In this document: positions 1-64,000 of the stretch, one piece after another
Numbering within the stretch: the stretch's first letter is position 1
How the letters are laid out: the number at the start of each line of letters is the position of its first letter
Source: an uncultured Bacteroides sp.
GTDB taxonomy: Bacteria > Bacteroidota > Bacteroidia > Bacteroidales > UBA932
Direction of reading: 5' to 3'
NCBI GenBank assembly: GCA_945874355.1
Contig: CAMCGB010000005.1
Span: 62,001-126,000, forward strand
Length of the DNA stretch: 64,000 nt
The notes under the pieces: model-generated
Seen by the model: only the letters and a program-made list of their open reading frames with translations
Told to the model about the DNA's origin: nothing
Databases searched by the model: none
Made by a program: the position numbers and the translations under genes

Positions 1-709
1 ATGACCTCTTGATGCCGTGCAGGTTGTCGTCGTCGCTCTCATTGGGGCCTATCACCAGGTCCATCTTGCTGTCGTCCATCTCCAGCCACTTGATGGCGCT
101 CTGCTCGTAAGAATCGGTCTTCAGGCCTTCAATCTTCGCAAGCAGATACTCCCTCACGCTGGGCACGATGGTAAGGTCGGCCGCAGCCCTGAGGTAATCG
201 CAGATCTTGTCGATATTTTCTTTATACTCATCGTGATACCAAACAGTCTCGAGCTCTCCTTCGGCGTTTCTTTTGACCAGAGTGTAAGGGCTGTACTTGT
301 AGGGGTCGTCAAAAGCGTTCCACTCCTGCTCGGTCATGTCTGAAGGATAGAAAAGCATTCCGGCAGGCTTGTCGGAGAAGCCGGGCAGGAAGCTCACACC
401 GCTGATTCTGTCCCAGGGGCCGTAATTGATCATGGCATACTCACGCAGGTTCTCATCCTCTATGCTTTCAAGGAATTGCCTGTTTCCGAATACCTGCTTC
501 CAATATATATTGTCGGCCTCCATAGCAGCGAACCTATACAGGTTGAGCACTTCCTTGCCATAAATTGAGATGGCGTCCGTATAGCTGCTGTTTTCAGGGC
601 CTATTTCTACGGTAGCATACTTGGCGAAATTGCCTTCAGTCTTTTTGGACTCGCTGCAGGCTGCGCAGAACAACGCAACAATAGCCAGCGTGATGATCTG
701 TTTTTTCAT
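1..709 (-). CDS. M49-like (dipeptidyl-peptidase III family) zinc peptidase lipoprotein, N-terminal part
   Basis: Partial gene: it starts at the ATG read from 709 and runs off the left edge, so only about 236 residues are visible and it is missing from the ORF track. The N-terminus is a lysine-led hydrophobic signal ending in FCAAC-S, which looks like a lipoprotein signal, although the -3 position is not the usual Leu. Segments such as YSPYTLVKRNAEGELETVWY and DLVIGPNE resemble the Bacteroidota zinc-hydrolase/DPP III-like family. The HExxGH-type zinc motif would lie beyond the window. Likely an envelope-anchored peptidase. The family call is from remembered motifs, not a search. Confidence 0.65.
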   Translation of the reverse strand, partial: MKKQIITLAIVALFCAACSESKKTEGNFAKYATVEIGPENSSYTDAISIYGKEVLNLYRFAAMEADNIYWKQVFGNRQFLESIEDENLREYAMINYGPWDRISGVSFLPGFSDKPAGMLFYPSDMTEQEWNAFDDPYKYSPYTLVKRNAEGELETVWYHDEYKENIDKICDYLRAAADLTIVPSVREYLLAKIEGLKTDSYEQSAIKWLEMDDSKMDLVIGPNESDDDNLHGIKRS

Positions 710-749
710 GATACTTTTGAAAAATTTTTATTAACTCCGTTTTCGACGG

Positions 750-778
750 CAAAGGTATCAATAAAAACGACAAATCAA
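750..778 (-). promoter_or_regulatory. Bacteroidota-type promoter for the M49-like gene
   Basis: On the minus strand TACCTTTG (757-750) fits the -7 consensus TAnnTTTG, and a TTG (778-776) lies 18 bases upstream, near the usual -33 spacing. The leader to the ATG would be about 40 nt. The upstream GH2 gene ends at 874, so this separates the two transcription units. Confidence 0.6.
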
Positions 779-873
779 CAAGCTTGGCTATTGATTGTAT
801 CTATAGGTGCAATAACCTAAAAGAATACTGCACTACTTTAAATTCCGTTTATCAGGTTGAAAACGCCAGGACC

Positions 874-3285
874 TTAAAGCTCGAAACTGATTGTCTGGAC
901 TCCGATTCCTTCGCAGCTGACCTTAAGGCTTACTTTGCCTCCCTCCCGTCCGCTGCGCAGGATTGCGAGGGCGCTGCCCTGATACAGGCTGCGGGTGGTA
1001 GCGCAGTGAAGTTCGTCGGAGTAGATATTGCCGTTGTCCACAGCCACGAGGCTTGCATCTCCCTCAACGCTGAAAGAAAGCATCTGCTGGGCCTGGGGAC
1101 ATCTTCTGCCCTTGCTGTCGACGGCAGTCACCCTGATGTGCTGAAGATCCATTCCGTCGGCCTTCCAGTCACTGTTGTCGGCCTCAAGAATCAGTTTCAC
1201 AGGTTTTCCTGCTGTCTCTATGCGGTGACGGCATACTACCTTTCCGTCATTGCGGCCCACAGCCTCGATGTAGCCTTTCTTGTACTGCACGCCATCCCAC
1301 TTGAGTTTGTTGCGGCTTTTGCCGTCCAGATTCTTTTTCACTCCGACACTCTTTCCGCACACATAGAGCTCAACTTCCTCGCAGTTGGTATAGGTGTAAA
1401 GGGTCAGAGTGGAGCCTTCGCGGCGGTTCCAGTGGTCGCTCATACGGGCCGTACCAACCTGAACATCGTTCCACATCAGGTCTTCGTTGCGGTCAACTAT
1501 ACCTATATGCACAACAGGCTCTTCGGGCACAAACATACTCTTGAGCAGGTAGGCAAGGGGCTTGGGCTGGAGCGAAATGTCGAAAGAACCCTGGGCCCAA
1601 CCCTTTGCGGGCCATCCGCCGCTCTCTCCCAGATAGTCTATCTGGCCCCAGTATGCAAGACCTACCACCTTGTCCAGATCCATCTCGAAGAAGTTCGGTC
1701 CCATATTGCTGGTATTGGCCTCACTCTGATAGAAAATCATATTAGGGAAGTTCTTCGCATCGGTGGGGAAATACATATAACGGTAGTTGTATGAAGCGAT
1801 GTCGGTCTCGAGGGCAAGCGGAGCCGGCAGTTCGTTGGTGTCTTGATTGCGGCCCCTGGGGTGCATTGCCACAGTCACGGGGCGAGTGGTGTCGTAACGG
1901 TTAAGCAGCACCTTCTGCATACGGTAGGCAGTCACTCCCCAATCGGCGAAAGGAAGACTCCAATAGGTCTGGAGCTCATTGCCAAGGCTCCACATCACTA
2001 CGCAGGGGTGATTGCGGTCGCGCTTGATCCACTCGGGTATATCTTTCTGCCACAGGCTCGTCCACTCTGCCCTTCCGCCGCAGTACTGGTCCAGCCACTT
2101 GTCGTAAAGCTCATCCACCACCAGAATTCCATACTTGTCGCACAGATCCAGGAAATCCTTGCTGTAAGGGTTGTGGGAAGTACGTATATGGTTGAATCCG
2201 AACGATTTGAGTAGCTGCAGGCGCTTTTCTATGGCTTTTGGGTAAGCTGCTGCTCCGAGAGCGCCGAGCGAGTGGTGGTTGGCTATACCCTTGAGCAGGA
2301 CTTTCTTCCCGTTGAGCTTGAGGCCGTAGCTGGGAGAGTACTCTATGGAGCGCACTCCGAACTTCTCGCTGAACGAGTCGGTAACCTTACCTTCCGAGTC
2401 GTAAAGAGTTACGGAAGCGTTATACAGATACGGGTCGTCGCAGTCCCAAAGATGGGGGTTATTGATGGTGAGAGAGCCGAACGAATACTCGTAGGGGCTC
2501 TGCCTGAGTTTGAACGAGTCTTTCTTGCGGAGCACGGTCCGGCCTTCGGCGTCGGTGACCACAAGCTCGGCTTCAAAAGCCTGTTTGGTGCGGTTGGCCA
2601 CTTCGAAACCGACCGTAACATCGGCGTGTGAATCCTGGACAGCAGGCGTGGTGATGTAGAGGGGGTGACGGGTGAGATACAGATTCTCGTCGGTCACGAC
2701 AATGTTCACGTCCCTGTACAGGCCTCCGCCGGTGTACCAGCGCGAGTTCAGAGGGTTGCGGGTGTCGGCAAGGACTGCGAGCACGTTCTCCTCTCCCCAT
2801 TTGAGACGAGAAGTGATGTCGGCTTCAAATCCCAGGTAGCCGTAATCAGTCCCGCCTATCCTCTCTCCGTTCAGGAATACGTCCCCGACATACATTATGC
2901 CCTGGAAATCCACAATCACCCTTCTGCCTTTCCACTCCTCGGAGGGGACGAAGCTTTTGCGGTACCATCCTTTTCCCATCGCCTTGAAGCCGCGGCTCGA
3001 AAGGCGGCTGACTACATTTGCGCCGGGGTCGCTCTTGTCCGGACGCTCGGAAGCGGCGGGAGCCACCCAGGGCTGGGAAATCTGGAAATCGTGGGGCAGG
3101 TTCACGTCCTGCCAGGCAGAATCGTCAAAACTGTTCTGCTGGGGGCCGTCCTCCGGGACGGAAGAGTCACAGCGGGCAAACTTCCAGTCGAAGTTGAAGC
3201 TCATCTGCAGACGGGTCTGGGGTTCGGAGGCATACAGGAGCGCGAAGGCCAATGCTCCGAGCAAGGTCAATAAAAGTCTTTTCAT
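874..3285 (-). CDS. Secreted glycoside hydrolase family 2 enzyme (beta-galactosidase-like)
   Basis: 803 residues with a signal peptide (MKRLLLTLLGALAFALLYAS). The order is that of a GH2 enzyme: jelly-roll sugar-binding domain (about 30-200), immunoglobulin-like domain (about 205-315), TIM barrel (about 320-600) and C-terminal beta domains with the motif LQHIRVTAVDSKGRR. The probable acid/base Glu is in WSLGNE (near 438) and the probable nucleophile Glu in QSEAN (near 522). It should release terminal beta-linked sugars in the periplasm; exact substrate cannot be read. It starts 24 bases after the recJ stop, so it may be co-transcribed with recJ. A paralogue of similar size lies at 43297-45714. 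Confidence 0.9.
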   Translation of the reverse strand: MKRLLLTLLGALAFALLYASEPQTRLQMSFNFDWKFARCDSSVPEDGPQQNSFDDSAWQDVNLPHDFQISQPWVAPAASERPDKSDPGANVVSRLSSRGFKAMGKGWYRKSFVPSEEWKGRRVIVDFQGIMYVGDVFLNGERIGGTDYGYLGFEADITSRLKWGEENVLAVLADTRNPLNSRWYTGGGLYRDVNIVVTDENLYLTRHPLYITTPAVQDSHADVTVGFEVANRTKQAFEAELVVTDAEGRTVLRKKDSFKLRQSPYEYSFGSLTINNPHLWDCDDPYLYNASVTLYDSEGKVTDSFSEKFGVRSIEYSPSYGLKLNGKKVLLKGIANHHSLGALGAAAYPKAIEKRLQLLKSFGFNHIRTSHNPYSKDFLDLCDKYGILVVDELYDKWLDQYCGGRAEWTSLWQKDIPEWIKRDRNHPCVVMWSLGNELQTYWSLPFADWGVTAYRMQKVLLNRYDTTRPVTVAMHPRGRNQDTNELPAPLALETDIASYNYRYMYFPTDAKNFPNMIFYQSEANTSNMGPNFFEMDLDKVVGLAYWGQIDYLGESGGWPAKGWAQGSFDISLQPKPLAYLLKSMFVPEEPVVHIGIVDRNEDLMWNDVQVGTARMSDHWNRREGSTLTLYTYTNCEEVELYVCGKSVGVKKNLDGKSRNKLKWDGVQYKKGYIEAVGRNDGKVVCRHRIETAGKPVKLILEADNSDWKADGMDLQHIRVTAVDSKGRRCPQAQQMLSFSVEGDASLVAVDNGNIYSDELHCATTRSLYQGSALAILRSGREGGKVSLKVSCEGIGVQTISFEL

Positions 3286-3309
3286 TGCAGTAGTATTGTT
3301 TTGGTGTTA

Positions 3310-5055
3310 TTACTCACGCCACAAATCCTCCCTTTCCTTGAGCGAGCGCACGCGCAGCTGTATGGAGGAGTTGCCCCTATAGTAGTTCTCAACTATGGTA
3401 TAGCATATATCGAAAGGATTGCCTTCCTTTATATAATCGTAGTACTCAGCCATATTGAAGGCAATCGAAGGAATCTGCCTGTAGGGCTGGGACTCCTGTA
3501 TGAGGTCGAGCTTCAGATGGGACCCGCCCGCTCCGACCTTTCGCGCCATACCGGCATCGCAGACGTTCTCGGTCAGGAAGACAGGATTGCCGTTGCCCGG
3601 GCCGAAAGGCTGGAACTGCTTCAGTATGCGGAAGAACTTGGGAGTAATCTGCTCAAAGTCGAGCTTCGCGTCGACATCTATCACCGGAGTGAGCATCTCG
3701 GTGCTGATTTTCCCTTCTACGAAACTGTCCATCCTGGATGCGAACTCGGGCAGGTCCTCCTCCCTGAGAGTCAGGCCGGCCGCATATACGTGCCCGCCGA
3801 AATTGACCAGGATGTCGCTGCAGCTCTCGATGGCCTTGTACAGGTCGAAGCCCGCTATGCTTCTGGCAGACCCGGTCACGAAGCCGTTCGAGCGGGTAAG
3901 CACCACTGAGGGCTTGCAGTAGGTCTCTACCAGCCTTGAAGCCACTATTCCTACCACTCCCTTGTTCCATTCGGGGTTGTAGACTATGGTGACATTCCTG
4001 CTGGCAAGGCACTCTCCCTTCTCTACCATTCCGAGCGCCTCGGAGGTGATTTCACGGTCTATGGCCTTGCGTTCGTTGTTGTTCTCGTTGATTTCTTTGC
4101 CAATCCTCAATGCCTCAGCCTCGTTGTCCGCTGTCAGCAGCTCGACTGCCAGCCTTCCGGACTCCATACGCCCGGCGGCATTGATTCTGGGGCCGATTTT
4201 GAAGACTATGTCATCGATGGACAAATGGCCGCTTTCCAGACTGGAGAGCTTGATCATGGCTTTGAGCCCCTCGCAGGGGTCCTCATTCAGCTGCCTGAGT
4301 CCGTAGAAAGCGAGTATGCGGTTCTCCCCCACCATCGAAACCAGGTCGGAGGCGATGCTCACGACCAGAAGGTCGAGCAGCGGGACAAGAGTCTCGAAGG
4401 GCACTCCGTAGCGCTGCGAATAGGCCTGCACCAGCTTGAAGCCCACTCCGCAGCCTGACAGGTCGTCGAAGGGATATGAACAATCGTCCCGCTTGGGATC
4501 CAGAACGGCCACCGCCTTGGGGAGAGAATCCTCCGGCAGGTGATGGTCGCAGATTATCATATCGATGCCCTTCGATGCGGCGTAGTCAACTTTGTCGGTG
4601 GCCTTGATGCCGCAGTCCAGCGTGATTATCAGGGTGAAGCCATTGCCGGCCGCCCAGTCGATGCCCTTGCGGGACACTCCGTAGCCTTCGTCGTAACGGT
4701 CGGGGATATAGAAATCGACCCTGGAGGTAAAACGTCTAATGAAAGAATAGACCAGAGATACAGCAGTAGTGCCGTCCACATCGTAATCCCCGTACACCAG
4801 AATCTTCTCGGAGTTCTCGATGGCCCTGCGCAGCCTCATCACGGCCACATCCATATCCTTCATCAGGAAAGGGTCGTGAAGATGATCCAGGCTGGGACGG
4901 AAAAAACCCCGCGCCTGCTCGAAAGTCTCCACCCCGCGCCTTACCAGCAGCGTTGCGAGCACCTTGTCGATGCCCACCTCCGCGGAAAGGGTGTTGACCT
5001 TTTCAGGATCAGCTTCTTCCTTCAAAACCCATTTATATTCCTTGGCCATATCCAT
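3310..5055 (-). CDS. recJ: Single-stranded-DNA-specific 5'-3' exonuclease RecJ
   Basis: 581 residues. The DHH phosphoesterase motifs are clear: YGDYDVDGTTA near the N-terminus, DCGIK and ICDHHLPE, followed by a DHHA1 region with GGHVYAAGL and a C-terminal OB-like domain. RecJ degrades single-stranded DNA 5'-3' in recombination and mismatch or base-excision repair. Two Met codons compete: 5055 (MDMAKEY) and 5049 (MAKEY). The -7 element ends at 5057, only two bases from the first ATG, so the mRNA is probably leaderless and the true start may be either. A secreted GH2 gene follows on the same strand. Confidence 0.95.
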   Translation of the reverse strand: MDMAKEYKWVLKEEADPEKVNTLSAEVGIDKVLATLLVRRGVETFEQARGFFRPSLDHLHDPFLMKDMDVAVMRLRRAIENSEKILVYGDYDVDGTTAVSLVYSFIRRFTSRVDFYIPDRYDEGYGVSRKGIDWAAGNGFTLIITLDCGIKATDKVDYAASKGIDMIICDHHLPEDSLPKAVAVLDPKRDDCSYPFDDLSGCGVGFKLVQAYSQRYGVPFETLVPLLDLLVVSIASDLVSMVGENRILAFYGLRQLNEDPCEGLKAMIKLSSLESGHLSIDDIVFKIGPRINAAGRMESGRLAVELLTADNEAEALRIGKEINENNNERKAIDREITSEALGMVEKGECLASRNVTIVYNPEWNKGVVGIVASRLVETYCKPSVVLTRSNGFVTGSARSIAGFDLYKAIESCSDILVNFGGHVYAAGLTLREEDLPEFASRMDSFVEGKISTEMLTPVIDVDAKLDFEQITPKFFRILKQFQPFGPGNGNPVFLTENVCDAGMARKVGAGGSHLKLDLIQESQPYRQIPSIAFNMAEYYDYIKEGNPFDICYTIVENYYRGNSSIQLRVRSLKEREDLWRE

Positions 5056-5056
5056 A

Positions 5057-5064
5057 CAAAGTTA
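5057..5064 (-). promoter_or_regulatory. -7 element of the recJ promoter
   Basis: TAACTTTG on the minus strand matches TAnnTTTG exactly and sits 1-2 bases before the first recJ ATG, implying a leaderless or nearly leaderless transcript. It is divergent from the lysS promoter in the 79-bp gap. Confidence 0.55.
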
Positions 5065-5096
5065 GGAAATATATTTCAATTCCGGGATAAAAATCT

Positions 5097-5104
5097 TACT
5101 TTTG
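5097..5104 (+). promoter_or_regulatory. -7 element of the lysS promoter
   Basis: TACTTTTG matches TAnnTTTG and lies about 30 bases before the lysS ATG at 5135. The ORF-track start (a TTG at 5102) falls inside this element, which argues against it. Confidence 0.6.
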
Positions 5105-5134
5105 CAATCTTACAGAAATAACATCTTACAAAAT

Positions 5135-6664
5135 ATGGAATATAGCGAACAGGAACTTCTGCGCCGAGAGGCGCTCGTAAAACTGAGGGAGCTCGGAATC
5201 GAGCCTTATCCGGCAGCCGAATATCCCGTCAACACAAGTGCAGAGCAGATCAAGCAGGGATATGACCCCGAAAAGGGCAATTTCCAGGAGGTCTGCATTG
5301 CGGGAAGACTTATGAGCCGCCGCATTATGGGTGCCGCTTCGTTCGGAGAGCTTCAGGACGAGAGCGGAAGGATGCAGATATATGTCAAGAGGGACGAAAT
5401 CTGCCCCGGCGAGGACAAGACTATGTACAATACAGTCTGGAAAAAGCTCCTGGACATAGGTGACATCGTGGGCATCAAGGGATTCGCCTTCATCACCCAG
5501 ACAGGCCAGCTCAGCGTCCACGCCAAGGAGCTCACCCTTCTGAGCAAGTCGCTCAGGGTGCTTCCCATCGTCAAGGAGCAGGACGGAGTAGTGTTTGACG
5601 CAGTCACCGACCCCGAGCTCAGATACCGTCAGAGATATGTGGACCTCATAGTCAACCCCCAGGTTAGGGACGTATTCGTGAAAAGGGCAAAAATCATCGC
5701 CACGATGAGGGAGTATTTCAACGAGGCAGGCTGCCTTGAAGTCGAGACCCCCATCCTGCAGAGCATCCCCGGAGGAGCTACCGCAAGGCCTTTCATCACC
5801 CACCACAACGCCCTGGACATCCCCCTCTACCTGCGTATCGCAAACGAGCTCTACCTCAAGAGGCTCATCGTGGGCGGATATAACGGAGTGTATGAGTTCG
5901 CGAAGGACTTCCGCAACGAGGGTATGGACAAGACCCACAACCCGGAGTTCACCTGTATGGAGATTTATGTAGCCTACAAGGACTACAACTGGATGATGGA
6001 TTTCGTGGAGAAGATGCTCGCCAAGGTCAGCCTCACCGTCAACGGAACCACCAAGGTCAACATAGGCGGAAACGAAGTTGATTTCGGAGGAGAGTACCGC
6101 AGGCTCCCTATTCTGGAGGCCATCAGGGAATACGCCGGAGTTGACGTATCGGGTATGGACGAGCAGCAGCTGAGGGCCGAGTGCGACCGTCTCGGAGTCA
6201 AGACCGAACCCTCGATGGGCAAGGGCAAGCTCATAGACGCCATCTTCGGAGACTACTGCGAGGACAAGCTCATCCAGCCTACCTTCATCACCGACTATCC
6301 CGTGGAGATGTCACCTCTGACCAAGCGCCACAGGCAGAATCCCGAGCTGACCGAGAGATTCGAGCTCTTCGTGTGCGGCAAGGAGCTGGCCAACGCCTAC
6401 TCCGAGCTGAACGACCCCATCGACCAGCTTCAGAGATTCGAGGAGCAGGCAAGGCTCAAGAGCAAGGGCGACGACGAGGCGATGTACATCGATATGGACT
6501 TTGTGCGCGCACTCGAGTACGGAATGCCTCCCACCTCGGGACTTGGAATGGGAATTGACCGCCTGACTATGTTCATGACAGGCCAGACCACCATCCAGGA
6601 TGTGCTCTTCTTCCCCCAGATGAAGCCCGAGAAGATTCTTCGAAAGGAGGATAAGCAGCAGTAA
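5135..6664 (+). CDS. lysS: Lysyl-tRNA synthetase, class II
   Basis: 509 residues from the ATG at 5135. The ORF-track start at 5102 is a TTG inside the promoter. An N-terminal OB-fold anticodon-binding domain (about 50-150) is followed by the class II catalytic domain: GGATARPF, motif 2 [15 protein letters not shown], the PLTKRHR loop and motif 3 GLGMGIDRL near the C-terminus. It charges tRNA-Lys in the cytoplasm. Its stop TAA shares one base with the ATG of the next gene (TAATG), so lysS, the RNA methyltransferase and aroE look like one coupled operon. Confidence 0.97.
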
Positions 6665-7446
6665 TGGCCCTGTTCATTTCTTCGGCACAGAACCCCAGGA
6701 TCAAGCGCCTTTTGACCCTTCAGCAGAAGGGAAGCGAAAGGCGCAGGTCTTCTCTGTTCGTGCTGGAAGGAAGAAGGGAGATCGGCAGGGCTCTGAGCTG
6801 CGGCTACGAGGCAGAGAGTTTTTTCCTCTGTCCTGACATCTGCCCCGGGGAAGACCTTAACCTGGACGAGGATAAAGTCTTCACTGTAAGCCCTGAAGTA
6901 TACGCCAAAATAGCCTACCGCGAAGGCACCGAGGGGCTTATTGCCATCCTGAGGAGCAAGGAGCACAGGCTTGAAGACCTCAAGCTGGGAAGCAATCCGC
7001 TGATAGCGGTGGTCGAGAGTGTTGAGAAGCCCGGCAATCTGGGCGCGATGATGCGCACCTGCGATGCCGCCGGAGCGGACGCCCTGATTGTGTGCGACCC
7101 CCTGACTGACATTTACAACCCCAACCTGCTGCGCGCTTCGCTGGGCACCGCATTCAGCGTCCAGTGCGCGGTATGCAGTTCGGAAATGGCAATAGACTAC
7201 CTCAAGCAGCGCGGAATAAGGATTCTTACCGCCCAGCTGCAGGACTCTTCCCTGTACTGCGACTGCCCTATGACCTCTCCCTGCGCCATAGTGATGGGCA
7301 CCGAGGCCACCGGGCTTAGCGAGGCGTGGAGGCAGGCCGCCGACGCCCACATCAGGATCCCTATGAACGGGATTGCAGACTCGCTGAACGTGTCAGTGAG
7401 CGCCGCAATTCTGCTATACGAAGCTGTAAGACAACGAAATGGATAA
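6664..7446 (+). CDS. TrmH/SpoU-family RNA 2'-O-methyltransferase
   Basis: 260 residues. The C-terminal half has the three SPOUT knot motifs: GNLGAMMRTCDAAGAD, IVMGTEATGLS and IPMNGIADSLNVSVSAA. The N-terminal part (about 1-100) is the substrate-binding domain common to 23S rRNA methyltransferases of this family (RlmB/TsnR type). It should transfer methyl from SAM to a ribose 2'-OH in rRNA or tRNA; the exact target cannot be read. It overlaps lysS by one base and aroE by eight, indicating translational coupling. Confidence 0.9.
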   Translation: MALFISSAQNPRIKRLLTLQQKGSERRRSSLFVLEGRREIGRALSCGYEAESFFLCPDICPGEDLNLDEDKVFTVSPEVYAKIAYREGTEGLIAILRSKEHRLEDLKLGSNPLIAVVESVEKPGNLGAMMRTCDAAGADALIVCDPLTDIYNPNLLRASLGTAFSVQCAVCSSEMAIDYLKQRGIRILTAQLQDSSLYCDCPMTSPCAIVMGTEATGLSEAWRQAADAHIRIPMNGIADSLNVSVSAAILLYEAVRQRNG

Positions 7447-8101
7447 ATTTGCACTCATCGGCTATCCGATAGCCCACTCACTCAGCCCGAAACTTTTCGG
7501 GGCCGCCTACGGGGGAAAGTACCGGTATGACCTTATCGAGGAGAGCGACTTTGACAAGGCCTGGAAGACCTTCGAAGACTCCTACAAGGCCATCAATGTC
7601 ACCGCACCTTTCAAAATGGACGCTTTCTCAAGATGCGATCTTCTGAGCCCCGAATGCGAAAGGGTCGGAGCCACCAACCTGTGCGTCAAAACCCCCGAGG
7701 GCATCAAAGGCTACAATTCTGATTATCTTGGAGTAAGGGCCATTGTAGAGTCCCTTGCGGATGTGGAAAGCGTTTGTGTCATAGGCTTCGGCGGGGCCGG
7801 AAAAGCGGCTCTCGCGGCGGCTCAGGACTGCGGCAGGAAGGCTTCGCTCATCAGGCACGACGCCCTTTCGGAAGGTGCCTCGGCAGACCTTGTCATCTAC
7901 ACCCTGCCGCGCGCGGCTGAAGGATACACAAGGCTCGAGTGCACCCATCTTCTCGAAGCCAACTACCGCGACCCGGTGCTGAAAGCCCATCCGGGCTATA
8001 TTCCGGGCACCAGATGGCACCTCCTTCAGGCTGTCACAGGCTACAAGCTTATGACAGGCGAGGATGTGGACATCAAAGAGATGGAGAAAGTATATCTATA
8101 A
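7439..8101 (+). CDS. aroE: Shikimate dehydrogenase (short form)
   Basis: 220 residues, shorter than the usual 250-280. Substrate-binding motifs GYPIAHSLSPKLF and INVTAPFK are present, as are TNLCVKTPEGIKGYNSDY and the nucleotide-binding loop VIGFGGAGKAAL. It reduces 3-dehydroshikimate to shikimate in aromatic amino-acid synthesis. The shorter length is mostly in the NADP domain. The gene overlaps the upstream methyltransferase by 8 bp. Its last 29 bp overlap the convergent gene carrying the next enzyme of the pathway, shikimate kinase. Confidence 0.92.
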   Translation: MDKFALIGYPIAHSLSPKLFGAAYGGKYRYDLIEESDFDKAWKTFEDSYKAINVTAPFKMDAFSRCDLLSPECERVGATNLCVKTPEGIKGYNSDYLGVRAIVESLADVESVCVIGFGGAGKAALAAAQDCGRKASLIRHDALSEGASADLVIYTLPRAAEGYTRLECTHLLEANYRDPVLKAHPGYIPGTRWHLLQAVTGYKLMTGEDVDIKEMEKVYL

Positions 8102-9206
8102 TCCGGCGCGCCGTCAGGGCGGCATCTGAAGAAGAAGCGTCGACCTTGAAATCAGCCAGGGCATAGAGCGGCTCCCTAGTATGGTACAGCTTCTCTCTGT
8201 CCTTCGAAAGGGGACGATTAGGGTCAGAGGCCCCAAGTCTTAGATTTATAATATCGTACGGGACTTCAAGATATACACTCTGGCTCGTTTCGAGAACCTC
8301 CTGACGGGTTCTGTCCTGGCAGAAAGCCCCGCCTCCGAGGGCTATCACCGCTTTTACCGATTCTTGTTTCAGAGCCGTTACCGCTTCGCGAAGGCACTCC
8401 CTTTCAATGTTTCTGAATTCCTGCTCCCCGAGGGAAGAGAAGATTTGCGGAATGCTCATCCCCCTGCTTCTTTCTATTTCGCTGTCAAGGTCCAGGAACT
8501 TCCGCCCTGTCAGAAGGGCAAGAGAGCGTCCGACAGTGCTTTTGCCGCTGGCCATAAAGCCGGTAAGGCAGATGATGGTGTCCCGACCGCTCTGGGCGTC
8601 GTACTCCAAAGCGCACAGACGCTCCATATTTTCTCTGTCTTTCAGCATGAGGCGGAAGTGGGCAAGGTCCCTGGAAGCCTGTGAATCATCGAAATACAGC
8701 CCTATATACCCTTTCTCGGAGTATTTCTGATTGAAATGCTCCATTGCCCTTGCTATATGCTCCCTTCGCGACAGGGCGGGATAGTTGCCCCTTCCGTACT
8801 GGATGGTGCGGCGAATGATAGTCCCTGCATCAAGCTGCCTGTCGGCATCCGCGACAACCTTCCCGTAGATGCTTCGCGCTTTAGGGTAGAGCGAAGCCCT
8901 GTGGTCCTCGGCTGCCTGGGCTATGGTTTCTATCTGTTCGCGGGAAAAGAAGCGTTCCAGATTCTTGTCCGAAAGGATGATCCGTGCGGAATCGGAGTTA
9001 TGGTTCTGCCTTCCGAATTCCAGCCCCGTATCGTGGTAAGCGGCTGCCGCATAGACCATTTCCTCGTCAAGGGAGTATTTCCGGGCTAGTTCCAGGCCCG
9101 AAGAAATCACCGCCCTCACGTGATCGGTACGATGGGCGGGGTCGAAAGAGGCATAGCGCGGGATGATGTTCCCTTCGATGTATGTAGAAAGTTCGGGACG
9201 TATCAT
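8073..9206 (-). CDS. aroK: HD-domain phosphohydrolase fused to shikimate kinase
   Basis: 377 residues from the ATG at 9206. The ORF-track start at 9287 lies upstream of the -7 element and is rejected. Residues 1-200 form an HD domain (HRTDHV, the HD pair in AAYHDTGLE near 58, EDHRAS, VADADRQLD) like free-standing Bacteroidales HD proteins of about 190 residues. Residues about 208-377 are a complete shikimate kinase: Walker A GFMASGKST (216-224), DLDSEIE, LGGGAF and the lid NRPLSKDREKL. The kinase phosphorylates shikimate; the HD substrate is unknown. The reading frame is continuous across the junction, so this is a real fusion and not adjacent ORFs. Confidence 0.88.
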   Translation of the reverse strand: MIRPELSTYIEGNIIPRYASFDPAHRTDHVRAVISSGLELARKYSLDEEMVYAAAAYHDTGLEFGRQNHNSDSARIILSDKNLERFFSREQIETIAQAAEDHRASLYPKARSIYGKVVADADRQLDAGTIIRRTIQYGRGNYPALSRREHIARAMEHFNQKYSEKGYIGLYFDDSQASRDLAHFRLMLKDRENMERLCALEYDAQSGRDTIICLTGFMASGKSTVGRSLALLTGRKFLDLDSEIERSRGMSIPQIFSSLGEQEFRNIERECLREAVTALKQESVKAVIALGGGAFCQDRTRQEVLETSQSVYLEVPYDIINLRLGASDPNRPLSKDREKLYHTREPLYALADFKVDASSSDAALTARRIIDILSPSL

Positions 9207-9224
9207 AATGGAAAATAGCGTCGG

Positions 9225-9232
9225 CAAATATA
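9225..9232 (-). promoter_or_regulatory. -7 element for the HD-AroK gene
   Basis: TATATTTG on the minus strand, 18 bases before the ATG at 9206, gives a leader of about 13 nt. It supports 9206 rather than 9287 as the start. No well-spaced TTG was found upstream. Confidence 0.5.
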
Positions 9233-9306
9233 ACTCTTGTGCGTGGATTTTGTAGGCAATTCGCAAAAAAATCTTTATCTTGCGCATTCATTTAATACGT
9301 TATATT

Positions 9307-9813
9307 ATGTCACTGAACAAAGTTATGTTGATCGGTAACGTTGGAAAAGACCCTGAAGTACGTTACCTTGAAGGAAGCGGCCAGAATGGCGCTGCCAGGA
9401 AAGTCGCACAGTTTACCCTTGCTACCACCGAGAGGTACAGGGACCGCAACGGAGAGACAAGAGAGAACACCGAATGGCACAACATCGTAGCCTGGGGCCA
9501 GCCCGCCGATGTTGTCGAGAGATTTGTAAAGAAAGGCACCCAGCTCTACATAGAGGGAAGACTGCGTACCAGAAGCTGGACCGATGCAAGCGGGGTGAAG
9601 AAATACACCACCGAAATAAATGTCGACACTCTGCAGCTGCTCGGCAGAAGGGAGAATCAGGACCAGCAGCCGTATGGCGCCCCTTCACAGGGCTCATACC
9701 AGAGGCCTTCGGCTCCCGCATACCAGGCTCCCAACCAGTATGCCGCCCCTTCGCAGCCTGCCTATACGGCCCCTTCAGTCGACGACAATCCGGCCGACGA
9801 CCTCCCCTTCTAA
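9307..9813 (+). CDS. ssb: Single-stranded DNA-binding protein
   Basis: 168 residues from the ATG at 9307 (MSLNKVMLIGNVGKDPE); the ORF track begins 27 bases too early. The N-terminal 110 residues are the OB-fold (TEWHNIVAWGQPADV, YIEGRLRTRSW). A Gln/Pro/Tyr-rich linker follows, ending in the acidic tip DDLPF that recruits repair proteins. It coats single-stranded DNA in replication and repair. A weak -7-like TATCTTG lies near 9276. The next gene begins 34 bases downstream. Confidence 0.97.
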   Translation: MSLNKVMLIGNVGKDPEVRYLEGSGQNGAARKVAQFTLATTERYRDRNGETRENTEWHNIVAWGQPADVVERFVKKGTQLYIEGRLRTRSWTDASGVKKYTTEINVDTLQLLGRRENQDQQPYGAPSQGSYQRPSAPAYQAPNQYAAPSQPAYTAPSVDDNPADDLPF

Positions 9814-9847
9814 CAGTTGTTTGTACTGACTTCAAACCGATTCAATT

Positions 9848-11215
9848 ATGGCAGAAAAGACCTATAAACTTATGAACGACAGCCCGATAGCCAGATGGAC
9901 CGTGCTCATTCTGGTGGCGCTGATGATGTTCTTCGCATATATGTTCGTGGACGTGATGTCCCCCCTCAAGTCGCTTGTTGAAAGCTCATTGGGGTGGAAC
10001 AGCAGTGTGTTCGGGACCTATGCCGCCTCCGAATACATACTCAACGTCTGCGGCTTCCTGATTATTGCCGGAGTCATTCTGGACAAGCTCGGAGTACGCT
10101 TCTCCGGAATCCTCTCAGCCGGACTTATGGTTGCCGGCGCGCTAATCAAGTTCATCGCGGTGAGCGACTGGTTCCAGGGCACCGCATTCTGCGACTGGCT
10201 GGGCAGCTGGTGGGTAGAGATGCCGGGCAGCGCAAAGCTTGCATCCCTGGGCTTCATGATTTTCGGCTGCGGCTGCGAAATGGAAGGCACCAATGTCTCC
10301 AAGATTCTGGCCAAATGGTTCAAAGGCAAGGAGATGGCTCTCGCAATGGGCCTCGAGATGGCAATTGCCCGCCTCGGTGTGTTCGCCGTGATGTGGATTG
10401 CTCCTATGATTTCGAGCCGTTTTGACGCTTCAATTATGGCTCCTGTAGGTCTGTGCGGCGCCCTGCTCGTAATCGGACTCCTGAACTTTGTAGTATTCGG
10501 AGTTATGGACCGCAAGTTCGACGCCCAGCTCATCGAAGCCGGAATGGCTACCGCCGAAAAGTCCCCCGAGGACGAGTTCCACGTGTCCGACCTCAAGGCC
10601 ATTTTCACCAGCAAGATGTTCTGGATTGTGTCCCTGCTGTGCGTGCTTTACTACAGCGCCATATTCCCCTTCCAGAGATACGCCACCAACTTCCTTGAGG
10701 AGACCCTGCTCATCCCTGCCGACGAGGCCGCCAGGCTGTTCAGCTGCTTCCCCATTCTCGCAATGTGCCTGACCCCGCTTCTGGGCATCTTCCTCGACCG
10801 CATAGGCAAGGGAGCCAGTATGCTTATGGCCGGCTCAGTGATAATGATAGTATGCCACCTGAGCTTCGCGTTCCTGCTGCCCGCAGCACCCCACAAGTGG
10901 CTCGCACTGCTTCTGATTGTGGTTCTCGGCGTCAGCTTCTCCCTCGTGCCCGCAGCCCTCTGGCCGTCGGTTCCGAAGATTATCGACGAGAAGATTCTGG
11001 GCTCTGCCTACTGTCTGATCTTCTGGGTTCAGAACATCGGCCTCTGCCTTGTCCCCATGCTCATCGGCAGCCTGCGCGAATCCACCGGAGGATATCTGGT
11101 GCCTATGATTGTATTCGCAAGCTTCGGAGTACTGGCTTTCATCCTGAGCATCAGCCTCAAGCTTGAAGACAGGAAGAAAGGCTACGGACTCGAAAAGCCC
11201 AATATCCAGAAGTAA
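9848..11215 (+). CDS. Major facilitator superfamily transporter (MFSD1-like), first of a pair
   Basis: 455 residues with about 12 hydrophobic segments and a cytoplasmic N-terminus. The motif following the middle of the N-half, AKWFKGKEMALAMGLEMAIARLG, resembles the lysosomal MFSD1-like branch of the MFS. That branch has been linked to dipeptide transport in animals, but substrate here is unknown. The downstream gene is a paralogue with the same signature (AKWFKGRHVALAMGAQVAVARLG) after only 2 bases, so the two are co-expressed and could act as a pair. Confidence 0.8.
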   Translation: MAEKTYKLMNDSPIARWTVLILVALMMFFAYMFVDVMSPLKSLVESSLGWNSSVFGTYAASEYILNVCGFLIIAGVILDKLGVRFSGILSAGLMVAGALIKFIAVSDWFQGTAFCDWLGSWWVEMPGSAKLASLGFMIFGCGCEMEGTNVSKILAKWFKGKEMALAMGLEMAIARLGVFAVMWIAPMISSRFDASIMAPVGLCGALLVIGLLNFVVFGVMDRKFDAQLIEAGMATAEKSPEDEFHVSDLKAIFTSKMFWIVSLLCVLYYSAIFPFQRYATNFLEETLLIPADEAARLFSCFPILAMCLTPLLGIFLDRIGKGASMLMAGSVIMIVCHLSFAFLLPAAPHKWLALLLIVVLGVSFSLVPAALWPSVPKIIDEKILGSAYCLIFWVQNIGLCLVPMLIGSLRESTGGYLVPMIVFASFGVLAFILSISLKLEDRKKGYGLEKPNIQK

Positions 11216-11217
11216 TT

Positions 11218-12591
11218 ATGTCTGAAAACGTTTCTTGCCCCGGGGCAGCTCCAAAGCTGCCTTTCGGCAAGGCAGGTGCGTGGATTGCGCTCCTGTGCCT
11301 GATGGTGCCGATGTTCGCGTCGTACTTTTTCGACGATATGTTCTCGACACTGTCGCAGATATTCCAGCATCCCGAGGCCCTGGAACTCGGCTGGAGCAGC
11401 GCTGATTATGGTTTCTACGCAGGAGGCTACAGCTTCCTGTGCGTCTGCGGAGGCCTTGTGGTCTGCGGCATCCTTCTGGACGTCTTCGGAGTCAAGATAA
11501 TAGGTTCGGTTTTCGTAGGGCTTATGGCTCTCGGCGCCTCAATTGTGCTCTTTGCCCTGAAGAGCGGCTTTGACAGCAAGGTTTCGCTCGCCATCGCCTA
11601 CGCCGGCTGTATGATATTCGGCCTGGGCAGCGAGATTGCCGGAGTGGCCGTCACCCGTTCTATAGCCAAATGGTTCAAGGGCAGGCACGTAGCTCTTGCA
11701 ATGGGAGCCCAGGTTGCAGTCGCAAGGCTCGGGACCGCTTCGGCTTTCATCATCTCTCCCCTGCTGGTAAAGATGCAGGACGGGGGCGGAATCTACACCC
11801 TGGAGCAGACTGCAAGGCCCGCTGTCGTGGGACTCTCGCTGATAATGCTGGGAGTGCTTCTGTGGGGAGTATTCGTGTGGATGGACAGCCGTTTTGACCG
11901 CCTGAACTCCCTGAAGGCAGGCAAGGGCAAGGTCAAGGAGGAGGACAAGTTCAAGTTCTCCGACCTCGGAAAGGTACTGACCAACCCGCGCTTCATAATG
12001 ATTGCGCTGCTGTGCGTATTCTTCTACTGCTGCATCATCTCATTCAAGAAGTTCGGCACTTCGATAGTCATCCCCCGTTTCGGCCTTCAGAGCGAAAGCG
12101 CGAAGTGGGTCATCTCCCTCATCCCCTTCTTTACCGTAGTCTTCACCCCGCTCTTCGGAGCGCTGGTTGACAAGGTCGGGAAGGCCACCCTGTGGATGGT
12201 GGCGGGCTCGGTGATGGTGCTCTGCGCCCATCTTCTGCTCTGTTTCGCACCCGAAGGCGTGGGCTTCTGGGGCTACGCTTCAATCGCCATTCTCGGAGTC
12301 GGCTACTCCCTGGTCCCTTCTGCGATGTGGCCTACCGTGCCCAAAATAGTTCCCGAGCGCAATCTCGGCACCGCCTACTCCCTCATTTACTGGATCCAGA
12401 ATATGGGAATGCTGCTCGTGCCCATATTCGTGGGCCGTATTTTCGACTCTTATCAGGGACAGAGCGCGGCAGTCAGGGCTGAGTTCATTTTCATAGCTCT
12501 CGGCATAGTTGCCGTTTGCGTAAGCCTGCTTCTGGTCAGATCTTCAAAACTTCACCCCGAACTGGGCATGGACGAAAAGTGCCGCTCATAG
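11218..12591 (+). CDS. Major facilitator superfamily transporter (MFSD1-like), second of a pair
   Basis: 457 residues, about 12 membrane segments, clearly homologous along its length to the preceding transporter (shared AKWFKG and VPSAMWPTVPKI/VPAALWPSVPKI signatures). It starts two bases after the first gene's stop, and dxs begins three bases after its own stop, so all three are probably on one mRNA. Substrate is not readable. Tandem duplication with divergence is the simplest origin. Confidence 0.8.
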   Translation: MSENVSCPGAAPKLPFGKAGAWIALLCLMVPMFASYFFDDMFSTLSQIFQHPEALELGWSSADYGFYAGGYSFLCVCGGLVVCGILLDVFGVKIIGSVFVGLMALGASIVLFALKSGFDSKVSLAIAYAGCMIFGLGSEIAGVAVTRSIAKWFKGRHVALAMGAQVAVARLGTASAFIISPLLVKMQDGGGIYTLEQTARPAVVGLSLIMLGVLLWGVFVWMDSRFDRLNSLKAGKGKVKEEDKFKFSDLGKVLTNPRFIMIALLCVFFYCCIISFKKFGTSIVIPRFGLQSESAKWVISLIPFFTVVFTPLFGALVDKVGKATLWMVAGSVMVLCAHLLLCFAPEGVGFWGYASIAILGVGYSLVPSAMWPTVPKIVPERNLGTAYSLIYWIQNMGMLLVPIFVGRIFDSYQGQSAAVRAEFIFIALGIVAVCVSLLLVRSSKLHPELGMDEKCRS

Positions 12592-12594
12592 ACG

Positions 12595-14469
12595 ATGGAC
12601 AGACCTTTGCTCGACAGGATCGGCTCCCCCGGGGACCTCAAAACCCTTGACCGCGCAGAACTAAAAGAGCTCTGCGCGCAGATTCGCGACTATATAGTAG
12701 AGGTATGTTCGACCAATCCCGGGCACCTGGCTTCGAGCCTGGGCGCGGTGGAAATCATTGTCGCCCTGCACTACGTGTACTCCGCGCCCAGGGACAAAAT
12801 CATTTTCGATGTCGGGCATCAGGCCTATGCGCACAAAATCCTGACTTCGAGACGGGAAGAGTTCAGAAGCCTGAGGAGCAAGGACGGCATCAGCGGCTTC
12901 CCCAATATGGCTGAGAGTCCCTACGACTCTTTCGGGGTGGGACATTCTTCGACTTCGATATCAGCAGCCCTGGGATACGCCGAAGCCGCAAAACGCCTCG
13001 GCGACGGAAGCAGGAGCGTAGCCGTGATTGGGGACGGAGCGATGACAGGAGGCCTTGCGTTCGAGGGGCTTAACAACGCCGGAGCCAGCCGTTCCGACAT
13101 ACTGGTGATTCTGAACGACAACAATCAGTCCATAGACAACAACACTGGAGCCCTGCACAACCACCTTCTGAAGCTCACCACCAGTTCTTCCTACAACCGC
13201 TTCAAAACCAGGATATGGGACCTTCTGGGAGACGGGGCCTTCAGGCATTTTCTGCAGCGCTGGGTCCGCAGCCTCAAGTCCTGGTTTGTCAAGAAATCCG
13301 GCGGAGACCTTTTCGAGTCCCTGGGTTTCAGGTACTTCGGCCCCGTGGACGGGAACAATCTCGACGAGATGATAGACACGCTCACCAAGATCCGTGATAT
13401 GAAAGGCCCGAGGCTTCTGCACTGCATAAGCGTCAAGGGCAAGGGTTACGCCCCTGCCGAGCAGGATCCGGTGACCTGGCACGCTCCCGGGAAGTTCGAC
13501 CCCGCAAGCGGCCAGAGACTCAAGAAGAAAGCGGGCGCAAGCCTGTATCAGGATGTGTTCGGACAGGTGCTGCTGGAGCTCTGCCGGAAAGATAAAAAGG
13601 TGGTCGGAGTAACCCCTGCGATGGCCAAAGGCTGCGGGATGACTCCCCTGAGCAGGACTCTCAAGGACCAGTTCTTTGATGTAGGCATTGAAGAAGAGCA
13701 CGCCGTGACCTTCTCGGCAGGCCTTTGCGCCGCAGGTTTCAAGCCGTTCTGCAACATCTATTCTTCTTTCAGCCAGCGCTCTTACGACCAGATTATCCAC
13801 GATGTGGCTCTGCAGAAGCTGGGAGTGGTGCTCTGTTTCGACAGGGCCGGGCTGGTCGGCGAGGATGGAGCAACGCACAACGGCTGTTTCGATATGGCGG
13901 CGTACCGCAGCATCCCGGGCATCGTGATCAGCTCCCCCAAAGACGAGATGGAGCTGAAGAATCTGATGTACACTGCCTACCTCCACAACTCCTCCCCTTT
14001 TATAATAAGGTATCCGAGAGGAGAAGGCAACGGAGCGGAGTGGAAAGACAAAGAGGCCGAAAAACTTGAAATTGGCAAGGCCGAATGCCTGATGGAAGGA
14101 AGCGAAGTGGCCCTTGTGTGCATAGGACCCATCTCGGCCGCAGCCATCGAAGCGGCCAAAGGCTGCAACGGAAGGGTGGGAGTGTACAATTTCCGCTTCC
14201 TCAAACCCTTCGACACAGAGGCGCTCTCCCACATTGCACAGCACTACCGTACAATCATCACAATTGAAGAAGGGAGTCTGAAAGGCGGGCTCTATTCTGA
14301 AGTATGCGAGAGTCTGCAAAGTCTCGGCGAAAGCATCAAAGTAGAGGGTCTGGGCATCCCTGACCGCTTCATAAGCCACAAGAGCAGAGCGGAACAACTT
14401 GCCGAATGCGGAATCGACAAGGAAGGAATTGAAAAAAGTTTGCAAAAATATTTGCAGATTAATAAATAA
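12595..14469 (+). CDS. dxs: 1-deoxy-D-xylulose-5-phosphate synthase
   Basis: 624 residues, normal for the family. The thiamine-diphosphate motif is IGDGAMTGG...NDNN. The N-terminal GHQAYAHKILTSR and GVGHSSTSISAALG and the transketolase central domain with DRAGLVGEDGATHNG are all present, followed by the C-terminal transketolase domain. It condenses pyruvate and glyceraldehyde 3-phosphate, the first step of the MEP isoprenoid pathway, also feeding thiamine and pyridoxal synthesis. It directly follows the two MFS genes. The tRNA/tuf promoter overlaps its 3' end. Confidence 0.97.
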   Translation: MDRPLLDRIGSPGDLKTLDRAELKELCAQIRDYIVEVCSTNPGHLASSLGAVEIIVALHYVYSAPRDKIIFDVGHQAYAHKILTSRREEFRSLRSKDGISGFPNMAESPYDSFGVGHSSTSISAALGYAEAAKRLGDGSRSVAVIGDGAMTGGLAFEGLNNAGASRSDILVILNDNNQSIDNNTGALHNHLLKLTTSSSYNRFKTRIWDLLGDGAFRHFLQRWVRSLKSWFVKKSGGDLFESLGFRYFGPVDGNNLDEMIDTLTKIRDMKGPRLLHCISVKGKGYAPAEQDPVTWHAPGKFDPASGQRLKKKAGASLYQDVFGQVLLELCRKDKKVVGVTPAMAKGCGMTPLSRTLKDQFFDVGIEEEHAVTFSAGLCAAGFKPFCNIYSSFSQRSYDQIIHDVALQKLGVVLCFDRAGLVGEDGATHNGCFDMAAYRSIPGIVISSPKDEMELKNLMYTAYLHNSSPFIIRYPRGEGNGAEWKDKEAEKLEIGKAECLMEGSEVALVCIGPISAAAIEAAKGCNGRVGVYNFRFLKPFDTEALSHIAQHYRTIITIEEGSLKGGLYSEVCESLQSLGESIKVEGLGIPDRFISHKSRAEQLAECGIDKEGIEKSLQKYLQINK

Positions 14470-14481
14470 TCACTATCTTTG
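14452..14481 (+). promoter_or_regulatory. Promoter of the tRNA-tuf operon
   Basis: TTG (14452-14454), 19 bases, then TATCTTTG (14474-14481): the best-spaced -33/-7 pair in the window. The -33 lies inside the end of dxs. The start would fall near 14486, about 32 bases before the first tRNA. Confidence 0.75.
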
Positions 14482-14517
14482 CAATCCCTTACCGATAGGG
14501 GGACTTTGAAATACGAT

Positions 14518-14591
14518 GCCGATGTAGCTCAGATGGCTAGAGCGCGTGATTTGTAATCTCGAGGTCGTGGGTTCGATTCCCTCCATCGGCT
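14518..14591 (+). tRNA. tRNA-Thr (anticodon TGT)
   Basis: 74 nt cloverleaf: acceptor GCCGATG/CATCGGC, D arm GCTC/GAGC, anticodon loop TTTGTAA (TGT) and T loop TTCGATT, with no encoded CCA. The anticodon stem (CGTGA/TCTCG) and the T stem (GTGGG/CCCTC) each contain one internal U-U mismatch. First tRNA of the operon, corresponding in position to E. coli thrU. Confidence 0.93.
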
Positions 14592-14602
14592 CATCAGCAA
14601 AA

Positions 14603-14684
14603 GGGCAAGTACCAGAGTGGCCAAATGGGGCAGACTGTAAATCTGCTGGTTTTACCTTCGGTGGTTCGAATCCATCCTTGCCCA
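14603..14684 (+). tRNA. tRNA-Tyr (anticodon GTA)
   Basis: 82 nt with a long class II variable arm. Acceptor GGGCAAG/CTTGCCC, anticodon stem-loop GCAGA-CTGTAAA-TCTGC and T loop TTCGAAT are present. Discriminator A, no encoded CCA. Same position as E. coli tyrU. Confidence 0.95.
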
Positions 14685-14695
14685 CAATATTCTAA

Positions 14696-14767
14696 GCGGG
14701 GTTCGTATAATGGCTATTATGCCAGCCTTCCAAGCTGGAAATGGGAGTTCGATTCTCCTACCCCGCT
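14696..14767 (+). tRNA. tRNA-Gly (anticodon TCC)
   Basis: 72 nt: acceptor GCGGGGT/ACCCCGC, anticodon stem-loop CCAGC-CTTCCAA-GCTGG and T loop TTCGATT. No encoded CCA. Same position as E. coli glyT. Confidence 0.95.
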
Positions 14768-14775
14768 CAGATGTT

Positions 14776-14847
<72 letters not shown>

Positions 14848-14852
14848 CGAAT

Positions 14853-14878
14853 GCCGGTCTAAAAGCCGGCTTGTTTTT
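14853..14878 (+). terminator. Hairpin with T-run between the tRNAs and tuf
   Basis: GCCGG-(8 nt)-CCGGC followed by TTGTTTTT. It has the form of a weak intrinsic terminator or attenuator that could set the tRNA:tuf ratio or give an RNA-processing boundary. No convincing -7 element was found between it and tuf, so some readthrough is expected. Confidence 0.55.
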
Positions 14879-14902
14879 GCAACAACTTTTATACGTAATA
14901 TT

Positions 14903-16090
14903 ATGGCAAAAGAAGTTTTTAAGAGGGACAAACCTCACGTTAACATTGGTACAATTGGCCATGTTGACCACGGTAAGACCACACTTACCGCTGCTATCAC
15001 CAAGGTGCTGGCAGACAAAGGCTTTAGCGAGGCCAAATCATTCGATCAGATTGATAACGCCCCCGAGGAGAAGGAGCGCGGTATCACCATCAACTCTTCA
15101 CACGTAGAGTATCAGACCGCCAATCGTCACTATGCGCATGTCGATTGCCCGGGTCACGCCGACTACGTTAAGAACATGGTTACCGGTGCAGCCCAGATGG
15201 ACGGTGCTATCCTTGTAGTTGCCGCTACTGACGGTCCTATGCCCCAGACCAACGAGCACGTGCTTCTCGCTAAGCAGGTGAACGTACCTAAGATGGTCGT
15301 ATTCCTCAACAAGGTTGACCTCGTTGACGACGAGGAAATGCTCGACCTCGTGGAGATGGAGGTTCGCGACCTTCTGAACAAGTATGATTTCGACGGCGAC
15401 AACGCTCCCATCATCCGCGGTTCCGCTCTTGGTGCTCTTAACGGAGAGCCTAAGTGGATGGACAAGGTTATGGAGCTTATGGACGCTGTTGACTCCTACA
15501 TTCCCCTTCCTGTACGTGAGAACGAGAAGCCTTTCCTCATGCCTATCGAGGACATCTTCTCAATCACCGGTCGTGGAACCGTTGTTACCGGACGTATCGA
15601 GACCGGTACCATCCACGTCAATGACCCTGCAGAAATCGTAGGTTTCAACGACAAGCCCAAGAACACCGTCGTTACAGGTGTCGAGATGTTCCGCAAGCTC
15701 CTCGATCAGGGAGAGGCCGGAGACAACGTAGGTCTTCTGCTCCGCGGTATCGACAAGAAGGAAGTTAAGCGTGGTGAGGTTATCGCCAAGCCCGGCTCAA
15801 TCACTCCTCACAAGCACTTCCTCGGACAGATTTACGTCCTGAAGAAGGAAGAGGGTGGCCGTCACACTCCTTTCCACAACAAGTATCGTCCTCAGTTCTT
15901 CATCCGCACCCTGGACGTTACCGGAGAGATTACTCTTCCTGAGGGAGTTGAGATGGTTATGCCTGGTGACAACGTTGAGATCGACGTTACGCTCATCACT
16001 CCTGTCGCACTTAACGAGAATCTGCGTTTCGCCATCCGCGAAGGTGGACGTACCGTTGGTGCAGGTCAGGTAACCAAGATTCTTGACTAA
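14903..16090 (+). CDS. tuf: Translation elongation factor Tu
   Basis: 395 residues, typical length. GTPase motifs are GHVDHGKTT (P-loop), DCPGHADY (G3) and NKVD (G4), followed by beta-barrel domains 2 and 3 ending [14 protein letters not shown]. It delivers aminoacyl-tRNA to the ribosome. Codon use is noticeably biased towards a few favoured codons, as expected for very high expression. It lies between four tRNA genes and tRNA-Trp/secE in the conserved order. Confidence 0.99.
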
Positions 16091-16103
16091 TCAAGCATCC
16101 CAA

Positions 16104-16129
16104 AAGACCGGTACCCCGGTGCCGGTCTT
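16104..16129 (+). other. Strong hairpin between tuf and tRNA-Trp
   Basis: AAGACCGG and CCGGTCTT flank a 10-nt loop, four bases before the tRNA-Trp acceptor. There is no T-run after it. It may stabilise the tuf 3' end after tRNA processing, or act as a partial attenuator. Confidence 0.5.
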
Positions 16130-16133
16130 ATAC

Positions 16134-16204
16134 AGGGGAATAGAACAATGGTAGTTCAGCGGTCTCCAAAACCGTCCATGTGGGTTCGATTCCTGCTTCC
16201 CCTG
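16134..16204 (+). tRNA. tRNA-Trp (anticodon CCA)
   Basis: 71 nt: acceptor AGGGGAA/TTCCCCT, anticodon stem-loop GCGGT-CTCCAAA-ACCGT with one G-U pair, T loop TTCGATT, discriminator G. It sits between tuf and secE, its usual place in Bacteroidota. Confidence 0.94.
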
Positions 16205-16288
16205 CAAATATCAAAGGTTACGATTTGGTAATTGTTTAACAGGTGCCACTTCCGCGCTTCCATACTGCGGCACCCATTAAATGTAAAG

Positions 16289-16477
16289 ATGAGAAAGTTT
16301 ATCAATTACTGCAAAGAGTCTTTCGTAGAGTTGACCAAGAAGACGACTTGGCCGAGTTGGCAGAAGCTTACAGGCTCCGCCATTTTGGTGATTGTCGCAA
16401 CCGTTGTTCTTGCCCTTATTCTTTGGGTTATCGACTTCGCTTTCCAATCTCTGATGACCGGCATTTACAAACTGTAA
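16289..16477 (+). CDS. secE: Preprotein translocase subunit SecE
   Basis: 62 residues from the ATG at 16289; the ORF track starts earlier at a TTG. A short basic N-terminus (KESFVELTKKTTWPSWQKL) precedes a single membrane helix, the usual minimal SecE. It clamps SecY in the translocon. It is 12 bases upstream of nusG. Confidence 0.95.
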   Translation: MRKFINYCKESFVELTKKTTWPSWQKLTGSAILVIVATVVLALILWVIDFAFQSLMTGIYKL

Positions 16478-16489
16478 TTTGTTCTAGTC

Positions 16490-17056
16490 ATGGGCGAAAT
16501 GAAATGGTATGTTCTGCGCACCGCAGGAACCAAGGAGAAAAAAGCCAAGGAATACCTCGAGAAGGAAATCGAGAGGAGCGGACTGCAGGACGAAGTCGGA
16601 CAGGTTCTTGTTCCGGTTAAAAAAGAGATAGTGACACAGAAAGGCAAGAGAAAAGCCGTTGACAAACTGCTTTTCCCTGGCTATGTTCTTATTCAGGCCG
16701 AGCTCAGCGCAAAGCTGGAGAACATCATCCGCAATCTCGTTCCCGGAATGAGCGGATTCCTGACTGAAAAGAAAACCACCAATGGAACTCAGGTTGAGAG
16801 AGTGCCCGTTCCTCTTCGTGACGAAGAAGTTCAGAGGATACTCGGCAACCAGGACGAGAACATCGATGCGGCTGCAGAGACCCTGGTCAATTGCAGTGTC
16901 GGAGATTCTGTAAAGATTACCGACGGTCCCTTCAGCGGCTTCGACGGCACTGTCGAGGAGATACTCGAAGACAGGAGCAAGATTAAAGTCATCGTCGAGA
17001 TTTTCGGCAGAAAGACCCTAGTAGAACTCAGCTTTACTCAAGTAACAAAAGCATAA
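16490..17056 (+). CDS. nusG: Transcription termination/antitermination protein NusG
   Basis: 188 residues. An N-terminal NGN domain (MKWYVLRTAGTKEKKAKEYL, LFPGYVLIQ) is followed by a KOW domain (GDSVKITDGPFSGFDGTV). It binds the RNA polymerase clamp and links transcription to Rho or ribosomes. It lies between secE and rplK in the universal order. Confidence 0.98.
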   Translation: MGEMKWYVLRTAGTKEKKAKEYLEKEIERSGLQDEVGQVLVPVKKEIVTQKGKRKAVDKLLFPGYVLIQAELSAKLENIIRNLVPGMSGFLTEKKTTNGTQVERVPVPLRDEEVQRILGNQDENIDAAAETLVNCSVGDSVKITDGPFSGFDGTVEEILEDRSKIKVIVEIFGRKTLVELSFTQVTKA

Positions 17057-17062
17057 AAAATC

Positions 17063-17506
17063 ATGGCAAAAGAAGTTACCGGATTCATTAAGCTCCAAAT
17101 CAAAGGCGGAGCTGCAAATCCCGCACCTCCGGTAGGACCTGCTCTCGGTTCCAAAGGCTTGAACATCATGGACTTCTGCAAGGCTTTCAACGCAGCCACG
17201 CAGGCCCAGGCAGGTAAGATTGTACCGGTTGTGATTACTGTCTATTCCGACAAGTCATTCACATTCGAAGTTAAGCAGCCGCCAGTAGCTGTATCAATCA
17301 AGGAAGCTGCAAAGATCACCACAGCCTCAGGAGAGCCTAACCGCAAGAAGGTTGCAAGCATCACCTGGGACCAGGTAAAGACCATCGCTGAAGGCAAGAT
17401 GCCGGATATGAACTGCTTCACTCTCGAAGCCGCTATGCGTATGGTTGCAGGAACAGCAAGAAGTATGGGTGTCACCGTCACCGGTGAATTCCCCGAGAAC
17501 CTTTAA
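17063..17506 (+). CDS. rplK: 50S ribosomal protein L11
   Basis: 147 residues. It has the N-terminal [19 protein letters not shown] signature and the C-terminal rRNA-binding domain with [10 protein letters not shown]. It forms the GTPase-associated centre with 23S rRNA. It starts 6 bases after nusG. Confidence 0.99.
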
Positions 17507-17521
17507 ACCCCGGCACACATT

Positions 17522-18226
17522 ATGAGCAAAATGACAAAAAATCAGAAAGCTGCAGCTGAGAAGTTCGATTCTCACAAGCTGTACTCACTCGCAGATGCGT
17601 GCCAGGTTGTAAAGGACATCACATACACCAAGTTTGACGCATCAGTAGAAATTTCCGCCAACCTCGGCGTTGACCCCCGCAAGGCCAACCAGATGATTCG
17701 TGGCGTCGTTACCCTTCCTCACGGAACCGGTAAGGTCGTAAGAGTCCTCGCCCTCTGTACTCCCGACAAGGAGAACGAGGCAAAGGAGGCAGGCGCAGAC
17801 TACGTAGGACTCGACGAGTATATCGAGAAGATCAAGGGAGGCTGGACCGATGTTGACGTTATTGTCTGCACCCCTTCAGTTATGGCCAAGGTCGGTGCTC
17901 TCGGTAAGATTCTCGGTCCCCGCGGACTTATGCCTAACCCCAAGACAGGCACCGTAACCATGGAAATCGGCGCAGCCGTCAAGGCTTCCAAGGCCGGTAA
18001 GATCGATTTCAAGGTTGACAAGACCGGTATCGTTCACGCCGCCATCGGAAAGGTTTCATTCTCTGCACAGCAGATCTATGAGAACGCTGCAGAGGTGCTG
18101 AACGCCATCTCCAAGCTGAAGCCCCAGTCACTCAAGGGCACATATATGAAGAGCGCAGCTCTCTGCTCTACCATGAGCGCAGGTATCAAGGTTGATCTCA
18201 AGGCATTCCTCAACAATGCTGAGTAA
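17522..18226 (+). CDS. rplA: 50S ribosomal protein L1
   Basis: 234 residues, standard length. It has [20 protein letters not shown] and the central [16 protein letters not shown] signature. It builds the L1 stalk and in many bacteria represses its own operon; no clear L1 operator mimic was picked out upstream of rplK. Confidence 0.99.
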
Positions 18227-18238
18227 AAATTCAATATT

Positions 18239-18829
18239 ATGAAGAAAGAAGTAAAAGGTCAGATTATTGAAAGCATCTCAGCGCAGCTCCAGCAGTATCC
18301 CAACTTCTACATCACGGATATCGCAGGCCTGAATGCCGGACAGACAAGCAAACTCCGTCGTGAGTGCTTCAAAGAGGGCGTTGTCCTCACTGTAGTGAAG
18401 AACACTCTCTTCGCACACGTGCTCAAGGGACTCGAGAACGAGGAAGTAAAAACCCTGTCCGAGACTCTGGTAGGCAACACCGCAATTATGTACACCACCA
18501 CCCCCGCCGCTCCTGCCAAGCTCATCAAGAAGCTTCAGAAGGAAGGATTCAGCAAGCCTGTAATCAAGGGTGCCTATGTACAGGACTGCGTTTTCATCGG
18601 AGAGGACAAACTCGAGGCTCTCGCAGCCATCAAGACCAAGGAAGAGCTCATCGGCGACATCATCGGTCTGCTCCAGAGCCCTATACGCAACGTCGTATCT
18701 GCTCTTGAGAATGCATCCGAGGGCAAGGCTGAGGACGAGAAGATCTACTCAGCCCAGGCTGCTCCTGCTCCCGCAGCAGAGAGCGCTTCAGAGGAAACAG
18801 CAGCACCTGAAACTCCCGCTGCAGAATAA
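18239..18829 (+). CDS. rplJ: 50S ribosomal protein L10
   Basis: 196 residues, longer than the E. coli form because of a C-terminal Ala/Pro/Glu-rich tail of about 25 residues (AQAAPAPAAESASEET). The core has the N-terminal rRNA-binding part and the helix that carries L7/L12 dimers. Only 12 bases separate it from rplA, so the L10 leader seen before rplJ in many bacteria has no room here. Confidence 0.97.
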   Translation: MKKEVKGQIIESISAQLQQYPNFYITDIAGLNAGQTSKLRRECFKEGVVLTVVKNTLFAHVLKGLENEEVKTLSETLVGNTAIMYTTTPAAPAKLIKKLQKEGFSKPVIKGAYVQDCVFIGEDKLEALAAIKTKEELIGDIIGLLQSPIRNVVSALENASEGKAEDEKIYSAQAAPAPAAESASEETAAPETPAAE

Positions 18830-18861
18830 AAAATTATTAACAATTTAAAAATTATACAATT

Positions 18862-19236
18862 ATGGCAGATGTTAAAGCCCTCGCAGAAGAGTTGGTAAAC
18901 CTTTCTGTAAAAGATGTTCAGGAACTCGCAAAGGTTCTTAAGGAAGAGTATGGTATCGAGCCCGCTGCTGCTGCAGTAGTAGTTTCAGCTGACGCAGGTG
19001 CAGGTGCAGCCGCTGAGGCAGAGCAGACTGAGTTCGACGTAATCCTCAAGAGCGCAGGTCAGGCTAAGCTCAACGTTATCAAGGTCGTTAAGTCTGAGCT
19101 CGGACTTGGTCTTAAGGAAGCTAAGGATCTTGTTGACGGCGCTCCTGCTACCGTTAAAGAGAAAATTTCCAAGGCAGACGCAGAGGCTCTCAAGGCAGCC
19201 CTTGAAGAGGCCGGCGCTGAGGTTGAGATTAAATAA
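18862..19236 (+). CDS. rplL: 50S ribosomal protein L7/L12
   Basis: 124 residues: N-terminal dimerisation domain, Ala-rich hinge ([19 protein letters not shown]) and C-terminal factor-binding domain with [20 protein letters not shown]. It recruits elongation factors to the ribosome. A perfect hairpin with T-run follows it before rpoB. Confidence 0.99.
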
Positions 19237-19267
19237 ATCCGCCTCTCCCTGCCAAAGGGGACAAACA

Positions 19268-19305
19268 GGTTTAGAGCCGGGGATAATAGGCTCTAAACCT
19301 TTTTT
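19268..19305 (+). terminator. Intrinsic terminator/attenuator between rplL and rpoB
   Basis: An 11-bp perfect stem GGTTTAGAGCC/GGCTCTAAACC with a 10-nt loop is followed by six T. No -7 element was obvious between it and rpoB, so rpoBC is probably reached by partial readthrough, as in the classic rplL-rpoB attenuator. This would set polymerase below ribosomal-protein output. Confidence 0.85.
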
Positions 19306-19341
19306 CCGTATTTAAGTTTTTCTCTATTTCTACGGCAGAAT

Positions 19342-22300
19342 ATGTCAAATAAGACCACCAACAAGCGTATAAACTTTGCAACATCAAAGATTCTGGAGTA
19401 TCCGGATCTTCTGGAAGTGCAGCTGAAGTCGTTCAAAGACTTCTTCCAGCTTGAAACAACGCCTGAAAACAGACGTAATGAGGGTCTGTATCAGGTGTTT
19501 CAGGAGATATTCCCGATTGAAGACACGAGGAACAGCTACAAGCTCGAGTTCATCGACTACTTCATCGACCCTCCCCAGTATTCAATCGAGGAATGTCTTG
19601 ACAGGGGCCTGACTTACAGTGTGCCCCTGAAGGCCAAGCTCAAGCTCTCTTGCACCGACACCGAGCACGAAGGTTTCGAGACCAGGGTTCAGGACGTCTA
19701 TCTGGGCAACATACCCTATATGACTCCTGCCGGCACCTTCGTCATCAACGGATCGGAGCGTATTATCGTATCACAGCTGCACAGATCTCCCGGAGTGTTC
19801 TTCGACCAGAGCATGCACGCCAACGGAACCAAGCTCTACTCAGCGAGAATCATCCCCTTCAAGGGTTCATGGATAGAGTTTGCCACCGACATCAACAACG
19901 TGATGTACGCGTACATAGACCGCAAGAAGAAGCTGCCTGTGACCACTCTGCTCAGAGCCATCGGATACAATTCGGACAAGGACATCATCGACATCTTCGA
20001 CCTTGCAGACGAGATTACCGTCAGCGAGAACGAGCTCAATGCCAACAAGGGCCGCAAGCTCGCCAACAATGTCCTAAAAACCAAATTTGAAGACTTCATC
20101 GATGAGGACACGGGTGAGGTTACCCCTGTCGAGAGAATCGAAATCATCGTCAAGAGAGGCGAAATTCTTGACGACGACAGCATCGATGCCATACTTCAGG
20201 CCGACGAAAAGACTATACTCCTTCAGAAGGACGAGGCCAACTCGAACGAGTACGCCATCATCTTCAACACTCTTCAGAAGGATCCCACGAATACGGAGAT
20301 TGAAGCTGTCAACTACATCTATAAACAGCTCCGCAACTCTGAACCGCCCGATGAGAGCACAGCAAGGGACGTGATCGACAAGCTGTTCTTCTCGGAGAAG
20401 AGATACGACCTGGGCAATGTCGGACGCTACCGTCTGAACAAGAAGCTCAATCTCTCGATTGACCCTCAGGTGCGTGTACTCACCAATACAGACATTATAG
20501 AGATCATCAAGTATCTCATCCAGCTCATCAATTCAAAGGCTACGGTGGACGATATCGACCACCTGTCAAACCGTAGGGTGAGGACCGTAGGAGAGCAGCT
20601 GGCCAACCAGTTCAGCGTAGGTCTGAGCAGAATGGCCCGTACCATCAGGGAGAGGATGAACGTGCGCGACAGCGAGCAGTTCAACCCCATCGACCTGATC
20701 AACGCGAAGACTCTCTCTTCAGTCATCAACTCATTCTTCGGTACCAGCCAGCTGTCCCAGTTCATGGACCAGACCAACCCTCTTGCCGAGATTACCCACA
20801 AGAGGCGTCTTTCGGCTCTCGGTCCCGGAGGACTGAGCCGCGACAGGGCAGGATTCGAGGTTCGAGATGTTCACTACACCCATTACGGAAGACTCTGCCC
20901 TATCGAGTCTCCTGAAGGTCCTAACATCGGACTTATATCTTCACTGTGCGTTTACGCGAGAATCGACGACCTCGGATTCATCGAGACCCCCTACCGTGAC
21001 GTCAAGAACGGCAAGGTGGACCTCAGCGAGCAGGGTTGCCACTATATGAGTGCGGAGGAGGAAGAGGACAAGCTCGTTTCGCTTGCCAACGTTGAGCTGG
21101 ACGAGCAGGGCAATATCCTTGCAGACCGCATCCAGTGCCGTCTCGAGGCTGACTTCCCTGTAGTCACCAAAGACCAGGTGGACTATATGGACGTTGCACC
21201 TAACCAGATGGCATCTGTCGCAGCGTCGCTCATTCCTTTCCTCGAGCATGACGATGCCCACCGTGCATTGATGGGCGCCAACATGATGCGTCAGGCAGTT
21301 CCCCTTCTCAGACCTGAATCCCCGATTGTGGGCACCGGACTTGAGCAGAGAGCCTGCGAGGACTCCCGCACCCAGGTCGTAGCTACCAGAAGCGGAGAGG
21401 TTACCTATGTGGACGCCAATGAGATAAGGGTAAAATACGACCTTACCGACAATGAGAAGTTCGTAAGCTTCAACCCCGAAGAGACCACTTACAAGCTTCC
21501 TATCTACCGCAGGACCAACCAGAGCACTACCATCACCCTGAAGCCTATCGTAAAGAAGGGCGACAAGATTGAGAAGGGACAGGTGCTCACCGAAGGATAT
21601 GCTACCCAGAACGGCGAGCTCGCCCTCGGACGCAACCTCAAGGTAGCGTTCATGCCCTGGAAGGGATACAACTACGAGGACGCCATCGTGCTCTCCGAGG
21701 AGATGGTGAAGTGGGACGTGCTGACCAGCGTTCACGTGGACGAGTACCTGACCGAGGTGCGCGACACCAAGCGCGGTCCCGAGGAGCTCACCTCTGACAT
21801 CCCCAACGTAAGCGAGGACGCAACCAGGAACCTCGGCGACGACGGTATCGTACGCATAGGTGCGCACATCGAGCCAGGCGACATCATGATAGGTAAGATC
21901 ACCCCCAAGGGAGAGAGCGATCCTTCTCCTGAGGAGAAACTCCTGAAAGCCATCTTCGGCGACAAGGCCGGCGACGTGAAGGACGCTTCGCTGAAAGCCA
22001 ACCCTTCACTGAGCGGAACCGTCATCAAGACCGCCCTTTACACCAAACTCTCCAAGGAGAGCGGCAAGAAGGGAGCTTCGAAGACCGACCAGAAGACCCG
22101 CCTCGAGATGCGTCAGGCAGAGTTCGACCGCAGGGCCGAAAGACTCTACACCGAATTCATGCAGAAGCTCTCCGCCCTGACCAAGAACAAGAAGAGCGCA
22201 GGCATCACCGACCTCTACGGAGTCGAGATTCTCGAAAAGGACAAGAAGATCACGACCGACCTGCTCAAGAGCATCGACTATACCAATATCAACTCCAACA

Positions 22301-23163
22301 AGTGGACTACCGAGAAGGAGACCAACGATATGGTAAGGGATCTTATCAACAACTATTGCATAGCCCTCAAGACTGAGCAGGCCATATGCAAGAGGGAGAT
22401 GGACAAGATCAAGGTCGGAGACGAACTCCCCAACGGAGTGATGCAGATTGCCAAGGTATATATCGCCAAGAAGCGTAAGATTACCGTGGGTGACAAGATG
22501 GCCGGACGTCACGGAAACAAGGGTATTGTAGCCAAGATTGTACGCCAGGAGGATATGCCTTTCCTTGAGGACGGTACTCCTGTCGATATAGTGCTCAACC
22601 CTCTGGGCGTGCCTTCACGTATGAACCTCGGTCAGATTTACGAGACCGTGCTCGGATGGGCCGGAGACAAGCTCGGACTGAAGTTCAGCACCCCTATCTT
22701 CGACGGTGCAAGCATTGACGAGATATGCGACTACACCGACAAGGCCGGAGTGCCCAGATACGGCAAGACCAAGCTTCGCGATGGCGGCACCGGAGACTAT
22801 TTCGACCAGCCTGCCACCGTTGGTGTCATCTATATGATCAAGCTCGGCCATATGGTTGACGACAAGATGCACGCACGTTCAATTGGTCCTTACTCACTTA
22901 TCACCCAGCAGCCTCTGGGAGGTAAGTCACAGTTCGGAGGACAGAGATTCGGAGAGATGGAGGTTTGGGCCCTCGAGGCATTCGGTGCGGCCAACGCCCT
23001 TCAGGAAATCCTTACCGTCAAGTCCGACGACGTGGTCGGCAGGGCCAAGACCTACGAGGCCATTGTGAAGGGAGATCCCATCCCTCCTGCCGGAATTCCG
23101 GAATCACTCAATGTTCTGCTCCACGAACTCCGTGGTCTGGGACTCAAGGTTACATTGGAATAA
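19342..23163 (+). CDS. rpoB: DNA-directed RNA polymerase subunit beta
   Basis: 1273 residues. The rifampicin region is intact and wild type in form ([20 protein letters not shown], then [20 protein letters not shown]), with His and Ser at the positions usually mutated in resistant strains. [12 protein letters not shown] and the C-terminal [20 protein letters not shown], which contacts beta-prime, are present. It forms half of the polymerase active cleft. rpoC follows after 20 bases. Confidence 0.99.
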
Positions 23164-23183
23164 TTGTTTGAACGTATAGTAAT

Positions 23184-26100
23184 ATGCCTACTTTCAATAG
23201 CAAAGACAACAAAATAAAGAGCAACTTCCAGACGATAAGCATCTCGCTCGCTTCGCCTGAGGACATCACCGCACGTTCCTGCGGCGAGGTCCTCAAGCCG
23301 GAGACCGTCAACTACAGGACCTACAAGCCTGAAAGGGACGGACTCTTCTGCGAGAAGATTTTCGGTCCTACCAAGGACTACGAGTGCTACTGCGGCAAGT
23401 ACAAGAGAATCCGCTACCGCGGAATCATCTGCGACAGATGTAATGTGGAGGTTACCGAGAAAAAGGTGCGCCGCGAGAGGATGGGTCACATCACCCTCAC
23501 TGTGCCTGTAGCCCACATCTGGTACTTCAAGTCTGCTCCAAACAAGATTTCCGCACTTCTCGGACTTCCCGCAAAGAAGCTCGAGTCGGTCATCTACTAT
23601 GAGAAATACATAGTAGTACGTCCCGGAGAGAGCGGCCTCGAGAAGATGGACCTGCTTTCTGAAGACGAGTACCTCGACACGCTGGCCCGTATCCCCGGGA
23701 ACAGCAACCTTGCTGACAACGATGAGAACAAGTTCATCGCCAAGATGGGAGCCGAGGGTATATATGACCTTCTCTGCGAGATTGATGTGGAAGCCCTGGG
23801 CAAGGAACTCCGCTCAAGGATGGTCACCGAGACCTCCCAGCAGAGGAAAACCGAGATTCTCAAGAGGCTTCAGGTCGTAAAGTGGTTCCAGGAGTCCAAG
23901 GGCATCAACAGGCCCGAGTGGATGATCATGAAGGTCATCCCCGTCATTCCGCCCGACCTTCGTCCTCTGGTACCCCTCGACGGAGGAAGGTTCGCTACCA
24001 GCGACCTCAACGACCTCTACCGCAGGGTCATCATACGTAACAACCGACTCAAGAGGCTCATCGAGATCAAGGCTCCTGAGGTGATTCTCAGAAACGAGAA
24101 GCGTATGCTCCAGGAGGCTGTGGACTCCCTGTTCGACAACTCCAAGAAGTCATCTGCCGTCAAGAGCGAATCCAACAGGGCTCTCAAGAGCCTTTCCGAC
24201 TCGCTCAAGGGCAAGCAGGGACGCTTCCGTCAGAACCTGCTCGGTAAGAGAGTCGATTACTCCGCCCGTTCGGTCATCGTCGTCGGTCCGGAGCTCAATA
24301 TGCACGAGTGCGGTCTGCCCAAGTTCATGGCTGCCGAGCTTTACAAGCCTTTCATCATCCGCAAGCTCATCGAGCGCGGTATCGTGAAGACCGTAAAGAG
24401 CGCCAAGAAGATAGTTGACCGCAAGGATCCCGTGATCTGGGACATCCTCGAGAACGTGATGAAGGGTCATCCCGTGCTGCTCAACCGTGCGCCTACCCTC
24501 CATAGGCTCGGTATCCAGGCTTTCCAGCCCCGAATGATTGAAGGAAAAGCCATCCAGCTGCATCCTCTCGCCTGTACGGCCTTCAACGCCGACTTCGATG
24601 GTGACCAGATGGCCGTCCACCTTCCTCTGGGCAACGCCGCCATTATGGAGGCCCAGCTGCTGATGCTCGGTAGCCAGAACATCCTCAACCCTGCCAACGG
24701 AGCTCCTATCACCGTGCCTTCACAGGATATGGTGCTCGGTCTGTACTACATCACCAAAGTACGTCCGGGAGCAAAGGGAGAGGGAATGAGCTTCTACTCA
24801 CCCGAGGAAGTCATCGTGGCCTACAACGAGAAGGCCATCGAGATGCACGCCAAGATCAACGTGCGCATCCCTGCCGACAAGAACGACCCTTCAAAGGGCA
24901 CCCAGATGGTCGAGACTACTGCAGGACGCATCATCGTCAACCAGTATGTACCCGATGAAGTTCCCTATGTGAACGAGGTGCTCGGCAAGAAGAGCCTCAG
25001 GAAGATTATCACCAATGTCATCAAGCACACCGGTGTGACACGCACAGCCAAGTTCCTTGACGACATCAAGAACCTCGGATACGACCAGGCATTCCGCGCC
25101 GGTATCTCATTCAACCTCGGCGACGTGCTTGTCCCGAAGGAGAAGACTACCCTCGTCGAGGAGGCCTACAAGAAAGTGGCCGAGATCCGCGACGACTTCG
25201 AGAACGGTTTCATCACCAACAACGAGCGTTACAACAAGGTCATCGACCTCTGGTCATCTGTGGACAACAAGCTCACCAAGATTGTGACCCAGCAGATTTC
25301 CGAGGACCAGCAGGGATTCAACCCCGTATTCATGATGCTGGATTCCGGAGCCCGTGGATCTACCACCCAGATCAAGCAGCTCTGCGGTATGCGTGGACTT
25401 ATGGCCAAGCCCCAGAAGGCCGGTGCATCGGGAGCGGACATTATCGAGAACCCTATCGTTTCGAACCTTAAGGAAGGAATGTCAGTGCTCGAGTACTTCA
25501 TCTCCACCCACGGTGCCAGAAAGGGTCTTGCCGATACCGCCCTCAAGACTGCGGATGCAGGTTACCTGACCAGACGTCTTGTGGATGTATCCCACGACGT
25601 AATCATCACCGACGAGGACTGCGGCACTTTGAGAGGACTCATCGCAACCGCCATCAAGAACAAGGACGAAGTGGTTGAGTCTCTGGGCGAGAGAATTCTC
25701 GGACGTACTTCCGTGCACGATATCTTCAACCCTCTGACCGGGGAGCTGATCATCAAGGCCGGCGAGGAAATCAGGGAGAAGGAAGCCGATCTTATCGACT
25801 CTCTGCCCATCGAGCAGGTTGAAATCCGTTCGGTACTCACCTGCGAGAGCCGCAAGGGTGTCTGCGCCAAGTGCTACGGCCGCAACCTGGCCACCAGCCG
25901 TATGGTCGAGAAGGGCGAGGTTGTCGGAGTGATTGCAGCCCAGTCCATCGGAGAGCCCGGTACCCAGCTTACACTGCGTACCTTCCACGTCGGCGGTACC
26001 GCTTCTTCATCTGCAGCCGACTCTTCAATCGAGTCCAAGTACAACGGTGTCCTTCAGTTCGACGAGCTCAGGACCATCGAAAGGATTACCGATGAGGGTA

Positions 26101-27434
26101 CCACCGAGACTGTGGTAGTGAGCCGCATGACCGAGCTCAAGATCATCGACGAGAACACCGGAATCACCTTCTCACAGTACGACATCCCTTACGGAGCAGT
26201 GCTCTACAAGGCTGACGGAGACAAGGTTGTCAAGGGTGACCTGATATGTAACTGGGATGCCTACAACGCCACCACCATCGTGGAGACTGCAGGTACCGTA
26301 CGCTTCGAGAACATGATTGAAGGCGCAACCTTCCAGAAGGAGAGTGCCGACGAGTTCTCGCTCAGCACCGACAAGGTCATTATCGAGTCCAAGGACAAGA
26401 CCAGGACTCCTACTATGCTCATTGTCAATGAGGCAGGCGACATCCTCAAGCAGTTCAACCTGCCTGTAGGCGCCCACATCATGGCTGAGGACGGACATCA
26501 GGTCAAGGTCGGCGACGTCATAATGAAAATCCCCCGCGCCATCGGCAAGGCAAGCGATATCACCGGAGGTCTGCCCCGTGTTACCGAGCTCTTCGAAGCA
26601 CGCAACCCTTCAAGCCCCGCTATTCTCTCCGAGATCAACGGTGAGGTTCTGATGGGCAAGGTCAAGAGAGGTAACCGCGAAATCGTAGTCCGCAACAAGT
26701 ACGGTGTCGAGAAGCACTATCTGGTGCCTCTGACCAAGCAGATTCTTGTTCAGGAGAACGACTATGTAAAGGCCGGCACTCCCCTTTCCGACGGTGGAGT
26801 TTCGCCCAGCGACATCCTCAATATACTCGGACCTGTCAAGGCTCAGGAGTATATCGTGAACGAGGTTCAGGCAGTGTACCGCCTGCAGGGTGTGAAGATC
26901 AACGACAAGCACTTCGAAATCATCGTCAGACAGATGATGCGCAAGGTCGAGATCACCAACCCCGGAGACACCGAGTTCCTCTCTGAGGAGATGGTGGACA
27001 AGTGGAAGTTTATGGATGTCAACGACAGAATCTATGGCAAGTATGTAGTGCAGACTGCCGGAGACTCACAGAAATACCAGGAAGGCGACATCATCGATGC
27101 CAGACAGATGCGCAGCGAGAACTCATCGCTCGAGCGTCAGGGTCTGAAGCCGCTGAGCGCACGGGCTACCCAGCCCGCCACCGCAAGGCTGATACTCCAG
27201 GGTATCACCCGCGCCGCTTTGAAGACCGACAGTTTCATCTCTGCAGCTTCCTTCCAGGAGACCACCAAGGTGCTCAGCGAGGCAGCCATCAGAGGAAGGG
27301 TCGACCATCTGGAAGGCCTCAAGGAGAATGTCATCTGCGGTCACCTCATCCCGGCCGGTACCGGACTCAAGAGCTACCAGGATATCATCGTAGTCCGCAA
27401 GGATGAGATGAAGGACGAGTTCAACGACCTTTAG
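23184..27434 (+). CDS. rpoC: DNA-directed RNA polymerase subunit beta-prime
   Basis: 1416 residues. It has the N-terminal zinc-binding [19 protein letters not shown], the catalytic [12 protein letters not shown] that holds the active-site Mg, the bridge helix/trigger loop region ([19 protein letters not shown]) and a second Cys cluster ([16 protein letters not shown]). It follows rpoB by 20 bases and is the last gene of the superoperon. A repeat and a terminator follow. Confidence 0.99.
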
Positions 27435-27441
27435 CGGTAAA

Positions 27442-27514
27442 AGATCTCTCCACTCGCTTCGCTCGGTCGAGATGACAACTCGAGCGTAGCCCGAAGGGCG
27501 GAGTCGAGAAATCT
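27442..27514. repeat. Dispersed AGATTTCTC-family repeat, head-to-head pair
   Basis: Two variants of the dispersed repeat in opposite orientation: AGATCTCTCCACTCGCTTCG... on the plus strand and AGATTTCTCGACTCCGCCC... on the minus strand, meeting near 27480. Together they can fold into one long imperfect hairpin. The pair begins 8 bases after the rpoC stop and precedes the terminator. Other members lie at 36876, 54251 and 60398. Confidence 0.8.
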
Positions 27515-27518
27515 AATC

Positions 27519-27557
27519 AAAAAAGAGAAGGAGCAGGCTAAGCCCCTTCTCTTTTTT
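27519..27557 (+). terminator. Intrinsic terminator of the rpoBC operon
   Basis: AAAAAAGAGAAGG and CCTTCTCTTTTTT form a 13-bp perfect stem with a 13-nt loop. The A-tract and T-tract would let it work in both directions. Confidence 0.9.
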
Positions 27558-27578
27558 ATTATTGCCTTGATTTCCGAT

Positions 27579-27609
27579 TTGGAAAAGAAACGGATTCGGG
27601 GTAAATTTG
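27579..27609 (+). promoter_or_regulatory. Promoter of metF-metH
   Basis: TTG (27579-27581), 20 bases, then TAAATTTG (27602-27609). The metF ATG lies 7 bases after the last G, so transcription would start at or within a few bases of the start codon. That leaves no room for a leader riboswitch. Confidence 0.65.
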
Positions 27610-27615
27610 CAGGTT

Positions 27616-28548
27616 ATGAAAGTTTCAGATATACTGCTTCAAAGCACTAAAGCCTATCCCTCGCTCGAAATCGTTCCACCCCTGAACGGAATTTCGAGAA
27701 AAGAGCTGCTAGACAGCGTCAGACCCTTTATCGAATTCAGCCCCAAATACATAAACATCACCTGCCACAGGGACGAATACGAATATGTCAAGAACTCTGA
27801 CGGTTCTTTCACGCGCCGCCTGGTCCGTAAAAGGATAAGCGAGAGTGCCGTGTGCGGAGCCATCCAGTCGGAGTTCAAAGTCGATGTGGTGCCCCACCTC
27901 ATCTGCGGAGGAGCTACGAAGGACCAGATTGACTTCCAGCTGCAGGACTTCCGCTTTATGGAAATCGAGAATATTCTGGCCCTGCGGGGAGACTGCATCA
28001 CCGGGGAGAAACGTTTCACCCCTCAGGAAGGAGGTTACCGCCACGCCAACGAGCTGGTCTCAGGCATCAGGGAGTTCGAGAAGCAGCGTGAGTGCGAGGG
28101 CTTTTTCAGTATAGGAGTGGGAGGCTATCCGGAGAAGCACTTCGAAGCCCCTAATATGGAAGACGACATCGCGCATCTCAAAGCCAAAGTTGACGCCGGA
28201 GCGGACTATGTGATAACCCAGATGTTTTTCGACAACTCGGTCTTCTACAGCTTTGTGTCCAAATGCCGCGAGGCAGGCATCAGCGTGCCCATTATCCCCG
28301 GACTCAAGCCCCTTTCGACCTTCAGGCAGATAGAACTTCTGCCCCAAGCATTCAGCATTGACATCCCCCAGGAGCTCACGAGCGAGATGCGCCTTTTCAA
28401 GGACGACAAAAAGGCTCTTTACCGGATAGGAGAGCTCTGGTGCATCAATCAGTGCAAGGACCTTATCAAGAAAGGCGTTCCGGCAGTGCATTTCTACACT
28501 ATGGGCAAGGCTGATAATGTAGTGAATATACTTAGAGCGTGTTTCTGA
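27616..28548 (+). CDS. metF: 5,10-methylenetetrahydrofolate reductase
   Basis: 310 residues from the ATG at 27616; the ORF-track TTG at 27607 is inside the promoter. FAD/folate-barrel signatures include EIVPPLNG, PHLICGGATKDQ, LALRGDCI, YVITQMFFDN and PIIPGLKPL. It reduces methylene-THF to methyl-THF, the methyl donor for MetH. Its stop TGA overlaps the metH ATG (TGATG), so the two consecutive enzymes are translationally coupled. Confidence 0.96.
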   Translation: MKVSDILLQSTKAYPSLEIVPPLNGISRKELLDSVRPFIEFSPKYINITCHRDEYEYVKNSDGSFTRRLVRKRISESAVCGAIQSEFKVDVVPHLICGGATKDQIDFQLQDFRFMEIENILALRGDCITGEKRFTPQEGGYRHANELVSGIREFEKQRECEGFFSIGVGGYPEKHFEAPNMEDDIAHLKAKVDAGADYVITQMFFDNSVFYSFVSKCREAGISVPIIPGLKPLSTFRQIELLPQAFSIDIPQELTSEMRLFKDDKKALYRIGELWCINQCKDLIKKGVPAVHFYTMGKADNVVNILRACF

Positions 28549-31500
28549 TGGCAGTAGAGCAGTTGTTCAGCGAGTTACAGAGCCGCATCCTGATTCTGGA
28601 CGGGGCTATGGGAACTATGCTCCAGAGAGCAGGCCTGAGCGGGAACAGCGAGAGTTTCAACCTCAGCGAGCCCGATAAGGTGGCGAGTATCCACCGCGCA
28701 TACATCGAGGCGGGAGCCGATATTATCGAGACCAACTCTTTCTCTGCCAATAGAATAAGCCAATCCGAGTACGGATGCGCCCAAATGGCTTCCGAGATGG
28801 CTTTCCAGGCTGCCAGGATTGCCCGTAGCGAAGCCGACAGGGCCGGGCGGAAGGTCTGGGTAGCCGGAAGTATCGGCCCTACCGGCAAATCCCTTACCCT
28901 CGCCCAGAAGCTCTCGGACCCTTTTTTCCGGGCCTATAGCTTCGACGAGATGGCTCTCTGCTACAAAGAGCAGATAGAAGCCCTCGCGCGCGGAGGAGTT
29001 GATATCCTGCTTCTTGAGACCTGCTTCGATGCCCTTAATGCTAAGGCCGCCATCTATGCCCTGCGCCAGAGCGGGTTGGAGCTGCCGCTGATGATTTCGG
29101 CTTCGGCTTCGGACAGGAGCGGAAGAACTCTGACCGGCCAGACCATAGAAGCCTTCTATACCAGCGTCGAACACGCCGGACCCCTGAGCTTCGGGCTTAA
29201 CTGCTCGCTTGGAGCTGAGGACCTGACTCCCCTGATGGAAGATGTTGCTCAGTGGGCCGAATGTCCTTTGAGCTGCCACCCGAATGCCGGACTTCCGAAC
29301 GAGATGGGAGAGTATGACCAGAGCCCCGTTCAGATGGCCCGGGCTATGAAGGCGATGGGAGAGAAAGGGCTGCTGAACATCGCAGGAGGATGCTGCGGCA
29401 CCACTCCGGAGCATATACGGGAGATAGGAAAGGCCTTGGAAAACTGCCCTGCAAGGAAATGGAAAGCAGAGCGCAAGAGCCTGAAAGTAAGCGGACTGGA
29501 AGCAGTTGAAGTGGATGCTTCCCGCAACTTCACAAATATTGGCGAGAGGACCAATGTGGCCGGCTCGCGCAAGTTTGCCAAACTCATTGCCGCCCAGGAT
29601 TACGACTCCGCCATTCAGGTGGCGGCAGGTCAGATAGAGTCAGGCGCATCGATTATCGACATCAATATGGACGATGCCATGCTCGACTCTACCCTTGAGA
29701 TGGAGAGGTTCCTCAGATGCATTTCCGGGGAGCCGGCCGTTGCCAAGGCTGCCCTGATGATAGACTCTTCGCACTGGGAGACCATACTTGCCGGACTGAA
29801 AAACGCCCAGGGCAAGTGCATCGTAAACTCCATATCTCTAAAAGAGGGAGAGCGGGAGTTCCTGCGCAAAGCTCGGGAAATCAAGAACTTGGGTGCTGCG
29901 CTTGTGGTAATGGCTTTCGATGAGGAAGGGCAGGCAACCACTTATCAGAGGAAGATTGATATCTGCGCAAGAGCCTGGAAACTGCTGCGCGATGAGCTGG
30001 ACTTCAAGGCGAGCGATATCATTTTCGATGTGAATGTGCTGTCCGTCGGTACGGGTATAGAAGAGCACGCGGACTACGGAAAGGACTTTATAGAAGCTGT
30101 CAGGTGGATTAAGACCAATCTTCCGGGTGCGCTGACATCCGGCGGAATATCCAACCTCTCATTTGCCTTCAGGGGCAATAATCCCGTGCGCGAGGCTATG
30201 CATTCGGCTTTTCTGTACCACGCGAGGAAGGCGGGTCTGGATATGGGCATAGTGAACCCCGGGATGCTTCAGATTTATGACGATATAGAGGAGGAACTGC
30301 TGAGAAGGGTGGAGGATGTGATTCTGAACTCCGACCCGGGTGCAACCGAGCGGCTGATAGAAAAAGCTGCGCAGATTGCAGCACAAAAGCAGGCAGCCCA
30401 GCAGGGAGGCGGGAAGAGTGAAGACAAGTCGGCAAAGGAGGAAAACTGCACCCAAAGGCTCATAAATGCCCTAGTCAGAGGTACTTCCGCAGACCTTGAG
30501 AGCGACCTTCTTCTGGCCCTCTCGTCTGAAGGCTACAGCGCTGTCTCCTTGATTGAAGGTCCGCTGATGGAGGGTATGGCGAAGGTGGGAGAGCTGTTCG
30601 GCGAAGGGAAGATGTTCCTTCCGCAGGTGGTCAAATCGGCAAAGATTATGTCTGAAGCGGTAAAAATTCTGGAGCCTTATATGGAAAGCGGGGACAAGGG
30701 AACACCCAAGAGCAAGCCAAAGATACTGATGGCCACTGTCAAGGGGGATGTGCACGACATAGGAAAGAATATCACAGGCATAGTACTGGGATGCAACGGC
30801 TTCGAAGTGAAGGACTTGGGAGTGATGGTCAGCAAGGAGGACATAATCGGAGGAGCTGAGTCCTGGGGAGCCGATATCATAGGTGTAAGCGGTCTTATCA
30901 CCCCGTCGCTCTTCCAGATGGAGGAGTTGTGCCGCGCGATGAACGAGAAGGGGATGGACACTCCCCTGCTGGTCGGCGGAGCCACCACTTCGGAGCTGCA
31001 CACGGCAGTGAAGCTCGCCCCCTTGTACCCGCACGTCTATTACGCTTCCGACGCATCGGCTAGTGCTGTGCTGGCTTCAAGACTTATGCAGGACAGACTT
31101 GAGACGGAAAAGGTGGAGCAGGAAAAGATGGCTCAGCTCCGCTCGCTCTACGCCTTGGGGAAGGAACGCAAGCAGAACGAGAAGCCGAAGGAGCAGAAGC
31201 AGTTCGCCCCGGAAAGCTATCTTAAAGGCAAGACTTTCAGCGATATAGCTCTTAAGGAGTTCAGCGTCAAGGAACTGCTGCCTTATTTTGACTGGAAGCT
31301 TTTCTATGCCATCTGGGGCATTAAGGGCGAACATACGGACGAGCAGACCACGCGTCTGAGCGAAGATGCGCTCACGGCACTTGAGCGTATGAGCCGGCTG
31401 AACGAGTGCTCAATCAGGCTGTGCGCGCGCTTTGAGGAGGGCTACAGCGAGGACGGTTGGATAATCACCGACAGCTTCAAGCTGCCAATGCTGCGCCAGG

Positions 31501-32015
31501 AGGAAGACAAGCTGCTGAGTCTTAGCGATTTTGTGGCCCCTGCCGAATATGGTTTCCGCTCTCCTTTCGGGCTGTTCGCCCTGAGCGTGCATCCTTTAGG
31601 CGGCTGCGAGTGCGAGTGTTGCCGGGACTCTTACTCCCATATGCTTGAGCGCACTCTCAGGCAGACTCTTGCCGAGGCGGCTTCTCTTTGGCTCGACTCC
31701 ACTCTTGAGGCCCAGCTCCCGAAAGACGCCAAGGCCAAGCTCATCAAGCCGGCCGCAGGCTATCTTAGCTGCCCTGACCACTCCCTGAAGCGCGACATTC
31801 TTTCGCTTCTGCCACGGGGAGAGGAACTCGGCATCAGCCTTACCGAGAGCTGCGCAATGGTGCCGGACGCGAGCATCTGCGGCCTGATTTTCGCCCACCC
31901 AGACGCCTGCTACCCCGAGATCCGCTTTCTCAGCGCGCAGAGCCTGGACAGCTACGCCGCAAAGCGCGGCTTCAGCGCCAGCGAGAAGGACAGCTTCCTA
32001 TCCCACCTGAAATAG
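28548..32015 (+). CDS. metH: Cobalamin-dependent methionine synthase
   Basis: 1155 residues, all four MetH modules. The homocysteine-binding barrel has zinc Cys in LNCSLG and GGCCGTTP. The pterin-binding barrel has FTNIGERTNVAGSRKF. The B12 cap and Rossmann module has DVHDIGKN, with the cobalt-ligand His, and VSGLITPS. The C-terminal reactivation domain binds SAM. A Gln/Gly/Lys-rich linker lies between barrel 2 and the cap. It transfers the methyl of methyl-THF to homocysteine and needs vitamin B12. The start chosen is the ATG overlapping the metF stop, not the earlier GTG. Confidence 0.97.
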   Translation: MAVEQLFSELQSRILILDGAMGTMLQRAGLSGNSESFNLSEPDKVASIHRAYIEAGADIIETNSFSANRISQSEYGCAQMASEMAFQAARIARSEADRAGRKVWVAGSIGPTGKSLTLAQKLSDPFFRAYSFDEMALCYKEQIEALARGGVDILLLETCFDALNAKAAIYALRQSGLELPLMISASASDRSGRTLTGQTIEAFYTSVEHAGPLSFGLNCSLGAEDLTPLMEDVAQWAECPLSCHPNAGLPNEMGEYDQSPVQMARAMKAMGEKGLLNIAGGCCGTTPEHIREIGKALENCPARKWKAERKSLKVSGLEAVEVDASRNFTNIGERTNVAGSRKFAKLIAAQDYDSAIQVAAGQIESGASIIDINMDDAMLDSTLEMERFLRCISGEPAVAKAALMIDSSHWETILAGLKNAQGKCIVNSISLKEGEREFLRKAREIKNLGAALVVMAFDEEGQATTYQRKIDICARAWKLLRDELDFKASDIIFDVNVLSVGTGIEEHADYGKDFIEAVRWIKTNLPGALTSGGISNLSFAFRGNNPVREAMHSAFLYHARKAGLDMGIVNPGMLQIYDDIEEELLRRVEDVILNSDPGATERLIEKAAQIAAQKQAAQQGGGKSEDKSAKEENCTQRLINALVRGTSADLESDLLLALSSEGYSAVSLIEGPLMEGMAKVGELFGEGKMFLPQVVKSAKIMSEAVKILEPYMESGDKGTPKSKPKILMATVKGDVHDIGKNITGIVLGCNGFEVKDLGVMVSKEDIIGGAESWGADIIGVSGLITPSLFQMEELCRAMNEKGMDTPLLVGGATTSELHTAVKLAPLYPHVYYASDASASAVLASRLMQDRLETEKVEQEKMAQLRSLYALGKERKQNEKPKEQKQFAPESYLKGKTFSDIALKEFSVKELLPYFDWKLFYAIWGIKGEHTDEQTTRLSEDALTALERMSRLNECSIRLCARFEEGYSEDGWIITDSFKLPMLRQEEDKLLSLSDFVAPAEYGFRSPFGLFALSVHPLGGCECECCRDSYSHMLERTLRQTLAEAASLWLDSTLEAQLPKDAKAKLIKPAAGYLSCPDHSLKRDILSLLPRGEELGISLTESCAMVPDASICGLIFAHPDACYPEIRFLSAQSLDSYAAKRGFSASEKDSFLSHLK

Positions 32016-32055
32016 AGCGCGGGATGAGAGAAGCCGTTATTTGATGCAAAAAATT

Positions 32056-32085
32056 ATGCCGCGAAAACATTACTTTCCGCGGCAT
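32056..32085. terminator. Hairpin between convergent metH and fimbrillin-like gene
   Basis: ATGCCGCG and CGCGGCAT flank a 14-nt loop, with A/T-rich sides (AAATT and ATAATT). It is a probable bidirectional terminator in the 229-bp convergent gap. Confidence 0.65.
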
Positions 32086-32110
32086 ATAATTATCAGGTTA
32101 AGTCTTTAAT

Positions 32111-32248
32111 TTATATAGCACTGAAGCTGCTGTAGTTGATAGCGATATTGACGCATTTGGATTTCTCGCAGCTTACGGTTTTGCCCGCAGCGGTGAATGT
32201 TGCACTAGCGGTCGTCCTCCAAAAAGTTATACGCTTTGTGGGCGTTAT
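32111..32248 (-). pseudogene. Start-less coding-like tail in the -1 frame after the fimbrillin-like gene
   Basis: Reading the minus strand in the -1 frame from the last base of the final sense codon of the fimbrillin-like gene gives 45 open codons ending at TAA (32113-32111). The latter part, TASATFTAAGKTVSCEKSKC and on to NYSSFSAI, has strongly C/G-ending codons like neighbouring genes and contains two Cys. There is no in-frame start codon. It could be the lost C-terminus of the fimbrillin-like protein (a frameshift mutation, programmed slippage or sequencing error) or the remnant of another gene. Confidence 0.4.
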
Positions 32249-33228
32249 TCAGGTATCGTTACCGTCATACGGTAGATATTTCCCTTTTCAAGTTGCAAAT
32301 CGCCTGAAAGCGTCTTGACGGCAGGGCCATAATTTGCCCCATCGACCGTTGCGGTGAATTTCAGCTTGCTGCCTGCTTCAAGTTTAGAGAAATTCCAACC
32401 GACGAAATACAGTGTTACGGAGCCGGAAGCAGGAATTACAATATCGGAATACAAATCCCAGATATGGATAGGTCCGCTTCCACGACCTATTATGCCATAT
32501 TTAGGTATATCCAGATATTCCCAGGAATCGTTATACGACCAATTCTTGTTGACATCAGAACCATCAGTGGTTTGTATATTCATTTTGGACAAGGTTTTCC
32601 CTTTCATGGCATCAGGGAAACTGGCCGTCAACTTGAGCACTATCATTTGGTTGGAGAGCGTCACATTAAGAGTGTTGGCCTTGATATCGTCCTTATTGGC
32701 AACGCCATCCATTATACAGTAGTTTCTCAGGTGAGAAGCGTCGTTGTCCTCTGTCTGCTTGAGTAAATCAAAGTTTCCTTGTATGTACTCGCTTCCGACT
32801 TCTGCATTGTACAATGCGGAAAAATCTTTGCCTTCGTAATTCTTGTATGGGGTTGTCTTGTAGTACCGCGACCCATCGTAATTCAGTGCAGGGTAAATGA
32901 CGATTACCTTTGCGGGCGAAGGGCCGCCGGTGAAGACACCTGTGAATTCCGCCTGGACACGGCCTGCCGTGCCGCTAGAGGTGAAATTGTCAACCGCAAC
33001 CAACTTGCCTGCGTCGTCCAACGTGACTACGGAAATGGTCTCGGATGCTTCCCAGCTGGTCTTGAGGACGTTGCCGTCGGGCTCATAAGTAACCTTGGTG
33101 TTGCCTCCGATGTTGGCGACAAGAGTCATAGGCACGCCCTGGCTCTGCTCGGACGCGGGAACTTCATTTTTCTGGCAGGAAACGGCCACTGTGGCTGCTA
33201 TCACTGCGAATGCAAGAATCTTCTTCAT
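32245..33228 (-). CDS. Fimbrillin-family (Mfa-like) lipoprotein
   Basis: 327 residues. Signal MKKILAFAVIAATVAVSC is a lipoprotein signal (VSC-Q). The body is beta-rich with the fimbrillin-like opening (VPMTLVANIGG, VLKTSWEASETISVVT) seen in Mfa/FimA-type outer-membrane proteins of Bacteroidales. Such proteins are surface lipoproteins, some polymerising into fimbriae after Rgp-type cleavage. No accessory fimbrial genes are nearby, so a stand-alone surface role is as likely. It is 16 bases downstream of a 40-residue ORF and divergent from a TPR-AraC regulator. Confidence 0.7.
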   Translation of the reverse strand: MKKILAFAVIAATVAVSCQKNEVPASEQSQGVPMTLVANIGGNTKVTYEPDGNVLKTSWEASETISVVTLDDAGKLVAVDNFTSSGTAGRVQAEFTGVFTGGPSPAKVIVIYPALNYDGSRYYKTTPYKNYEGKDFSALYNAEVGSEYIQGNFDLLKQTEDNDASHLRNYCIMDGVANKDDIKANTLNVTLSNQMIVLKLTASFPDAMKGKTLSKMNIQTTDGSDVNKNWSYNDSWEYLDIPKYGIIGRGSGPIHIWDLYSDIVIPASGSVTLYFVGWNFSKLEAGSKLKFTATVDGANYGPAVKTLSGDLQLEKGNIYRMTVTIPE

Positions 33229-33244
33229 TTCTGTTCCTCCTTAA

Positions 33245-33367
33245 CTAAAATAACAAATCAAGATCTCCTCCGTCTTTGAAGTCGGTGGCGCTGGCACAAA
33301 TGACAGACTGTGCCTCAATCTCGATGACAAGGCACTCAGGCTTTTTGTAAATCAATTCTTGTTTCAT
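33245..33367 (-). CDS. Small 40-residue peptide upstream of the fimbrillin-like gene
   Basis: Too short for the ORF track. It reads MKQELIYKKPECLVIEIEAQ then SVICASATDFKDGGDLDLLF, stop TAG. The layout (Lys-rich start, KPE-x-VIEIE, VICAS, acidic Gly/Asp tail) is like many short unannotated Bacteroidales peptides found before surface-lipoprotein genes. It lies 16 bases upstream of the fimbrillin-like ATG and downstream of a TACATTTG -7 element, so the two are co-transcribed. Function unknown. Confidence 0.65.
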   Translation of the reverse strand: MKQELIYKKPECLVIEIEAQSVICASATDFKDGGDLDLLF

Positions 33368-33428
33368 TGTAGTTAATATATTTTTTAGTTTAGTTCAATC
33401 TGGTCTTTCTCTGTGAATGCGCGTCTGG

Positions 33429-33436
33429 CAAATGTA
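33429..33436 (-). promoter_or_regulatory. -7 element of the small peptide/fimbrillin-like operon
   Basis: TACATTTG on the minus strand matches TAnnTTTG and lies about 60 bases before the small ORF. It is divergent from the TPR-AraC gene promoter about 100 bp away. Confidence 0.5.
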
Positions 33437-33533
33437 GTTTGTTCTCCCCGGAAAGTGCCTATCACAATCGGTCATTAAACTATCATTATCGTGCAAAAAG
33501 ACCGCAGCGGCACTGCTATTCTGCAGAAAATTG

Positions 33534-33541
33534 TATTTTTG
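33534..33541 (+). promoter_or_regulatory. -7 element of the TPR-AraC regulator
   Basis: TATTTTTG ends 3 bases before the ATG at 33545, implying a leaderless mRNA. No TTG at the usual spacing was seen upstream. Confidence 0.5.
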
Positions 33542-33544
33542 TAT

Positions 33545-35236
33545 ATGCTAAAGTATCGACCGAATCTCTTGCTATGCGCGATATGCGCATTCCTCTGCGG
33601 AGCGCCTGCAGCCCTCACCGCCGCGTCCAAGCCCGGAAGCGCCATCATAGAACTGCTGAAAGACTATGACAGTCAGAAAGGTAAGGCGCGCATCGCCACG
33701 GCTGACAGAATCTTTGAACTTCTCGACAGGGAGGAGATAACCGACGATCGCCTCAGGGCTTCGAGCCGCACCCCGTCGGACAGTCTGAATATGCTGGTCT
33801 GGTACTGGGCTGGCGAATATCTCTGGACAACGCAGGATTATGATGAAGGTCTGGAATACTCCCTGAAAGCCTTACCACTGACTGGACGCTGGGGAGATCC
33901 GCTGATGGAGAGCGACTGCGAGCATCTTGTGGGCCTTTTCTATTTCCGAAGGGCGGATTATGAGAAGGCGGTCGGGCATTTGAGCCGGAGCCTGGAACTT
34001 TGCCGAGAGGAAGGTGAGGAGAGCCGCGTAGGCAGTACCCTCAATTCGCTTGCCGGCGTCTGCCTTACGGCCAAGCAACTGGATGAGAGCGAGAAATACA
34101 TCCTGGAGGCCATACGCATTTGCGAGAAGGCGAATGACACCAATCTGCTGCCCATACGCTACGGAATGGCCTCGGAAGTTTATCACATCAGGGGCGAGAA
34201 CCTGAAGTCGCTGGACTATGCTATCAGGGCTTTCCGGCTGGACTCCCTGCAGGGCAATACTGCCAGAATGGGCATACGTCTTTCGCAGATGGCGTCGGCT
34301 CAGATGGCTCTGGGTCAGGAAGATGCGGCGGTGCAGTCGCTCGAGAGGGCGATACCTATTCTGGAGGAGGCCGGCAATCTGGGCTCCCTGTCCATCTGCC
34401 ATAACCAGATGGGAGAACTTCTATCCAAACGGGGGCACAAAAAAGAGGCTGCCGCTCACTTTGAGATAGCCGCCGGGGTGTTTGCCGAGCGGGGCGATAT
34501 GTATGGAGAGAGCCGCGCACAGAGGGGGCTGTACGAGGCGCTAAGGGAGAGCGATCCGGGCAGGGCGGACAAGCATCTGCTGCGGTATTCTACGCTGAAG
34601 GACTCCATCTACCACCGTGATATGCAGCAGGCGGTAAGCGAGTTCAACGTAAAGTTCAGGACCGAGGAACTGATGCGGCAGGAGGAGAAGGCGAGGATGA
34701 GGAATCGCGCCCTCGCTTTCGGGATTGTCGCTCTGACCTTCCTGGTGCTGTTTATCGGGGCGGTGTGGTTCTACACGAGCCGGCTGCAGCAGCGTAAGCT
34801 CAAGGAGCTGGAGCGGTATATCGCTATGCGCGACCAGTACGCCCGGGCAGCTAAGGATCACAAAGAGGTTGAGAATGAGGCCATCGTCGAGGCTGACGAT
34901 GCCGACCTGCAGTTCCTGCTCAAGGTATCCGACACTGTAAACTCCCTTATGGATGAAGGCAAGAAGACGGACGTTGCCAGCATCGCTGCCTGCGTATGTA
35001 TGAGCGACAGCCGCTTCTACCGCCGGATTGTCGCACTCACGGGCCACAACCCCTCAAGCTACATCCAGCGTCTCAAAATCCAGAGGGCGAAGAACCTGCT
35101 GGACACGAACCCGCAGATGAACTTGTACGAGGTGGCTGAGCGCTGCGGTTTCGAAGCATATCCCAACTTTGTCCGCGCCTTCAAGAACGTCACGCAGCTT
35201 ACCCCTTCGGAGTACCGGAAACAGCAGGAAAAATAA
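33545..35236 (+). CDS. Membrane-anchored TPR-AraC hybrid transcriptional regulator
   Basis: 563 residues from the ATG at 33545, where a good signal peptide begins (MLKYRPNLLLCAICAFLC). The ORF-track GTG at 33491 is upstream of the -7 element. About 350 residues of TPR repeats follow, then one membrane helix (ALAFGIVALTFLVLFIGAVW), a short coiled region and a C-terminal AraC-type double helix-turn-helix (VASIAACVCMSDSRFYRRI, LYEVAERCGFEAYPNFVRAF). The periplasmic TPRs are expected to sense a partner or ligand and the cytoplasmic AraC domain to bind DNA. It is divergent from the fimbrillin-like operon, a plausible target. Confidence 0.88.
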   Translation: MLKYRPNLLLCAICAFLCGAPAALTAASKPGSAIIELLKDYDSQKGKARIATADRIFELLDREEITDDRLRASSRTPSDSLNMLVWYWAGEYLWTTQDYDEGLEYSLKALPLTGRWGDPLMESDCEHLVGLFYFRRADYEKAVGHLSRSLELCREEGEESRVGSTLNSLAGVCLTAKQLDESEKYILEAIRICEKANDTNLLPIRYGMASEVYHIRGENLKSLDYAIRAFRLDSLQGNTARMGIRLSQMASAQMALGQEDAAVQSLERAIPILEEAGNLGSLSICHNQMGELLSKRGHKKEAAAHFEIAAGVFAERGDMYGESRAQRGLYEALRESDPGRADKHLLRYSTLKDSIYHRDMQQAVSEFNVKFRTEELMRQEEKARMRNRALAFGIVALTFLVLFIGAVWFYTSRLQQRKLKELERYIAMRDQYARAAKDHKEVENEAIVEADDADLQFLLKVSDTVNSLMDEGKKTDVASIAACVCMSDSRFYRRIVALTGHNPSSYIQRLKIQRAKNLLDTNPQMNLYEVAERCGFEAYPNFVRAFKNVTQLTPSEYRKQQEK

Positions 35237-35253
35237 TTTCCAAAACTATCGTC

Positions 35254-36273
35254 ATGAGTTACAAGAATTTGCTCGGAAGCATCGAGAACACTGAAAAGGC
35301 CATCAAGAGCGTGAAGGATATGTTCCAGAACAACCTCTCGGCCCAGCTTGCACTTTTGAGGGTTACCGCACCTATGATTGTCCTCTCCAACACCGGCCTG
35401 AATGACGAGCTGAACGGGGTAGAAAGGCCCGTCGGATTCCCCATCAAGGATATGGGAGAACAGAGGGCCGAAGTTGTGCATTCGCTGGCCAAATGGAAGA
35501 GGCTGAAGCTCGCCCAGCTGGGAGTCGAGCCCGGCAGGGGTATCTACACCGATATGAATGCCCTTCGTCCCGACGAGCATCTGGACAATCTGCACTCAAT
35601 ATATGTGGACCAGTGGGACTGGGAAAAGGTCATACGCAAGGAAGAGCGGAATCTGGACTTTCTGAAAAAGACTGTCCGCAGAATATACGAAGCCATCAAA
35701 GTCACTGAGAACAAGATATTTGTGGAATATCCCCAGATTGAGCCCCAGCTCAGCGACGAAATCCATTTTATCCACTCCGAAGAACTGCTGCAGATGTATC
35801 CCGACCTGAGTGCGAAACAAAGAGAGGACGAAATCGTGCGCAAGTGGGGCGCCGTATTCATTATAGGCATAGGTGCCCCGCTCTCCAATGGTCAGGCGCA
35901 CGACTCAAGAGCGGCAGACTACGACGACTGGAGCACCATTAACAGCGACGGCTACTGCGGACTCAACGGCGACCTGCTTTTGTGGAATTCCGTTCTCGAA
36001 GAGGCTTTCGAGATTTCCAGTATGGGTATCAGGGTGGACGAGAGCGCACTCAAGCTCCAGCTCGCACTGAGGGGTGAGGAGTATAAGGAAAGCCTTATGT
36101 TCCACAGCAAGCTGCTCGCAGGAGAGCTCCCCTACACCATAGGCGGTGGCATAGGTCAATCGAGGCTTTGTATGTTCCTTCTGCGCAAAGCCCATATAGG
36201 CGAAGTGCAGAGCAGCATTTGGCCCGAAGAAATGCGCTCCGAATGCAAATCACAGGGCATAGAACTTCTTTAA
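35254..36273 (+). CDS. asnA: Aspartate-ammonia ligase (asparagine synthetase A)
   Basis: 339 residues, usual length. It is related to class II aminoacyl-tRNA synthetase catalytic domains: SVKDMFQNNLSAQLALLRVT, SIYVDQWDWE, HDSRAADYDDW and the C-terminal YTIGGGIGQSRLCMFLL. It makes asparagine from aspartate and ammonia with ATP. It starts 17 bases after the TPR-AraC gene and is convergent with cysS across the first repeat module. Confidence 0.97.
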   Translation: MSYKNLLGSIENTEKAIKSVKDMFQNNLSAQLALLRVTAPMIVLSNTGLNDELNGVERPVGFPIKDMGEQRAEVVHSLAKWKRLKLAQLGVEPGRGIYTDMNALRPDEHLDNLHSIYVDQWDWEKVIRKEERNLDFLKKTVRRIYEAIKVTENKIFVEYPQIEPQLSDEIHFIHSEELLQMYPDLSAKQREDEIVRKWGAVFIIGIGAPLSNGQAHDSRAADYDDWSTINSDGYCGLNGDLLLWNSVLEEAFEISSMGIRVDESALKLQLALRGEEYKESLMFHSKLLAGELPYTIGGGIGQSRLCMFLLRKAHIGEVQSSIWPEEMRSECKSQGIELL

Positions 36274-36352
36274 CAAGCTACTCCTGCCGGATGACACGGC
36301 ACGCCTTCATTGTTTACCGGGAGCATCAAACTCAGCGGGATGTCCAAGATGA

Positions 36353-36439
36353 ATTTTTCTTGTTGGCTATAGGGTGAATTCCGTCAAGGCCACCAGGTTC
36401 CGTCAATGGGCCACAAAAATTGCACGTCAGATTGCGGGA
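36353..36439 (+). pseudogene. Remnant of a RhuM-family gene
   Basis: In one frame the DNA reads IFLVGYRVNSVKATRFRQWA then TKIARQIAG, very close to the conserved core of RhuM (virulence RhuM / Fic-associated) proteins, typically VGYRVNSKRATQFRxWATK. The frame is closed by a stop at 36350, and the 3' side dissolves into 12-bp tandem repeats and the repeat module. No other part of a RhuM protein is visible. RhuM genes are often linked to restriction-modification or mobile islands. Confidence 0.6.
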
Positions 36440-36489
36440 ATGATTGCAGGAATGGTTGCAGGAATGATTGCGGGAATGGTTGCAGGGCT
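36430..36489 (+). repeat. Five tandem copies of a 12-bp unit
   Basis: Five units of GRTTGCRGGAAT (the last degenerate, ending GGGCT), in frame with the RhuM-like remnant and coding for repeated IAGM/VAGM. It ends 4 bases before the 165-bp element. Confidence 0.85.
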
Positions 36490-36493
36490 TCGA

Positions 36494-36658
36494 GCAATTC
36501 ACCTCGCTCAACGAGGTTTACTAGTCAACTGATTATTAACAACATAGCAACTTACCCTATGTAAGGTGGCGACTAAATGATGCCACCTGCAACACCGCTA
36601 AAAGTTAACACTTTGATATTCGGTGCATTAGCATTTTCGGCTGTGTAAGGTGAATTGC
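36494..36658. repeat. 165-bp inverted-repeat element, copy 1
   Basis: Ends are perfect 11-bp inverted repeats, GCAATTCACCT and AGGTGAATTGC, extendable outward with one mismatch to CTTCG. A central hairpin AGGTGGC/GCCACCT lies at offsets 71-77 and 89-95. Extra small hairpins (ACCTCG/CGAGGT, ACATAG/CTATGT) occur in this copy. Copy 2 at 53923 has the same length and offsets, with roughly 60-65% identity over the first half by eye. No ORF and no clear target-site duplication. Confidence 0.85.
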
Positions 36659-36669
36659 ACGAAGGCGCG

Positions 36670-36857
36670 GCGCTGCGATGTAAAGCTTTCAGGCTGCCAC
36701 AAGGCGGACATATCCACCCCCGGAGAGGGCAGGGGGACGGGGCCCGGAAGATACAAGTTATCACGAAGTGATGACGCAGTAGATTCTGGGAGGGGCCGTA
36801 GCGAGGCGTAGCCGAGCGGAGCTCCGCCGTTGGCAGCCTGAAAGCTGATAGCAGCGC
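36670..36857. repeat. Long imperfect hairpin element
   Basis: Arms pair in steps: GCGCTGC/GCAGCGC, then a perfect 16-bp AGCTTTCAGGCTGCCA/TGGCAGCCTGAAAGCT, then GGCGGA/TCCGCC, around a GC-rich centre. Second part of the composite module. The left arm aligns by eye with the equivalent segment near 54088-54140. Nothing coding seen. Confidence 0.8.
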
Positions 36858-36875
36858 TGCCGCCCGGTTCAAAAC

Positions 36876-36969
36876 AGATTTCTCGACTTCGCACTTCGTG
36901 CTCCGCTCGAAATGACAGGGGGAAAGCGCTGCGCTTGCTCGAAATGACAGGGGGAAAGCGCTGCGCTCG
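36876..36969. repeat. AGATTTCTC-family repeat with a 32-bp direct duplication
   Basis: AGATTTCTCGACTTCGCAC... followed by two tandem 32-bp units of CTCGAAATGACAGGGGGAAAG + CGCTGCGCTYG (36906-36937, 36938-36969). It ends 6 bases before the cysS stop codon. It is translated in spurious ORFs as CHFERS...-type peptides. Confidence 0.85.
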
Positions 36970-36975
36970 GTAAAG

Positions 36976-38502
36976 CTACTCCAGCGACCATTCGGCGCCG
37001 TCCTTCGTATCCTTGACCTTGATACCGAGGGCGGAGAGAGAGTCGCGGATATGGTCCGAAAGGCTCCAGTCCTTGGCAGCCTTGGCCTTGGCCCTCTGCT
37101 CGAGCACCATATCCATAAGCCCGGCAACCACCTTGGAAGATGCGCCCTGCGCCTGCTCCTCGTCCACAAGACCGAGAACTCCGAAAAGAACATCGTCGTA
37201 GAGCTGCACCAGCGCCTTGAAATCGTTCTGACTCAGGCGCAGCTGACCCGCCTTGGCAGAATTGATCAGCTTGACGCTCTCGGAGAAGGCAGCAAGCACC
37301 ATAGGGGTATTCATATCGTCGCACAGCGCGTCGTAAATGCTATCGAAGATGGAAACAATCTCCTTGGAGTCAGCCTGGCAACTTTCAGGCGCTGCGACCA
37401 GCTCTTCTTCGCCATATACATACTCCTTGCGCGCCACACCCGCCATAGCATAAAGGTCTTTTGCGGCCTGCATCAGACGGCGCAGACCCTTGGAAGCGGC
37501 CTCGAGAGCCTCATTGGAAAAGTCCAGGGTTCCGCGATAATGGGCCTGAAGTATAAAGAAACGGACAGTCATAGGGCTGTAGGCCCTCTCCAGCTTGGGA
37601 TGGGACCCGCTGAAAAGCTCCGGCAGGGTGATGAAATTGCCGAGCGACTTGCCCATCTTCTGCCCGTTGATGGTAATCATATTATTGTGCACCCAATAAT
37701 GCACCCCCTGAGTGCCCCTGGAAGCCTGGTTCTGGGCTATCTCGCATTCGTGGTGGGGGAACATCAAATCCATTCCGCCTCCGTGGATATCAAACTCCCT
37801 TCCCAGATACTTCTCCCCCATCACAGAGCACTCCAGATGCCAGCCCGGGAAACCCTCTCCCCAAGGCGAATTCCACCTCATAATATGCTCAGGCTCAGCC
37901 TTCTTCCATAGTGCAAAATCATAGGGAGCCTTCTTGTCGGACTGCCCGTCGAGGTTCCTCGTGCCCTCGAGGGTGGCATCGAGGCTGCGCCCGGACAATA
38001 CCCCGTAATGGAAATCAAGGTCGTACTTCTGCACATCGAAATATATGCTTCCGTTGCTCTCGTATGCATAGCCCGCGTCGAGAATCTTCTGAACGGCTTC
38101 AATCTGCTCCAGAATATGTCCGGAGGCGCGGGGCTCGATGGAAGGAGGGGCGACATTGAGCTTGCGCATAGCCTCGTGATAGCGCAGAGTATAAGTCTGC
38201 ACCACCTCCATTGGCTCCAGCTGCTCGAGGCGGGCCTTCTTTGCAATCTTATCCTCGCCCTCATCGGCATCGTGCTCAAGATGACCTACATCGGTGATGT
38301 TCCTCACATATCTGACCTTATAGCCAAGATGCCTGAGCAGCTTGCTGAGCACATCATAAGTCACCCCGGGACGGGCATGGCCCAGATGGGCTTCACCATA
38401 AACGGTAGGACCGCAGACATACATTCCCACGTGACCGGGATGAACGGGCTTGAACAGCTCCTTGGTGCGGCTTAAGGTATTGTAGAGCAGAAGATTCCTC
38501 AT
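36976..38502 (-). CDS. cysS: Cysteinyl-tRNA synthetase
   Basis: 508 residues. Class I motifs: the HIGH equivalent in [12 protein letters not shown] and KMSKS as KMGKSLGN. Zinc ligands are expected in [15 protein letters not shown] and HHECEIAQ. It charges tRNA-Cys. It is divergent from xth. Its leader holds a small GCTCCC/GGGAGC hairpin (38534-38553). The 3' end abuts the first repeat module. Confidence 0.98.
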
Positions 38503-38533
38503 ATTCTGTGCTTTTTGGCGTTCGACTTTCTGC

Positions 38534-38553
38534 GCTCCCTTGGTCTTGGGAGC
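38534..38553 (-). other. Small hairpin in the cysS leader
   Basis: GCTCCC and GGGAGC with an 8-nt loop, about 32-51 bases upstream of the cysS start on the minus strand. No exact -7 element was found for cysS (nearest TATATTCG). The neighbouring inverted repeat TACGAAT/ATTCGTA lies within the divergent promoter region. Role unknown. Confidence 0.35.
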
Positions 38554-38582
38554 AAAATTTTACGAATATACGAATAAATTCG

Positions 38583-38590
38583 TATTTTTG
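38583..38590 (+). promoter_or_regulatory. -7 element of the xth promoter
   Basis: TATTTTTG matches TAnnTTTG, giving a leader of about 12-14 nt to the ATG at 38608. Confidence 0.55.
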
Positions 38591-38607
38591 AGCTTTAATC
38601 TTACGCA

Positions 38608-39360
38608 ATGAAACTGATAAGCTGGAATGTCAACGGTCTTCGCGCCGTGGCGGGGAAGGGATTCAGCGAAATTTTCGCCTCCCTGGACGCCGATTTTGTA
38701 TGTCTTCAGGAAACCAAGCTCCAGCAGGGGCAGATCGATCTCGAGTTCGAGGGTTACTCTTCCTGGTGGAACTACGCCGAGAAAAAGGGATATTCCGGCA
38801 CCTGCATATACTCTAGACTAGAGCCCCTGAGCGTAAGTTACGGGATAGGAGCCGGGGAGCACGACAGCGAAGGAAGGGTCATCACACTGGAAACCAAAGA
38901 CTTCTATCTGGTGAACGTTTATACTCCGAACTCCCAGGACGGCCTTAAAAGACTAGACTATCGTATGCAGTGGGAGGACGCTTTCAGGGAGTACCTGTGC
39001 CGTCTGAAGAGCAAGAAAGGAGTCATCGTATGCGGAGATATGAATGTCGCACACGAAGAGATTGACCTCAAGAACCCCGCCACAAACCACTTCAACGCCG
39101 GGTTCTCCGACGAAGAGAGGGCTAAGATGACTTCGCTGCTCGCCTCGGGATTCATAGACTCGTGGAGGGAGCTCCATCCCGAAGAGCAGAAATACTCCTG
39201 GTGGTCATACCGTATGAGAGCCCGCGAGCGGAACGTGGGGTGGAGAATTGACTATTTTCTGGTAAGCGAAGATTTGAGAAGCCGCATCGCCGGGGCGGAA
39301 ATCCACAACGAGATTTTCGGCTCGGACCACTGTCCGGTGGAGCTGACCCTTTCCGACTAG
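38608..39360 (+). CDS. xth: Exodeoxyribonuclease III (AP endonuclease)
   Basis: 250 residues. EEP-nuclease motifs: WNVNGLRA, LQETKL (metal Glu), NVYTPNSQ, GDMNVAHEEIDL, RIDYFLVS and the catalytic SDHCPVEL. It cleaves abasic sites in base-excision repair. Its stop shares CTAG with the stop of the convergent DUF368 gene (4-bp overlap). Confidence 0.97.
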   Translation: MKLISWNVNGLRAVAGKGFSEIFASLDADFVCLQETKLQQGQIDLEFEGYSSWWNYAEKKGYSGTCIYSRLEPLSVSYGIGAGEHDSEGRVITLETKDFYLVNVYTPNSQDGLKRLDYRMQWEDAFREYLCRLKSKKGVIVCGDMNVAHEEIDLKNPATNHFNAGFSDEERAKMTSLLASGFIDSWRELHPEEQKYSWWSYRMRARERNVGWRIDYFLVSEDLRSRIAGAEIHNEIFGSDHCPVELTLSD

Positions 39361-40259
39361 GACTTTTTCGCACTCCCCTTTCCGAGACGGTCAATCACGA
39401 AGACCAGCGCGGCACCTGCAAGACAGCACAGCACGGCGGGCAGAATCTGGTAATCCAGAACTGCGGCGCTGCCGGTGCGTAGTACCTGGGCGCTGCTGAC
39501 GGCCTGCATATCGTACCAGGGCCATACTTTAATCAGCGAACCGAGCACAAAACCCAGCAGGACTATCATCGTCTGCTTCTCCCATTTTGCCAGCAGGAAA
39601 TGCAGAAGCTTCGCGAAAGCAAGGATTCCCACAATGCAACCGGCTGCCATTACAAGAAGGACAGGGACGTTAAGGGTGGAAACGGCATTCATTATGTAGT
39701 CATATTTGCCGAGAATCAGCAGGACGAAACTGCCCGACACGCCGGGAAGAATCATAGTGCAGATGGCAAGGGCGCCGCAAATGAAGATAAACCATAGCGC
39801 ATCGGTAGTCTGGGTAGGAGACAGGAGGCAGAGCGCAACTCCTAGCCCGAGGCCAAGAACCAGAAAAATGGCATCAGTCCCCTTCCATCCCTTTATATCC
39901 CTGAACATCAGGGCGGAAGAGCAAAGGATAAGCCCGAAGAAAAAGGCCCAGGTTAGAACCGGATAGTACGCCAGGACATAGGTCATCAGCTTTGCGAGCG
40001 AGAAGATGCTCACAAGCACGCCGAGAAGCAGGGCAAGCAGGAAATTACCGTTGATGCTCTGCCAGAACTCCTTGAAACGGCCCTTGAACAGGCTGCTGTA
40101 GGTCTTCTTTTCGGTAAGGGCGTTCAGCGAGCCCACGATATCGGAGTAGATTCCGGTCAGAAGGGCGATTGTACCTCCGCTCACGCCGGGAACCACATTG
40201 GCGGCCCCCATTCCGAAGCCCTTGAGGGCTACATAGAAGTAATGCTTCAATGCTTTCAT
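39357..40259 (-). CDS. DUF368 integral membrane protein
   Basis: 300 residues from the ATG at 40259; the ORF-track start at 40271 is a TTG overlapping the upstream gene. About eight membrane segments are visible, and the family signature GMGAANVVPGVSGGTIALLTGIY near the N-terminus is repeated later as MILPGVSGSFVLLILGKYDY. DUF368 proteins have been tied to undecaprenyl-phosphate recycling across the membrane (PopT family) in other bacteria; that role is inferred here. It follows the PfkB-family kinase by 4 bases. Confidence 0.85.
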   Translation of the reverse strand: MKALKHYFYVALKGFGMGAANVVPGVSGGTIALLTGIYSDIVGSLNALTEKKTYSSLFKGRFKEFWQSINGNFLLALLLGVLVSIFSLAKLMTYVLAYYPVLTWAFFFGLILCSSALMFRDIKGWKGTDAIFLVLGLGLGVALCLLSPTQTTDALWFIFICGALAICTMILPGVSGSFVLLILGKYDYIMNAVSTLNVPVLLVMAAGCIVGILAFAKLLHFLLAKWEKQTMIVLLGFVLGSLIKVWPWYDMQAVSSAQVLRTGSAAVLDYQILPAVLCCLAGAALVFVIDRLGKGSAKKS

Positions 40260-40263
40260 ACTG

Positions 40264-41280
40264 TTATTCAAGACTTTCGGCAGTTACACCACGGGCGGCA
40301 AAGAGCTCTCTGAGCTGGTTCTTCGCGCTCTTCCAGCGGGGGATATCAATCTTGGTGCCCAGCACCTCAACCACCTTGGCGGCTATGATGGAACCGGCGT
40401 GTCCGCAGGCTTCAAGAGGAAGGCCAAGAGAATGGGCGAACAGGAAACCTGCCGCATAGGTGTCTCCTGCGCCGGTTGCATCTATGGTCTGCGCGGGATA
40501 AGCCTCGATGAAATGGATGTTCTCACCGCTGCGTATCCAGCTGCCGTCCTTACCGACCTTGACGACTGCCACCTTGCACATACGGGCTATCTCGTCAAGA
40601 GCCTTGCGCGGATCGTCAAGCTTGGTGAAAGCCTTGGACTCGGTCTCATTGGCAAAGACTATATCTACATACCTTTCTACTATGTCGTGCAGGAAAGCGA
40701 GGTTCGACTCCACTACATTATAGGAAGCCATATCGATGGAGATGATGCATCCGGCCTTGTGGGCAAGCTCCACAGCACGACGGGCAAGAGCCTGGTTCTG
40801 AACCAGATACCCTTCAATATGGAAATAATCATAGCCTTCGAAAAACTCCGGCTTCAGGTCTTCCGGCACCAGGTCCAGGGCGGCTCCCAGATAGACGGCG
40901 AAAGTCCTCTCGGCATTGCCTCCGCTCACGAAGACCATCGAGCGGCCGCTCGAGTGGGGACTCTTCAGAAGGGTGGTCTTCACTCCGTACTGCTCCTGGT
41001 CGCTCTTGAACAGAAGCCCCAGCTCGTCGTCGCCAATCTTGCCGATGAAGCCCGAAGGCATCCCGAGTATGGATGTGCAGGTTATGGTGTTGGCCGCCGA
41101 TCCGCCGGCTACATATTTGACTCCCAAAGGTTTGAGCGCCGCCCATATTTTATCTCCCGTCTCCATGTCCACGTGCTGCATGCTCCCTTTCGGAAGATGA
41201 TACTCGCTCAGCAGGCTATCGTCGGGCAGCACTGCAAGTATGTCGGTGAGAGCATTTCCTATGCCAAGAATACTTTTCAT
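40264..41280 (-). CDS. PfkB-family kinase (adenosine-kinase-like)
   Basis: 338 residues from the ATG at 41280; the ORF-track start is upstream of the likely transcription start. PfkB motifs: GGSAANTITCTSILG in the N-terminal lid/substrate region and the C-terminal DATGAGDTYAAGFL with the catalytic Asp and anion hole. It phosphorylates a sugar or nucleoside; the overall pattern is closest to adenosine-kinase-like PfkB enzymes common in Bacteroidota. It is upstream of and close to the DUF368 gene. Confidence 0.85.
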   Translation of the reverse strand: MKSILGIGNALTDILAVLPDDSLLSEYHLPKGSMQHVDMETGDKIWAALKPLGVKYVAGGSAANTITCTSILGMPSGFIGKIGDDELGLLFKSDQEQYGVKTTLLKSPHSSGRSMVFVSGGNAERTFAVYLGAALDLVPEDLKPEFFEGYDYFHIEGYLVQNQALARRAVELAHKAGCIISIDMASYNVVESNLAFLHDIVERYVDIVFANETESKAFTKLDDPRKALDEIARMCKVAVVKVGKDGSWIRSGENIHFIEAYPAQTIDATGAGDTYAAGFLFAHSLGLPLEACGHAGSIIAAKVVEVLGTKIDIPRWKSAKNQLRELFAARGVTAESLE

Positions 41281-41301
41281 TTTATTCAATATTAAGGTTT
41301 G

Positions 41302-41309
41302 CAAATATA
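41302..41309 (-). promoter_or_regulatory. -7 element of the PfkB kinase operon
   Basis: TATATTTG on the minus strand, 21 bases before the ATG at 41280. It lies in the short gap after the end of the acyltransferase gene (41315), so it separates two same-strand units. Confidence 0.55.
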
Positions 41310-41314
41310 GTCAT

Positions 41315-43297
41315 TTACTTAGACAGCTCGCTCATCTTGCTCTGCAGTTCCCGGGCCACTTTCTGCTTGCCCTCGCGGGGAGCCAGAGAAACATCATACC
41401 GGACACCCTCCCCTATGCGGAAAAGCCTGCGGTCGCGGTCGGAGTAGAGCGGATAGAACAGCAGGCTCTTGCCCGTCGCGTCATAGTACATCTTGGCGAT
41501 GTGGGCGAATCCGGTGTAGAAATTCCTCAATTTGTCAGGGTCATATTGCTCATCCTCCTGCGGCTGTTCATTCAACTCGCGGGGCTTCTCGGGGAAGATG
41601 AGGATATTGTCCCCTTCGAGCAGAGCCTGAAGCGAAGCGTTGAAGGTACTCATCACATCGCGGGACGCACCCCTCACAACAGGGATGGGGTTGAAAGAAC
41701 TCAGAACCCATTGGAGAATGGAGTTAATCCAGCGAATGATCCGGTCTCCCGCTTTACGGCCGAAAAGGCGGTCCAGGAAAGAGAGGGAACGGTGCATCTG
41801 GGCCACCGCAGTTTCCGTGTCAAGCATCACATTATGGATCCAGGGACGGAAATATGTCGGCAGATAGATTACAGCTGAAATGGGGCCGTACAGGAAGCCG
41901 TGATTGCACACGAATACAGAAGGGCACTCCTGCTCCCTGATATTCTCCCTTCCGCTTACCTTAAGCCTGAGGAACGGACGCGCAAGAGTGCACAATATCT
42001 TGACTCCGAAGCGCATACGGTACTTCTTGACAAACAGGGACTTGAGGCTCTCGCCCATCTTTTCGTTCGGGGCCTTTGCGTCTATGAACCGCATCAGCTT
42101 CTCCCGGTTGCGATAGTCAAGAGGCTGCCTGAGGGCAACTGCGAGCGCCACCAGCATAAATGCCAGAGGGAGCTGCATCACCCACACATCATTGGGTGAG
42201 GTCCACTTGACAGTTGAGAAGTCCGAACTCAGGAAGGAGTATAGCGCGAGCATAAGGAGCATTATGGCCGAAGAAATCAATCCGGCGGAAGTGGAGACCA
42301 CCATATTGCTCAGGCTCAACTCTTTACTGCCATATTCTTCACCTGCCAGCTCACCTACCGCCTTGAAATCGAGGTAGAATTTGCGCACGGAAGAGCTGAT
42401 CAGCGTTATGCCAAGGCCCCATACAAAAGTCCATAGGGCGACGAATACCAGAGTCCTGGCCCTGAACATAAACACGGCACCGAGGCACCAGGTCAGGGCA
42501 CCGAAGATGAACTCACTGAGAGCCAGGCCCCTGAAGCGTTTTTTGGTCAGACGGGAGCATATATGGATTACGGCACCCATCAGCAGCAGCCAAACCAGCA
42601 GGGAGGCAAACAGCAGAGATGAATAGGAGCCTGCATAAGCCCTGGTCATAACAAACAGCACACTCATCACCCCGAGATTCATCGAGATGGTGGAGTACAG
42701 ATTCATATCGGAAAAAATCCTGTACGAGGCTATGTCCGTGTATTTGTTCTCCGGCAGAGGAGCGTCCAGCACCAGACGGGTCGAAGGTTTTAGGAGCTTC
42801 CCGATTCCGGAAAGCAGCAGTAGAACAAGCAACAGGGCCAGATCCAAGCCTTTGAACCGGGGGACCAGAATCCAGACACAGAGAAGGTCGAATAAGAGCT
42901 GGATAAGGCAAAGGGTCACAAGACGCTCCCCTTTTCGGCTTTCAGGCCGGGACGGATAGTCGGAAATATTTATGGGACGGGCGCAGAAAGAGTCCCTCAG
43001 CACCACGCAGAGGCAGAACAGGGATACAAGGACAGAATCGGGACTGGAAGAAAGCACCGGATAGAGGAACACCAGCACAAGCCCTCCCGCGATGACAAGG
43101 CAGAAAAGAATGTCGAACAGGTATCTGTGCCTGTCCTGGTGCACGAGTTTGGCTATGTTGCCCAGCAGACAGGACTGCAGCATATCAGCGAACAGGAATA
43201 CTGCGGCGGCGTAGAAGGGGTTGCCTATCAGCAGCTGCCCCAGCGTCATACACAGCACCAGTTCGAAAAAGTCAATCCTGTATAGCCCTATTCCCAT
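41315..43297 (-). CDS. MFS-like membrane protein fused to a PlsC-type acyltransferase
   Basis: 660 residues from the ATG at 43297 (the ORF track uses a TTG one codon earlier). About 12 hydrophobic segments fill residues 1-400. The C-terminal 230 residues form a lysophospholipid-acyltransferase-like domain with CNHGFLYGP in place of the canonical NHxxxxD and GDNILIFPEKPRE in place of the EGT region. The catalytic Asp of HX4D is replaced by Gly, as I recall for a related NHGEIYGP-type group. It may flip and re-acylate phospholipid, as in LplT-Aas systems; this is inference. The ATG overlaps the upstream GH2 stop (TGATG). Confidence 0.75.
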   Translation of the reverse strand: MGIGLYRIDFFELVLCMTLGQLLIGNPFYAAAVFLFADMLQSCLLGNIAKLVHQDRHRYLFDILFCLVIAGGLVLVFLYPVLSSSPDSVLVSLFCLCVVLRDSFCARPINISDYPSRPESRKGERLVTLCLIQLLFDLLCVWILVPRFKGLDLALLLVLLLLSGIGKLLKPSTRLVLDAPLPENKYTDIASYRIFSDMNLYSTISMNLGVMSVLFVMTRAYAGSYSSLLFASLLVWLLLMGAVIHICSRLTKKRFRGLALSEFIFGALTWCLGAVFMFRARTLVFVALWTFVWGLGITLISSSVRKFYLDFKAVGELAGEEYGSKELSLSNMVVSTSAGLISSAIMLLMLALYSFLSSDFSTVKWTSPNDVWVMQLPLAFMLVALAVALRQPLDYRNREKLMRFIDAKAPNEKMGESLKSLFVKKYRMRFGVKILCTLARPFLRLKVSGRENIREQECPSVFVCNHGFLYGPISAVIYLPTYFRPWIHNVMLDTETAVAQMHRSLSFLDRLFGRKAGDRIIRWINSILQWVLSSFNPIPVVRGASRDVMSTFNASLQALLEGDNILIFPEKPRELNEQPQEDEQYDPDKLRNFYTGFAHIAKMYYDATGKSLLFYPLYSDRDRRLFRIGEGVRYDVSLAPREGKQKVARELQSKMSELSK

Positions 43298-45714
43298 CAA
43301 TTGGCGTTAGTATTAAGGTCTATTGTCGCCTTGAGGCTATTGCTGCGGCAGTTGAGGCGGATTTCAGAGGGACGATGGCCGCTTCTGAGCACTATGAGCA
43401 TCCTGCCCTTATACATCGGTTTTGCATCCACCCCATATAAAAGAGTATCTGTGTAATGGTCGGTATTGTCCATAGAGAATATGCTCGCCTCCCCTTCCAG
43501 GCTCACGCTCAGCTCCCGGTCATAATCCCATACTCTTCTTCCCTTGGAGTCAACTGCCGTTACCCAGATGTATTGCAGGTCCATCCCGTCAGCTTTCCAA
43601 TGCTCCGGCGTTTCTGCTTCCACAAGCAGCCTGCTTGCTTTTCGGGAGGTCTCTATGCGATGACGCGACACAATTTTTCCATCTGCATCACGGGCTATAG
43701 CCTCAGCATAGCCACCCTTGCCATAAGGCACATTATCCCAGCGTATCATATTGGCCTGCTGTGGATTATCCTTGGGTACCTGCCTGATTCCAAGGCTCCT
43801 GGAGTTCACAACCAGCTCCACGCTCTCCGCATTGCTGAAGGTAAAAAGGGTGAGAAGGCTGCCTTCCGGATGGTTCCAGCTTTCATCCATCGCCTGCTTT
43901 CCGACCTGCACATCATTCCAGTTTATTGACTCACTGGAGCCTGCATCAACAACACCGATCCTTACCACAGGGCTGTCGGGAAGGAAGGCGCTGCGCACGA
44001 GGTAGGCCTGCGGATAAGCCTGGAGGCAATGGTCAAAGAAAGAGTAGTTCCAGCCCTTTTTGGGCCAGGCGTTGGACTCACCCCAATACTCGACGGCACC
44101 CCAGTAGCACAGCCCGACGGAATGGTCCCTATCCATATTCAGATACGGCTCCAGAAGGGCAGATGTTTCGGCTTCACTCTGCAGGATGTTCAGATGAGGA
44201 GCGTATTTCACATAATCCTTGTAACGGGCAGACTGGTAGTTGAAAGAGGCGACTTCGGTCACCAGCGAGAGCTCCGGAGGGCACAGATGGGTGTTGAAAT
44301 CTGCATCGTGCCTTGATATCGCTCCGCTCCTGGAGGGATACATCGCTACGGTAGTGGGCCTTGTCCTGTCCCAGCGCTTCACCACCTGGTCGAACACCCT
44401 GTAGGTGGTGATTCCCCAGTCGTTCATCCCCTGGAAGCCAGTCAGGTCCTCTCGCATCTGCAGTTCATTGCCAAGGCTCCACAGCACTACTGAGGCCCTG
44501 TTGCGGTCACGCTTGATCCACTCGGTGATAAGGGAAGGCCAAAGGTCGGTAAAGTTGCGCCTGCCGCCCCAGTATGCGTCATCGCTCCATTTATCGATCA
44601 GCTCGTCCACCACAAGGATTCCGACCCGGTCCGCCAGACGCATAAACGAATCGGAGTAGGGGTTGTGGGAGCAGCGTATAGCATTGAAGCCGAATGACTT
44701 GAGCTGGAGCATCAGGCGCTCGGCACCCTTTTCGAAACTAGCGGCACCAAGAGCTCCGAGGTCGTGATGGTCAGAGACTCCCTGAAGGAATATTTTCTCG
44801 CCGTTGAGCTTGAATCCAAAGTCGGGAGAATACTCGATGGAGCGAATTCCGAAGCTGTCTTCGGCAGAATCCAGGAGCTCTCCGTTTTCAAAGAGGGAGA
44901 CTTTTACCCCGTAAAGGGAGGGGCTCCCGGGGCTCCACAGTCTCGCTCCTTCGACTTGCATGCTCTCCAGCTTCACCTCCGTAATGCTCTGATGAGTGTG
45001 CTCAGGCATACGGCCAAAAGAAGCTGCAATCATCTGACCGTCAGGGTCAAAGAGCTCCGCTTTTATAGTGACATCGTGCCCCTGCCATCCGCTCACTTCA
45101 ACCTGCACCGACACCTCGGATGACTCTTCAGACACCCTCGGAGTAGTCACATAGATTCCGTGACGGGAGATATGGGTCGGGTTGCGCAGCTCGAGATACA
45201 CGTCGCGAATCAATCCGCCGCCGGTGTACCAGCGCGAGCCCTTGGACGCTCCGGTAGAGGAATACACTTCCACAAGGTTGTCCTGCCCATATTTGAGCTG
45301 CTTGGACATATCGACTTCGAATCCGACGTATCCGTAGTCAGTGGAGTAGAGCTTCACTCCGTTGACATAGACGTCCCCATAATACATAAGGCCGTCAAAA
45401 TCAAGGACTACCTGCTTGCCTTCCCACTGTGCGGGGACGGTGAAGGTCTTGCGGTACCAGGCCTCGCCCATAGGCTTGAACCCTCTTGCTCCGCCTGCGG
45501 ACTTGTCCCAGGGGAACTCAAACTGGAAATCGTGCGGCAAATCGACCCCCTTCCAGGCAGTAGTATCGCCGCTATGGGCTATACAGGTCCTGTATTCCCA
45601 TCCGAAATTGAACAACTGTCTTTCGATTGCAGCTTCAGAGGGCTGCAGTGACAAGAAAAGGGCGGACAAGCCTATAACCAAGACCTGCCGCCATTTGAGA
45701 AATCTGATATTCAT
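43297..45714 (-). CDS. Secreted glycoside hydrolase family 2 enzyme (beta-galactosidase-like), second copy
   Basis: 805 residues from the ATG at 45714, where the signal peptide begins (MNIRFLKWRQVLVIGLSALF); the ORF track starts 18 codons too early, inside frr. Same domain order and motifs as the gene at 874-3285: SRWYTGGGL, NPYSDSFMRLADRVGILVVDEL, acid/base in WSLGNELQ, nucleophile in ILQSEAE, and LQYIWVTAVDSKGRRV near the C-terminus. The paralogue probably has related but not identical substrate. It is 7 bases downstream of frr and coupled (TGATG) to the acyltransferase gene, so it is in a pyrH-frr-GH2-acyltransferase transcript. Confidence 0.9.
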   Translation of the reverse strand: MNIRFLKWRQVLVIGLSALFLSLQPSEAAIERQLFNFGWEYRTCIAHSGDTTAWKGVDLPHDFQFEFPWDKSAGGARGFKPMGEAWYRKTFTVPAQWEGKQVVLDFDGLMYYGDVYVNGVKLYSTDYGYVGFEVDMSKQLKYGQDNLVEVYSSTGASKGSRWYTGGGLIRDVYLELRNPTHISRHGIYVTTPRVSEESSEVSVQVEVSGWQGHDVTIKAELFDPDGQMIAASFGRMPEHTHQSITEVKLESMQVEGARLWSPGSPSLYGVKVSLFENGELLDSAEDSFGIRSIEYSPDFGFKLNGEKIFLQGVSDHHDLGALGAASFEKGAERLMLQLKSFGFNAIRCSHNPYSDSFMRLADRVGILVVDELIDKWSDDAYWGGRRNFTDLWPSLITEWIKRDRNRASVVLWSLGNELQMREDLTGFQGMNDWGITTYRVFDQVVKRWDRTRPTTVAMYPSRSGAISRHDADFNTHLCPPELSLVTEVASFNYQSARYKDYVKYAPHLNILQSEAETSALLEPYLNMDRDHSVGLCYWGAVEYWGESNAWPKKGWNYSFFDHCLQAYPQAYLVRSAFLPDSPVVRIGVVDAGSSESINWNDVQVGKQAMDESWNHPEGSLLTLFTFSNAESVELVVNSRSLGIRQVPKDNPQQANMIRWDNVPYGKGGYAEAIARDADGKIVSRHRIETSRKASRLLVEAETPEHWKADGMDLQYIWVTAVDSKGRRVWDYDRELSVSLEGEASIFSMDNTDHYTDTLLYGVDAKPMYKGRMLIVLRSGHRPSEIRLNCRSNSLKATIDLNTNAN

Positions 45715-45721
45715 ATCTGCC

Positions 45722-46291
45722 TTAGACGGTGAGGATGTCTTTCTCCTTGGCTGCCACAAGCTCGTCAACTTCCTTGACTTTCTTGTCGGTAATCTTCTGG
45801 ATTTCAGTCTCGGCTTCCTTCTGGGTGTCCTCGGGCATACCCTCGTTCTTCTGGGCCTTCTTGAGCAGCTCTATGCCGTCACGTCTGGCGTTGCGGACCA
45901 CTATCTTGGCGTTCTCACCGGCGCCCTTTGCCTTCTTGATGAGCTCTTTACGCCTCTCTTCGGTGAGAGCAGGAACGGTGCAGCGGATTACCTCTCCATT
46001 GTTCTGCGGAGTGAATCCGAGGTTGGCATCGATGATGGCTTTTTCAATCTTGGGGATCATATTTTTCTCCCAAGGCTGGATGGCCAGAGTCTTGGCGTCA
46101 GGGGAGGTTACAGATGCAACCTGTGCTATGGGGGTGGGAGTGCCGTAATAATCGACGGTTACTCCATTGAAAACCAGCGGATTGGCCTTGCCCACACGGT
46201 AGGACTTCAAATCTTCCTCCAGGAAGGCGACCGCATCTTTCATCTTGCTTTCTGTCTGATTGACAATTTCTTTAGCTCTATCTGTAAGCAT
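45722..46291 (-). CDS. frr: Ribosome recycling factor
   Basis: 189 residues, full length. It has SYRVGKANPLVFNGVTVDYY, TPIAQVASVTSPDAKTLAIQ and the long C-terminal helices (RRKELIKKAKGAGENAKIVV). It splits post-termination ribosomes with EF-G. It is 18 bases downstream of pyrH, the usual pyrH-frr pair, and is followed by a GH2 gene after 7 bases. Confidence 0.98.
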   Translation of the reverse strand: MLTDRAKEIVNQTESKMKDAVAFLEEDLKSYRVGKANPLVFNGVTVDYYGTPTPIAQVASVTSPDAKTLAIQPWEKNMIPKIEKAIIDANLGFTPQNNGEVIRCTVPALTEERRKELIKKAKGAGENAKIVVRNARRDGIELLKKAQKNEGMPEDTQKEAETEIQKITDKKVKEVDELVAAKEKDILTV

Positions 46292-46309
46292 ATCTATGTG
46301 GTGTTATGG

Positions 46310-47008
46310 TTAAACGTGTACTGTGGTGCCGATGTTCTCGCCTGAGAGCACGCGGGCAAGATTGCCCCTCTGTTCTACATTGAATACTATCAGAGGTACA
46401 TTCCCCTGCTCGCACAGGGCAAAGGCAGTCGCATCCATCACCTTCAGATGGTCGGCAAGCGCCTTGCTGAAAGTAAGGTCCTGGTATTTGACGGCGTTCG
46501 GGTCCTTCTCGGGATCGGCGGTATAGACTCCATCCACCCTTGTCGCCTTCAGAAGGGCATCGACTCCCAGCTCGAGGGCCCTGAGCGCTGCTCCCGAATC
46601 AGTGGTGAAGTAAGGGTTGCCGGTGCCTCCTGCGATAAGGGCAACTCCGCCCCTGTCGAGCACTTTGACGGCATCCTCCTTACGGTAATAGCGGGCCACG
46701 GGCTCCATAGGAGTAGCCGTAAACACCTCGGCCTCAATACCTTCCGAACGGAGGGCTGAGCACAGGCCAAGGGAATTGATGACCGTTGCCAGCATACCCA
46801 TCCTGTCGCCCATCACCCTGTCGAATCCTTTACCCATACCCTGAAGTCCACGGAAGATGTTCCCTCCTCCGTTCACTATCGCAATCTGGTGTCCAGCGCG
46901 AACTGCGGCGGCTATCTCGGCTGCATAGGCTTTGAGGCTGGCAGCATCCACTCCCCTTCCCTCATTGCCTCCGAGGCTCTCTCCGCTCAATTTAAGCAAT
47001 ACTCTCAT
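46310..47008 (-). CDS. pyrH: UMP kinase
   Basis: 232 residues from the ATG at 47008; the ORF-track start is a TTG two codons upstream. It has LLKLSGESLGG, the GGGNIFRG loop and GVYTADPEKDPNAVKY. It phosphorylates UMP to UDP as a hexamer. A leader of about 110 nt with GC-rich inverted repeats separates it from its -7 element. Confidence 0.98.
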   Translation of the reverse strand: MRVLLKLSGESLGGNEGRGVDAASLKAYAAEIAAAVRAGHQIAIVNGGGNIFRGLQGMGKGFDRVMGDRMGMLATVINSLGLCSALRSEGIEAEVFTATPMEPVARYYRKEDAVKVLDRGGVALIAGGTGNPYFTTDSGAALRALELGVDALLKATRVDGVYTADPEKDPNAVKYQDLTFSKALADHLKVMDATAFALCEQGNVPLIVFNVEQRGNLARVLSGENIGTTVHV

Positions 47009-47124
47009 TTCCAATCCGGTTACGCAAGCATATCAATTCTCGGCGGGCAGGGTCTGCTTGCGGGAAGACCTTTCTGCCCGGCCCGGCGGCCGGCACTGCT
47101 GCCGACTTCAGACGCTTCTTGAAA

Positions 47125-47132
47125 CAAAAGTA
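47125..47132 (-). promoter_or_regulatory. -7 element of the pyrH-frr promoter
   Basis: TACTTTTG on the minus strand matches TAnnTTTG. It predicts a leader of about 110 nt before pyrH, rich in GGC/GCC inverted repeats, long compared with the 10-30 nt leaders of neighbouring genes. Confidence 0.5.
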
Positions 47133-47164
47133 TTCGAAAATTATGAAACTTGCAAGATTAGGAC

Positions 47165-47172
47165 TATATTTG
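47165..47172 (+). promoter_or_regulatory. -7 element of the sdhC promoter
   Basis: TATATTTG, about 30 bases before the chosen ATG at 47203. It excludes the ORF-track start at 47119, which is upstream of it. Confidence 0.55.
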
Positions 47173-47202
47173 CAGTCCCGAATGATATTAAATTCTACAT
47201 CA

Positions 47203-47928
47203 ATGTTTATATTCAATTCATCTATCGGAAAGAAATTCATCCAGGCGGTGAGCGGAGCCTTCCTCATCCTTTTCCTGCTCCTGCACTCCGTAATCAACTT
47301 CTTCTCCGTCATCGACTCCTTCACAGGAAAGTTCGGCTCAGTTGCCGTTGACGACAAACTCTTCAGCGCCGGAGACGGTCTGTTCAAGCTCGGCTGCGAC
47401 TTTATGTCCACCCCGGTCATCTCCCTGATGGTGCCTGTTCTCGCCCTTGGTTTCGTGGTCCACATCGCTTACGGATGCTGGCTTACCGCCAAAAACATGA
47501 TGGCGCGCGGCGGAGTGAAGCGCTATGAGGTTTCAAGCAGGGCCGCTACCGACTCCTGGGCCGCACGCAACATGTTCGTGCTCGGTATCGTGATTCTCGG
47601 CATCATCGTCTTCCACCTCTTCCACTTCTGGGCCAAGATGCAGATGCCTGAGCTGCTGCACATCGGAACCTATGTGGACGACCCCTACCTGCTTCTCACA
47701 ACCGTATTCGGCCACTGGTGGATACTCCTTATATATATAATATGGTTCGCAGCCATCTGGTTCCACCTTACCCACGGCTTCTGGAGCATGTTCCAGACTG
47801 TAGGCTGGGACGGACAGACCTGGTTCAAGAGAGTGAAGGTCATCGGTGTCATCGTAGTAAGCCTTATCTGCCTGATGTTCGTCGCTGTTGCAGTGAACGC
47901 CTTCATCCAGGCCAATTTCATAGGATAG
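47203..47928 (+). CDS. sdhC: Succinate dehydrogenase/fumarate reductase cytochrome b558 subunit
   Basis: 241 residues from the ATG at 47203, giving the conserved opening MFIFNSSIGKKFIQAVSGAF; an alternative ATG is at 47182. Five membrane segments carry the expected haem-ligand His (LLLHSVINF, VHIAYG, VFHLFHFW, GHWWILL, FHLTHGFWS). It anchors the flavin and iron-sulfur subunits and passes electrons to or from menaquinone. Unusually, no sdhA or sdhB follows: rplM comes next behind its own promoter. The catalytic subunits must be elsewhere. Confidence 0.9.
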   Translation: MFIFNSSIGKKFIQAVSGAFLILFLLLHSVINFFSVIDSFTGKFGSVAVDDKLFSAGDGLFKLGCDFMSTPVISLMVPVLALGFVVHIAYGCWLTAKNMMARGGVKRYEVSSRAATDSWAARNMFVLGIVILGIIVFHLFHFWAKMQMPELLHIGTYVDDPYLLLTTVFGHWWILLIYIIWFAAIWFHLTHGFWSMFQTVGWDGQTWFKRVKVIGVIVVSLICLMFVAVAVNAFIQANFIG

Positions 47929-47938
47929 TCGGATATTT

Positions 47939-47968
47939 TTGATTATTCATAAATTTTAATTAACTTTG
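47939..47968 (+). promoter_or_regulatory. Promoter of rplM-rpsI
   Basis: TTG (47939-47941), 19 bases, TAACTTTG (47961-47968): a well-spaced Bacteroidota promoter just after sdhC, giving a leader of about 50 nt. Confidence 0.75.
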
Positions 47969-47994
47969 CGACCCCTATTTTGTGTAGGGATCGC
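47968..47994 (+). promoter_or_regulatory. Hairpin in the rplM leader
   Basis: GCGA-c-CCCTA and TAGGG-a-TCGC around a 7-nt loop, followed by AATTTTTA. The outer GCGA overlaps the likely transcription start, so only CCCTA/TAGGG may form in the RNA. Candidate ribosomal-protein leader or simply a start-site hairpin. Confidence 0.35.
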
Positions 47995-48025
47995 AATTTT
48001 TATTAACTATTTAAAGATCAAGACA

Positions 48026-48478
48026 GTGGACACACAAAGCTACAAAACGGTATCGCTCAACAAGGCGACCGTAGACAAGAAGTGGGTTGTCATTGACGCG
48101 ACAGATCTCGCGCTTGGTCGTCTTGCATCCCGTGTTGCTCTTGTCCTTCGCGGCAAGACCAAGCCCGGCTACACTCCCCACGTTGACTGTGGTGACAACG
48201 TCATCGTAGTAAACGCAGAGAAGGTTGCCCTCGGCGGCAAGAAGATGACCGACCGTGTTTACACCCGTTACACCGGATACCCTGGTGGACAGAGGTTTAC
48301 AACACCCAAGGAGATTCTCGCCAATCGCCCTGAAGAGCTTGTAAGGAGAGCAGTAAAGGGTATGCTCCCCAAGACCCGTCTTGGTGACGATCTGCTCGGA
48401 AACCTGTTCGTATATGCAGGCAGCGAGCATCCTCATCAGGCACAGAACCCTACAGTTATCAAGTTGGACGAAATTTAA
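48026..48478 (+). CDS. rplM: 50S ribosomal protein L13
   Basis: 150 residues from a GTG at 48026 (VDTQSYKTVSLNKATVDKKW), the start expected from Bacteroidota homologues; the ORF-track start at 47966 overlaps the promoter. The signature YTRYTGYPGGQRFTTPKEIL is present. It is an early-assembly 23S rRNA binder. It is followed by rpsI after 9 bases, the universal pair. Confidence 0.96.
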   Translation: MDTQSYKTVSLNKATVDKKWVVIDATDLALGRLASRVALVLRGKTKPGYTPHVDCGDNVIVVNAEKVALGGKKMTDRVYTRYTGYPGGQRFTTPKEILANRPEELVRRAVKGMLPKTRLGDDLLGNLFVYAGSEHPHQAQNPTVIKLDEI

Positions 48479-48487
48479 ACAGAGCAA

Positions 48488-48877
48488 ATGGAACAGACAC
48501 ACGCCCTTGGAAGACGTAAGACTGCCGTCGCTCGAGTTTATCTGACAGCCGGCAAAGGCAATGTCACTGTAAACGGCCGCCCTCTTGAGGAGTATTTCTC
48601 CCTCGAGTCACTCCGTTACATCGTGAACCAGCCTTTCGAGGTTACCTCTACACTTGGCCAGTTCGACGTTAAGGTCACCATCGTAGGTGGTGGTATCAAA
48701 GGTCAGGCTGAAGCCATCCGTCTGGGTATCGCCCGTGCTCTCAGCGAGCTCGACAGGGAAAGCTACCGTCCTGCACTGAAAGCCGCCGGATTCCTCACCC
48801 GCGACGCCCGTGAGGTTGAGCGCAAGAAGCCGGGTCAGCCCGGTGCACGCCGCCGCTTCCAGTTCAGCAAGCGTTAA
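48488..48877 (+). CDS. rpsI: 30S ribosomal protein S9
   Basis: 129 residues. It has [12 protein letters not shown] near the start and ends in the conserved [17 protein letters not shown] tail, whose last residues contact tRNA in the P site. Co-transcribed with rplM. Confidence 0.99.
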
Positions 48878-49033
48878 GCCTTACAAGTCTTACAAAATCA
48901 GCACAGTCGCGGTTCAAAACCGCCAAACGGACGGCTGCCGCGCTGCGGAAAAGGATGGAGACCGCCATCAGACGCTACTCCACCTTGATGAAAAGAGACC
49001 CTCAAGCAGGGACAACAAAAACAAAACAAACAA
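48878..49033 (+). promoter_or_regulatory. Structured leader upstream of rpsB
   Basis: 156 bases between rpsI and rpsB. It contains a perfect hairpin GCGGTT-caa-AACCGC (48909-48923), followed by GC-rich complementary segments (GGACGGC...GACCGCC). No clear -7 element. It may be an autoregulatory S2 leader or a processed spacer. Confidence 0.35.
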
Positions 49034-49846
49034 ATGTCACGTACAAATTTCCAAGAATTGCTTGATGCAGGTGTTCACTTCGGACACTTGGCAAGGAAGT
49101 GGAATCCTAAAATGGCCCCTTATATCTTCGACCAGAAGAACGGAATCCACGTCATTGACCTGCACAAGACTATCGGCAAGATAGATGAGGCAGCCGAGGA
49201 GATGAAGCAGCTTGCAAAGTCAGGCCGCAAGATTCTCTTCGTGGCTACCAAGAAACAGGCTAAGGATATTGTCAAGGAGAAAGCTTCCGCTGTCAATATG
49301 CCTTCAATCACCGAGCGTTGGGCAGGTGGTATGCTTACCAACTTCCCCACCGTACGCAAAGCCATCAAGAAAATGTCCGTCATCGACAAGATGAAGGAGG
49401 ACGGTACCTTCGACAAGCTCGCCAAGAGAGAGAGACTCCAGGTGGACCGCCAGAGAGCCAAGCTCGAGAAGAACCTCGGCTCGATCCGCGATATGTCACG
49501 CCTGCCTTCAGCCCTCTTCATCGTTGACGTTCAGAAGGAAGCCAATGCAGTCAAAGAGGCCAACCGCCTCAATATCCCGGTATTCGCAATGGTTGATACT
49601 TGTTGCGATCCCAGCTCAATTGATTATGTAATACCGGCAAATGATGACGCCGCAAACTCAATCGAGTGCATTGTGAGCATACTCTGCAAGGCTATCCAGG
49701 AAGGTCTTGATGAGCGCAAGCTCGAGAAGGACAAGAACGCCGAGGCCGAAGAAGTATCAGAAGAGGCTAAGGGCGGACGCAAGCTCCGTGCCCGCAAGGG
49801 TGGAAAGAGCGCCGAGGCCGCAGCCGAAGAGCAGAAAAGCGAATAG
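49034..49846 (+). CDS. rpsB: 30S ribosomal protein S2
   Basis: 270 residues. It has ELLDAGVHFGHLARKWNPKM, the NVDTC-like MVDTCCDPSSIDYVIPANDD segment and a C-terminal Lys/Glu/Ala-rich extension (about 235-270). It completes the 30S head-platform junction. tsf follows after 26 bases, the universal rpsB-tsf pair. Confidence 0.98.
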   Translation: MSRTNFQELLDAGVHFGHLARKWNPKMAPYIFDQKNGIHVIDLHKTIGKIDEAAEEMKQLAKSGRKILFVATKKQAKDIVKEKASAVNMPSITERWAGGMLTNFPTVRKAIKKMSVIDKMKEDGTFDKLAKRERLQVDRQRAKLEKNLGSIRDMSRLPSALFIVDVQKEANAVKEANRLNIPVFAMVDTCCDPSSIDYVIPANDDAANSIECIVSILCKAIQEGLDERKLEKDKNAEAEEVSEEAKGGRKLRARKGGKSAEAAAEEQKSE

Positions 49847-49872
49847 TTCCATTTAAAGAAACATAGACAATT

Positions 49873-50868
49873 ATGGCAATTACAGCAGCAGACGTAATGA
49901 AGTTGCGCAAGATGACTTCTGCCGGAATGATGGACTGCAAGAAGGCCCTTGAGGAAGCCGCAGGCGACTTCAACAAGGCTATGGACATCATCCGCGAGAA
50001 GGGCAAGCTCGTTGCAGCGAAGAGGGCTGACCGCGAGACCTCCGAGGGTGCGGTCAAGACCCGTGTTGAGGGCGGAAGAGGCGTCATCGTATGCCTTGGA
50101 TGCGAGACCGACTTCGTAAGCCGCAACGCTGACTTCCAGAACCTCGCAGAGGCCATCGCAGATGTAGCCATCGCCCAGTTCCCCGCCGACATCGAAGGCC
50201 TGAAGGCCTGCAAGATGGCTGACGGATACACTGTAGAGCAGGCCGTTGAGGCTCAGACCGGAAAGACCGGCGAGAAGCACGTGCTTGTAGCCTACGCTGT
50301 AGTGGAGGCTCCTTTCGTAGCTCAGTACGTTCACAAGATCAACGGAAAGCTCGGAGCCCTCGTGGGATTCAACAAGAGCATCTCCGAGTCTCTGGCAAAG
50401 GGCATCGTTATGCAGGTTGCTTCGATGAACCCTGTAGCCATCAGCGCTGAGGACTGCCCCAAGGAAGTTCTTGACAACGAGCTTCAGGTGGCTATCCAGA
50501 AGACCAAGGAGGAGCAGGTTCAGAAGGCAGTTGACGCCGCCCTCAAGAAGGCAGGCATCAATCCCGCTCACGTAGACAGCGAGGACCACATCGAGTCCAA
50601 CACTGCCAAGGGATGGCTTACTCCCGAGCAGGCCCAGCAGGCTCGCGAGATCATCAAGAAGGTGAGCGAAGAGAAGGCTGCCAACCTCCCCGAGCAGATG
50701 ATTCAGAACATTGCAAACGGCAGGGTTCAGAAGTTCCTCAAGGAGCAGACCCTCGTCGAGCAGGACTACCAGATGAGCGACGAGAAGATCTCTGTCAAGG
50801 CCGCACTTGCAGCTGAGGACAAGGAAGCCGCAGTGGTAGCTTTCAAGAGAATCTCCCTGAACGACTAA
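49873..50868 (+). CDS. tsf: Translation elongation factor Ts
   Basis: 331 residues. The N-terminal UBA-like region with KLRKMTSAGMMDCKKALEEA and the core TDFVSRN motif contact EF-Tu; a long C-terminal part is present as in other Bacteroidota. It exchanges GDP for GTP on EF-Tu. A terminator follows. Confidence 0.98.
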   Translation: MAITAADVMKLRKMTSAGMMDCKKALEEAAGDFNKAMDIIREKGKLVAAKRADRETSEGAVKTRVEGGRGVIVCLGCETDFVSRNADFQNLAEAIADVAIAQFPADIEGLKACKMADGYTVEQAVEAQTGKTGEKHVLVAYAVVEAPFVAQYVHKINGKLGALVGFNKSISESLAKGIVMQVASMNPVAISAEDCPKEVLDNELQVAIQKTKEEQVQKAVDAALKKAGINPAHVDSEDHIESNTAKGWLTPEQAQQAREIIKKVSEEKAANLPEQMIQNIANGRVQKFLKEQTLVEQDYQMSDEKISVKAALAAEDKEAAVVAFKRISLND

Positions 50869-50894
50869 CAACTATCTGCCTTGCGCAGAACCCA

Positions 50895-50928
50895 AAATAG
50901 GGGCGACCGGAGGGCCGCCCCTTATTTG
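50895..50928 (+). terminator. Intrinsic terminator of rpsB-tsf
   Basis: GGGGCG and CGCCCC with a 10-nt loop, extended by AAATA/TTATTT with one bulged T, and ending in TTATTTGTC. Confidence 0.75.
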
Positions 50929-51047
50929 TCTTGCACTGCACGATAAAAAAGAGCAGAAGAGTATATGTTGGTTTAATTATTTTTTATCTCTGTGCGAATA
51001 AACTGATGATAAGCTTTTTTTTGAAACGCAGCAATTTATTTGTAGAT

Positions 51048-51827
51048 ATGAAAAATTTTTTCAAAGGCGCCCTTGCCGCTTTTCTTACAGTGGCATGTGT
51101 TATTCCTTCATTTGCACAGGGCGAGAAGACCATTAAAAGGAAAGTAGCCATCGGTCGGTTCACCAACGAGACTCAGTACGCAAAGGGGCTGTTTTATGAT
51201 AAGGAGAATGACCCGATGAGAAAACAGGCTCTGGACATCCTTTCTTCCAAACTGGCCGCCAGCGGAAAGTTCATACTTCTGGAACGGGATGACCTTGATG
51301 TTCTTGTTGCTGAAGCAGGTTCTTCAATGAACAAAATCGGTGCAGATTTCATTATTCTCGGATCCATAACAGAGTTCGGGCGCAAGGCCGAAGGGGAGCA
51401 GAAAGTATTCTCTTCGACAAAGACGCAAACGGCTGAGGCAGGAGTCAGCATCCGCCTTGTAGAAGCGGCTACAGGACTAATCATCTACTCCGATGAAGCT
51501 AAAGGCTATGCCGAGACAACGACAAAGCAGACAATGGGTATCGGCGGCACGGCAGGATACGACGCCACACTAAGTGACAAGGCCATCTCTTCAGCCCTTG
51601 GGCAGCTTGTGGAGAACATTATCAACAAGTGTATGGATAAGCCCTGGCGTTCATATTTTCTTTCTATTGAGGACGGCTCATACATCATATCAGGAGGTGC
51701 CTCCCAGGGGCTTGCTTCTGGAGATGTCTTCACTGTGTACAAAAAGGGCAAAACTGTCACTAATCCGCAGACAGGTCTGAAAATCGAGCTTCCCGGAACG
51801 AAAGTCGGGACCGTATCGGTTCTTTAA
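51048..51827 (+). CDS. CsgG-family outer-membrane assembly/transport protein
   Basis: 259 residues from the ATG at 51048; the ORF track begins 39 codons earlier without support. The signal (MKNFFKGALAAFLTVACVIP) may be cleaved after SFAQ or lipidated at the Cys; CsgG itself is a lipoprotein. The CsgG fold is visible in KVAIGRFTNET, the DILSSKLAASGKFILLERDD helix-strand, ADFIILGSITEF and VSIRLVEAATG. CsgG-type proteins form nonameric outer-membrane pores. It heads a four-gene lipoprotein operon without curli subunit genes. Confidence 0.85.
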   Translation: MKNFFKGALAAFLTVACVIPSFAQGEKTIKRKVAIGRFTNETQYAKGLFYDKENDPMRKQALDILSSKLAASGKFILLERDDLDVLVAEAGSSMNKIGADFIILGSITEFGRKAEGEQKVFSSTKTQTAEAGVSIRLVEAATGLIIYSDEAKGYAETTTKQTMGIGGTAGYDATLSDKAISSALGQLVENIINKCMDKPWRSYFLSIEDGSYIISGGASQGLASGDVFTVYKKGKTVTNPQTGLKIELPGTKVGTVSVL

Positions 51828-51931
51828 TGCATCGGGGATACCCCTGAAACCGAAATCTCCTTCTGCTCATATGAGGGAGAAGAATTGGATGCAAGCACTC
51901 TTGAGAATTATTATATTTCTGACAAATAGCC

Positions 51932-52270
51932 ATGAAGAAGATTATCGTTGCGCTGCTAAGCGCCATAGTATTATCAGGTTGCGGAGTGGGCTCATACTCC
52001 GTTTCATCAGGAAAGGCAGATACTGCAGCCCTGTCTTTCACCTCCACTGACAAGCTGCCTATTGTAGTGCTGGTTGACGGCAAAGAGTATAATGTTGAAA
52101 CTGTCAAGACCAAGGCCTACAGAAAGGACAGAAATATCAAGAAGACGGCATTGAACACCATCTATCTCCAGAGCGGGCAGCACGACGTCACGGTGTCTGT
52201 ATCCGGGAACGAAGTGTTCAGCAAGAAATTGTATCTGTCCGCTGCAGAACACCGAATCGTTGAGCTATGA
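51932..52270 (+). CDS. Small lipoprotein of the CsgG operon
   Basis: 112 residues. Lipoprotein signal MKKIIVALLSAIVLSGC. The remainder is beta-rich, with VVLVDGKEYNVETVKTK and SGQHDVTVSVSGNEVFSKKL reminiscent of a PEGA-like or ancillary beta-sandwich, though I do not recognise the family. It lies 104 bases after csgG, possibly with its own weak promoter, and overlaps the next gene by 4 bases. Confidence 0.7.
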   Translation: MKKIIVALLSAIVLSGCGVGSYSVSSGKADTAALSFTSTDKLPIVVLVDGKEYNVETVKTKAYRKDRNIKKTALNTIYLQSGQHDVTVSVSGNEVFSKKLYLSAAEHRIVEL

Positions 52271-52707
52271 GGAGAATCATAAGTATTATGGCAGCCTGCT
52301 TGATGCTGTCTTCCTGCGGGAGAACATCTTCACTCTATTATTGGGGCGGGAACACCAATGGAACTACAACCTATGAGCACCTTGCATATAAATCTTACGA
52401 CAAGCAGACTCCCGAAAGCCTTTGCAAGCTCATTGTTGCCTACGAGGATATTGTCAGCCACCCGAAAGGTACCAGGCAGGTTCCGCCTCCCGGAATCTGC
52501 GCGGAGTATGGATATCTGTTGCTGCAGAGCGGGACAGCGGAGACTTTTTCAAACCACGCGACATTGAATCAGAAGATGACTTTTGAAGGCTTGGACTACG
52601 CCAAGTTGTTCAGACAAAGGGGCGAAGAGATGATGAAAAAAGAAATTGAATTGTACCCGGAATCTGAACGGTTCATTGCACCTCTTTTAAAGCGACTGAC
52701 TGAATAA
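52267..52707 (+). CDS. DUF4810 lipoprotein
   Basis: 146 residues. Signal ending LMLSSC, then the family-type opening SLYYWGG and a helical body (ESLCKLIVAYEDIVSHPKGT, PPGICAEYGYLLLQSG). DUF4810 genes usually sit between a CsgG-like gene and a GNA1162/DUF799 gene, as here. The function of the set is unknown, apparently an outer-membrane lipoprotein complex. Confidence 0.8.
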   Translation: MRRIISIMAACLMLSSCGRTSSLYYWGGNTNGTTTYEHLAYKSYDKQTPESLCKLIVAYEDIVSHPKGTRQVPPPGICAEYGYLLLQSGTAETFSNHATLNQKMTFEGLDYAKLFRQRGEEMMKKEIELYPESERFIAPLLKRLTE

Positions 52708-52711
52708 CACG

Positions 52712-53389
52712 ATGAAAAGAATTCTATACCTCCTCTCCCTCTTGATGCTACTTGTGTCATGCGGTACTGTAACACAAAGTATTACAAGGGGTGAGCAATA
52801 TGCAAAGATGTATGAGGAAAAACCCGTCACATTGCTTGTGATGCCTCCAATAAACAATACATCCAACGTTGAGGCAAAGGACCTTCTATACACCTCTATC
52901 AGCAGGCCTCTTGCAGAAGCAGGGTACTATGTCATCTCACCGTTGCTCGCGATGGATGTGCTGAAGGCTGAAAGCGCCTATGATGCAGAACTGTTTGTGA
53001 ATGTACCGCTGACTACATTCAGGAACTATTTCGGTTGCGATGCAGTCGTGTTCTCCGAGATAAACAACTGGGCGAAAAGCGGCTTTACAATCAATGCCAA
53101 CATACGCTACTTCATCAAATCCGCCTCTACAGGCGAGATTCTCTTCGACAGGAGTTGCGATTTGATTCTGGATCTTTCGATTGACTCGGGCAACAATTCC
53201 GCAATAGCCGCTCTGATAGAACTGGCCGCTTCTGCAATCAATACGGCAATGACCGACCACATTGTCGCAGCAAGAAAGGCTAACTACTACATTTTCAGGG
53301 ATATTCCGCGAGGGAAATACAGCCCGATGTATGGCCAGGACCAGAATGTGGCTGCCGAGCCGCAGAATGTTCACGCCAGAGTCCAGTAA
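52712..53389 (+). CDS. GNA1162-like (DUF799) lipoprotein
   Basis: 225 residues. Signal MKRILYLLSLLMLLVSC. It has the family signature LLVMPPINNTSNVEAKDLLY, which resembles the CsgG/TolB-N fold, and a conserved core. Last gene of the CsgG-lipoprotein-DUF4810-DUF799 operon, 4 bases after DUF4810. The Neisseria homologue is a surface-exposed antigen. A hairpin follows its stop. Confidence 0.8.
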   Translation: MKRILYLLSLLMLLVSCGTVTQSITRGEQYAKMYEEKPVTLLVMPPINNTSNVEAKDLLYTSISRPLAEAGYYVISPLLAMDVLKAESAYDAELFVNVPLTTFRNYFGCDAVVFSEINNWAKSGFTINANIRYFIKSASTGEILFDRSCDLILDLSIDSGNNSAIAALIELAASAINTAMTDHIVAARKANYYIFRDIPRGKYSPMYGQDQNVAAEPQNVHARVQ

Positions 53390-53392
53390 AAG

Positions 53393-53454
53393 CCACTTCG
53401 TGGCAGGCTTTCGTGAAATTCACCGAGCGGTCCCCACGAGCGACAGTGAAGTGG
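53393..53454. repeat. Inverted repeat after the DUF799 stop
   Basis: CCACTTC (53393-53399) and GAAGTGG (53448-53454) flank a GC-rich interior that also contains GCCAC/GTGGC. It could be the operon terminator without a T-run or a decayed repeat. Confidence 0.4.
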
Positions 53455-53519
53455 GCTGATAGTTTTCACAAAGCGATGACGTATTGATGTGATGGGGTAA
53501 CTCATCTGCCTATTGAGGA

Positions 53520-53615
53520 AAATGGGTTTTAGCAATTTTGGGGCTTTTTTTGCTATTTTGTTGATTTCGGAGGCATTTTAGCAATTTTTGACCGATTTTT
53601 TGCCATTTTTCGATG
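53520..53615. other. A/T-rich block with phased GCNATTTT motifs
   Basis: GCAATTTTG (53532), GCTATTTTG (53552), GCATTTTAG (53573), GCAATTTTTG (53581) and GCCATTTTTC (53602) recur at mostly 20-21 bp steps, about two helical turns, suggesting bent DNA. A minus-strand ORF through it (53510-53743) is Lys/Gln/Asn-rich and looks spurious. The rest of 53455-53922 shows nothing I recognise. Confidence 0.45.
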
Positions 53616-53922
53616 AGCGGAGAAGGTATGGGCACAGGGGATGAGCACCAGGGCAAGGGCATCGCGGCTAGTTCGTTAGGGAATGGGCACTTGACAGATG
53701 GGCACCGCAGCCGGAATATATGGTCTCCGGCTGCTCCGGCCACAACTGCGGGGAGCTATGGAGGGCTCTCCTCGCTGTGGCCGTTGCCGGCTTTGGGGCA
53801 CAGCACACCACCCTGCTTTGATTGTACCACTGAGGCGCTATCGCAGAGATGTACAACATAGATTACTCCTTTCGAGCACATAGCTGATCTCATCCCTGAT
53901 GGTTGATGGTTTTGTCCCTCGT

Positions 53923-54087
53923 GCAAATCACCTCGCACGGGGGAGTTTACGAAATCACTGACTATAAACAAGATGCCAATTTGCTCCATGTGAGGTGGCG
54001 GCAAATTGATGCCACCTATCACAGGGTAATTAACTATATTGCTTATAATCATTAAATTAGCAGAATCCGGCGTGCTAGGTGATTTGC
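53923..54087. repeat. 165-bp inverted-repeat element, copy 2
   Basis: Ends are perfect 11-bp inverted repeats, GCAAATCACCT and AGGTGATTTGC. Compared with copy 1 (36494) both arms differ at the matching base, so pairing is kept. The central hairpin AGGTGGC/GCCACCT is at the same offsets (71-77, 89-95). Shared internal motifs include GTTTAC, TCA-CTGA-TAT-AACAA and TGATGCCACCT. Total length is identical to copy 1. Confidence 0.85.
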
Positions 54088-54117
54088 TCGAACAAGCACG
54101 ACTGCTATGACAGAGGG

Positions 54118-54235
54118 AGGCAGCTGCAAAGGCAGGCGGGCGGAGAGTTCTGAACGGGACTTTGCAAGCGCAATACGAGCCTTAGGCGAGCTAAAGCGGT
54201 CCCTGAAGAACTCTTCCCCGATGCCGCAGCTGCCT
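54118..54235. repeat. Long imperfect hairpin element
   Basis: Nested arms AGGCAGCTGC/GCAGCTGCCT, AGAGTTC/GAACTCT and GGGAC/GTCCC enclose GCAAGCGC...GCGAGC. It corresponds in place to 36670-36857. The core words GGGACTTTGCAAGCGCA and GCGAGCTAAAGCGGTCCCTG recur at 60472-60514 in swapped order. Confidence 0.75.
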
Positions 54236-54250
54236 TGGTGCTAAGGTAAT

Positions 54251-54360
54251 AGATTTCTCCACTCGCTTCGCTCGGTCGAAATGACAGAGGGGAGGCGCGA
54301 AATGACAGGAGAAAGCGCTCGGTCGAAATGACAGGTGAGGGCGCCTGGTCGAATGGACAG
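54251..54360. repeat. AGATTTCTC-family repeat with tandem TCGAAATGACAG units
   Basis: AGATTTCTCCACTCGCTTCG followed by CTCGGTCGAAATGACAG and three further degenerate copies of the CGAAATGACAG word. It ends 17 bases before the lpxK stop. Same family as 27442, 36876 and 60398. Confidence 0.85.
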
Positions 54361-54377
54361 AGGGCAGGAGTGGGGCG

Positions 54378-55628
54378 CTAGAGGGTGTCGAGGAGGGAGC
54401 TGAAGATGGACTGCTCGTGGGCAGAGACAAAGCGGGTCTCGATGGGGACATAGAAGCAGCGCTCCATAATCTCGGCGGGCATACCCTTGAAGTCAAGCAG
54501 CCGCTGAACGTCCTTCTCGGTGGTGATGATCGATGCCGTAGGGTTCTTGCGCAGAATCGACTGCAGGCGGTTGATGTCGGACCACTCGTACTTGTGATGG
54601 TCAGGGAAACGCAGCCGGGAGACTATCTTGTAAGTGTCACTGAGATAATTCTTCAGCGCAGTATCATTGGCGATACCGGAAAGAAGAATGGCCTTCTTGG
54701 AGTAGACATAGCGGGGCTCGGTAGAAGGGAAAGCCCTCTCCAGAGGCAGATAGGCGATGGTGGCAAAGAACAGCTTCAGCGGACGAAGCGCCGGCCTGGC
54801 CGAAGGACCGGAAGCACCACCAGCAGCAGTACCCGCCGAAGCACCAGATCCGGCAGAACCAGCCGAACCGGAAGCAGAATCGGCAGCCGAACCAGAGCCA
54901 GCACCGGAAGCAATAGCATAACAAGTGCAGGTCCCCGGGTCATAATTCATAAGAGAAAGCGAAGCGGCAAAAGCTCTCTTCGCCTCATCGTCCATATCCG
55001 GGCTGCACTTCGTAACCACAATAACATCAGCACTATAAATCCGCTCCTTAAGATCGCGCAAGCGCCCCAGCGGAAGAAGACAGTCCTTATTCACCGGACG
55101 GAGACTGTTGACGAGAACCACCGACAGGTCCGCACGCAACTTCCGGTACTGAAACGCATCATCCAGCACAATAAAGTCAGCCTTGGGGAAATTCGAATCC
55201 CAACACTGAGCCGCCTTCTTCGAAGAAGACTGAAGAGACTCAGGATCGCAAAGGAACTTGCAGGCCTCAACCCTGTTCTTATCCACAGCTACAGTCACCG
55301 CAGGAAACTTCTTCTTTATCTGCAGAGGCTCGTCGCCGAACATCAGGCTGCTGCCCCCAACCGTTACCTGCTGGAAGCCCTTGCTCTCCCGCTTATAACC
55401 CCTCGAAAGCACAGCGAGCTGCGAATACTGCCACCTGCGACTCTCCTGCAAAAGACGCAGAACCATCTCCACGAAAGGAGTCTTGCCCGTCCCTCCTGCC
55501 GTCACATTACCCACGCAGACGCTGGGAACGGAAGGAGAAAAAATCTTCCTGCGAGCGGAAGAATAATAACGGTCCCTCAGCTTCAGGCTGAGATAATATG
55601 GAAAAAGAATTATACGGTCAAAACTCAT
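54378..55628 (-). CDS. lpxK: Tetraacyldisaccharide 4'-kinase with a low-complexity insertion
   Basis: 416 residues, longer than the usual 340-370. P-loop GNVTAGGTGKTP (40-51), VLSRGYKR, GDEPLQIKKK, DFIVLDDAFQ and the ERIYSADVIVVTK strand identify LpxK, which phosphorylates the lipid A disaccharide at 4' at the inner membrane. Residues about 241-282 are an almost pure Gly/Ser/Ala run (ASGAGSGSAADSASGSAGSA...) not expected in the family, falling between a core strand and KLFFATIAYLPLERAF. The gene overlaps dusB by 11 bp. Confidence 0.93.
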   Translation of the reverse strand: MSFDRIILFPYYLSLKLRDRYYSSARRKIFSPSVPSVCVGNVTAGGTGKTPFVEMVLRLLQESRRWQYSQLAVLSRGYKRESKGFQQVTVGGSSLMFGDEPLQIKKKFPAVTVAVDKNRVEACKFLCDPESLQSSSKKAAQCWDSNFPKADFIVLDDAFQYRKLRADLSVVLVNSLRPVNKDCLLPLGRLRDLKERIYSADVIVVTKCSPDMDDEAKRAFAASLSLMNYDPGTCTCYAIASGAGSGSAADSASGSAGSAGSGASAGTAAGGASGPSARPALRPLKLFFATIAYLPLERAFPSTEPRYVYSKKAILLSGIANDTALKNYLSDTYKIVSRLRFPDHHKYEWSDINRLQSILRKNPTASIITTEKDVQRLLDFKGMPAEIMERCFYVPIETRFVSAHEQSIFSSLLDTL

Positions 55629-56619
55629 TGTAACGCTCTTCTATAATTGTAAATATTTCCTCCAGCTCATCCCTTGAAAGGGTGGTTACCATCCTCATTC
55701 TCAAGTCCTTGAAATCAGGCAGCCCCTTAAAGTAGCAGGACAGGTGGCGCCTCATCTCATAAATGCCCCGGGGCTCCCCCTTGTGCTCAAGCGAAAGGGC
55801 GAGATGGCGCCTGGCGATGCTGACCCGGGTGTGCACATCCATCTCCGGAAGCAGCTCTCCGGTATTGAGATAATGCCTGATCTCTTTGAAAATCCACGGA
55901 TGCCCGAAGGTGGCGCGACCTATCATTATTGCATCCACTCCGTAGCGGTCAAACGCCAGGGCGGCACCCTTGGGGTCCTTGATGTCCCCGTTGCCTATTA
56001 TCGGAATATGCATCCTGGGATTGTTCTTCACCTGTCCTATCAGACTCCAGTCAGCCTCACCTTTATACATCTGGCACCGGGTCCTGCCGTGGATTGCAAG
56101 TGCCTGGATACCAACATCCTGCAACCTCTCGGCGAGCTCCACAATTATCTTCGAACCCTCATCCCAACCAAGCCGGGTCTTGACCGTGACAGGCTTGCCG
56201 ACCGCCTTGACTATCGCTTCGGTGATGGAGACCATCTTATCGGGGTAACGCATCATCCCCGAACCGGCTCCGCGCCCGGCAATCTTGGTCACCGGACAGC
56301 CGAAATTGATATCTATCACATCGGCCCCGTGCCCCGAAGCGAGCTCAGAGGCCCTTTCGACCATCCTCGCCGCCTCAACCATTGACTCAGGTATATGCCC
56401 GTAAATCTGGATGGCTACAGGAGCCTCGCAGTCGTAGGTATGCAGCTTGGCAATGGCCTTGTCGGCATCCCGGACAAGACCGTCTGAAGGGACGAACTCG
56501 GTATAGACCATATCGGCTCCCCACTCACGGCACAGTATGCGGAAAGAGGCATCTGTGATATCTTCCATAGGTGCAAGCAGCAACGGCCTCGGGCCCAAAT
56601 CCAGAGTTCCTATCTTCAT
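55618..56619 (-). CDS. dusB: tRNA-dihydrouridine synthase (DusB-type)
   Basis: 333 residues from the ATG at 56619; the ORF-track ATG at 56646 is upstream of the -7 element. FMN-barrel motifs: LAPMEDITDASFR, the catalytic Cys in DINFGCPVTKIAGRGAGS, VTVKTRLGWD, IHGRTRCQMYKGEADW, IGNGDIKDP and MIGRATFGHPWIF. It reduces uridines in the tRNA D-loop. It overlaps lpxK by 11 bp, so the two are coupled. Confidence 0.95.
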   Translation of the reverse strand: MKIGTLDLGPRPLLLAPMEDITDASFRILCREWGADMVYTEFVPSDGLVRDADKAIAKLHTYDCEAPVAIQIYGHIPESMVEAARMVERASELASGHGADVIDINFGCPVTKIAGRGAGSGMMRYPDKMVSITEAIVKAVGKPVTVKTRLGWDEGSKIIVELAERLQDVGIQALAIHGRTRCQMYKGEADWSLIGQVKNNPRMHIPIIGNGDIKDPKGAALAFDRYGVDAIMIGRATFGHPWIFKEIRHYLNTGELLPEMDVHTRVSIARRHLALSLEHKGEPRGIYEMRRHLSCYFKGLPDFKDLRMRMVTTLSRDELEEIFTIIEERYNEF

Positions 56620-56625
56620 CGGATG

Positions 56626-56633
56626 CAAAAATA
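56626..56633 (-). promoter_or_regulatory. -7 element of the dusB-lpxK promoter
   Basis: TATTTTTG on the minus strand, with an overlapping second match TAATTTTG just upstream. The ATG is 7 bases downstream, implying a leaderless or near-leaderless mRNA. It lies 13 bases from the divergent GH2 -7 element. Confidence 0.55.
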
Positions 56634-56645
56634 CAAAATTATGCA

Positions 56646-56653
56646 TATATTTG
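56646..56653 (+). promoter_or_regulatory. -7 element of the beta-glucuronidase-like gene
   Basis: TATATTTG, 20 bases before the ATG at 56674. Its -33 region would overlap the dusB -7 element, so the two polymerases could exclude each other. Confidence 0.5.
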
Positions 56654-56673
56654 ATTCTCTAAACCACATCCGT

Positions 56674-58569
56674 ATGAAACGCAGCATCTCATTATTTGCC
56701 ATTTTATCCCTGATTCTCACCGCTTGCGGCGCCACTTCAGGACAGGAATCAAGTCAGGAAAAAAGTTACGACGGCCCCTTCGGGCTCAGCTCCCCGATCC
56801 AGAACGTACAAGGCAGGCAGACCCTGAGCCTGGACGGAGACTGGAAGGCCTTCGTGGACCAGTATGAAACCGGATACTACGACTACCGGCACAACATAAT
56901 GCCGGACGAAAACACCTTCTTCGCCGACAAGAGCTTCGCGGACGACAAGACCAAACTCATTGAGTACGACTTCAATACCGCATCCACGCTGAAGGTTCCC
57001 TCCGACTGGAACACCCAAAGGAGAGAACTCTACTACTACGAAGGGACCATATGGTACCGCCAGAAGTTCCAGGCCGCCCCCAAAGAGGGAAAAAGGCAGT
57101 TCCTGCACTTCGGAGCGGCAAACTATGAAGCCGTTGTGGGCGTGAACGGGAAGCCGATTGCCCGCCACATAGGAGGTTATACTCCTTTCAATGTGGAAGT
57201 TACAAACCTCTTGAAGCAGGGCGAAAACAGCGTCATAGTAAAAGTGGACAACAAACGCAGGCTGGAAGGAGTGCCGACCGTGAACTCCGACTGGTGGAAC
57301 TATGGAGGCATCACCCGCAGCGTGAATCTGGTCGAAGTGCCCGCTACCTTCATCCGTGACTATTGCATCCAGGCCGACGAGAATCAAGACAAGGACGGCT
57401 TCAAGAAAAACGAACCTACCCTGATAAGAGGCTGGGTGCAGCTCGACGGAAAGTATAAGGGCGAAAAGGTACGGCTGAGCATCCCTGAGCTCTCGGTTGA
57501 GCTTGAAACCACCCCGGACGCGGGCGGAATGGCTACTTTCAGCTTCCGCGCCCCCGCCCTCAGATGGTCGCCCGAACAGCCGAAACTCTACGATGTGACC
57601 ATCAGCTCGAACGAAGACTCGATAAGCGACCGCATAGGTTTCAGGACCATCTCCACCAGGGGAAGCGAAGTGCTGCTGAACGGGGAGAAAGTATTCCTCA
57701 AGGGCATTTCCATCCACGAAGAGAGTCCCGAAGCTTCAAAGGGCAGATTCTGCTCCGAACAGGAGGCAAGAACCCTTCTTGGATGGGCTAAAGAGCTGGG
57801 CTGCAACTTTGTACGCCTTGCCCACTATCCCCATAACGAGAATATGGTCAGAGTGGCCGAAGAGATGGGAATAATGGTATGGGACGAGATTCCGGTGTAC
57901 TGGACCATTGACTGGAACAATGAAGATACCTATCTGAACGCCGAGACCCAGCTGGGCGAAATGATAAGCAGGGACCACAACCGGGCGGCCGTGATTGTAT
58001 GGTCGGTAGCCAACGAGACTCCCCGGAAGAGCGAGAGGCTGGAGTTCCTCAGAAAGCTGATGGAGAAGGCCCGCTCCCTTGACGGCACCAGGCTTGTCAG
58101 CGCGGCTATGGAGAAGGACTATCTGGACAGCACGACGGTTACGGTGGAAGACGAACTGCTGGAATTTGCCGATGTGATAAGTTTCAACCAGTACATAGGC
58201 TGGTACGACGGGGACAGCGACAAGTGCGACGCAGTGAAATGGGTATTCCCCGTGGATAAACCCGTGATAGTCACCGAATTGGGCGGAGGAGCAAAAGCCG
58301 GACTGCACGGAAGCGAGAGTGAGCGATTCACCGAAGAGTACCAGAGAAAACTTTACGAGAAGAATATGGCTATGCTGGACCGCATAGATGCGCTTGCAGG
58401 TGTCACCCCCTGGATACTCAAGGACTTCCGCTCGCCGAGACGCTTCCTGCCCGACATCCAGGACGACTACAACCGCAAGGGGCTGCTCTCCGAAAAGGGC
58501 GAGCGCAAGCAGGCATTCTACACCTACAGGGACTGGTCATACAGGGCAGACAGCAAGTCAGAGGAATAG
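56674..58569 (+). CDS. GH2 beta-glucuronidase-like lipoprotein
   Basis: 631 residues from the ATG at 56674; the earlier ORF-track start is upstream of the promoter. Lipoprotein signal MKRSISLFAILSLILTAC. GH2 architecture: sugar-binding domain (YYYEGTIWYRQKF), Ig-like domain, then a TIM barrel with acid/base Glu in WSVANETP and nucleophile Glu in VTELGGGAKAGLHG. Near the C-terminus YNRKGLLSEKG contains the N-x-K motif by which glucuronidases bind the sugar carboxylate. It probably removes glucuronic or galacturonic acid at the cell envelope. It is 24 bases upstream of pepP on the same strand. Confidence 0.85.
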   Translation: MKRSISLFAILSLILTACGATSGQESSQEKSYDGPFGLSSPIQNVQGRQTLSLDGDWKAFVDQYETGYYDYRHNIMPDENTFFADKSFADDKTKLIEYDFNTASTLKVPSDWNTQRRELYYYEGTIWYRQKFQAAPKEGKRQFLHFGAANYEAVVGVNGKPIARHIGGYTPFNVEVTNLLKQGENSVIVKVDNKRRLEGVPTVNSDWWNYGGITRSVNLVEVPATFIRDYCIQADENQDKDGFKKNEPTLIRGWVQLDGKYKGEKVRLSIPELSVELETTPDAGGMATFSFRAPALRWSPEQPKLYDVTISSNEDSISDRIGFRTISTRGSEVLLNGEKVFLKGISIHEESPEASKGRFCSEQEARTLLGWAKELGCNFVRLAHYPHNENMVRVAEEMGIMVWDEIPVYWTIDWNNEDTYLNAETQLGEMISRDHNRAAVIVWSVANETPRKSERLEFLRKLMEKARSLDGTRLVSAAMEKDYLDSTTVTVEDELLEFADVISFNQYIGWYDGDSDKCDAVKWVFPVDKPVIVTELGGGAKAGLHGSESERFTEEYQRKLYEKNMAMLDRIDALAGVTPWILKDFRSPRRFLPDIQDDYNRKGLLSEKGERKQAFYTYRDWSYRADSKSEE

Positions 58570-58593
58570 CAACATCATAATTTACAAGGTGTT

Positions 58594-60381
58594 ATGTCAA
58601 TAGATAAAGACAACGTCCACGTTCAGAGGATAGAGGCTCTCAGAGCTATGATGCGCTCGAAAGACTGGGATGCGGTAGTCCTTTTGGCAGGAGATCCCCA
58701 CTCGAGCGAATACCCCTCGGAACGCTACCGTCAGTGCGAATACTTGACCGGATTCACAGGAGAAGCCGCCGATCTGGTGATAACGCTGGACCACGCGGGG
58801 CTCTGGACGGACAGCCGTTACTTCATCCAGGCAGCCGGGCAGCTCGAAGGTACGGGGGTAGTTCTGCACAAGACCAGGGTCAGCGACGAAGTGAGCATAG
58901 GAGAATGGCTCGCCTCCGAATTCTCGCCCGAAGAAGCGGTGATAGTGGTGGACGGGCAGTGCACCAGCGTCAGTGCGCTGCGCTCTTTGGGATTTGAAGC
59001 GGTAAGCGTCCCGGACCTTCTGGACATAATATGGGAGGACAGGCCCGCTATCCCCCAGAGTCCCATATATATGATAGAATCGGGCGCGGGAAGACAGCAG
59101 AAAATCGAAAGGGTCAGACAGGCCGCCGCTGCCAGGGATTGCAGTTCGATACTTCTCTCAAGCCTTGACGAGATAGCCTGGTGCCTTGACTGCAGGGCCT
59201 CGGATATAGAATACAATCCGTTGATTATAAGCTATCTGCTCATCACCGAAGACAGCGTCGAGTGGTTCGTCCTGAAGACTGACGACTGTCCCTACGAGCA
59301 GACTCTCGCCACAGCCAGCATACTCGAGGGAGAAGGCATTGCGATACGCCCTTATCAGGACATACTCTACCTCGCTTCCACGCTCCAGGGCCGGATGTGG
59401 ATAGACCCTTCGAGCCTTAATCTGGAGCTCTACTCTTCGCTGCTCTCCAACACTGAAGTGAGCCTTTACGAGCAGAAGAGCCCCGTCGCCCTTATGAAGG
59501 CTGTAAAGGATGAGTTTGAAATCCAGAGTCTAAGGAAGGCAATGATAAAAGACGGAGTGGCGATGGAGAACTTTCTTTACTGGCTGGAAAAGAGCCTTGA
59601 AGCCGGCAGGGAGATTGACGAGACGGAAGCTGCGGCAAAACTGCGGGAACTACGGGAGCTGAATCCGGAGTTCCGCAGCGAGAGTTTCAAGACCATATCA
59701 GCATACGGGAAAGGAGGCGCACAGCCCCACTATGTCACTCCCGACTACAATGCTCCCCTGCTGCAGACTTCCGGGCTGTATTTGTGCGACTCTGGAGGCC
59801 AATATACCCTTGGCACGACTGACATCACCCGCACAGTCCCCTTAGGCAAATGCTCCCAACTGGAGATTGAAGATTATACCCTGGTGCTGAAAGCCCACAT
59901 TGACCTTGCAATGGCCGTTTTCCCGGAAGGCACTCCCGGCTGCAGGATTGACGCCCTGGCAAGAGAGGCCCTGTGGCGCAGCAAGCGCAATTTCGGCCAC
60001 GGTACAGGCCACGGAGTAGGCTTTATGCTGGGCGTTCACGAAGGTCCGCAGGACATACGGCAGAACCTCAACCCGGTACCCCTGATGAGCGGAATGGTGC
60101 TTTCCGACGAGCCCGGAATCTATAGGGAGGGCCTTCACGGAGTGCGCCACGAAAACCTGCTGCTGGTCCGTGACGCGGGAGAGAACGAATTTGGGCATTG
60201 GCTTGAGTTTGAGACTCTTACACTATGCCATTTCGACACTTCGGCGCTCGACACAAGTCTGCTCACTTCAGAGCAGCTGGGCTGGCTGAACGAGTATAAC
60301 CGCAAGGTTTACAGCTCTCTGTCGCCCTATCTCTCCTCTTCTGTCGCAGCCTGGCTCGAGGAGAAGACAGAGGCGGTCTGA
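58594..60381 (+). CDS. pepP: Xaa-Pro aminopeptidase (aminopeptidase P family, M24B)
   Basis: 595 residues, the long three-domain form: two creatinase-like N-terminal domains (about 1-310) and a pita-bread domain. Metal ligands are visible as Asp in LCDSGG and TTDITRT, His in GHGTGHGVGF, and Glu in SDEPGIYREG and RHENLL. It removes an N-terminal residue preceding proline; no signal peptide, so cytoplasmic. A repeat of the AGATTTCTC family begins 17 bases after its stop. Confidence 0.95.
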   Translation: MSIDKDNVHVQRIEALRAMMRSKDWDAVVLLAGDPHSSEYPSERYRQCEYLTGFTGEAADLVITLDHAGLWTDSRYFIQAAGQLEGTGVVLHKTRVSDEVSIGEWLASEFSPEEAVIVVDGQCTSVSALRSLGFEAVSVPDLLDIIWEDRPAIPQSPIYMIESGAGRQQKIERVRQAAAARDCSSILLSSLDEIAWCLDCRASDIEYNPLIISYLLITEDSVEWFVLKTDDCPYEQTLATASILEGEGIAIRPYQDILYLASTLQGRMWIDPSSLNLELYSSLLSNTEVSLYEQKSPVALMKAVKDEFEIQSLRKAMIKDGVAMENFLYWLEKSLEAGREIDETEAAAKLRELRELNPEFRSESFKTISAYGKGGAQPHYVTPDYNAPLLQTSGLYLCDSGGQYTLGTTDITRTVPLGKCSQLEIEDYTLVLKAHIDLAMAVFPEGTPGCRIDALAREALWRSKRNFGHGTGHGVGFMLGVHEGPQDIRQNLNPVPLMSGMVLSDEPGIYREGLHGVRHENLLLVRDAGENEFGHWLEFETLTLCHFDTSALDTSLLTSEQLGWLNEYNRKVYSSLSPYLSSSVAAWLEEKTEAV

Positions 60382-60397
60382 CGAGAAGTTGATGAAT

Positions 60398-60460
60398 AGA
60401 TTTCTCCACTCGCTTCGCTCGGTCGAAATGACAAAAAGAAGCACTCGGTCGAAATGACAG
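60398..60460. repeat. AGATTTCTC-family repeat
   Basis: AGATTTCTCCACTCGCTTCG, then CTCGGTCGAAATGACA twice (second copy after AAAAAGAAGCA). It is followed at once by the hairpin core at 60472. It lies between convergent pepP and hemW. Confidence 0.85.
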
Positions 60461-60471
60461 GAAGTGACGCT

Positions 60472-60514
60472 GCGAGCTAAAGCGGTCCCTGAGGAACGGG
60501 ACTTTGCAAGCGCA
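60472..60514. repeat. Copy of the hairpin core word pair
   Basis: GCGAGCTAAAGCGGTCCCTG, AGGAAC, then GGGACTTTGCAAGCGCA: the two words found in the 54118-54235 hairpin, here in opposite order. They can pair as AAAG-cg-GTCCC/GGGACTTT. A separate perfect hairpin GACTTTGC-ttca-GCAAAGTC lies at 60564-60583. The rest of the gap to hemW shows nothing else. Confidence 0.7.
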
Positions 60515-60563
60515 CCCTTGCACAAATTGCTCCTCCTTTCATCAGAAAGGCTGGCCGGGCCGG

Positions 60564-60583
60564 GACTTTGCTTCAGCAAAGTC
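60564..60583. terminator. Perfect 8-bp hairpin between pepP and hemW
   Basis: GACTTTGC-ttca-GCAAAGTC. No T-run on either side. It could serve as a 3'-end stabiliser or terminator for either convergent gene. It repeats the GGGACTTTGC word of the nearby repeat. Confidence 0.45.
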
Positions 60584-60625
60584 GGAAAGGCGCAAAGGCC
60601 AAGGGGTTCGGGGATATGCCCCGTA

Positions 60626-61714
60626 TTATATGAGGGAGGAGATGATGGAGTCGGAGACGAAGAACCGGCTCTCCGGGATGCGCACCCGCGAAGAACCCAC
60701 TCTCTCAAGCAAGCCTTCCGACAGGGCCTTACAGGCAAGACTGCTGTCCAGCAGGTCCTGCTCAACGCCCTCGCAGGTACGCAGCGCAAGCATAATCAGC
60801 TCCTCGCGTATCTGAGCGGGGCTCAGAGTCTCAGCTTCGCTGGTCCAAAGCCCGTCCGAAGGGCTCATCTCCGAATTCCAGCTTCGGCAGTTGCCTATAA
60901 GGGAATGGGCTCCCGGACCCAGCCCGACATAAGGCAGCCGGCTCCAGTAGGCACTGTTGTGCTGCGAGCGCTTTGAATCAAGAGCCCAGGACGAGATTTC
61001 GTAATGCTCATATCCAGCCTCGGCAAGGCAGGTGCATATCTGATTGTACTGCTCGGCGCAAAGTTCATCGGGGCACTCCCTGTACTGGCCCTTCTCACAC
61101 ATGCGGGCAAGAATACTGCCCTCTTCGATGCTGAGCTGGTAAGCCGAAATATGCTCCGGCCTCAGTTCCACAATCGTCCGAAGAGTGGAAGCAAGTATTT
61201 GGGAATCAATATCGAATCCCCCGAAAATCAGATCCAGGCTGATATTGTCAAAGCCCGCTGAACGAAGAAGAGAGAAGGCCTTCAGGGCGAGCGCAGAATC
61301 GTGGCGCCGGTTCATCTTCTTGAGCACCCCGTCGTCGAAAGACTGCACACCCATACTTATGCGGTTGACCCCCAGAGCCTTCAGGGAGCGCAGATATGCC
61401 TGCGGACTGTGCACTATGTCGTCAGGGTTTACTTCCAGGGTAAACTCTCTGTAGTCCGAAGACGGAAGCGCTCTAACTATACGCTCCAGAATAGATGGAG
61501 GCAGCACCGACGGGGTGCCGCCTCCTATATATAAGGTGTTGAGTTCCAGAGTGGAAAGTATCTGGGAGCGCCTGGAAGCTATTTCATTTTCCAGAGCGCT
61601 GACATAAGCTTCGAGCTTTGAGGGAGTCTGACTACGGCCGCGGCACAGTATCACCGAGTAGAAATCGCAGTAGGTGCAGAAACTGCGGCAAAACGGGACG
61701 TGGACGTATATCAT
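60626..61714 (-). CDS. hemW: HemW-like radical SAM protein
   Basis: 362 residues. N-terminal radical SAM cluster motif CRSFCTYCDF (CxxxCxxC), then TLYIGGGTPSVLP, the NPDD strand, RISMGVQSFDDGVLKKMNRR and the HemN-type C-terminal domain (YVGLGPGAHS). HemW is a haem chaperone related to oxygen-independent coproporphyrinogen oxidase but lacking its enzyme activity in studied cases. The gene directly upstream (61729) is 14 bases away on the same strand. Confidence 0.92.
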   Translation of the reverse strand: MIYVHVPFCRSFCTYCDFYSVILCRGRSQTPSKLEAYVSALENEIASRRSQILSTLELNTLYIGGGTPSVLPPSILERIVRALPSSDYREFTLEVNPDDIVHSPQAYLRSLKALGVNRISMGVQSFDDGVLKKMNRRHDSALALKAFSLLRSAGFDNISLDLIFGGFDIDSQILASTLRTIVELRPEHISAYQLSIEEGSILARMCEKGQYRECPDELCAEQYNQICTCLAEAGYEHYEISSWALDSKRSQHNSAYWSRLPYVGLGPGAHSLIGNCRSWNSEMSPSDGLWTSEAETLSPAQIREELIMLALRTCEGVEQDLLDSSLACKALSEGLLERVGSSRVRIPESRFFVSDSIISSLI

Positions 61715-61728
61715 CTTCCCGTCTCAGG

Positions 61729-62646
61729 CTAACGGAGCAGCAGCTCGGCTGAACCCAGAAGCGAAGTGCTGGTATATGCCTGGACAGTGTATATACCCTT
61801 GACGAAGGCAGGGATATTGTTCACATATATACCCAGGTCAACTTCGGTGCCCTGATAATCGACTTCACGGGAAGCGGTAGCCTCCAGAGTTTCGTCTCCG
61901 AGAGTGAAAGTGGTACCCTTGCCGTCGCTGAGCAGGTTGCCGTCAGGATCGAATACCCTCACGAACACCTCCACGGGACCTCTCTGGGCCAGTTCGTTTT
62001 CAACCAGGGACAGGTTCACCAGAAGCCTTGTGACCCTGTTGCTGCGGTCGGTAGTCTTGTCGGCCGATGTGTGGGCCTCCATCCTGATGCCGCGGGCCTT
62101 TATGACAGAACCCACCGTAACTCTACCCGAGAGCTCTTCAACCTGCTGTGCGAGCTCTTCGTTCTGCCTTTTGGCCGATGCGGCTTCCCTGCGGGCCGAT
62201 GCGGCTTCGGCAGTGAGCTTGTGGTTGAGGGTGTTCAGCGAATCGATCTGGGATATGTAGCCTCTCATTATCGAACGCAGAGTGCCGAGCTCCTTTTCGT
62301 AGCTGCGGATCTTGGCCCGGTTGGTGGCCTCGGTCTTTTTGACCTTCTCCACCAGCTGGGCTATCTCTTCGCGGGAGGAGTCCAGCTGGGAGTTGATTGT
62401 ATCGTACTCCGAAGACAGTCCTTCGTAGTCGGCCTGAAGGGCAAGAATCTGCTCCGTAAGGTCCTGCTTCTCACTGTTCAGCTCGCCCACTAGCTTGTTC
62501 TTGGTGGAGGTGACATATATGAGAGCGGCCACAAGCAGCACGGCTACCGCAATCAGGGCATACATCACGGTCTTCAGACCGGAGTTTTCCTTTTTTTCTC
62601 TTTCTTTCCTTTCGAGTCTCTCGAGGGGATCTTCTCTTTCTTCCAT
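61729..62646 (-). CDS. Single-pass membrane protein with coiled coil, function unknown
   Basis: 305 residues. A charged N-terminus (MEEREDPLERLERKEREKKE) precedes one membrane helix (about 24-46), a long coiled coil (about 50-175, heptads in NSEKQDLTEQILALQADYEG) and a beta-rich C-terminal domain of about 130 residues. I do not recognise the family; the layout suggests an inner-membrane protein with a periplasmic rod and head. It is upstream of hemW, probably in the same mRNA, with a hairpin-containing leader of about 60 nt. Confidence 0.75.
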   Translation of the reverse strand: MEEREDPLERLERKEREKKENSGLKTVMYALIAVAVLLVAALIYVTSTKNKLVGELNSEKQDLTEQILALQADYEGLSSEYDTINSQLDSSREEIAQLVEKVKKTEATNRAKIRSYEKELGTLRSIMRGYISQIDSLNTLNHKLTAEAASARREAASAKRQNEELAQQVEELSGRVTVGSVIKARGIRMEAHTSADKTTDRSNRVTRLLVNLSLVENELAQRGPVEVFVRVFDPDGNLLSDGKGTTFTLGDETLEATASREVDYQGTEVDLGIYVNNIPAFVKGIYTVQAYTSTSLLGSAELLLR

Positions 62647-62674
62647 AATAGTTCGTTTTATTCTTCAAACCTTA

Positions 62675-62692
62675 GTTCCGCAAACGCGGAAC
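62675..62692 (-). other. Hairpin in the leader of the coiled-coil membrane protein gene
   Basis: GTTCCGC-4 nt-GCGGAAC, a perfect 7-bp stem, lies about 30 bases before the ATG and inside the predicted leader. Possible mRNA stabiliser; no T-run on the minus strand. Confidence 0.45.
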
Positions 62693-62711
62693 ATCTTTTA
62701 GTCAAACTATG

Positions 62712-62719
62712 CAAAAGTA
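62712..62719 (-). promoter_or_regulatory. -7 element for the coiled-coil protein/hemW unit
   Basis: TACTTTTG on the minus strand, a consensus match giving a leader of about 60 nt. It is divergent from the gene at 62762. Confidence 0.5.
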
Positions 62720-62732
62720 GCAAATAATATGC

Positions 62733-62740
62733 TAAATTCG
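62733..62740 (+). promoter_or_regulatory. Probable -7 element for the gene at 62762
   Basis: TAAATTCG, seven of eight positions of TAnnTTTG, about 21 bases before the ATG. No TTG at -33 was seen. Confidence 0.35.
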
Positions 62741-62761
62741 CACAGTTAAACGATAATCAAT

Positions 62762-63229
62762 ATGAAGTACGTACTTAGAGCCCTGAAATATTTCCTGAGC
62801 ATGACAGTTCTGCTTGCCGTAGTGCTTGCCCTTCTCGCCGCCTTCCACCTGGTGGAGGCGGACATCGACAAAATGTTCGTGAGCGGGATGAAGTCCGTCT
62901 GGCAGATAGCCCTGGTTCTGGCTGTGATTTCAGCCATCTACCCGAAGTTCGGATACGGCACGCGCAAGGCCCACATCAATGCCGACGAGCAGGGCATAAG
63001 GGCGGCAGTAATCAGAGTCCTGTCCAATCACGGCTATGTCACGGAGAAGGACGAGGGGAAGAGTATGACTTTCCGCAAGGCTTCAGCCCTCTCGAAGGCT
63101 GCAAAGATATGGGAGGACCGCATCAGCGTCGAGATAGTGGCAGCAGGAGCGGAAATAGAAGGCCTGACCAAAGATGTGGTAAGGCTGGTGAGCGCCCTGG
63201 AAGCTATTCCGACTCAAGAAGATGAGTAG
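62762..63229 (+). CDS. Two-helix membrane protein, function unknown
   Basis: 155 residues. Two N-terminal hydrophobic helices (FLSMTVLLAVVLALLAAF and SVWQIALVLAVISAIYP) are followed by a soluble C-terminal domain of about 80 residues (GIRAAVIRVLSNHGYVTEKD, IWEDRISVEIVAAGAEIEG). I do not recognise the family. Its last 26 bp overlap the convergent DUF3109 gene. Confidence 0.7.
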   Translation: MKYVLRALKYFLSMTVLLAVVLALLAAFHLVEADIDKMFVSGMKSVWQIALVLAVISAIYPKFGYGTRKAHINADEQGIRAAVIRVLSNHGYVTEKDEGKSMTFRKASALSKAAKIWEDRISVEIVAAGAEIEGLTKDVVRLVSALEAIPTQEDE

Positions 63230-63785
63230 CCGCAGCTGACAGGGCCTCATAGAACTCGTCACCATAAGTTCTGCGCAGTACCCCTTCCAGGAACTGATAG
63301 GCTCTGACGCCCTCGCGGCGGCCTTTGTCGAAGGCGCAGCGGCAGATTTCCCATTTATGAAGATTAAGGGCCTGGCCTCCTCCAGTCAGGGGAGTCACCC
63401 TTATAGGATAGAGCGAACAGCTGACAGGCTTACGGCAGCTGGCCATTTCTATTGCGCAAAGGCATTCTCCCCCGGGACCGAAATGGCAGTAGGCACATTC
63501 GGCACCGTTTACCAGAGGGGTCACCAGGTCGCCGTCCCTATCCACCTCGAAAAAGCCGGCATCCTGGGCGGCCTGCCTGCCCTGGGGTCTCATATATTGC
63601 TCATATCTGGGATAATCCCTTTCCAGCGAATCTATTTCCTCCTCATTGAGAGGAGCTCCGCTGTCGCCTATGATGCAACACGCTCCGCGGCAGGATTCAT
63701 AGTCACAGGCAAAGTACTCAGTGACCACATCCTCGGAGACAAGAATGTCCCCAATCTGTATAATAGCTCCGAATTTCCGTTTCAT
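63204..63785 (-). CDS. DUF3109 family cysteine-rich protein
   Basis: 193 residues. Eight or more Cys are arranged as in the YkgJ/DUF3109 group: CDYESCRGACC near 27-37, CAYCHFGPGGECLCAIE, SCRKPVSCSLYPIR and ICRCAFDKG. These probably bind a metal or iron-sulfur cluster. Function unknown. Its ATG shares a base with the stop of the upstream M16-like gene (TAATG), so they are coupled. Confidence 0.85.
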   Translation of the reverse strand: MKRKFGAIIQIGDILVSEDVVTEYFACDYESCRGACCIIGDSGAPLNEEEIDSLERDYPRYEQYMRPQGRQAAQDAGFFEVDRDGDLVTPLVNGAECAYCHFGPGGECLCAIEMASCRKPVSCSLYPIRVTPLTGGGQALNLHKWEICRCAFDKGRREGVRAYQFLEGVLRRTYGDEFYEALSAAATHLLESE

Positions 63786-64000
63786 TACAGGATTACGTAC
63801 TCAACCTTTGCCCCGCGGCACAGCGCGCCGAGCATTTCCTTTACTTTCTTCTCATCCACTGCATTGATGGCCTGCTTGTAGCCGGTATAAAGGTCCTTGC
63901 CGTCACTGTAGCGCATCAGCATTATGTCAATCAAGGTCTCCGGATTCTTAGCGGCGCTCTCGAACTCGTTGATAACCAGCGCTTTATATGCTTTCAAATC
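63785..64000 (-). CDS. C-terminal end of an M16-type (pitrilysin-like) peptidase
   Basis: Partial gene entering from the right edge; the ORF-track Met at 63997 is really a TTG inside the frame. The 71 visible residues (NPETLIDIMLMRYSDGKDLY, GYKQAINAVDEKKVKEML, AKVEYVIL) resemble the very C-terminus of Bacteroidota M16 peptidases, where a similar YL-DGKD-TSYE...KVEYVV tail occurs. Zinc motifs would be outside the window. Confidence 0.6.
   Translation of the reverse strand, partial: DLKAYKALVINEFESAAKNPETLIDIMLMRYSDGKDLYTGYKQAINAVDEKKVKEMLGALCRGAKVEYVIL

Follow-up and report, generated by a model that had tools for sequence, protein, structure and literature searches.

Within a 64,000-nucleotide stretch of DNA from an uncultured Bacteroides sp. 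(hereafter the window), a non-coding palindromic unit occurs twice: copy A at positions 36494-36658 and copy B at 53923-54087, the latter in the intergenic gap beside an lpxK-like open reading frame. Both copies are exactly 165 bp long and end in perfectly paired 11-bp inverted repeats (GCAATTCACCT/AGGTGAATTGC in copy A and GCAAATCACCT/AGGTGATTTGC in copy B) that carry one mirrored base difference, and the inner hairpin sits at the same place in both, just as the original prediction had described; its AGGTGGC arm has offset 70 and its GCCACCT arm offset 88. The two copies are 65% identical (ungapped). Since their 25-nt centre alone (allowing up to 3 mismatches) was expected 0.00 times in the window and occurs twice, the resemblance is no chance match. 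The inverted ends run 4 bp beyond the 165-bp unit on each side, as TCGWGCAAWTCACCT, and the unit is therefore better drawn as ~173 bp (Table 1). As single-stranded DNA, both copies are predicted to fold strongly (z of -5.77 and -3.82), with no shuffled sequence being as stable.

Table 1. Parts of the two REPIN-like element copies in the window (letters of right-half parts are those of the + strand)
Feature	Position	Strand	Sequence	Basis
Copy B, whole unit with 15-bp inverted ends	53919..54091	.	TCGWGCAAWTCACCT (ends)	Alignment A1, 17 own-genome copies
Copy B, outer box, left	53923..53938	+	GCAAATCACCTCGCAC	
Copy B, left-half core	53959..53968	+	TGACTATAAA (class consensus TGATTATCAA)	
Copy B, central hairpin (two inner boxes)	53993..54017	.	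AGGTGGCGGCAAATTGATGCCACCT	
Copy B, right-half core	54043..54051	-	TTATAATCA	
Copy B, outer box, right	54072..54087	-	GTGCTAGGTGATTTGC	
Copy A, whole unit	36490..36662	.		
Copy A, outer box, left	36494..36509	+	GCAATTCACCTCGCTC	
Copy A, left-half core	36530..36539	+	TGATTATTAA	
Copy A, central hairpin	36564..36588	.	AGGTGGCGACTAAATGATGCCACCT	
Copy A, right-half core	36613..36621	-	TTGATATTC	
Copy A, outer box, right	36643..36658	-	GTGTAAGGTGAATTGC	

DNA, pattern and profile searches of the whole genome to which the window belongs (2.06 Mb, 33 contigs) recovered ~22 copies of the element, so that the match persists outside the two window copies. Full copies measure 165, 154 or 144 bp. Two inverted half-modules, each arranged as box-core-box', make up the element, an imperfect palindrome; once reverse-complemented, the right halves align with the left ones as a single family. 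Half-modules are either 82 bp (L) or 71 bp (S) long, a step of 11 bp, with L+L giving the 165-bp and L+S the 154-bp copies; they fall into several subtypes, which are combined differently from copy to copy. A third type of half-module, GCCATTCTAGGCATCTACAAGGCACATCC, which lacks the TGATTATCA core, was seen at loci L178, L283, L181 and L085, in other genomes (G144, G313 and G100) and, in a diverged form, in the window's own genome, and from this recurrence half-modules seem exchangeable. The copies are intergenic, with flanking genes in mixed orientations, and a rough ORF call revealed no consistent position or orientation of the copies relative to genes. The closest pair of own-genome copies is 90% identical and the median pair 60%.

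Relatives of the element were sought in the rest of the genus. When one copy served as the query in a plain DNA search of 60 relatives, nothing outside the own genome matched, and a half-module profile was required; this sequence-only profile, R1, was built exclusively from own-genome copies and applied first to 150 genomes of the genus and then to 400. With it, the element was seen to recur in other species with the same boundaries.

The original prediction held that the base differing between copies A and B changes on both arms, and took this compensatory change as a sign of selection on pairing, either for an RNA structure or for recognition by a dimeric protein or transposase. The change on both arms holds for the two window copies; across all 17 alignable own-genome copies, however, the mirrored A/T position (columns 13/170) forms a pair in 11 copies but not in the other 6, in which the arms vary independently at this base, the outcome that the original prediction had named as refuting it. 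At the adjacent W of TCGWGC (columns 8/175), 6 of the 15 copies that have letters there retain the pair and 9 do not; 8 copies lack it at the first position after CACCT, and pairs other than the highlighted one are broken in 8-13 of 17. For the mirrored A/T position, a match excess as high as that observed arose in 200 of 5000 shuffles. Overall, 82.8% of cells are paired as opposed to 80.2% in shuffles (5 of 500 as high) and 32-45% in slid structures, and the covariation score of the 17-copy alignment exceeds that of nearly all shuffles; the overall pairing excess is a measure of shared palindromy, not of base-by-base compensation. As proof of selection on pairing, the compensatory change is thus weak: the position is degenerate, the mirrored A/T difference there is tolerated, and it is not by itself a sign of selection.

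A different kind of concerted change emerged from the boxes. These differ between genomes (CACCTCGCAC, CACCGCGCAA, CACCGAGCA, CACCTGGAACC and others), and within one element the four boxes are more alike than boxes of different elements are. In the cross-genome set, freed of own-genome redundancy, all 6 of 6 box-to-box comparisons exceeded the shuffles (at most 8 of 5000 each), and within the own genome only the two outer boxes co-vary (23 of 5000 shuffles), with no covariation of the inner boxes found there; the shuffles ignore the relatedness of the elements, and these values are indicative. A concerted change of four boxes is what one would expect if a single cognate protein read them or if halves were copied repeatedly, and is not predicted by pairwise RNA compensation. 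This bears on the RNA branch of the original prediction, under which the unit would be a transcribed structure, cis-regulatory or terminator-like, held by pairing selection. Strong predicted folding, together with paired cells and a covariation score above nearly all shuffles, would suit such a structure, but no Rfam match to the 165-bp element was found, its copies keep no constant place or orientation beside genes, the highlighted pair and others are often broken, and the four boxes change jointly rather than pair by pair. We consider it very unlikely, the joint change fitting instead a cognate protein and hairpin DNA.

A candidate for such a protein came from the R1 matches themselves, which led to a 284-aa protein in two genomes (G075 and G078) with a weak match to the REP-associated tyrosine transposases (RAYTs). 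Of the 300 species of the genus that were sampled, 250 have homologues of this protein, often several. In G022, a close relative of the window element lies ~260 bp from the only RAYT found, and in G313 another lies ~100 bp from a RAYT; in G263, diverged relatives stand on both sides of the RAYT, with an R1 match ~160 bp away, and in G381 an element fragment lies ~50 bp from the RAYT. Judging by their sequences, only the RAYT neighbours in G022 and G313 (R1 scores of 43-52 bits, as against weak scores of 23-27 bits in G263 and G381) are close relatives of the window element. From the gene and genome lengths, we infer that a random site in G022 would fall within 450 bp of its single RAYT about once in 1000. 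In a tree of 64 proteins, the RAYTs of these four genomes form one supported clade (96/91), within which a further RAYT, G096c, is nested; no R1 match was found beside the latter.

We also examined RAYT loci by a search made without the window element. Four-box palindromes with a box period of 78-88 bp were present at 23 of 50 RAYT loci (450-bp flanks); none was found in 297 Markov-shuffled flanks or in 100 in-gene stretches. The parameters had been relaxed after a stricter run (11 of 30 loci), and closely related RAYT loci are not fully independent. The boxes at these loci differ by family, and the halves share the core consensus TGattaTCAa, flanked by ttttG.AA and TTacaaa; the window element has this core and these flanks.

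The RAYT proteins are 284-324 aa long, with a long C-terminal part, a HUH-Tyr spacing of about 57-60 residues and the motif YILRNP or YVVKNP. H79, H81 and Y138 (HxH plus a single Tyr) are invariant in 33 RAYT proteins, as is the Asn following the Tyr. NF047646 (REP-associated tyrosine transposase) is the best family for 32 of the 33, with scores below its cut-off (34.7 bits against a cut-off of 80 for the G022 RAYT). An AlphaFold2 model of the G022 RAYT (pLDDT 86) had as its top PDB match 4er8, E. coli TnpA_REP with a REP hairpin (E 9.5e-4, prob 1.00), at a target-normalised TM-score of only 0.57 and 15% identity, and its next-best matches were IS200/IS605 TnpA. The modelled RAYT neighbour is thus predicted to have the TnpA_REP fold. 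When named genomes were searched with the G022 RAYT, the sole match was the protein's own record, the MAG Bacteroidales bacterium SUG1259 (JAQXJU010000012.1).

The transposase branch of the original prediction is supported by the adjacency of related elements to one RAYT clade. The target-site duplications that a DDE transposase should leave were not found at the own-genome copies, whose boundary repeats are no longer than those obtained with swapped partners. The lack of duplications is as expected for Y1 enzymes. It makes it very unlikely that the element is a classical MITE whose 15-bp terminal inverted repeats TCGWGCAAWTCACCT are recognised by a mobilising DDE transposase, even though the element resembles one in being non-coding, dispersed, of fixed length and bounded by (near-)perfect terminal inverted repeats. 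Furthermore, the own-genome matches included no larger element that combined these ends with a transposase, conservation extends to four boxes and two cores rather than to the ends alone, and the enzyme to which the element is linked is of the Y1 type. Intergenic palindromes of 100-170 bp with moderate copy number, such as ERIC, Correia/NEMIS and comparable repeats of enterobacteria or Neisseria, to which the element is likened by description only, are usually viewed as MITEs without a RAYT.

In the window's own genome, a profile built from 30 RAYTs (A3) gave no match at E<=10, whereas it matched the controls G022, G144, G100 and G096. This is the meaningful search, given that PF01797, which likewise has no match in the genome, has low sensitivity for these proteins (it recovered 0 of 2 RAYTs in one test and 16 of 33 in another). 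P0001 was not found in plasmids. Several contigs of the 33-contig assembly end inside or beside element copies, so that a RAYT may lie in an assembly gap. As no RAYT is detectable and no two copies are more than 90% identical, there is no sign of recent mobilisation; any mobilisation in this genome would lie in the past, and the pairing of element and cognate RAYT is taken over from relatives.

The same observations would suit a unit that is simply one tile of an intergenic repeat mosaic, scattered by recombination or by mobile elements of other kinds; its connection to RAYTs would then be ancestral, with no bearing on where copies lie today. The most-alike copies share long flanks as well, up to ~240 bp in several and 240 bp or more in some of the most similar, positions 53916-54334 of the window are 87% identical to another own-genome locus, and positions 53400-54370 consist largely of other dispersed repeats. 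At least some copies thus spread as larger mosaic tiles and not by cutting at the element ends. However, in copies such as L083, L085, L087, L090, L096 and L098 the shared sequence is limited to the unit, with divergence beyond about TTCGW, so the unit itself has been dispersed, and other species hold the unit with unchanged boundaries. We therefore regard mosaic spread as an unlikely account of the population.

We favour, with a probability of roughly 0.74, the reading that the 165/154-bp unit represents a relic population of REPIN-like non-autonomous mobile elements of the RAYT-linked class, one that in the window's genome is old and probably orphaned. In each half-module, an AT-rich core around TGATTATCA is framed by an outer and an inner box. 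When single-stranded, for instance on the lagging-strand template, the element would fold into a long hairpin, the boxes of which would be read by a cognate HUH/Y1 transposase (a TnpA_REP-like RAYT) that may cut near the element ends and rejoin the element elsewhere without target duplication. A RAYT of this kind would once have been present in the window's genome and later lost, the elements decaying since.

Like the REPINs described by Bertels and Rainey (2011, PMC3116915), the element is an inverted pair of palindromic modules with a predicted single-stranded DNA hairpin, present in multiple dispersed extragenic copies and linked to a Y1 transposase. A cognate RAYT flanked by copies was found in G022 and G313, more weakly in G263 and G381, and not in the own genome. 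The half-modules differ from the short REP in being 71-82 bp long, with two boxes and a conserved AT-rich core, and the copies, in a host genome without a detectable RAYT, number ~22 rather than hundreds, which is modest next to Pseudomonas. E. coli TnpA_REP and its REP/BIME sequences, the best fold match, share inverted REP pairs adjoining the gene, yet protein identity is low (15%) and E. coli REPs are much shorter and have a GTAG foot; no GT[AG]G-type tetranucleotide foot is visible here, the element ends being TCGWGCAAWTCACCT.

According to Quentin et al. (2018, PMC6006769), TnpA_Y1 subclass 2.6, which corresponds to RAYT group 5 of Bacteroidetes, has atypical flanking structures without GT[AG]G and with copies elsewhere in the genome, a median HUH-Tyr distance of 82 and the motif YIH[QN]NP. 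The RAYTs described here share with that subclass the Bacteroidetes host, the atypical flanks and their copies elsewhere, the HUH motif and the Y..NP signature, but judging by their HUH-Tyr spacing (57-60 residues), length (284-324 aa) and YILRNP/YVVKNP motifs, they do not plainly belong to it. No description of a four-box, two-core geometry appears in that main text, and we found no earlier account of such a REPIN-like architecture in the REPIN/RAYT papers considered.

More tentatively, there may exist a genus-wide, undescribed RAYT subclass with a REPIN architecture of its own, a possibility we think doubtful at present: four family-specific boxes on a rigid ~83-bp period, two near-invariant TGATTATCA cores held by a second shared factor, half-modules that shorten only by one helical turn (11 bp), and a separate box for each RAYT clade. 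If so, the code between transposase and REP would be readable. How REPs are recognised by their transposases, and why the two are retained together in bacteria, can be approached in this genus: its many species with palindromes adjoining RAYT genes, different boxes and the same core form a natural series for reading residues against boxes, and genomes with elements but no detectable RAYT would allow tests of REPIN persistence without a transposase.

Several further observations concern the surroundings of the copies. Two diverged copies (L102 at C9:2030 and L103 at C9:54547) are apparently split at the centre by an IS-like sequence (GGACGGTTTTACC...), and the element centre is perhaps a preferred IS target. 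CTTCGTGAAATTCACC was considered as the end of an autonomous element and rejected, its matches being other copies, relics and IS-interrupted copies, none of them autonomous. A second repeat, GTAAGCGTCTCCGCGATGACGC, with a small hairpin and a GTAA-like foot, may be a second, more classical REP family; it terminates several contigs beside or inside element copies and also adjoins RAYT genes in G022 and G381. It was noted at L097 1-55, at the ends of L094, L100 and L274, at L099 1-56 and at L240 near the RAYT 3' end, and was not found in the window. The intergenic gap beside lpxK (53400-54370) is a mosaic of dispersed repeats, e.g., 53527-53788, 53700-53790 and 54107-54343, which are up to 97% identical to sequences elsewhere in the genome (loci L002, L003, L004, L007, L046, L102 and L103). 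The lpxK-like ORF itself (54378-55628) carries at 54805-54920, on the minus strand, a repetitive insert rich in Ser, Ala and Gly, GAGSGSAADSASGSAGSAGSGASAGTAAGGASGPSA, which is unusual for this enzyme.
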